Translations under genes and position numbers: made by a program
Source of the DNA: a virus
DNA: 22,802 nucleotides
IMG/VR virus record: IMGVR_UViG_3300025141_000819
Location: 1 to 22,802 of that record
Reading direction: 5' to 3' (one strand)
In this document: positions 1 to 22,802 of the stretch, in pieces
Position numbering within the stretch: position 1 is the first letter of the stretch
Layout of the letters: every line of letters begins with the position of its first letter
Notes under the pieces: model-generated
What the model was told of the DNA's origin: nothing
Databases searched by the model: none
Seen by the model: the letters and a program-made list of their open reading frames with translations, nothing else

Positions 1-617
1 TTTGTACACGATGGAAATTCAGCAGTTTGTGTGGCTGTTAAAACAACAGGGTCATAGGTCATTAATACAGACAGATTATCTAGGTTTGCACCACCAAGTG
101 TAGAGGGTGCATTTGTGTCTGTTCCTGATATTTTTATATTACCAATATTACTTCCTGTGCCTGTGTAGGAAACTGAATTAGTAAAATATTCGCCATTAAT
201 ATTTGTGGTATCTGTGCGAGTTTGAGTTGTTGTTGATAATATATTATTTTCTGAATCTTGTATTTGTAATCTGATAGTAAAGCTATCAGCTCCACCACCA
301 TATCCAGCCCAACAACCAGCAACAGCACATTCTCCATTCTGTACTTGGACACTAGAGTCTAAAGTGATTCCATTATTTAGCATTTGTTGAGTAATAGTAT
401 CGCTTGTCAAATCAAAAGATTGTTCTATTGAGCCACTATCACCAAACTCATAGTCGTATGATGAGCCACAACAATCTGAAATAACTTGACCATCACCACT
501 TTGTGTCCAGCTATTAGCGTTTCCATTTTCAAATGTTGGGTTTGTTAAAAGATTCCCTGTCTGTTCTGCAAACAGGGATATGGGGAAAAATATGAAAAAT
601 ATAATTAATTGTTTCAT
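1..617 (-). CDS. Secreted beta-rich protein, C-terminus cut by window edge
   Basis: This reading frame is open from the ATG at 617 to the left edge, so only the first 205 residues are visible. It opens with a clear Sec signal peptide (MKQLIIFFIFFPISLFA, probable cleavage before EQ). A Gly/Ser/Thr/Asn-rich region follows, beginning with NLLTNPTFENG, a pattern typical of the first strand of carbohydrate-binding-like jelly-roll modules. Cysteine pairs (DCCGS, and ECAVAGC further on) suggest disulfides in an exported protein. The start overlaps the stop of the upstream lipoprotein gene as ATGA, so translation is probably coupled. With its neighbours it forms a run of exported proteins after a holin-like gene. 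It could be a host-surface-modifying or virion-associated protein; the enzymatic role, if any, is unknown. The gene call is strong, the function is not. Confidence 0.72.
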   Translation of the reverse strand, partial: MKQLIIFFIFFPISLFAEQTGNLLTNPTFENGNANSWTQSGDGQVISDCCGSSYDYEFGDSGSIEQSFDLTSDTITQQMLNNGITLDSSVQVQNGECAVAGCWAGYGGGADSFTIRLQIQDSENNILSTTTQTRTDTTNINGEYFTNSVSYTGTGSNIGNIKISGTDTNAPSTLGGANLDNLSVLMTYDPVVLTATQTAEFPSCT

Positions 618-811
618 TGTCTTGTTGGTGTGTCAATCCTAATTTCGTTATTCCCCCATATCTCAATCTCACCAAGTATTACTCTATGAGTAGCACAAGA
701 TGATAGAAATATAGCTGAAATCAATAAAATTATGGTTTTATATCTCCTCTCTCGTGAAAGATTTTTATTTTTTGTGGGTAATAACCCAAAGAAAGTTAAA
801 TTAAGCATCAT
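614..811 (-). CDS. Small lipoprotein (lipobox LSSC)
   Basis: A 65-residue protein with a hydrophobic stretch (TIILLISAIFLSSC) ending in a typical lipobox whose cysteine is near residue 39. A short soluble tail of about 26 residues follows. The annotated ATG overlaps the previous stop as ATGA and gives an unusually long charged leader (about 25 residues) before the hydrophobic core. A strong internal Shine-Dalgarno-like run (GAGAGGAG, complement of about 744-751) sits just before that core, so a shorter product from a non-AUG codon is conceivable. Position next to a holin-like gene makes an outer-membrane spanin (Rz1-like) role possible, but the protein is not proline-rich and no i-spanin is obvious. 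Lipoprotein nature is likely; the role is unknown. Confidence 0.6.
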   Translation of the reverse strand: MMLNLTFFGLLPTKNKNLSRERRYKTIILLISAIFLSSCATHRVILGEIEIWGNNEIRIDTPTRQ

Positions 812-1413
812 TTATTCCATGTCATACTTGGTTTTCCACCAACATTCTTTAATTCAGTTCTTCTTTTTTCTAGCCATTTCTCTTTAGCTTTAGCACCAAT
901 TAGACCATCTATTGGGCATGGTGTACCAGCCATCATCATAGCTTTCCAAATGTTCTTGTCTTGACACATAAGAGATATTGAGGCAACTTTCATACCAAGT
1001 TTATTCAAAAGAATAGCACTCTTTCTTCTTTGGCAATCTTTATCTAAATGATAACTCCCAAAACTTCCTGAAAATCCAATAACTGTCACACCAGCAGACA
1101 ATGGTATGACACAAGAGTCTTGTCCATAGACAGACATACTTGGTGCTGATGCCGAATTAACTGCTGTCTCTTGATTCGTTGAATTATTAGTTTCATTGTT
1201 TGTCGTGCTGTTAGAACTACTGCCACTTTGATATGTCGTACTAGATTCATAACCACCTGTAATAGCAGTATTAGACCCAGCATTATTTTCCTGTGTATTT
1301 GTTGTACTCCCACTAGAAGTCACATCAGCATTTGCCTCTAAAGAAAGCAAAGCACCCATAATTAATACAACTGCTATCGCTTTAGCGATTAATTTCCAAT
1401 CTATATCAGACAT
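808..1413 (-). CDS. Secreted Ser/Thr/Asn-rich protein of unknown function
   Basis: A 201-residue protein. The start at 1413 (MSDIDWKLIAK) is chosen over an ATG 99 bases upstream because it overlaps the stop of the holin-like gene as TAATG and places a signal peptide or membrane anchor at residues 10-30 (IAVVLIMGALLSLEANA). Residues about 30-95 are a low-complexity Ser/Thr/Asn/Gly linker. The C-terminal 100 residues are compact, with cysteines in CVIPLSAG, KDCQRRK, MCQDK and TPCPIDG, and a basic end. This looks like an exported protein with a flexible stalk and a small C-terminal domain. Similar secreted proteins of unknown role occur near lysis or tail genes of marine phages. No enzyme motif was recognised. 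Confidence 0.7.
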   Translation of the reverse strand: MSDIDWKLIAKAIAVVLIMGALLSLEANADVTSSGSTTNTQENNAGSNTAITGGYESSTTYQSGSSSNSTTNNETNNSTNQETAVNSASAPSMSVYGQDSCVIPLSAGVTVIGFSGSFGSYHLDKDCQRRKSAILLNKLGMKVASISLMCQDKNIWKAMMMAGTPCPIDGLIGAKAKEKWLEKRRTELKNVGGKPSMTWNK

Positions 1414-1847
1414 TATCTTCTTACCAAACTTCCACCAAAATACAATCCTATGATAGAACTGACCACATGGGTGTCTAATGGCGTGATTACAAGCCCAGTC
1501 ATTGGTTTCCATTGAGTTATATCGGTAGAACTAGCAAATATCCACCAGCCTTGCATAACTGATTCAGTATAACCCACATAAATAGGCATATCACTAGCAA
1601 TAAATGGTGCTAGTTTCGGCAAGACTAATATTGATACAACTGCAATTAAAGCAATCCATCTTCTAGTATTCTTCGTAAATGGGTCATCTACTGCCCTTGC
1701 TTTATCAAATTGTTGTGATTGAAATTCTGCTCGTTGCATAAGCATTTTCTGTTCATCTGCTTTATCTTTTGACTTCTGTGCCATGATAGATAAAACACCG
1801 CCAAGCACAGTAGAAACGAGCATAGAAATTAATTCAATAGGTATCAT
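1413..1847 (-). CDS. Holin-like protein, 3TM (GTA holin-type) family
   Basis: A 144-residue protein with an N-terminal membrane segment (about residues 4-22), a charged Lys/Gln/Glu-rich helix (23-60) and a second membrane segment after the motif DPFTKNTRRWIAL (about 64-84). A third hydrophobic stretch lies at the C-terminus (about 125-141, VVSSIIGLYFGGSLVRR). This order, with the short 'PF-R-TR' motif before TM2, resembles the 3TM holin family of the alphaproteobacterial gene transfer agent. The expected role is to open the inner membrane at lysis. The start has a good GAGAGGG ribosome site. It is the first gene after the tandem-hairpin terminator at 1900-1981, so a separate, probably late, promoter is expected just upstream; TATATT at complement 1868-1873 is a candidate -10 only. 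No endolysin is visible in the window. Confidence 0.6.
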   Translation of the reverse strand: MIPIELISMLVSTVLGGVLSIMAQKSKDKADEQKMLMQRAEFQSQQFDKARAVDDPFTKNTRRWIALIAVVSILVLPKLAPFIASDMPIYVGYTESVMQGWWIFASSTDITQWKPMTGLVITPLDTHVVSSIIGLYFGGSLVRR

Positions 1848-1899
1848 AACACCCTCTCTTTTTATTAATATAAGTTAAATCTAACAGAAAAATAGGCAT

Positions 1900-1941
1900 A
1901 AAAAAAGAGTCGAAAGCAAACGAGGTGTAAACTTCCGACTC
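1900..1941 (-). terminator. Rho-independent terminator of the leftward early operon
   Basis: Read leftward, the arms 1941-1932 and 1916-1907 form a 10-bp stem (GAGTCGGAAG with CTTTCGACTC, one G-U pair). The loop is 15 nt, and seven T residues follow immediately (1906-1900). This is a textbook intrinsic terminator. It separates the early gene string from the holin-like block. Confidence 0.85.
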
Positions 1942-1947
1942 CCATTA

Positions 1948-1981
1948 GGGTAGTTTTATTTTGGCAAATAAGCTACTACCC
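1948..1981 (-). other. Long hairpin overlapping the end of the 34-aa ORF
   Basis: Arms GGGTAGT (1948-1954) and ACTACCC (1975-1981) are perfectly complementary. Inside them TTATTT (1956-1961) and AAATAA (1966-1971) pair around a TGGC loop. The structure covers the stop codon of the preceding tiny ORF and lies just upstream of the poly-T terminator, giving two hairpins in tandem. It may block readthrough or protect the 3' end of the transcript. Confidence 0.7.
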
Positions 1982-2080
1982 CAATACAAATATCCAAAAT
2001 ATAGATACTGCCGACATAACTAATATTGCTTGTAGAATTTCAGGTACTAAATCCCACAGTTCATTAAATTTGTCAATCAT
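1976..2080 (-). CDS. 34-residue single-pass membrane peptide
   Basis: A very short gene that is easily missed. The ATG at 2080 is preceded by an excellent Shine-Dalgarno (GAGGAGG, then AAAAGACA) and overlaps the end of the preceding gene by 8 bases. The product starts MIDKFNELWDLVPEILQ with an amphipathic acidic head and ends in a hydrophobic helix (AILVMSAVSIFWIFVLG). It is the last gene before the tandem hairpins. Size and topology would suit a small holin, an antiholin or an inner-membrane effector. The strong ribosome site is the main reason to believe it is made; the function is unknown. Confidence 0.6.
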   Translation of the reverse strand: MIDKFNELWDLVPEILQAILVMSAVSIFWIFVLG

Positions 2081-2294
2081 TGTCTTTTGCCTCCTCTTGT
2101 TTAACTCTTTGAAAATGTTTAAGAGTAGCAACATTCATTTCATGTTCTAATAAAGTGATTGTTCTATCTCCATTTAAGTATCTTTTTATTTGATTTTCAA
2201 GATTACTCATCATTAAGTTTATATTAATTTTCATTTTGCCTTTCCTTATAAATGCTGGGATTAATATATTATCCACATATTTTTCAATTATCAT
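2073..2294 (-). CDS. Small hypothetical protein
   Basis: A 73-residue, mostly helical charged protein with no recognised domain. The ATG at 2294 has GAGGAG 10 nt upstream. An internal ATG at 2234 (MKININLMMSN) has AAAGG four nt upstream and would give 53 residues, so the start is uncertain. It overlaps both the gene before it and the 34-aa ORF after it, and is clearly part of the same leftward transcription unit. Confidence 0.55.
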   Translation of the reverse strand: MIIEKYVDNILIPAFIRKGKMKININLMMSNLENQIKRYLNGDRTITLLEHEMNVATLKHFQRVKQEEAKDND

Positions 2295-2457
2295 AATTAC
2301 TTATCTCCTCATCTTTGATGATTAGTTCTACCATTTGAGAGTCTATCCCAAATTCTTTTTTTACATTTTGAGCAATAGTTTTTTTATCAATATATTTTCT
2401 CCATTTTTCAATGTAGTCTATTGTATTAAAATAACTCTCATTAAACACTTTGCTCAT
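2284..2457 (-). CDS. Small hypothetical protein, 57 aa
   Basis: An unlisted short gene filling the gap between its neighbours. Its ATG overlaps the stop of the ART-like gene as ATGA (2457-2454), indicating coupled translation, and its stop lies inside the next gene. The product begins MSKVFNESYFNTIDYIEKWR and is charged and helical, with no recognised domain. The exact tiling with its neighbours is the main support. Confidence 0.55.
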   Translation of the reverse strand: MSKVFNESYFNTIDYIEKWRKYIDKKTIAQNVKKEFGIDSQMVELIIKDEEISNYDN

Positions 2458-3380
2458 TTATAATTACTCTTTAAATATTTCATTGCCATATCTTTTGCTC
2501 TATGCTCTTGTTGTTGAATTGAATATTTAATTTCTACTGCACCATCTTTGACTAATTTATTAACATCTACCGAAATATTATTTACTTCTGATAAATCAAC
2601 ATTTGGGTTTTCTATTTTTATTAAGTCATGAAGAACTGTGCTAAAGATTAACTGACCATCTTGCCAAAACAATTCATCATCAACATTTGGATTTCCTGTC
2701 GTGTGATAGAAACATTTATTTAATTTATCCATCAGTAATTTTGTTTTTATTACATTATAAACTGATACTCTCTGTCTTAATTTATTAAGCATTTCTTTTT
2801 CACATCTTAATAATTTTTTACCCAAAAGAACATCAAGTTCAAGTTGATGAAATTTTTTGTAATTGTCTAAGTAGCCAAAGTTTATTTCAGCACTCATATT
2901 TATTAAATAACTTTCATCATTTAATTCTAATTTATGTATCTCTTTAATCTTTTTGGATTTGATTCTTCCTTTATGAGAACAAGTTCCTAATAGGTCTAAA
3001 GATTGTTTCCAAAACTCTTTATATTTTTCTATGTTATCTCGATAGTAAAGAGTCTTTTCAATTAATTTCATCTTTGCTATTTCTTTATCAAGACCATACA
3101 CTTCATAAAATTGTTTTGGTATTTGTGCCATGTAATCTTCATCAGGATATAGGTCATCTTCTGAAACTTCTATTTTGATAATTGCTATTTTGTAATCATC
3201 ATCTGACACACTTCCAGCTTTACTGATTCCAAATCTTATTGGAAATGTATTAGTTAGATAAACATGGTCATCATGACTTGGACAATTATCCCAATGACTC
3301 TTACTTGGTTTTAATCCTGACTTTGAAATCTTTTTAGCAGATTCAATATCTGTACCATGATATAAAATTATTTTCTTCAT
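2454..3380 (-). CDS. ADP-ribosyltransferase-like (PARP/KptA-type H-Y fold) protein
   Basis: A 308-residue protein. The N-terminal 90 residues resemble the ADP-ribosyltransferase fold of the H-Y-E type: ILYHGTDIESAKKISKSGL (H8, then a helix and 'GL.P') and VYLT (Y41) match the NAD-binding His and Tyr motifs of PARP-, KptA- and DarT-like enzymes. The strand KIAIIKIEV is followed by an acidic PDEDY segment. The third catalytic residue cannot be fixed by eye. The remaining 200 residues are helical, charged and unassigned. NAD-dependent modification of a host protein or nucleic acid would be the expected activity, as phages use ARTs to redirect host machinery. It has a leader ending GAGGTAAAATAAC before the ATG and sits at the end of the early leftward operon. 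ART-like fold is moderately supported; the target is unknown. Confidence 0.55.
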   Translation of the reverse strand: MKKIILYHGTDIESAKKISKSGLKPSKSHWDNCPSHDDHVYLTNTFPIRFGISKAGSVSDDDYKIAIIKIEVSEDDLYPDEDYMAQIPKQFYEVYGLDKEIAKMKLIEKTLYYRDNIEKYKEFWKQSLDLLGTCSHKGRIKSKKIKEIHKLELNDESYLINMSAEINFGYLDNYKKFHQLELDVLLGKKLLRCEKEMLNKLRQRVSVYNVIKTKLLMDKLNKCFYHTTGNPNVDDELFWQDGQLIFSTVLHDLIKIENPNVDLSEVNNISVDVNKLVKDGAVEIKYSIQQQEHRAKDMAMKYLKSNYK

Positions 3381-3387
3381 TGTTATT

Positions 3388-3606
3388 TTACCTCGTTTTT
3401 ATATATTTTTTAGCGTCGTCAACAGTTTTAAAGTTTCTAGCAATTTGTTCTCTATGACTTAATCCCAAACCACAACGACCCATATCTTTGTATACTGTAA
3501 AAGTCCACTCGTTTTTAGGTGCTTTTATATCGGATAATAAATCCTCGACAGTTTTATATTTTTCAATCTCTATTATATAAACTTTTCCTTTATGTTTAAT
3601 CTTCAT
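3388..3606 (-). CDS. Small hypothetical protein
   Basis: A 72-residue basic protein with a predicted strand-rich N-terminus (KIKHKGKVYIIEIEKYKT) and a C-terminal helix. No family was recognised. Its ATG overlaps the stop of the 53-aa gene as ATGA and lacks its own ribosome site, so it is probably translated by coupling. Confidence 0.6.
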   Translation of the reverse strand: MKIKHKGKVYIIEIEKYKTVEDLLSDIKAPKNEWTFTVYKDMGRCGLGLSHREQIARNFKTVDDAKKYIKTR

Positions 3607-3764
3607 ACGCTTAACCTATCAGACATAATTGCCATAGCTTTTAATTCATTAAGAGTTTCTAACAACTCTCTCATATTTTTTGAATCAGGACTATAACCTC
3701 TTTCTAGTAAGCTGACATAAAATGCCATTCCCTCTTTATACTTTTTATATTTTTCTAATACCAT
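3603..3764 (-). CDS. Small hypothetical protein, 53 aa, first gene after an internal promoter
   Basis: A short helical protein beginning MVLEKYKKYKEGMAFYV. The ATG at 3764 has the phage's characteristic leader (AAACGAGG, then TTAAAAAA) and lies about 35 bases downstream of a leftward promoter of the shared type. The stop overlaps the next ATG as ATGA. It is the leading gene of the 3764-to-1976 unit. No function was recognised. Confidence 0.6.
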   Translation of the reverse strand: MVLEKYKKYKEGMAFYVSLLERGYSPDSKNMRELLETLNELKAMAIMSDRLSV

Positions 3765-3772
3765 TTTTTTAA

Positions 3773-3827
3773 CCTCGTTTAATATTATTTATACTTATAG
3801 TATATATTATTATCGGTATAATAAAAG
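3773..3827 (-). promoter_or_regulatory. Leftward promoter and leader of the shared phage type
   Basis: Read leftward: CTTTT (3827-3823), 16 nt, TATATACTA (3806-3798), then a leader ending in AAACGAGG. The 35 bases 3773-3807 repeat at 12426-12460 with only two differences, although the downstream genes are unrelated. This points to a conserved promoter, leader and ribosome-binding unit. Confidence 0.6.
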
Positions 3828-3837
3828 CATTATTCAG

Positions 3838-4113
3838 CTATTTTGTAAGGTTTTTATCAAGTTTTTGGGCTAAATCAGGGTTAATTATCCCATTTTTAAC
3901 AAAATCATCTGCTTTCATTAACATATTAATGTTATTAATACTGTTCAAGATTGCATGAATATTAAACTCATCAAACTCTTTAGAAAGTAATTCATTAAAG
4001 ATGTTTCTTGAATTTGAAACCATTTGAGATTTCAAACCAACAGCTACCATTTTTACTCTCCTTTCTAATTCTTTTTTGTCTATATCTTCTATTTGTTCTT
4101 CATAAGTTTTCAT
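3838..4113 (-). CDS. Hypothetical helical protein
   Basis: A 91-residue, entirely helical protein starting MKTYEEQIEDIDKKELERR. No domain was recognised. The start overlaps the stop of the preceding gene by four bases, and GGAG lies upstream. It is the last gene before an internal leftward promoter, so it probably ends one transcription unit. Confidence 0.6.
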   Translation of the reverse strand: MKTYEEQIEDIDKKELERRVKMVAVGLKSQMVSNSRNIFNELLSKEFDEFNIHAILNSINNINMLMKADDFVKNGIINPDLAQKLDKNLTK

Positions 4114-4346
4114 TTTTTATACATCTCCATTTCTAATTCATTAGCCAATTTTTGTCTTGGCTCATTAATTGATTCATAGGTTTGATTAAACACTCTTATA
4201 AAATGTGTTAATTCCATCTCGCCAATTTTAATGTATTCCTTTTTAGAATGTGAATATCTTTCTACATCTAAAATCTCTAACACATCACAAGGCGTTCTTC
4301 TTTTTTCTGCTCTTTCTAATATTTCTAATATATCTTTTATTTGCAT
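4110..4346 (-). CDS. Hypothetical protein
   Basis: A 78-residue charged helical protein (MQIKDILEILERAEKRRTP). The ATG is preceded by GGAGATAGAAA, a good ribosome site. It sits three bases after the 2OG oxygenase gene and overlaps the next gene by ATGA. No family was recognised. Confidence 0.6.
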   Translation of the reverse strand: MQIKDILEILERAEKRRTPCDVLEILDVERYSHSKKEYIKIGEMELTHFIRVFNQTYESINEPRQKLANELEMEMYKK

Positions 4347-4349
4347 TTT

Positions 4350-4937
4350 CTATCTCCAGCTTTCGCCACTTACCCAGCATACCAAAACTTTACGAGTACC
4401 ACTTGTAATCGGTGTGACACAATGACTCATAAAACTTGTAAATGCTGTTAATTGTTCTGTTGTTTTTTCCATTACAATTTCTTCTCCACCATAATTTATT
4501 TTTAAATCTCCACCCTCGTAGTCATCATCAACCACCCATGAGATACTAATTTTTCGTGTCGAGCCAAGTTCACTATTAATATCCGAATGGGTTTTATAAT
4601 AATCGCCTTGTGAGTATTCTAAATACTGAATGTCTTGTATTGCAGAAATTTTATAATTAAAAATACTATTAATTTTTATTGCATACTTGTGCATCAATTC
4701 AGAAATTTTAGACTCTAAAGGTATTCTCCACATTTTTACTTTTCTCATATCTTCCAAATCTTTGTTATGAACATTAGCAGTAGTTTCTTCGCCAACACCT
4801 GATGATAGTTCTACTCTAACTGAAACTAAATCAGCTCGACTAATATCTAATTTAATAACACCATAATTTGGATTTAAAGATAAATCAGGTTTACCATGTT
4901 TTTGAAAGAACTCGTTTGTGAATATGCTTACTGACAT
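4350..4937 (-). CDS. 2OG-Fe(II) oxygenase, prolyl-hydroxylase/PKHD-type
   Basis: A 195-residue protein with the double-stranded beta-helix signature of prolyl 4-hydroxylase-like dioxygenases. THSD gives the H117-x-D119 iron-binding pair, YEGGDLKI follows about 20 residues later, SFMSHCVTPITSGTR supplies the distal His (H172) and the 2-oxoglutarate-binding Arg (R182), and VCWVSG follows. These enzymes couple 2-oxoglutarate decarboxylation to hydroxylation of a protein or small-molecule side chain, and are common in marine phages with largely unknown targets. The ATG has no clear Shine-Dalgarno and is preceded by a perfect 10-bp hairpin at 4948-4983, which may control its expression. The fold assignment is confident, the substrate is not. 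It is distinct from the TET/JBP-type enzyme at 10266-11183. Confidence 0.85.
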   Translation of the reverse strand: MSVSIFTNEFFQKHGKPDLSLNPNYGVIKLDISRADLVSVRVELSSGVGEETTANVHNKDLEDMRKVKMWRIPLESKISELMHKYAIKINSIFNYKISAIQDIQYLEYSQGDYYKTHSDINSELGSTRKISISWVVDDDYEGGDLKINYGGEEIVMEKTTEQLTAFTSFMSHCVTPITSGTRKVLVCWVSGESWR

Positions 4938-4947
4938 TTTAGATGTG

Positions 4948-4983
4948 AGTGGCGAGTAGAAAAGCTATTAAAGACTCGCCACT
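4948..4983. repeat. Perfect 10-bp inverted repeat (hairpin) before the 2OG oxygenase
   Basis: AGTGGCGAGT (4948-4957) and ACTCGCCACT (4974-4983) are exact reverse complements around a 16-nt loop. The stem is GC-rich in an AT-rich genome and fills the only gap between two genes of this operon. No poly-T tract follows on either strand, so it is not a standard terminator. It lies 10 bases upstream of the oxygenase start. Confidence 0.85.
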
Positions 4984-4997
4984 TCCATGATGAAGAA

Positions 4998-5447
4998 TTA
5001 ATTAAATGTATTGCTAGAATCATCTTCCTTGCTAGGCACTCCATTCATTTCATCTTTTGTTTTAATCTCTAATCCATAGTATGACCCATTGTCATAGCCG
5101 AGTAAAACTTTTTCTTGTCCATCAATATCTATGTTTCCTGAAAATTTTACTATTGATTCAGGATTCTTACTTGGAAATATGCAACCAATTTCTTGATATA
5201 CTGTATAATACGCATTTCCTTTCTGTGACATAGCTTTAGTGACAACTATTTTTTTCGGATATCTGCCATCAATATGACTTCCATCTTCATTGGTATATGG
5301 GTTAGAGTCTTTCAATTTTCCTACTTTAAATAATTCTATCCCCTCAGGGTCATTTAAAGCACCTTTTTTGAATAACTGATTATCTTCTGATTCAGTTGCT
5401 ATAATATCTGAATCAGGAGATTCGTTTGTATTATCCCAATCACTCAT
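4998..5447 (-). CDS. Acidic protein downstream of ERF; candidate ssDNA-binding protein
   Basis: A 149-residue acidic protein. The N-terminal 30 residues look disordered. The middle (about 55-135) has alternating strands with aromatic residues (YYTVYQEIGCIFP, KVLLGYDNGSYYGLEIK) compatible with a small OB-like barrel. The tail is acidic (SKEDDSSNTFN). Together with its place next to the ERF annealing protein, this would fit an SSB-like or recombination accessory protein, but no SSB family is recognised and the tail is not the canonical DDDIPF. The start has a strong GGAGG site. Confidence 0.55.
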   Translation of the reverse strand: MSDWDNTNESPDSDIIATESEDNQLFKKGALNDPEGIELFKVGKLKDSNPYTNEDGSHIDGRYPKKIVVTKAMSQKGNAYYTVYQEIGCIFPSKNPESIVKFSGNIDIDGQEKVLLGYDNGSYYGLEIKTKDEMNGVPSKEDDSSNTFN

Positions 5448-5620
5448 TTCACTACCTCCAATTCTTTATCTTCAAAAACAGACACAGTTTGATATTTTCT
5501 TGATGGGTTACAATCCCTTTGCAAGTCCAACATCTTATGTGCTTGTTGCTCTGTATCAAATGGTTTACTACCAACCAAATAATAACTATCATTGATTTTT
5601 TCTAATACTAAAAATTTCAT
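5444..5620 (-). CDS. Small hypothetical protein, 58 aa
   Basis: The ATG at 5620 (MKFLVLEKINDSYYLVG) is preferred over an upstream in-frame ATG because AGGAGATACAAT precedes it and the upstream extension overlaps the ERF gene heavily. The protein is small, strand-rich at the N-terminus, and unassigned. Its stop overlaps the next ATG (ATGA). Confidence 0.6.
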   Translation of the reverse strand: MKFLVLEKINDSYYLVGSKPFDTEQQAHKMLDLQRDCNPSRKYQTVSVFEDKELEVVK

Positions 5621-5630
5621 ATTGTATCTC

Positions 5631-6107
5631 CTAAAATTTATTTGATTGCTGTGGGTCAGGTTTTCCTGATTTACCACTTGCACTATTGCCATCATCATCA
5701 TCTGTCATATCACTACCAAACCCAAAAATAGTTTGAAGTGAAGTTCTTTTTGCATAAGTTAATGATGATTTTATTTGTTGTGGATTACTTATATCTTTAC
5801 AAGTAATTGGATATATCATTGATGTTGTTTCAGTATCATTGATATGTCTTATTACTGTGCGAAGATAGGTATTACCCTCTATATTGTCCACATGTTGAGT
5901 AAAGAATAGACCGAACTCTATACCTTTATTTGCACATTCTATACAATCTTCTAAAGTAGAATATTGATTGCCAAAATGTGGGTTTACACCTGTCGCTTTA
6001 GATTTTAGACCAAGCGATTGATATTTGTGTAAAGCTGTCCAAAGACCATACTCATCACTATCTTTTCTCTTTTGCTCGTTATGAGCCTTTAAATGTTTGC
6101 TTTCCAT
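5631..6107 (-). CDS. erf: ERF-family single-strand annealing protein
   Basis: A 158-residue single-strand annealing recombinase of the ERF superfamily. The signature segments are FGNQYSTLEDCIE, GIEFGLFFTQHVDN, and SSLTYAKRTSLQTIFGFG followed by an acidic DMTDDDDGN. The C-terminus is a short flexible tail. The protein would coat and anneal complementary single strands during recombination-dependent replication, working with the RecB-like nuclease at 6547-7275. The start at 6107 is chosen over the ATG at 6140 because GAGG lies eight bases before it and because the ATG at 6140 falls inside the -10 box of the promoter at 6140-6170, so it would not be transcribed. Confidence 0.85.
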   Translation of the reverse strand: MESKHLKAHNEQKRKDSDEYGLWTALHKYQSLGLKSKATGVNPHFGNQYSTLEDCIECANKGIEFGLFFTQHVDNIEGNTYLRTVIRHINDTETTSMIYPITCKDISNPQQIKSSLTYAKRTSLQTIFGFGSDMTDDDDGNSASGKSGKPDPQQSNKF

Positions 6108-6139
6108 ATTATTTGCCTCATTATCATTGTTTATATTCA

Positions 6140-6170
6140 TATAATATACTATAAGTAATTATAAATAAAG
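6140..6170 (-). promoter_or_regulatory. Leftward promoter for the ERF gene block
   Basis: Read leftward: CTTTA (6170-6166), 17 nt (TTTATAATTACTTATAG), TATATTATA (6148-6140). It matches the rightward site at 8761-8791 almost base for base. It overlaps the -10 region with a discarded ATG of the ERF frame. Confidence 0.6.
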
Positions 6171-6172
6171 TA

Positions 6173-6361
6173 TTATTTCTCTGTATTTTCTATCAATTTT
6201 TCTAGCAATATTTTATCAGTTTTGTATTCCCAAACTTCTGATGGTTTTTTAGGTTTGGTATCTTTCTCATATTTTTTAATGTGAGTTTCAAGATACTTAA
6301 TTATTCTACTAGTTTCCATATTTGCGAAACATGATTTTTTAAAGTTTATATCGTATGCCAT
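6173..6361 (-). CDS. Small hypothetical protein, 62 aa
   Basis: A lysine-rich 62-residue protein (MAYDINFKKSCFANMETSR) with no recognised family. The start has GGAGAAAAATAAA before it and follows the DUF3310 gene by one base. It ends immediately before the ERF promoter, making it the last gene of the first leftward unit. Confidence 0.55.
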   Translation of the reverse strand: MAYDINFKKSCFANMETSRIIKYLETHIKKYEKDTKPKKPSEVWEYKTDKILLEKLIENTEK

Positions 6362-6362
6362 T

Positions 6363-6563
6363 TTATTTTTCTCCTATAAGTTTATTTAGATACCAAAGTG
6401 CTTTTTTTAAATCTTCGATACCATTCTTGTATTTATATCTAGAAACATATTTGATTATATTGCCCTCTAGATAATTCATTTTTTGGTCAAGTATGAAGTC
6501 AATTACTTCTATTTTGCCTTGCTTATAATGTTGTGGATTTATATTGTCAGGTTTTTTCTTCAT
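6363..6563 (-). CDS. DUF3310 family protein
   Basis: A 66-residue protein matching the DUF3310 pattern: NPQHYKQGKIEVIDFI, GNIIKYVSRYKYKNG, then EDLKKALWYLNKLIG. The family is widespread in phages and sometimes labelled nucleotide-kinase-associated. Its biochemical role is not settled. It overlaps the nuclease gene by 17 bases, consistent with coupled expression. Confidence 0.85.
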   Translation of the reverse strand: MKKKPDNINPQHYKQGKIEVIDFILDQKMNYLEGNIIKYVSRYKYKNGIEDLKKALWYLNKLIGEK

Positions 6564-7275
6564 TTTTATATCCTAGTAAATCTTCCAATAATGGAATGTA
6601 AAATTTAATTTCTTTTCTGATAGCCCATTGACCACCATCTTCGCTAACACCAATAACAACTATGTCTTTTATGTCTTTACCAAACATTTCATTGAACATA
6701 CAAGCATAAGCTGTTAATTGTATGCCTTGTTCAATACTCATCTTTTCTCGCCTACCTCTTGATGTTTTAAAGTCAATAATGGCATAGTAAGAATGAAATT
6801 TTGCTATACAATCTACTCGCCCATATATTTTGTATTTATCTGAATACAATAAATCTTCTAACAAAAAAACTTCTTTAATATGTTTTAATTCATGTAAGAT
6901 ATTCATAAACATACCATCATAAAGACAATGATTACTTCTCATGTTGTATGGCATTTCACCAAAAGAGCCATGGTCAATAGTATAATATTTATCAGAAAGT
7001 CTATCTTCGAGTGGTATGTTTAAATAATCATTTATCATTTTATGAACTTCTGTGCCTCTTTTCGCACCTTGCTCCATAATATAATTAGCGACATCTTCGC
7101 CTACTTTTTTTCTCCATCTTTCTAAATCTTTATTAGGGAGAAGTCTTAACCATCTTGTAATGGCTTTATATTCTTCTCCCATTTTCTTTTGACCAATATC
7201 ATATTCTGATTTTACTTTCCATTTTTCAAAAGAATCTAAATCAGATTGAGTGAATGGTTGTATTAAATCACTCAT
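6547..7275 (-). CDS. PD-(D/E)XK nuclease, RecB/MGME1-like exonuclease
   Basis: A 242-residue nuclease of the RecB/Cas4/MGME1 group. RGTEVH (73-78) is motif I, E140 precedes the core, GRVD (152-155) supplies the first metal-binding Asp, IDFKT gives D168-x-K170, and GIQLTAY (184-190) is the QxxxY motif that binds the DNA end. All catalytic positions are intact. It would resect double-stranded DNA ends to produce single strands for the ERF annealing protein in the same operon. The ATG overlaps the upstream stop by eight bases with only a weak ribosome site (AGAAGATA). Confidence 0.85.
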   Translation of the reverse strand: MSDLIQPFTQSDLDSFEKWKVKSEYDIGQKKMGEEYKAITRWLRLLPNKDLERWRKKVGEDVANYIMEQGAKRGTEVHKMINDYLNIPLEDRLSDKYYTIDHGSFGEMPYNMRSNHCLYDGMFMNILHELKHIKEVFLLEDLLYSDKYKIYGRVDCIAKFHSYYAIIDFKTSRGRREKMSIEQGIQLTAYACMFNEMFGKDIKDIVVIGVSEDGGQWAIRKEIKFYIPLLEDLLGYKNEEKT

Positions 7276-7603
7276 TATCTTCTAGGATATCCGATATTGA
7301 ATATTTATTTGGAGTGAAGTATTTATCTCTTTCAATACCCAGCCCAAATCTTCCTTTAAAGTCTTTTAATTCATTCAAATTAAAATACCCAGCCTCTTTT
7401 TCATGAAGATGTGCTACTCCATAACAATTATTGGTTTGTGGGTCTAATTCTGAAATCCACCAAGTACCAATTCCTGTCGGATTAAATAATTTGACCACAA
7501 TTTTAAAATCGACATTTGTTGGGTGTTCATCATTCCATGCTTGTTTATGCTTGGCATGATTATCTGTCAATATTTTATATTGTGCTTTTGTTAGTAGTTC
7601 CAT
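7268..7603 (-). CDS. DUF2958 family protein
   Basis: A 111-residue protein with the DUF2958 order of motifs: VVKLFNPTGIGTWWISELDP, then GVAHLHEKEAGYFNLNELKDF, then GLGIERDKYF. The family is found on plasmids and phages and has no firm biochemical role. The leader has AAACGAGGTAAAATAAC before the ATG. It is part of the first leftward unit, probably early. Confidence 0.8.
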   Translation of the reverse strand: MELLTKAQYKILTDNHAKHKQAWNDEHPTNVDFKIVVKLFNPTGIGTWWISELDPQTNNCYGVAHLHEKEAGYFNLNELKDFKGRFGLGIERDKYFTPNKYSISDILEDNE

Positions 7604-7604
7604 G

Positions 7605-7823
7605 TTATTTTACCTCGTTTATTATTTCGTATTTATATGGTCGCCATTTCATATTATCTTCATCTTCCTTTATTCGTTCTCTTAAAACATAAGTTTCGTA
7701 AAAGTCATCTATTGTAAATCCATTTTCAGGGTGATTCTTTATACTATCTTTCCATTCCTTATGTTTTTCATCATCTATGTTAATGTCATAGTCTTTGTAA
7801 ACTCTTATTTTATATACTGCCAT
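7605..7823 (-). CDS. Small hypothetical protein, 72 aa
   Basis: A 72-residue charged protein (MAVYKIRVYKDYDINIDDE) with no recognised domain. Its start overlaps the preceding stop as TAATG and has a strong GGAGG ribosome site. It is part of the first leftward unit. Confidence 0.6.
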   Translation of the reverse strand: MAVYKIRVYKDYDINIDDEKHKEWKDSIKNHPENGFTIDDFYETYVLRERIKEDEDNMKWRPYKYEIINEVK

Positions 7824-8068
7824 TATTTTTTGCCTCCATAAGTATAAATGCCATAAGGTTTTTTGTTTGGTTTGTGCATTGTTATTTTGTAATGTACTCT
7901 TAAATCAAAAATAACAGCCGATAATCTTGTTATCATATATTTAGAGAAAGACTCCATTGATGTGATAGTCTTATTAAGAATAAGGTGTCGTAAGATTATT
8001 GCTCGTTGATTTTTCTTTGGCTTTTTAACATTCCAAATATGTCTTTTATTGATTTCACTATTTTTCAT
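7823..8068 (-). CDS. Winged helix-turn-helix protein (HTH_39-like)
   Basis: An 81-residue basic protein, the first gene of the leftward early unit. KNQRAIILRHLILNKTITSMESFSKYMITRLSAVIFDLR followed by a basic wing resembles the phage HTH_39 family, which reads as a helix-turn-helix with a short beta-wing. Its place directly downstream of the divergent control region suggests an early regulator acting on one of the two promoters. The start has the GCGAGGCAAATATT leader. Confidence 0.65.
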   Translation of the reverse strand: MKNSEINKRHIWNVKKPKKNQRAIILRHLILNKTITSMESFSKYMITRLSAVIFDLRVHYKITMHKPNKKPYGIYTYGGKK

Positions 8069-8098
8069 AATATTTGCCTCGCTTTTATTACTTAACCA

Positions 8099-8129
8099 AT
8101 TATAATACTATAAGTATTAATAAGTAAAG
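8099..8129 (-). promoter_or_regulatory. Leftward early promoter
   Basis: Read leftward: CTTTA (8129-8125), 17 nt, TATTATA (8107-8101). The spacer contains the ACTTATAG core seen at other sites. It faces the whole leftward block. Confidence 0.55.
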
Positions 8130-8140
8130 TATTAATATCA

Positions 8141-8171
8141 CTTTATTTATATTTACTTTTAATATAAACTA
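8141..8171 (+). promoter_or_regulatory. Rightward early promoter
   Basis: CTTTA (8141-8145), 17 nt, TATAAACTA (8163-8171). It lies back to back with the leftward promoter and 46 bases before the Cro-like repressor gene, which is typical of a phage switch region. Confidence 0.55.
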
Positions 8172-8216
8172 ATCAATAATAAGGAAAAGCTAGTAATAAC
8201 AACAGGAGAACAATAA

Positions 8217-8402
8217 ATGAAATTAAGAGAATATCTTAAAAATCAAGCAGTTAGCGTGAGCAAGGTAGCGAAAATACTAGATGTTCCTGAGGTCACAGTA
8301 AACTCATGGAAATATGGAAATAAGATTCCTAGCAAAAAAAACATGGATAAAATAGTAGAATTTACTAATAAAGAAGTTCAACCAAACGATTTTTACACAT
8401 GA
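8217..8402 (+). CDS. Cro/CI-like HTH repressor
   Basis: A 61-residue protein that is nearly all helix-turn-helix: LKNQAVSVSKVAKILDVPEVTVNSWKYGNKIPS, then NMDKIVEFTNKEVQPNDFY. Single-domain Cro-like repressors of this size bind operators in divergent early control regions. It is the first rightward gene, with AACAGGAGAACAATAA before the ATG. Likely operators are the near-palindromic TACT...AGTA cores in the adjacent promoters. No CI with a cleavable domain and no integrase are seen, so its presence does not prove lysogeny. Confidence 0.8.
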   Translation: MKLREYLKNQAVSVSKVAKILDVPEVTVNSWKYGNKIPSKKNMDKIVEFTNKEVQPNDFYT

Positions 8403-8758
8403 GTTTTCAAGCAATATCTTGGGCTACAAAGCAAAAGACAGATTGTAATGGTAGTAAATTATTGCTGATTATGTTATGTAATTATGCCGATAAGGATAAC
8501 AGATGCTATCCTAGTTTGGCACATTTAAGTGAATTATGCTGTTGCTCTACGAGTAGCGTTCAGAGATATGCAAGAAAATTGAAAAAATGCAATTTAATTA
8601 AAGTTGAAAAAGTGGGCAAAGGGTTAAAGAAACACAATCATTATACGATTAATATACCTAAATCTGTTGTAGTCAATTTGACTAGTAATACTAATATAAC
8701 TAATAAAAATAAATTTATTAAACAGAAAGGTAGAAATAAAAACTTTATCGCTGGATAA
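8399..8758 (+). CDS. Winged-helix (HTH_36) replication-type protein
   Basis: A 119-residue protein that opens with AISWATKQKTDCNGSKLLLIML, followed by CYPSLAHLSELCCCSTSSVQRYARKLKKCNLI. This is the HTH_36 domain typical of phage replication initiators (O-like proteins). The C-terminus is short, basic and Asn-rich. Full-length initiators are usually longer, so this is a minimal version. The gene overlaps the repressor stop as ATGA and precedes the helicase, as expected for an initiator or loader. A role only as a regulator cannot be excluded. Confidence 0.65.
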   Translation: MSFQAISWATKQKTDCNGSKLLLIMLCNYADKDNRCYPSLAHLSELCCCSTSSVQRYARKLKKCNLIKVEKVGKGLKKHNHYTINIPKSVVVNLTSNTNITNKNKFIKQKGRNKNFIAG

Positions 8759-8760
8759 TA

Positions 8761-8791
8761 CTTTATTTATAATTACTGATAGTATAATATA
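8761..8791 (+). promoter_or_regulatory. Rightward promoter before the helicase
   Basis: CTTTA (8761-8765), 17 nt (TTTATAATTACTGATAG), TATAATATA (8783-8791), with an ideal TATAAT. A leader with AACGAGGGCAAAACA before the ATG at 8820 follows. Confidence 0.65.
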
Positions 8792-8819
8792 TCAATAAGT
8801 AATTAACGAGGGCAAAACA

Positions 8820-9668
8820 ATGAAAGATGGTATTCACAAAGCAAAAGATTTATATGAGGATTTATGGAAACTTTATGAGGGCAAAGTTTGCAAGAGATAC
8901 AAAACAGGTTTTAAAGATTTAGACCCAATTATGAGGATAGTAAAACCCTCATTTATCTTAATGACAGGTGTGCCAAATTGTGGCAAGTCAAGTTTAACAT
9001 TTGATATCATAATGAGAACAGCTAAAGAGCATGATTTTAAATATGTTATCTTCTCACCTGAACATAGTTTGGCAGTTAATTTGAAAAGACTAATTGAGAA
9101 ATATGTTCATAAACCATTTGATGCCATGTTTGGAGATAATAGATGCACTATTGAAGAAGTACAAGATGCTGTGGCTTTTATTAATGAACATTTTTATTTT
9201 ATAGACAAGAAAGGCGATTCGCCTGACATTGATTGGATAATTGATAGAGCAAGATATTGTGTTAATGAGTTTGGCTGTGATGGATTGGTCACAGACCCAT
9301 ATAATGAAATTAATCCAGCAAGAAGTAATTTAAGAGAAGATGAACACATATCATTACTTATATCGAAAATTAAACGATTTAATCGAGAAACAAATACAAT
9401 CACATTTATGGTGGCTCACCCTACCAAGCAAATAAGAAATGCTGATGGTATGTTTGAAGTTAAGAGTCTTTATGATGTTAGTGGTAGTAGTCATTGGAAT
9501 AATAAAGCCGATATTGGTGTCATTGTCACTAGAGATTTTGAAAGAGGGCAAACAAAAGTCAGAGTGGCTAAAGTACGAGAAGTAGATGTTCAAGGAAACA
9601 TAGGCGAAATAACACTTCGTTGGAATAATGATACAAAGTGTTATGATTCATTAATGGATAAATTTTAG
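8820..9668 (+). CDS. DnaB/gp4-type replicative helicase ATPase domain
   Basis: A 282-residue RecA-like helicase. Walker A is GVPNCGKSS (50-58), a glutamate-containing strand SPEH lies at 79-82, Walker B is GLVTDP (D159), and AHPTK (199-203) is the sensor-like motif. SGSSHWNNKAD (221-231) matches the conserved 'GS..i...aD' motif of the T7 gp4/Twinkle/DnaB group. The primase and N-terminal scaffold domains are absent, so priming must come from another phage protein or the host. It would unwind DNA as a hexameric ring at the fork. The gene has its own promoter and leader. Confidence 0.85.
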   Translation: MKDGIHKAKDLYEDLWKLYEGKVCKRYKTGFKDLDPIMRIVKPSFILMTGVPNCGKSSLTFDIIMRTAKEHDFKYVIFSPEHSLAVNLKRLIEKYVHKPFDAMFGDNRCTIEEVQDAVAFINEHFYFIDKKGDSPDIDWIIDRARYCVNEFGCDGLVTDPYNEINPARSNLREDEHISLLISKIKRFNRETNTITFMVAHPTKQIRNADGMFEVKSLYDVSGSSHWNNKADIGVIVTRDFERGQTKVRVAKVREVDVQGNIGEITLRWNNDTKCYDSLMDKF

Positions 9669-9679
9669 GAGATAATATA

Positions 9680-10285
9680 ATGCAAGTAATTGAAAGAAAT
9701 ATATCAGATATAATACCAGCCGATTACAACCCAAGAGAATTAACTAAGAAACAATATGCCGAAATTAAGGAAAGTATCGCTAAATTCGGTCTTGTAGACC
9801 CTCTAATAGTCAATATACACCCTACTAGGAAAAATATATTAGTTGGCGGTCACCAAAGATTGCAAGTTATTATTGGTATGGGTTTAAAAACAGTTCCATG
9901 TGTAGAGGTTAATCTTGATGAGAAACAAGAGAAAGAGTTAAATATAAGACTCAATAAAAATCAAGGACAATGGAATTATGATAATCTAGCAAACTTTTTT
10001 GATGTAGATAATTTGGTAGATTGGGGATTTGATTCAAAAGAATTAAATTTTTCCAATGTTGCTGAATTAAACGAAACCATGAGTGCTGTTGATAATGAGT
10101 TTAATGGCGAGGGAGATGATTTTTTACCATCACAAGTAAGAATGGTGCAATTATTTTTAAGTTCTGAAACCGAGCCAATATTTAGAACACAAATAGAAAA
10201 ATTAAAAGAAGTCTATAATGCTGACAATATAACTGATGCTGTAATGACAGCTATAAAAAACGAATATGAAAGTAATAACAGTTAA
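9680..10285 (+). CDS. ParB-like N-terminal domain protein, part of modification operon
   Basis: A 201-residue protein with a ParB/Srx-type N-terminal domain: IPADYNPRELTKKQYAEIKESIAKFGLVDPLIVN, then ILVGGHQRLQVI, then VEVNLDEKQEKELNIRLNKNQGQW. No HTH or methylase domain follows. The C-terminal 90 residues are acidic then helical and unassigned. Such ParB-like domains often accompany DNA-modifying enzymes in phages, and Iyer and colleagues' genome-context surveys of TET/JBP systems report this association. It overlaps the dioxygenase gene by 20 bases, so the two are coupled. It may target or regulate the modification machinery. True partition is unlikely, as no ParA is seen. Confidence 0.8.
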   Translation: MQVIERNISDIIPADYNPRELTKKQYAEIKESIAKFGLVDPLIVNIHPTRKNILVGGHQRLQVIIGMGLKTVPCVEVNLDEKQEKELNIRLNKNQGQWNYDNLANFFDVDNLVDWGFDSKELNFSNVAELNETMSAVDNEFNGEGDDFLPSQVRMVQLFLSSETEPIFRTQIEKLKEVYNADNITDAVMTAIKNEYESNNS

Positions 10286-11183
10286 AGAGCATAAAACAGC
10301 AGAAGAATTAGATGATATTAAAGGCACATATCTTGATGAGTCTTACATAAAATATCCTATTCCTATCGAAAACACTACATTCAAAAATGAAAATGGAGAT
10401 ATTGTCGCAGTTTACTTAAACAAAATTATACCATTTGATATTTGTAAAAAAGCGTTTCCATTTTTAAGGAAAGCATCATTAAGAGAATCTAATAATAGAG
10501 GTGTCGCATCAGGTAGAACAGATGAAATGAAAGTTGGAATGAAGATTGATGGCTTGTATGTTGGCAAAGTTTTGAGTGGTGGTAGGTTTATCCCACTAAA
10601 AAAAGATGGCACTTTATCTAATTCACCTAAAGCAATAGCAGTAAATTCATCTGTAATAGGTTATTTGGATAGGTATGCTAGGATTCCATATTGTAGAATG
10701 ACAGAATATAGCCAAAGATTTTTTGATGAATATAGATTAACACTACCATACATAAGATATATTTCTAAAATGTATGAAAAATTTGTACCTGAAAAATATA
10801 ATCTTCAAAAAGATTATTGGTATAAAATACACAAAGATTTCAAAATTGACAATACAGCATTTACTACTGTCACATTAAATAATAATTTTAGAACAGCTTG
10901 TCATACTGATAGTGGGGATTTTAGAGGTGGAATAGGTAATTTGGCAGTATTGGAGAAAGGTAAATATGATGGTGCTTATACAGTTATCCCAAAATATGGT
11001 ATCGGTTTGAATGTAAGGAATACTGATGTTGGCTTTTTTGATGTCCATGAAATACATGGAAATACCGAGATAGTTAAACATGGTGCTAGTGAGAGAGTTT
11101 CTGTTGTTTGTTATATAAGAGAAAAAATGATTAATTGTGGAAGTGCTAAAGAAGAATTACAAATAGCATTAAAAAGAGAATGA
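10266..11183 (+). CDS. TET/JBP-family 2OG-Fe(II) dioxygenase (pyrimidine base oxidase)
   Basis: A 305-residue enzyme whose C-terminal 110 residues carry the TET/JBP signature: FTTVTLNNNFRT, ACHTDSGDF (H213-x-D215), GIGNLAVLEKGKYDGAYTVIP, VGFFDVHEIHGNT (distal iron ligand H264) and SERVSVVCYIRE (R277, 2-oxoglutarate). The whole block aligns by eye with the JBP1/JBP2 thymine hydroxylases and phage TETs. It is expected to hydroxylate the 5-methyl group of thymine or 5-methylcytosine in DNA. The N-terminal 200 residues are unassigned. The stop overlaps the next ATG (ATGA), coupling it to a glycosyltransferase that would cap the new hydroxyl. Which base is oxidised cannot be read from the sequence. 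Confidence 0.88.
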   Translation: MKVITVKEHKTAEELDDIKGTYLDESYIKYPIPIENTTFKNENGDIVAVYLNKIIPFDICKKAFPFLRKASLRESNNRGVASGRTDEMKVGMKIDGLYVGKVLSGGRFIPLKKDGTLSNSPKAIAVNSSVIGYLDRYARIPYCRMTEYSQRFFDEYRLTLPYIRYISKMYEKFVPEKYNLQKDYWYKIHKDFKIDNTAFTTVTLNNNFRTACHTDSGDFRGGIGNLAVLEKGKYDGAYTVIPKYGIGLNVRNTDVGFFDVHEIHGNTEIVKHGASERVSVVCYIREKMINCGSAKEELQIALKRE

Positions 11184-11944
11184 TATATCCGATATATATA
11201 CCTAGCAAAAATAGACCCGATGCTAAATTTTTAGAGTTAATTAAAGATTTAGATGCTGATAAATATTTAATATTAGAGCCACAAGATATAGATAAATATG
11301 ATAATTATAAAGATTATTTTACAATATTAAACCTCAAAAAAAATGACATGGGTTTGGCTTTTTCTAGAGATTTTTGCAAAACCTATGCTGATAATAACAA
11401 CAGCAAATGGTATTGGTTAATTGATGATGATATTACAAAGTTTTATAGAACATTAAATAATAAAAATGTTCCTATTACACCTAAAGAGGCATTAGAATCA
11501 GCACAAGAACAGTTCAGCGTTATGCCGATAGCACTAGGCTCATTAGAATATCAACAATATTCTTGGAATCAAAAAAAACCTTTCAAATTAAATTCTTATG
11601 CTGATTGTGTGGTGTGCTTTAATGTAGAAAGAACGAAAAAATATAAATATGATTTACAGTTTAAATTGAAACAAGATAGAGATATGGCATTACAAATAAT
11701 GTCAGATAAACAATATGTAATGAGAGCATTACAAATATCTTTTTCTTGCCCAAGTTATGGTAGCAACAAAGGTGGTTTGCATGATGTTTACCATAAAGAA
11801 AAACTTGAAAAAAGTATGGCAGAAAAACTCGTAAAAAAATGGGGCAGAAAGTATGTCAATCTACAAATAAAAGAGCATAGTTCAGGAACGAGATATGATG
11901 CTAAAATTAATTGGAAAGTATTTAAAGTTAATATAGATTGGTGA
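11180..11944 (+). CDS. TET/JBP-associated glycosyltransferase (TAGT-like)
   Basis: A 254-residue protein with a GT-A-like layout. It opens with YIPSKNRP, a nucleotide-sugar-binding start. GLAFSRDFC (58-66) follows, then YWLIDDDI with the metal-binding Asp cluster D82-D84, a central CVVCFNVER and KQDRDMALQ (D166, D168). The YIPSKNRP, IDDD and QDRDM set is the pattern described for glycosyltransferases found beside TET/JBP enzymes in phages. It would transfer a sugar to 5-hydroxymethylpyrimidine made by the upstream dioxygenase, giving a base-J-like or glucosyl-hmC-like product. Coupled by ATGA to the dioxygenase, it is the last gene of this rightward unit. Family call is good; sugar and base are unknown. 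Confidence 0.75.
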   Translation: MIYPIYIPSKNRPDAKFLELIKDLDADKYLILEPQDIDKYDNYKDYFTILNLKKNDMGLAFSRDFCKTYADNNNSKWYWLIDDDITKFYRTLNNKNVPITPKEALESAQEQFSVMPIALGSLEYQQYSWNQKKPFKLNSYADCVVCFNVERTKKYKYDLQFKLKQDRDMALQIMSDKQYVMRALQISFSCPSYGSNKGGLHDVYHKEKLEKSMAEKLVKKWGRKYVNLQIKEHSSGTRYDAKINWKVFKVNIDW

Positions 11945-11969
11945 TGGGTGGTTTGAGTGACACCCACAC
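11945..11969. repeat. 25-bp repeat, copy 1 (hairpin-forming)
   Basis: TGGGTGGTTTGAGTGACACC followed by CACAC. TGGGTG (11945-11950) and CACCCA (11961-11966) form a 6-bp stem with a 10-nt loop. The copy at 17673-17697 matches at 22 of 25 positions. Here it lies between two convergent genes and could slow transcription from both sides. No poly-T tract follows. Confidence 0.75.
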
Positions 11970-11976
11970 TTAATGA

Positions 11977-12417
11977 TTATCTTTGTTTAAAGTGACCATT
12001 CATTTTGGCTATGGGAGTTTCCCAAGTTAAGCCAACGACATCAAGAGCATTATGATGAGAAACAGTATTTTTAAACTGTCTGAATCTTCTTCTGAAGTTT
12101 ATGTCAGTAAGAAGAAACCTCTCATTATGACTATCTAGCCATTTAGTAAAAGCTATCACAACAAATTTAACTTTTATGAATGCTTTTCTTTTTTTGGTTT
12201 CAGAGTTTGTAGAGCTTTCTATATCTCCCTCATAAAACTCAATGAGTTTACTACAAGCTATTGACCAAGTATTATTGTCATCATAAGTGCCACCTACACC
12301 TCTAACCTCTTTTAATGCTTGATACCAAGCACTTTTGAAAGTTTTAATGTTAGTAATATCATTAAGACCGATTTCCGATACTATTTTTTTAACATCATCT
12401 ATTTGATTGTTTTCCAT
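11977..12417 (-). CDS. Hypothetical protein, leftward orphan gene
   Basis: A 146-residue helical protein with no recognised family. A helical N-terminus (IDDVKKIVSEIGL) is followed by aromatic-rich (SAWYQALKEVRGVGGTYDD) and basic segments. The gene points left in a rightward region. It has its own promoter (12451-12481), the CATATTTTTATCCTCGTTT leader shared with the moron gene at 16947-17639, and the 25-bp repeat behind it. These marks suggest an independently expressed cassette of the same type as the morons at 16947-17916. Confidence 0.65.
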   Translation of the reverse strand: MENNQIDDVKKIVSEIGLNDITNIKTFKSAWYQALKEVRGVGGTYDDNNTWSIACSKLIEFYEGDIESSTNSETKKRKAFIKVKFVVIAFTKWLDSHNERFLLTDINFRRRFRQFKNTVSHHNALDVVGLTWETPIAKMNGHFKQR

Positions 12418-12425
12418 ATTTTTAT

Positions 12426-12481
12426 CCTCGTTTAATATTATTTATACTTTAAGTATATATCAGTATAGATTACATACAAAG
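12426..12481 (-). promoter_or_regulatory. Leftward promoter and leader of the orphan gene
   Basis: Read leftward: CTTTG (12481-12477), 17 nt, TATATACTT (12459-12451), then a leader with AAACGAGG. The 35 bases 12426-12460 nearly repeat 3773-3807. Confidence 0.55.
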
Positions 12482-12533
12482 CATTAATGTCAAATAAAAA
12501 CCTTTAAAAATCAGTGAGATAGGATTTATTTAT

Positions 12534-12549
12534 ATTAGAATAGTCTAAT
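12534..12549. promoter_or_regulatory. Inverted repeat between divergent promoters, possible operator
   Basis: ATTAGA-ATAG-TCTAAT is a perfect 6+6 inverted repeat in the middle of the gene-free stretch, between the leftward promoter at 12451-12481 and the rightward promoter at 12573-12603. A regulator binding site is plausible; nothing else supports it. Confidence 0.3.
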
Positions 12550-12572
12550 GTATACATTTATTTCAGCAAATG

Positions 12573-12603
12573 CTTTACTTTATACTAAAAGTAGTATATA
12601 TTG
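12573..12603 (+). promoter_or_regulatory. Rightward promoter of the structured RNA
   Basis: CTTTA (12573-12577), 17 nt (CTTTATACTAAAAGTAG), TATATATTG (12595-12603). It is the only recognised promoter upstream of the structured RNA and would start transcription near 12610. Confidence 0.55.
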
Positions 12604-12609
12604 AAAATG

Positions 12610-12876
12610 TAATCAAGGAAGAATTAATTACTCTGATATGATTACTACTATCGACTCGGTGCCATTATAAACCGAATTTGAGAGAAATCTCACAACGAGT
12701 TGAGTTTGATAGGTAGAGATGTAAGTTAATGAAACTAAAAAATAATGGTCGAGTTTCATTCCTGTACTTCGGTACTTGCTCGAACTCATAGAGTGTAATG
12801 GCTCATATTGAGATGTAGATGGAAGTTCTCAAAAAATCTGTACAGTAGGGTGGGTGCGAACTCACCCTATTTTTTT
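12610..12876 (+). ncRNA. Candidate structured non-coding RNA upstream of terS
   Basis: This stretch has no plausible protein gene but carries many exact complementary arms. TCGACTCG (12651-12658) pairs with CGAGTTGA (12696-12703) with one G-U. Inside it TGAGA-GAAA-TCTCA (12679-12692) is capped by a GNRA loop. TGAGTTTGA (12701-12709) pairs over a distance with TCGAACTCA (12780-12788), sharing three bases with the first stem. Within that lie AATGAAACT/AGTTTCATT (12728-12736 with 12752-12760, perfect) and GTAC-TTCG-GTAC (12764-12775, a cUUCGg loop). TTGAGA/TCTCAA follows, near 12809-12831. A strong terminator ends the unit. A promoter of the shared type lies just upstream. Two classic tetraloops and nested stems argue for a selected RNA. 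The role is unknown: packaging RNA, antitermination RNA, sRNA or a cos/pac-linked structure are all possible. Ends are estimated from promoter and terminator. Confidence 0.6.
12846..12876 (+). terminator. Strong intrinsic terminator before terS
   Basis: TAGGGTGGGT (12846-12855) and ACTCACCCTA (12860-12869) form a 10-bp stem with one G-U pair. The loop is GCGA (GNRA type), and seven T residues follow (12870-12876). It would end transcription of the structured RNA, so terS needs readthrough, antitermination or its own promoter. Confidence 0.85.
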
Positions 12877-12879
12877 GTC

Positions 12880-12908
12880 TTGCTTTTTTCTTATTTTTAC
12901 TCTATAAA
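12880..12908 (+). promoter_or_regulatory. Possible sigma70-type promoter directly before terS
   Basis: TTGCTT (12880-12885), 17 nt, TATAAA (12903-12908), placed right after the terminator. Its start point would fall only a few bases before the terS ATG, implying a nearly leaderless message. The stretch is very T-rich, so chance is a real alternative. Confidence 0.3.
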
Positions 12909-12918
12909 AAGAGTATAT

Positions 12919-13302
12919 ATGCCAAAAATAGTAAAAAAAACTGATGAGATAGGAAGAATGGTAAAACAATTATCAGGAATAGGTGTCACTCATGACATGA
13001 TTTGCTCTATTGCTGGTATATCAAAACCCACTTTATATAAATATTATGATGAGGAATGTAAGCTAGGCAAGGCACAATCTACTGTCACAGTGGCGAATAA
13101 CTTATATCGTATGGCAACAGGAGATGGGAAAGAGGCTCTGACAGCATCTATTTTTTGGCTTAAAACACAAGCTGGTTGGAAAGAAACTGATGTTGTGGAG
13201 ATAAACAATGTATCAGATGAAAACGAAAAATTCTCAGAACTTATTAAACAAGTTCGACACACTAGGTTATCACAAAAAGATAGCGACAAATCTACTCATT
13301 GA
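12919..13302 (+). CDS. terS: Terminase small subunit
   Basis: A 127-residue DNA-recognition subunit of the packaging motor. The start at 12919 (MPKIVKKTDEIGRMVKQL) is chosen over an ATG at 12808 that would read through the terminator hairpin. An HTH domain (GVTHDMICSIAGISKPTLYKYYDEE) is followed by the helical oligomerisation core. The phage TerS hallmark 'AL.ASIFWLKTQAGWKETD' lies at about residues 74-93. The C-terminus is charged. It has little Shine-Dalgarno sequence. Its last 95 bases overlap the large-subunit gene in another frame. Confidence 0.85.
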   Translation: MPKIVKKTDEIGRMVKQLSGIGVTHDMICSIAGISKPTLYKYYDEECKLGKAQSTVTVANNLYRMATGDGKEALTASIFWLKTQAGWKETDVVEINNVSDENEKFSELIKQVRHTRLSQKDSDKSTH

Positions 13303-14497
13303 GTGGTATGGCAAGGCGAGAAAGAGCCAATTAGTAGAAGATGATGATAAATATAACATACATCTTTTTTTAGCTGGTCGTGGCTGGGGCAAAACTCTTA
13401 CAGGTGCTTATGACATAGTTCAATATTGTTTAATGAACGACAATGTTATTTGTGGAGTAATTGCACCAACTTATGGTGATTTAAAGAGAGTTGTTTTTTC
13501 AGGCGATTCAGGTTTCATTAATATAATTGATAAAAGATTATTGAGTGAAACAGGATATAATAAATCACAGAATGAAATACACTTTTATAATGGCTCTCGA
13601 ATAGTTGGCTTTCCAGCGATAGAGCCAGACAGATTAAGAGGAGTTCAATTTCATAGAGCATGGTGTGATGAATTAGCAAGTTGGAGATATTCAGAAACTT
13701 TTGATAACTTAATGATGGCATTAAGACTTGGGCAGAATCCTAAATGTATTATTACCACAACACCAAGACCAACGAAAATAATTAAGTCTTTAGCCAAAAG
13801 AGAAGATACGAAACTCATTAAAGGTAGCACTTTTGAAAACATTGATAATCTAGCTGAATCCTCAATCCAAATGTTAAGAGAACGATATGAGGGTACAAGA
13901 ATTGGTAGGCAAGAATTATATGCTGAAATACTAGAAGATATTGAGGGTGCTTTATTTCATTATAAAAATATAGAAGAAAATAGAGTTGTAGATTTTCCAC
14001 CTGATTTAGAAAGAATAGTAGTTGCTATTGACCCAGCTGTCACTAGTAATGAGGAGTCAGATGAAACAGGAATGGTCGTTGCTGGGAGAGATGCCAATAA
14101 TCACTACTATATTTTGCACGATAGTAGTCAAATTTCCTCGCCTGATGTATGGGTTAAAAAAGCCATTTCACTTTATAAACAATATCAATGTGATAGGATA
14201 GTAGCAGAGGTTAATAATGGTGGAGATTTAATTGAGAGATTATTGAGAACACAAGACCAAACAATACCATATACTAGTGTTAGAGCAAGTCGTGGTAAGA
14301 TTGTAAGAGCAGAGCCAATTTCTGCTTTATATGAACAGAATAGAGTACATCATGTGGGAGTGTTTAAAGAATTGGAAGAACAAATGTGTCAGTTTACAGG
14401 AAACCAAGCACAATATCATGATGATAGAGTAGATGCTTTAGTTTGGGCTATAACCTCATTACAGAATAGTGGTCGTGCTGTGTTTAATATTAGTTAG
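13208..14497 (+). CDS. terL: Terminase large subunit
   Basis: A 429-residue ATPase-nuclease that pumps DNA into the prohead. WYGKARKSQ (33-41) is the adenine-binding region, LAGRGWGKT (55-63) the Walker A motif, AWCDELASW (151-159) Walker B with D154 and catalytic E155, and TTTPRPTK the coupling motif. The nuclease acidic residues are in AIDPAV (D275), IVAEVNNGG (E334) and HDDRVDAL (D405, D406, D409). All are intact. The start at 13208 has GTGGAGATAAACA just before it, supporting the long overlap with terS. Length is normal for the GTA/HK97-type family. Confidence 0.93.
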   Translation: MYQMKTKNSQNLLNKFDTLGYHKKIATNLLIEWYGKARKSQLVEDDDKYNIHLFLAGRGWGKTLTGAYDIVQYCLMNDNVICGVIAPTYGDLKRVVFSGDSGFINIIDKRLLSETGYNKSQNEIHFYNGSRIVGFPAIEPDRLRGVQFHRAWCDELASWRYSETFDNLMMALRLGQNPKCIITTTPRPTKIIKSLAKREDTKLIKGSTFENIDNLAESSIQMLRERYEGTRIGRQELYAEILEDIEGALFHYKNIEENRVVDFPPDLERIVVAIDPAVTSNEESDETGMVVAGRDANNHYYILHDSSQISSPDVWVKKAISLYKQYQCDRIVAEVNNGGDLIERLLRTQDQTIPYTSVRASRGKIVRAEPISALYEQNRVHHVGVFKELEEQMCQFTGNQAQYHDDRVDALVWAITSLQNSGRAVFNIS

Positions 14498-14505
14498 AGG
14501 ATATC

Positions 14506-15828
14506 ATGGGTATATTAGATAAATTTTTTAAAAAACCAATAGAAAAAAAAGAATCGCCAACAGTTATGATAAATAGACTAGAGGCATATATGGGCAAATC
14601 TAATATGAAGTATAAAGATTTTGCCAAAGAGGGTTATCAAGACAACGCAATAGTTCATAGATGTGTAAAACTTATTTCTGATAGTGCGAGTGCTGTCAAG
14701 TTAAAAGTCTTTGATGGCGATATAGAATTAGAAAACCATGAGTTGTTATCTTTATTAGAAAGACCCAATCCATTACAAAGTGGTGGGGAGTATTTTCAAT
14801 CTTTATATGCTTACTTAATGATTTCAGGTAATTCTTATCTTTTAAGAGATACTGAAACCGAAAAACCGCCAAGAGAATTATATTTATTAAGACCAGACAG
14901 AATTAAAATAAAATCAAGTTCTTCTATGATTCCTGATTATTATTGTTATGTTGTAGATGGTCAAACTATCAATGAATATCCAGTAGACCAATACACAGGT
15001 CAATCTCAATTAAAACAAATTAAGCTATGGAATCCTTTAGATGATTTCTATGGTTGTAGTCCAATATTGGCCAGTGCTTATAATATTGACCAACACAATC
15101 TTGCTGGTTTACATAATGTGGCTTTATTGAAGAATGGCTGTACACCAAGTGGTATGCTGAAGTTTGAGCCAAAAGATGAAACAGGAATGTCAGCTACTTT
15201 AACAGATGACCAACGAGCAAGATTATTAGAAGATTTAGAACAAAGATTTCAAGGTAGCAATAATTCAGGTCGCCCAATGTTATTAGAGGGAAATTTTGAT
15301 TATACCCAATTAGGATTAAACCCAAAAGATATGGATTTCTTAGAACTCTTAAACTTATCAGCAAGGGAGATTGCTTTATGTTTTGGAGTTCCAGCACAAT
15401 TAATTGGAATCCCAGAGGCAAATACATACAGTAATATGGAAACAGCAAAATTAGCATTATACGAGGAAACTATAATCCCATTATTAACGAGAGTAGAATC
15501 TGACTTAAATGAGTTCTTATCGCCTCTATATGAGGGTGATATTCAGATTAAGTATGACTTAACTAGTATTCCAGCGATGGCTGAAAAGACAAAACAAATT
15601 TATGCTAATGTGACACAAGCAGTACAAACAGGAATCATGACTCGTAATGAGGCAAGAGAAAAACTCGGATTAGATGAAATAGAGGGTGGTGATGAGTTAT
15701 ATATCCCAAGTAATTTATTTCCGATTGGCGAAGTAGATGCCTCTAGTGTTGAAGATAACGATATGCCTGTTGATGCAGAGGGCAACGAAAAAGATATGAA
15801 ACTCGCTTATGGCGAAAAAGAAAAGTAA
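14506..15828 (+). CDS. HK97-family portal protein
   Basis: A 440-residue portal subunit. It has the family pattern: a lysine-rich N-terminus, NAIVHRCVKLISDSASA, LLSLLERPNPLQSGGEYFQSL, ISGNSYLLRD, LYLLRPDRI, then GMSATLTDDQRARLLEDLEQRF and LLNLSAREIALCFGVPAQLIG. The C-terminal crown is flexible and acidic. It forms the dodecameric ring at the capsid vertex through which TerL packages DNA. It follows terL by eight bases and ends inside the HNH gene. Confidence 0.92.
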   Translation: MGILDKFFKKPIEKKESPTVMINRLEAYMGKSNMKYKDFAKEGYQDNAIVHRCVKLISDSASAVKLKVFDGDIELENHELLSLLERPNPLQSGGEYFQSLYAYLMISGNSYLLRDTETEKPPRELYLLRPDRIKIKSSSSMIPDYYCYVVDGQTINEYPVDQYTGQSQLKQIKLWNPLDDFYGCSPILASAYNIDQHNLAGLHNVALLKNGCTPSGMLKFEPKDETGMSATLTDDQRARLLEDLEQRFQGSNNSGRPMLLEGNFDYTQLGLNPKDMDFLELLNLSAREIALCFGVPAQLIGIPEANTYSNMETAKLALYEETIIPLLTRVESDLNEFLSPLYEGDIQIKYDLTSIPAMAEKTKQIYANVTQAVQTGIMTRNEAREKLGLDEIEGGDELYIPSNLFPIGEVDASSVEDNDMPVDAEGNEKDMKLAYGEKEK

Positions 15829-16099
15829 AACTTTAGCAGAGAAAAAACACATGCAAAAAGTTGCTGAATTAGGTTGCATAGCCTGTCGAAAGCTAGGTCA
15901 TTTTGGCACACCAGCAGAATTACATCATATTCAAAGTGGTATGCTCGGTAAAAAGACAGATAATTTTTCAGTAATTCCTCTTTGCCCATATCACCACAGA
16001 ACATCTAATTATTCCTATCACCAAAACCCAATGTGGTTTACTAAAGTATTCGGAACACAGACAGAACTATTACAGGAAACATTAGAATGGCTAAAATAA
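15809..16099 (+). CDS. HNH-type nuclease, Ref/DUF968-like
   Basis: A 96-residue zinc-binding nuclease. C23/C26 (CIACRK), HH at 39-40 (ELHHIQSGM), C59 with H62-H63 (PLCPYHHR), H71 and a C-terminal FGTQTELL match the Ref/DUF968 pattern, in which an HNH core sits on a treble-clef zinc site. Small HNH nucleases beside terminase and portal genes are often needed for genome packaging in HK97-like phages. It overlaps the end of the portal gene by 20 bases and the start of the MuF gene by 13, without a clear ribosome site, so translation is probably coupled. Confidence 0.8.
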   Translation: MAKKKSKTLAEKKHMQKVAELGCIACRKLGHFGTPAELHHIQSGMLGKKTDNFSVIPLCPYHHRTSNYSYHQNPMWFTKVFGTQTELLQETLEWLK

Positions 16100-16866
16100 G
16101 AGTAAGTCGTAGAAAAGTATATCGTGAGGCATTAAGAACTTACATTAGAATGGCTAGGAGTTTAATAACCAAGCTAGATAAATTCTCTAACAAATATCGT
16201 AGATATGCTTTCAAAGAATATGCAGAACTAGGAGAAATCTCTAATGAGTATTATGATAGTTATTGGCAAGACTTATATAAACTTATGGAAAAAAACGCTA
16301 GAACGATAATTGAAGAATCCTCTAGGTTTATTAAAACATCAAGAGTGTTAAAGAAAGCGGAAGATGAGGTGGCAGAAGTCACTTATGATTATATCACTCA
16401 AAACACAGCACAGAATGTGACTTATATTACTGAAACTACTAGAAAGCATATTCAATCAGCGATTGCTTATTCTGTGAGTGAGGGTTTTGGTCAGAATGAC
16501 ACAGCCGAACAGATTGCTAAATCAACAGCTTTTTCATCAGCAAGAAGTAAGTTAATTGCTAGAACAGAAACTCATCAAGCATATAATTATGGAAACAATA
16601 AGATTGCTAGAAGATTAGCGTTGAAGAAACCCAAGAAAGAATGGTTAAGTGCTTTAGATACTAGAACAAGGTCATGGCATATTGATATGAATGGCACAAG
16701 TATTTTTATTGAAGAATATTTTGAATTGTATGCACCGAGTAAGACTATGCCCAGCCCACAGCTTATGCAATATACAGGCGACTCAAATGGTGGTGCTAGT
16801 AATGTTTGTAATTGTCGTTGCTTTACTATGTACTATGATGCAGAAGATATAATAATTGATAAGTAA
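16087..16866 (+). CDS. MuF-type head morphogenesis protein
   Basis: A 259-residue minor head protein. The N-terminal half is helical. The C-terminal Mu F domain shows LIARTETHQAYNYGN, KKEWLSALDTRTRSWHIDMNG, QLMQYTGDSNGGASNVCNCRCF, the usual 'ARTE..., D-TR--H--mnG, PGD-..GA...NCRC' order. Such proteins enter the prohead near the portal. The gene ends the first part of the structural block and is followed by a bidirectional terminator. Confidence 0.88.
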   Translation: MAKIRVSRRKVYREALRTYIRMARSLITKLDKFSNKYRRYAFKEYAELGEISNEYYDSYWQDLYKLMEKNARTIIEESSRFIKTSRVLKKAEDEVAEVTYDYITQNTAQNVTYITETTRKHIQSAIAYSVSEGFGQNDTAEQIAKSTAFSSARSKLIARTETHQAYNYGNNKIARRLALKKPKKEWLSALDTRTRSWHIDMNGTSIFIEEYFELYAPSKTMPSPQLMQYTGDSNGGASNVCNCRCFTMYYDAEDIIIDK

Positions 16867-16883
16867 TATATATTAGTATTATA

Positions 16884-16941
16884 AGTCAATTTGACTACAC
16901 AAAAAAAAGAGCCATATTGCTATGACTCTCTCTTTCTTTTT
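16884..16941. terminator. Bidirectional terminator between MuF and the moron genes
   Basis: AGAGCCATA (16908-16916) pairs with TATGACTCT (16921-16929) with one mismatch around TTGC. Eight A residues lie to the left (poly-U when read leftward) and a T-rich run to the right. A small palindrome, AGTCAA-T-TTGACT, lies at 16884-16896. It would stop the rightward head transcript and the leftward moron transcript. Confidence 0.7.
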
Positions 16942-16946
16942 GTTGT

Positions 16947-17639
16947 TTAGTCTAGTCTTGAACTAGATGTTGCTTTAATACCAGCTTTTGACAAAACTTG
17001 TGCATAAGCACTAGCACCAGCCTCATGTATCATTATACATTGTCCATTGTAATCGGCTGGTTTCCATATAGAGTAAGACTTCTCATAATGACTCCAACTG
17101 TACCCAAGTTTTTCAAGTTGTTTACCTAGTTTAGAGTTTTGTCTTACACCATGAACATTTACCCATGCAAATCCACAAGCAAGTTCAGGCTCTCCATGTT
17201 CCTCTAATGCTTTTTCAACAGCTTTTTTAGAAACTCTTAAAGCCCAATCGTGTGTTTCCTTAAAATTAATATGTGAATATTGTTCTTTAAGGTTTTTACG
17301 ATACTCACTTCTTTTTTTAGAATTTTCCTGAACAGATACTTTACTATCTATTCTATCCAAAACAAATTTAAGAACAGCATCTACTAATAGTAAATGGTTT
17401 TGAACATCAACTTCTTCTCTTACATAAAATTCCTTTAAAGGTTTATATCCTTTCATTGGCATTATATAAAGAGCATATTTAGGTTGTTCGCCATATATTT
17501 TTATTGGATTTACACTTCTAAATAAAAGAACATTTGCTTGGTTTAACTGTTCTGCTGTTGTTTTACCAAAGCTGTCAAGTTGTTTCCAATCATAATGTTT
17601 GTTTTCTCTTATCATTTTATACTTTTCTAATTTTCTCAT
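16947..17639 (-). CDS. Moron-type conserved hypothetical protein
   Basis: A 230-residue protein on the opposite strand to all surrounding structural genes. The C-terminal 80 residues form a compact domain: CGFAWVNVHGVRQNSKLGKQ, then KLGYSWSHYEKSYSIWKPADYNGQ, then EAGASAYAQVLSKAGIKATSSSRLD. The pattern 'FAWV.....SK.....K.G.......W....YNGQ....EAGA.A.A..L...GI.A...SR.D' recurs in many phage proteins of unknown function, as far as I recognise it. The N-terminal part is basic and helical. Its leader shares 19 bases exactly with the orphan gene at 11977-12417. Likely a host-interaction or accessory gene expressed independently of the head operon. Confidence 0.7.
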   Translation of the reverse strand: MRKLEKYKMIRENKHYDWKQLDSFGKTTAEQLNQANVLLFRSVNPIKIYGEQPKYALYIMPMKGYKPLKEFYVREEVDVQNHLLLVDAVLKFVLDRIDSKVSVQENSKKRSEYRKNLKEQYSHINFKETHDWALRVSKKAVEKALEEHGEPELACGFAWVNVHGVRQNSKLGKQLEKLGYSWSHYEKSYSIWKPADYNGQCIMIHEAGASAYAQVLSKAGIKATSSSRLD

Positions 17640-17672
17640 ATTTTTATCCTCGTTTGTTGTTAATTGTTAATT

Positions 17673-17697
17673 TGGGTGGTTAAGGTGACACCCACAC
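17673..17697. repeat. 25-bp repeat, copy 2 (hairpin-forming)
   Basis: TGGGTGGTTAAGGTGACACC followed by CACAC. It is the second copy of the element at 11945-11969, differing at three loop positions. It lies directly behind the 70-aa gene at 17704-17916, just as copy 1 lies behind the orphan gene. Confidence 0.75.
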
Positions 17698-17703
17698 CAT
17701 TTG

Positions 17704-17916
17704 TTATAAAGTTCTAGCAAATTTTTCTAAGACTTCTTGTCTGCTAACACCTGTAAGATGATATTGAACTCGCCCTGAAAATTGACAAGTGCTTAACCAT
17801 TTACAAGTTGGTTTATAACCTATGTCATTCATTGTTATTAACCAAATCTCTTTGATAGTGTCAAATGCTACAATGCCTTTACCTAAAGATTTAATGTTTG
17901 TATATCTGTTTTCCAT
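17704..17916 (-). CDS. Moron-type small hypothetical protein, 70 aa
   Basis: A 70-residue protein starting MENRYTNIKSLGKGIVAFDT. It reads as a small alpha/beta domain (IKEIWLITMNDIGYKPTC, VQYHLTGVSRQEVLEKFA), with no family recognised. It is the first gene behind its own leftward promoter, with an AAACGAGGAAAAT leader, and carries the 25-bp repeat at its 3' end. Confidence 0.65.
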   Translation of the reverse strand: MENRYTNIKSLGKGIVAFDTIKEIWLITMNDIGYKPTCKWLSTCQFSGRVQYHLTGVSRQEVLEKFARTL

Positions 17917-17949
17917 ATTTTCCTCGTTTATTAATTTATTCTATATATT

Positions 17950-17981
17950 CATTATATTATACTAATAGTATAAAGTAAAGG
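17950..17981 (-). promoter_or_regulatory. Leftward promoter of the moron pair
   Basis: Read leftward: CCTTTACTTTATACTATTAG then TATAATATAATG. The spacing from CTTTA to the first TATAAT is 14 nt, shorter than at other sites. The core TATACTATTAGTATA is a near-perfect palindrome. Confidence 0.5.
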
Positions 17982-17997
17982 ATATTTACACTTTATT

Positions 17998-18027
17998 TTG
18001 ACATATTTTATATATTGTGGTTAAAAT
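17998..18027 (+). promoter_or_regulatory. Rightward sigma70-type promoter for protease and capsid genes
   Basis: TTGACA (17998-18003), 18 nt, TAAAAT (18022-18027), 34 bases before the protease ATG. It is the only consensus TTGACA promoter seen and restarts rightward transcription after the terminator at 16908-16929. Confidence 0.6.
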
Positions 18028-18060
18028 AGTCGTATATTTACTTGAAATTAAGGTGTTTTC

Positions 18061-18741
18061 ATGAGTAATGACCAATTAGCAGAAGATTTAACGATATTAG
18101 AAGATTCTAATACTGATATTCCTTGTGAATTTAAACAGTTAGATTCAGAGGGAGATGGGGCGTTTGAGGGTTATGCCTCTATATTTAATAACAAAGATTT
18201 AGGAAATGATGTTATTCGCAAAGGTGCTTTTGAGAACACGCTGAAAGGTAAAAAACCAAAACAAATCAAATTATTATATCAACACAAAACAGATGAGCCG
18301 ATTGGAGTTATAGATTCCTTATTAGAAGATAATAAAGGATTATATCTCAAAGGAAGATTGGCTATGGGTACGCAGAAAGGGAAAGAAGTTTTTGAATTAA
18401 TGAAAATGGGTGCTTTAGATTCTATGTCAATAGGATATAGATTAACACCTGAAGATTATAAGTATGACCCTAAAGAAAGAAGAAGAGTCATCAAATCAGT
18501 AGATTTAATGGAAATATCATTGGTCACTTTTCCAATGAATCCAAAAGCAAAGATAACGAAAGTGAAACTTGCTGAAATGAACACAAGAGAAATAGAACAC
18601 TACTTACGAGATGTTGGTATGCCTGTTAATCTTGCTAAAGAGAGTGCGAACATACTGTTTAAATCTTTTAATTTAAAAGAAAGAGAACTGCGAGATGTAG
18701 TTGATAGTCTAAAGCATTTAATAAACACAATCAAAACATAA
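18061..18741 (+). CDS. HK97-type prohead protease
   Basis: A 226-residue serine protease that matures the prohead. GYASIFNNKDLGNDVIRKGAF is the family's N-terminal signature, YQHK carries the catalytic His (H75), and GALDSMSIGYR carries the nucleophile Ser (S123 in the usual 'S.GY' position). EISLVTFPMNP closes the core. The C-terminal 60 residues are helical and probably an assembly tail. It would cut the capsid delta domain and itself. A short leader with weak AAGG precedes the ATG. Confidence 0.9.
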   Translation: MSNDQLAEDLTILEDSNTDIPCEFKQLDSEGDGAFEGYASIFNNKDLGNDVIRKGAFENTLKGKKPKQIKLLYQHKTDEPIGVIDSLLEDNKGLYLKGRLAMGTQKGKEVFELMKMGALDSMSIGYRLTPEDYKYDPKERRRVIKSVDLMEISLVTFPMNPKAKITKVKLAEMNTREIEHYLRDVGMPVNLAKESANILFKSFNLKERELRDVVDSLKHLINTIKT

Positions 18742-18750
18742 GAGGTATTT

Positions 18751-19965
18751 ATGTCTGAAGAAGTAAAAGATGTCATTGACAATCTTGGAAAATCTTTTGA
18801 AGAATTCAAAGGAGAAAACCAAAAGAATATTGATGAAATCAAAAAAAATGGGGTTGCTGACCCTATTCTTCAAGAAAAAGTTGATAAGTTAGCTGAAGAT
18901 GTTGCTACGAAAGTAGAATTAAAACAAGAGTCAGAACTTAAAGACAAAGCACTTGAAGATGCAAAAGAAAGACTAGATGCTATTGAAACCAAACTTGCTA
19001 GACCAGAAACAGGACTAGACACAAAACAAGTAGATGTTCAAATGAAAGCATTTAGCAAATGGTTAAGAAAGGGAGATTTAGACCCTGAAGAAACCAAAGC
19101 ATTGTATGAGAGTGATGACACATTAGGTGGTTATTACTGTCCAACAGAATATGTTGCAGAACTTATTAAGTCTGTTACAGAGTTCTCGCCAATGCGTTCT
19201 ATCGTTAGAGTTAGAAGTACAGATAAAAGAGGTATTGAAGTTCCAAAAAGAACAGGACAATTCTCGGCTAGTTGGGTTGCTGAAACAGGCACTCGTAGTG
19301 AAACAACAGGGTACACAACAGGATTAATGAGTATTGATGCTCACGAATGTTATGCACTTGTTGATATGTCACAAGCTATGCTAGAAGATTCTGCTTTCAA
19401 TATGGAATCTGAAATGGCTACTGAGTTTGCAGAACAATTTGCTGTCGCAGAGGGAACTGCTATTATATCAGGTAATGGTGTTGGTAAACCTTTAGGACTT
19501 ACTGATTCTACTGCTGGTGTTTCTAGCACAAATTCAGGTCATGCAACTACACTTCAAGCAGATGGTCTTTATGATTTAATTTATGCAATTAAATCTGACT
19601 ATTTGAGAAATGCAAAGTTTGCTATGAATAGAAGTACATTTGCCAAAATTCTTCAATTAGAAGATACTGCTGGTCAAAAAGTATTTCATGTTGGACTCAA
19701 TTTAGTAAGTGGTGCTCCAAGTACAATCGCTGGTTATGGATATATCCTAGCCAAAGATTTTGCTGATGTGGGTGCTGGAACAAAACCTATTGCTTTCGGA
19801 GATTTCTCTCGTGCATATACTCTAGTTGATAGAGTTAATATGTCAATTATGCGTGACCAATTCACCCAAGCAACATCAGGTAATGTGCGTTATATCGCTA
19901 GGCGTAGAGTTGGTGGTACAGTTGTTCTTGCAGAGGCAATACAACTACAAAATATATCTGCATAA
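18751..19965 (+). CDS. HK97-family major capsid protein
   Basis: A 404-residue capsid protein. Residues about 1-95 form a charged coiled-coil delta (scaffold) domain. The mature shell begins around residues 95-130; the exact protease site cannot be fixed by eye. The family markers are DTLGGYYCPTEYVAELIKSV, FSASWVAETGTRS, AMLEDSAFNMESEMATEFAEQ and GTAIISGNGVGKPLG. The E-loop, P-domain and A-domain order is as in HK97 gp5. It is preceded by the AGAGGT site and coupled closely to the protease. Confidence 0.92.
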   Translation: MSEEVKDVIDNLGKSFEEFKGENQKNIDEIKKNGVADPILQEKVDKLAEDVATKVELKQESELKDKALEDAKERLDAIETKLARPETGLDTKQVDVQMKAFSKWLRKGDLDPEETKALYESDDTLGGYYCPTEYVAELIKSVTEFSPMRSIVRVRSTDKRGIEVPKRTGQFSASWVAETGTRSETTGYTTGLMSIDAHECYALVDMSQAMLEDSAFNMESEMATEFAEQFAVAEGTAIISGNGVGKPLGLTDSTAGVSSTNSGHATTLQADGLYDLIYAIKSDYLRNAKFAMNRSTFAKILQLEDTAGQKVFHVGLNLVSGAPSTIAGYGYILAKDFADVGAGTKPIAFGDFSRAYTLVDRVNMSIMRDQFTQATSGNVRYIARRRVGGTVVLAEAIQLQNISA

Positions 19966-19982
19966 GATAGGAGATATTTATT

Positions 19983-20417
19983 ATGGCTAGAGATATAGCA
20001 AATAATACTAAATCTGTGACTTGTCAAGACGCTAAAGTCTTTACAGCAGATACAGATGGCACAACAGTAGATACACAAGGTTTTCAATCTTGTATGTTTA
20101 TTGTAAATAGTGGTATCGAGGGAGATACATTATCAGGGTCGGTGAAGTTTGATTTCATTCTTCAAGAGTCTAGTGATGATTCTTCTTGGTCTGCTGTGAC
20201 TTCAAGTACAAGTGTCACAGAGGGAAGTGTTGATTCATCAGGTATATTCCTAACTTTAGATGCGAATGGAGAAACTCCACAAACATCTCAAATAGGATAT
20301 ATTGGTGGAAGTAGATACGCTAGAGTGAAAATTGATGCAACAGGAACTCACAGTAATGGAACGCCAATAAGTGTTCAAGCTGTTTTGGGTAATCCTATGG
20401 ATTCAACAGACGCTTAA
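19983..20417 (+). CDS. Probable capsid decoration protein
   Basis: A 144-residue Ser/Thr-rich all-beta protein directly after the capsid gene (TTVDTQGFQSCMFIVNSG, FDFILQESSDDSSWSAV, RYARVKIDATGTH). The 'S.D.SSW..V' and 'RYARV.I' segments resemble small phage beta-sandwich proteins encoded next to capsid genes. Position and fold suggest a head decoration or stabilising protein. The start has AGGAGATATTT before it. Confidence 0.6.
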   Translation: MARDIANNTKSVTCQDAKVFTADTDGTTVDTQGFQSCMFIVNSGIEGDTLSGSVKFDFILQESSDDSSWSAVTSSTSVTEGSVDSSGIFLTLDANGETPQTSQIGYIGGSRYARVKIDATGTHSNGTPISVQAVLGNPMDSTDA

Positions 20418-20450
20418 TAAAATAAACTGTCGCTTATGCGACTAGAATGT

Positions 20451-20481
20451 GGGAGTGCCTCATTATCATTGTTTCACTCCC
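20451..20481 (+). other. Hairpin between decoration gene and Lys-rich gene
   Basis: GGGAGTG (20451-20457) and CACTCCC (20475-20481) are perfectly complementary with a 17-nt loop. A smaller TCGC-TTAT-GCGA hairpin lies just before, near 20430-20441. No poly-T follows. It could set a transcript processing point after the abundant capsid messages. Confidence 0.55.
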
Positions 20482-20504
20482 CATTCGCTAACAAAGGAGA
20501 TATT

Positions 20505-20732
20505 ATGCAAATTAAAATGACACAAAATGCTTTTGGTATGGCAAATGCAAATGGTAATGAGTCTAAAGAATATAAAGAGGGCGAAATTGTCAAATGTGAT
20601 GCAGAATGGCAAAAGAATTTAGCAACAGTATTTGTTGAAAATGGCTTTGCTATGGAAATTAAAGTTTCCGAGCCAACCGAAAAGAAAGCAAGTAAAAAAG
20701 TGGCTAAAAAGAAAGCAACCAAAAAGAAATGA
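20505..20732 (+). CDS. Small Lys-rich-tailed protein after the capsid genes
   Basis: A 75-residue protein. The start at 20505 (MQIKMTQNAFGMANANG) is chosen because AAAGGAGATATT precedes it, whereas the longer frame from 20436 runs through the hairpin. The middle (YKEGEIVKCDAEWQKNLATVFVENGFA) matches a pattern common in small proteins encoded just after phage capsid genes. The end is a run of Lys/Ala repeats (KKVAKKKATKKK). It may bind DNA or the capsid interior. Function is unknown. Confidence 0.65.
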   Translation: MQIKMTQNAFGMANANGNESKEYKEGEIVKCDAEWQKNLATVFVENGFAMEIKVSEPTEKKASKKVAKKKATKKK

Positions 20733-20738
20733 TAAAAT

Positions 20739-21335
20739 ATGTCAAGAAGTATTGGCTCAACATTTGGAAACCAGCTCACTAGTGGAAATTTAAGACCATT
20801 TTATGCAATAAAAATGAACTTCACTAGTGGCACACTCCTACTCGCCACAACATACTCAGATTTAGTTATAGGTGGAAACACTTATCTAGGAACAGGAAAT
20901 ATTATTCAAATATCTCCAATCACAGAAACAGCAGATACAAGAGCCACAGGAATAGAGATATCTTTAAATGGTTTAGATTCATCTATTTTGTCGGCTGGAT
21001 TAACTGAAGATACACAAGGTATGGTTGTTGAAGTATATTTTGGAGTAATGACTACAACAGCAAATGCTGATGCGATAGTTGATACACCTTATCAAGTTTT
21101 TTCAGGTTTTATAGATTCAATGGTTTTATCTGAAACAGGAGAAACTTCTAGACTCATATTTACAGTAGAAAACAAACTTGTGACTTTAGAGATACCTATT
21201 GATAGAAGATACACAGACCAAGACCAGCAAGAATTATTTACAGGAGATAAAGGTTGCGAATTTGTGACATCACTTCAAGACAAATCGGTGGCTTGGGGCT
21301 CAGGTGTTCAAATTCCACAAAAAACTAACACATGA
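20739..21335 (+). CDS. DUF2163-like tail protein
   Basis: A 198-residue beta-rich protein. LRPFYAIKMNFTSGTLLLAT, IGGNTYLGTGNIIQISPITET, VEVYFGVM, VFSGFIDSM and PIDRRYTDQDQQELFTGDKGCEF fit the DUF2163/gp13-type protein of the alphaproteobacterial gene transfer agent and related phages, which builds the distal tail or baseplate around the hub. It is followed by an overlapping gene and then the hub/tip gene, matching that order. Confidence 0.7.
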   Translation: MSRSIGSTFGNQLTSGNLRPFYAIKMNFTSGTLLLATTYSDLVIGGNTYLGTGNIIQISPITETADTRATGIEISLNGLDSSILSAGLTEDTQGMVVEVYFGVMTTTANADAIVDTPYQVFSGFIDSMVLSETGETSRLIFTVENKLVTLEIPIDRRYTDQDQQELFTGDKGCEFVTSLQDKSVAWGSGVQIPQKTNT

Positions 21336-21754
21336 ATACACAAGATGAGGTTGTTGAGTTATATCAAAAGTTTGATAAGTACAAAAAGAATACTTACAAT
21401 CAATTACATTGTCATATAGAGCCATCATTTAGACTCAAACAATATAAAGTTCATAGATATGATGGGAAAGTTGTTGCTTTCACTAATTGGGCATTTATGA
21501 GTGAGAAACACGAAGAACATTATAAAAAAACAGGGCAAATGTTATTTAATTTTTGGGATAGTGGCGATAAATGTTGGGTTATAGATTCAATAACAAAAGA
21601 GAATAGCTTTAAAAAAGTTTGGGTATGGAGCAAAGAATACTTTTCTGGAGAATTAGATTTAAAATATATTAAATGGCTAAGAGTGGGTGATAATTTTAGA
21701 ATAAGAAAGTCTAGTGTTAGGTATTTTAAAAAGGAAGATTATTTAAATGAGTAG
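21332..21754 (+). CDS. HlyC-like toxin-activating acyltransferase fold protein
   Basis: A 140-residue protein that resembles the RTX-toxin-activating lysine acyltransferase family. FRLKQYKVHRYDGKVVAFTN leads into WAFMSEKHEEHYKKTG, and FWDSGDKCWVIDSI follows, the last matching the conserved 'W.SGD..W.ID' segment whose Asp (here D85) is catalytic in HlyC. The N-terminal catalytic His is not clearly in register: H26 and H28 are the nearest. Activity is therefore uncertain. It occupies the slot between DUF2163-like and hub genes where gene-transfer-agent-like systems encode an NlpC/P60 peptidase. It overlaps both neighbours, which suggests a structural or tail-modifying role. Confidence 0.55.
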   Translation: MNTQDEVVELYQKFDKYKKNTYNQLHCHIEPSFRLKQYKVHRYDGKVVAFTNWAFMSEKHEEHYKKTGQMLFNFWDSGDKCWVIDSITKENSFKKVWVWSKEYFSGELDLKYIKWLRVGDNFRIRKSSVRYFKKEDYLNE

Positions 21755-22802
21755 TATAGTTAATAGTATTGTCAGCGTTGTGGTCACAGCAGTTATATAT
21801 GCTTATGCTGGTTGGAGTGGTGTTGCTTTTGAATCCCTTGCTGGTTTTGCGACAGCAGTTGCTATTACCACAGGTGCGATTGTTGTAGGAAGTGCGTTAA
21901 GTGTAAAACCTAAAATAAGAAATTCATCTTTACAACAAAGGTCTTACGCACAAGAAACATCAAATCGTTCTTTAATGGTAAGACAACCAATCGTTTCAAG
22001 AGATACTGTTTATGGTACTACTAAAAAATCAGGTGGTATTTTATTTATGGAAACATCTGATAATAATAAATATCTTCATATTGTCGTTCAATTAGCAAGT
22101 CATGAAATTAACGCAGTACAAAAAGTATATTTTGATGAAAAAGAATTAACATTAAGTAGTGGTGGCACAGATGCAAATGGTATTACTCAATGGAATGTAT
22201 CAGCACCAAGCACATTTGCTAGTAATTCAATATTTGAAGATGGCAAAAAAACAGTAAGAATTAAATATCATCTAGGAACAAATACACAATTAGCAGATGC
22301 AGATTTAGTGGCAGAAACAGACAAATGGACAAGTGACCATAGATTACAAGGGATTGCTTATATTTATGTCAGAATTTCTTATGACCCTGATGTATTTCCT
22401 AATGGAATACCAAATGTGAGTGCTGTAATACAAGGCAAAAAATTGTTAGATATAAGAGATTCATCAACAGCATATTCTTCAAACCCAGCTTTAGTTTTAT
22501 ATGATTATTTAAAAGACACAAAACTTGGTCTTGGTGTAGATACAGTTAATATTGATTCTACTTCATTCACTACAATGGCAAATTTATGTGATGAAGATGT
22601 AAGTTTATCGGCTGGTGGTACTGAAAATAGATACGAGTCACATGGAATTGTATATTCTGATATAGCACCAATGGAAGTTATTGATGATTTATTATCTTCT
22701 TGTGTTGGTACACTAGCATATTCTAATGGAAAGTTTATGTTGAAAGGTGGTCAATATGTATCGCCAAGCGTTTCTTTAGATGAAGATAATTTTGTGGGTG
22801 CT
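21747..22802 (+). CDS. Tail hub/tip protein (J/gp15-like), C-terminus cut by window edge
   Basis: The frame is open from the ATG at 21747, overlapping the previous stop, to the right edge, giving at least 352 residues. The N-terminus has hydrophobic, small-residue-rich segments (VVVTAVIYAYAGW, FATAVAITTGAIVVGSAL). Then RDTVYGTTKKSGGILFMETS, LHIVVQLASHEINAVQKVYFD and DHRLQGIAYIYVRISYDPDVFP follow, the pattern of the central tail hub and tip proteins of siphophages and gene transfer agents. These large proteins form the channel and host-contact tip. The C-terminus and receptor-binding domains lie outside the window. Confidence 0.8.
   Translation, partial: MSSIVNSIVSVVVTAVIYAYAGWSGVAFESLAGFATAVAITTGAIVVGSALSVKPKIRNSSLQQRSYAQETSNRSLMVRQPIVSRDTVYGTTKKSGGILFMETSDNNKYLHIVVQLASHEINAVQKVYFDEKELTLSSGGTDANGITQWNVSAPSTFASNSIFEDGKKTVRIKYHLGTNTQLADADLVAETDKWTSDHRLQGIAYIYVRISYDPDVFPNGIPNVSAVIQGKKLLDIRDSSTAYSSNPALVLYDYLKDTKLGLGVDTVNIDSTSFTTMANLCDEDVSLSAGGTENRYESHGIVYSDIAPMEVIDDLLSSCVGTLAYSNGKFMLKGGQYVSPSVSLDEDNFVGA

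Follow-up and report, generated by a model that had tools for sequence, protein, structure and literature searches.

The TET/JBP, TAGT, ADDT, and ABC-GNAT proteins of phages, and the links between them, were reportedly predicted by Iyer, Aravind and co-workers. Systems for cytosine hypermodification by a phage TET and a C5-methyltransferase (MTase), reported by Burke et al. 2021 and represented by Melnitz-type loci, share with the locus analyzed here a TET/JBP oxidase and downstream transferases; our locus, however, has no C5-MTase, carries a TET from a separate clade with Arg at position 285, and is led by a ParB gene. Kinetoplastid base J, made by JBP1/JBP2 and JGT, involves the chemistry that we predict for the phage, namely thymine hydroxylation followed by glycosylation of 5-hydroxymethyluracil (5hmU) in DNA, but the phage oxidase has no J-binding domain, the sugar-adding enzyme is a TAGT (TET-associated glycosyltransferase), and the phage product is a prediction. 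Prokaryotes and viruses have been described as lacking base J (PMC11065319). The gp1-gp2-gp3 genes of Cooper-type mycobacteriophages (e.g., Serendipitous, Waleliano, Wooper) have the same order of ParB, TET, and transferase (TAGT or ADDT) next to the terminase, but their TETs are only about 19-21% identical to ours and have Leu at 285, and their ParB tails belong to another family. The closest isolate is Pelagibacter phage HTVC112P, in which a ParB with our type of tail and a TET 53% identical to ours are followed by an FkbM methyltransferase in place of the TAGT. Finally, a predicted nucleobase acylation system built on an ABC-ATPase/GNAT protein (PMC7824862) uses the same slot behind ParB, but its enzyme is unrelated and its ParB has a different tail that matches that enzyme.

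The window, by which we mean the whole 22,802-base stretch of DNA analyzed here, is complete as a record and probably a fragment of an HK97-type tailed phage genome, with portal, capsid, tail, and terminase genes and a G+C content of 32%. We propose that its ParB-TET-TAGT trio is probably a cassette for post-replicative hypermodification of DNA bases. The ParB-like protein would bind or slide on phage DNA and bring the TET/JBP enzyme through its C-terminal tail, and the enzyme, an oxidase by profile, ligands, and fold, would convert thymine in DNA to 5hmU by hydroxylating its 5-methyl group. The TAGT, whose family and fold are clear, is predicted to move a sugar onto the hydroxymethyl group to form a base-J-like nucleotide, and the decorated genome may thereby escape some host nucleases. 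As far as could be seen, the record-wide absence of C5-MTase by clade, two exchange boundaries, the pairing rule between tail and partner, and the existence of stand-alone tails are new, although Iyer 2013 or Burke 2021 may have anticipated the thymine prediction or the ParB link.

The operon and its products

The trio ends a rightward operon that runs from an HTH gene through a Rep-like protein and a DnaB-like helicase to parB, TET, and TAGT. The DnaB-C-like replicative helicase (8820..9668, + strand; PF03796, E 2.5e-12) opens the enzyme series and is separated by 11 bases from parB (9680..10285, +; 201 aa), which has a good ribosome-binding site, AGGAG. TET (10266..11183, +; 305 aa) overlaps parB by 20 bases at 10266-10285, and TAGT (11180..11944, +; 254 aa) overlaps TET by the ATGA at 11180-11183; both overlaps were read directly, and the three overlapping rightward genes of the earlier note proved exact in frame and coordinates. 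The trio recurs in more than 10 independent viral contigs, with ParB and TET at 84-94% identity, and thus is not a chance arrangement. Several genes, including the helicase-parB operon, are preceded by an AT-rich intergenic repeat, often ATACTATAAGTAATTATAAATAAAGTATTA-like and in direct or inverted orientation (3761-3826, 6146-6175, 8105-8167, 8755-8787, 12414-12479, 12570-12611, and 17913-17978), whose copies may serve as operators for the 61-aa HTH protein encoded at 8217-8402.

The three family assignments made in the earlier note, together with the catalytic residues that it named, are borne out by profile searches and by structure predictions for both enzymes. The first protein matches ParB_N (PF02195, E 2.7e-8, residues 5-87) above the curated cut-off. 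Among phage proteins, its closest relatives are ParB domains in fusions with DNA methyltransferases; the window protein has ParB_N only, with a different tail, and no ParA-like protein was recognized among the window proteins scanned. We consider a role as a partition protein unlikely, on the grounds of those methyltransferase relatives and of a tail that is particular to the TET partner. Proteins of the ParB/Srx group also include nucleases and NTPases (PMC10853773).

The second protein falls within TET/JBP 2-oxoglutarate/Fe(II) dioxygenases (PF12851, E 9e-25, 87 bits against a curated cut-off of 34.9). Across 40 aligned phage TETs there is no variation in the iron ligands (H213, D215, H264), the arginine that binds 2-oxoglutarate (R277), or Y283, and the AlphaFold model of the window TET (pLDDT 92.8) finds NgTET1, TET2, CcTet, and CMD1 as best fold matches with probability 1.00. 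This TET is present in 13 phage records, and scans of viral contigs with single-sequence queries yielded about 150 TET loci. Names in public annotation vary: mycobacteriophage TETs that align with TET/JBP (L138 813-1730; PHROG_6059) are labeled "queuine tRNA-ribosyltransferase," apparently a misannotation spread from neighboring 7-deazaguanine phages, and the HTVC112P TET (L002 7599-8507) is annotated "DnaJ chaperone /putative SNF2 DNA repair protein," with similar names in DLP6, Cr30, and S-CBWM1. The SNF2 name may derive from kinetoplastid JBP2, which contains an SNF2 domain. Elsewhere in the window, 4350-4937 (- strand) encodes a second, unrelated 2OG-Fe(II) oxygenase (PF13640, E 1e-10; phrog_61), and 2454-3380 (- strand) encodes a 308-aa protein beginning MKKIILYHGTDIESAKKISKSGL (phrog_13493, no Pfam match), a start that resembles ADP-ribosyltransferase-like proteins.

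The third protein matches the TAGT family (PF20691, E 1.1e-14, 55.3 bits against a curated cut-off of 27.5). The DDD motif (D82-D84) and D166 of QDRD are conserved in 12 relatives, and the AlphaFold model (pLDDT 89.3) has GT-A-type glycosyltransferases as best folds. The gp3-type proteins, considered as a separate family, turned out to be divergent TAGTs. In Nocardia phage NTR1 (L178 845-1720), a TAGT follows ParB with no adjoining TET; either the TET lies elsewhere or the transferase acts on another acceptor.

The exchangeable slot and the ParB tail

DNA comparisons among relatives indicate that the cassette occupies a modification slot open to exchange, flanked on the left by the ParB_N domain and on the right by the terminase genes, a small-subunit-like gene (12919..13302, +; start set by homology with L018) and the large subunit (13208..14497, +; PF03237, 1.4e-20; PF17289, 1.3e-17). 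A first boundary lies at the end of TET. In L005, L006, and L012, which have about 82% DNA identity to the window, identity stops at 11171-11179 and resumes at 12878-12880; the ParBs are 90% and the TETs 89% identical, and the two TAGTs, both members of PF20691, share 22% over 151 aa (E 0.03). By this alignment, relatives exchange their sugar transferases precisely where TET meets TAGT, and the third gene is not fixed. The window's TAGT type is accompanied, also in L004, by an orphan gene on the reverse strand (11977..12417, -; 146 aa) for which searches gave no Pfam or PHROG match and no phage homolog. Across the MTase-less TETs of the tree, the gene directly downstream has changed at least 14 times, the occupants including two divergent TAGT types, an FkbM methyltransferase, FkbM plus TAGT, ADDT plus a kinase, and sugar-nucleotide enzymes.

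A second boundary, seen in six DNA comparisons, lies within parB between the ParB_N domain and the tail (10045..10051): L017 (88% DNA identity) stops matching at 10045 and L018-L022 (69-74%) at 10051. Identity returns on the right at 12862-12870 (94% in L017) in every contig that extends this far, which that of L021 does not. With the comparisons at the first boundary included, homology to relatives returns at 12862-12880, beside an intrinsic terminator-like hairpin (12844..12871, +; a 12-pair stem with a T run) that marks the right end of the exchanged segment. In L017 the tail, TET, and TAGT are replaced by a single 363-aa ABC-ATPase/GNAT protein, whose type has a predicted role in nucleobase acylation (PMC7824862 and its ref. 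136), and in L018-L020 the slot holds only a reverse-strand or small ORF. Actinophages share this plan of gp1 ParB, cassette, and terminase, with cassettes consisting of TET-TAGT, TET-ADDT-kinase, 7-deazaguanine genes, ABC-GNAT, or TAGT alone; the ParB of Vincenzo carries a fused methyltransferase-like domain. A 230-aa reverse-strand gene in the window's head operon (16940-17683) recurs at 70% DNA identity in L017 (3221-3926), where it sits between the ABC-GNAT gene and terS, and by its two placements this gene is a moron moving between sites.

The C-terminal tail of ParB (residues 151-201; 10130..10282, +) is recognized by a profile from other lineages (E 2.5e-17) and is absent from TET-less ParBs. 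The last ~50 residues of TET-linked ParBs are 24-55% identical to the window tail, even in cases where the ParB_N domains share only 25-35% identity, and ParBs without a TET have another tail even when ParB_N is up to 74% identical. A profile built from six ABC-GNAT-linked ParBs (Gordonia, Arthrobacter, Pseudoalteromonas, Pasteurella, and Streptococcus phages) finds L017 (6e-13), L183 (1e-12), and L186 (2.5e-6), and no TET-linked ParB better than E 3. Additionally, tails of both types can be encoded as separate genes. Porphyromonas and Pseudomonas phages have a 42-49 aa ORF of this kind ahead of ABC-GNAT (E 3e-3 and 1e-9), and ParB-less P12024L-type phages have a 71-72 aa ORF ahead of TET, where the match to the tail is weak (E 7e-4 to 0.2; hhalign probability 47, E 2e-4) and partly positional. 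TET-linked ParBs of actinophages have a common tail of their own, missing from non-TET ParBs, which forms a separate family because the marine-trained tail profile does not find it. Judged from these alignments, the C-terminal ~50 residues of ParB go with the partner enzyme and not with the rest of ParB, a pattern most simply explained if ParB_N serves generally for loading on DNA and the tail for docking the partner.

The tail might instead be a DNA-binding or regulatory domain that travels with the enzyme because exchange breaks at the domain border. By sequence it is strand-helix-helix-like and could be a ribbon-helix-helix DNA binder, and co-transfer by linkage alone would give the identical boundary seen in close relatives. 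Such co-transfer accounts poorly for a pairing that recurs in phages with the distant ParB_N domains noted above, or for tails that occur alone beside the enzyme, and we regard this explanation as plausible but the less probable one. A search for a known solved domain gave no convincing PDB match, and that identification was rejected.

Thymine or 5-methylcytosine

A TET needs a 5-methyl group, which thymine has and cytosine acquires only through a C5-MTase. The oxidize-then-glycosylate logic of the earlier note holds, and the base, which it had left open between thymine and 5mC, can now be weighed. We searched the whole records of TET-bearing contigs and genomes with PF00145. Of 89 records with the TET type of the window or one of its sisters (HTVC112P, P12024L, Cr30/DLP6/C48C1, S-CBWM1, and actinophage), 88 had no C5-MTase, including the 35.7-kb relative and the window itself, an incomplete record. 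Eight of the genomes are complete (HTVC112P, P12024L, DLP6, Cr30, C48C1, S-CBWM1, Serendipitous, and Ottawa); many of the remaining records are fragments, in which single absences carry little weight. The sole exception, the P12024L-type contig L153, has a short C5-MTase-like gene with PPC and ENV motifs. All 24 Melnitz-type TET records, in contrast, have a C5-MTase, usually directly upstream of TET, and in a maximum-likelihood tree of 62 TETs, built after removal of the trait columns, a single branch (support 100/98) sets all MTase-linked TETs apart. No thymidylate-synthase-type (dUMP/dCMP) hydroxymethylase was found in the window or near relatives, a TS-family gene being present in Cr30 only, and oxidation in DNA is therefore the likely source of the hydroxymethyl group.

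The neighbors of TET also bear on the base. ADDT, aGPT-Pplase3, and P-loop nucleotide kinase 3 come after TET in MTase-less phages, and ADDT, aGPT-Pplase, and P-loop kinase reportedly act in 5hmU-based thymidine hypermodification, in work attributed to Iyer in 2013 and Lee in 2018. Submitters of Gordonia phage Wooper named a Tet-like J-binding protein, aGPT-Pplase2, and a 5-hmU DNA kinase. The P-loop kinase was discarded as an indicator of thymine chemistry, its family occurring beside MTase-linked TETs as well. TAGT-like genes are likewise found downstream of C5-MTase-linked TETs (L096, L087, L090, and L108, all Melnitz-type), and TAGT presence thus cannot tell cytosine from thymine. Nor is the sugar universal, since HTVC112P-type phages have no TAGT anywhere in the genome.

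Within the enzyme, position 285 is Arg in 35 of 35 MTase-less TETs outside the actinophages, Asp or Gly in MTase-linked TETs, and Leu in actinophage TETs. In the profile alignment it corresponds to H1904 of TET2, which we take to be a base-contacting residue in the TET2-DNA structure. The Arg285/MTase split amounts to a single evolutionary change, a correlation that is a lead rather than proof. Asp218, aligned with TET2 N1387, is found in both TET clades.

If the phage TET instead oxidized 5mC made by the C5-MTase of a host or distant phage, the TAGT would yield glucosyl-hmC-like DNA, in line with the phage TET systems characterized so far. Characterized phage TETs do act on 5mC (Burke 2021, as cited in PMC11404850 and PMC12730594), the fold matches of the window TET are 5mC oxidases, with no thymine oxidase with a solved catalytic domain found for comparison, L153 retains its short C5-MTase, and the Melnitz-type pairing of TET and C5-MTase exists in marine phages. 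Scans of genome contigs with TET and terminase gave no host match, and, with the window probably a fragment, a host C5-MTase could supply 5mC. The absence of C5-MTase, however, extends over eight complete genomes and several host groups, and the ADDT and aGPT-Pplase partners belong to 5hmU pathways, so that we consider 5mC a rather unlikely substrate. Because the window's TET type lacks a C5-MTase and has 5hmU-type neighbors, we infer that thymine, giving a base-J-like product, is clearly likelier than 5mC. Action of the cassette on RNA or free nucleotides, or in host takeover, and not on virion DNA is very improbable given the TET/JBP and TAGT families, a place in the replication operon next to the terminase, and interchange with other predicted DNA-modification systems, all of which favor genome DNA.

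Implications for phage DNA modification

Taken further, phage ParBs may be universal adaptors for interchangeable DNA-modification cassettes, in which a partner-specific tail, either fused or encoded as a 40-70 aa gene, docks the enzyme, and the TET of the slot may be a thymine hydroxylase that makes viral base-J-like DNA. We put this general model forward tentatively, at somewhat less than even confidence. If true, the tail-partner rule would explain why ParB genes precede so many phage DNA-modification enzymes; the tail would predict which enzyme a ParB serves, and it would provide small domains for targeting modification enzymes to DNA. A phage TET that oxidizes thymine directly would change both the view that base J is missing from prokaryotes and viruses and the picture given by the characterized phage TETs, which act on 5mC, and would represent a new enzyme for writing 5hmU into DNA.
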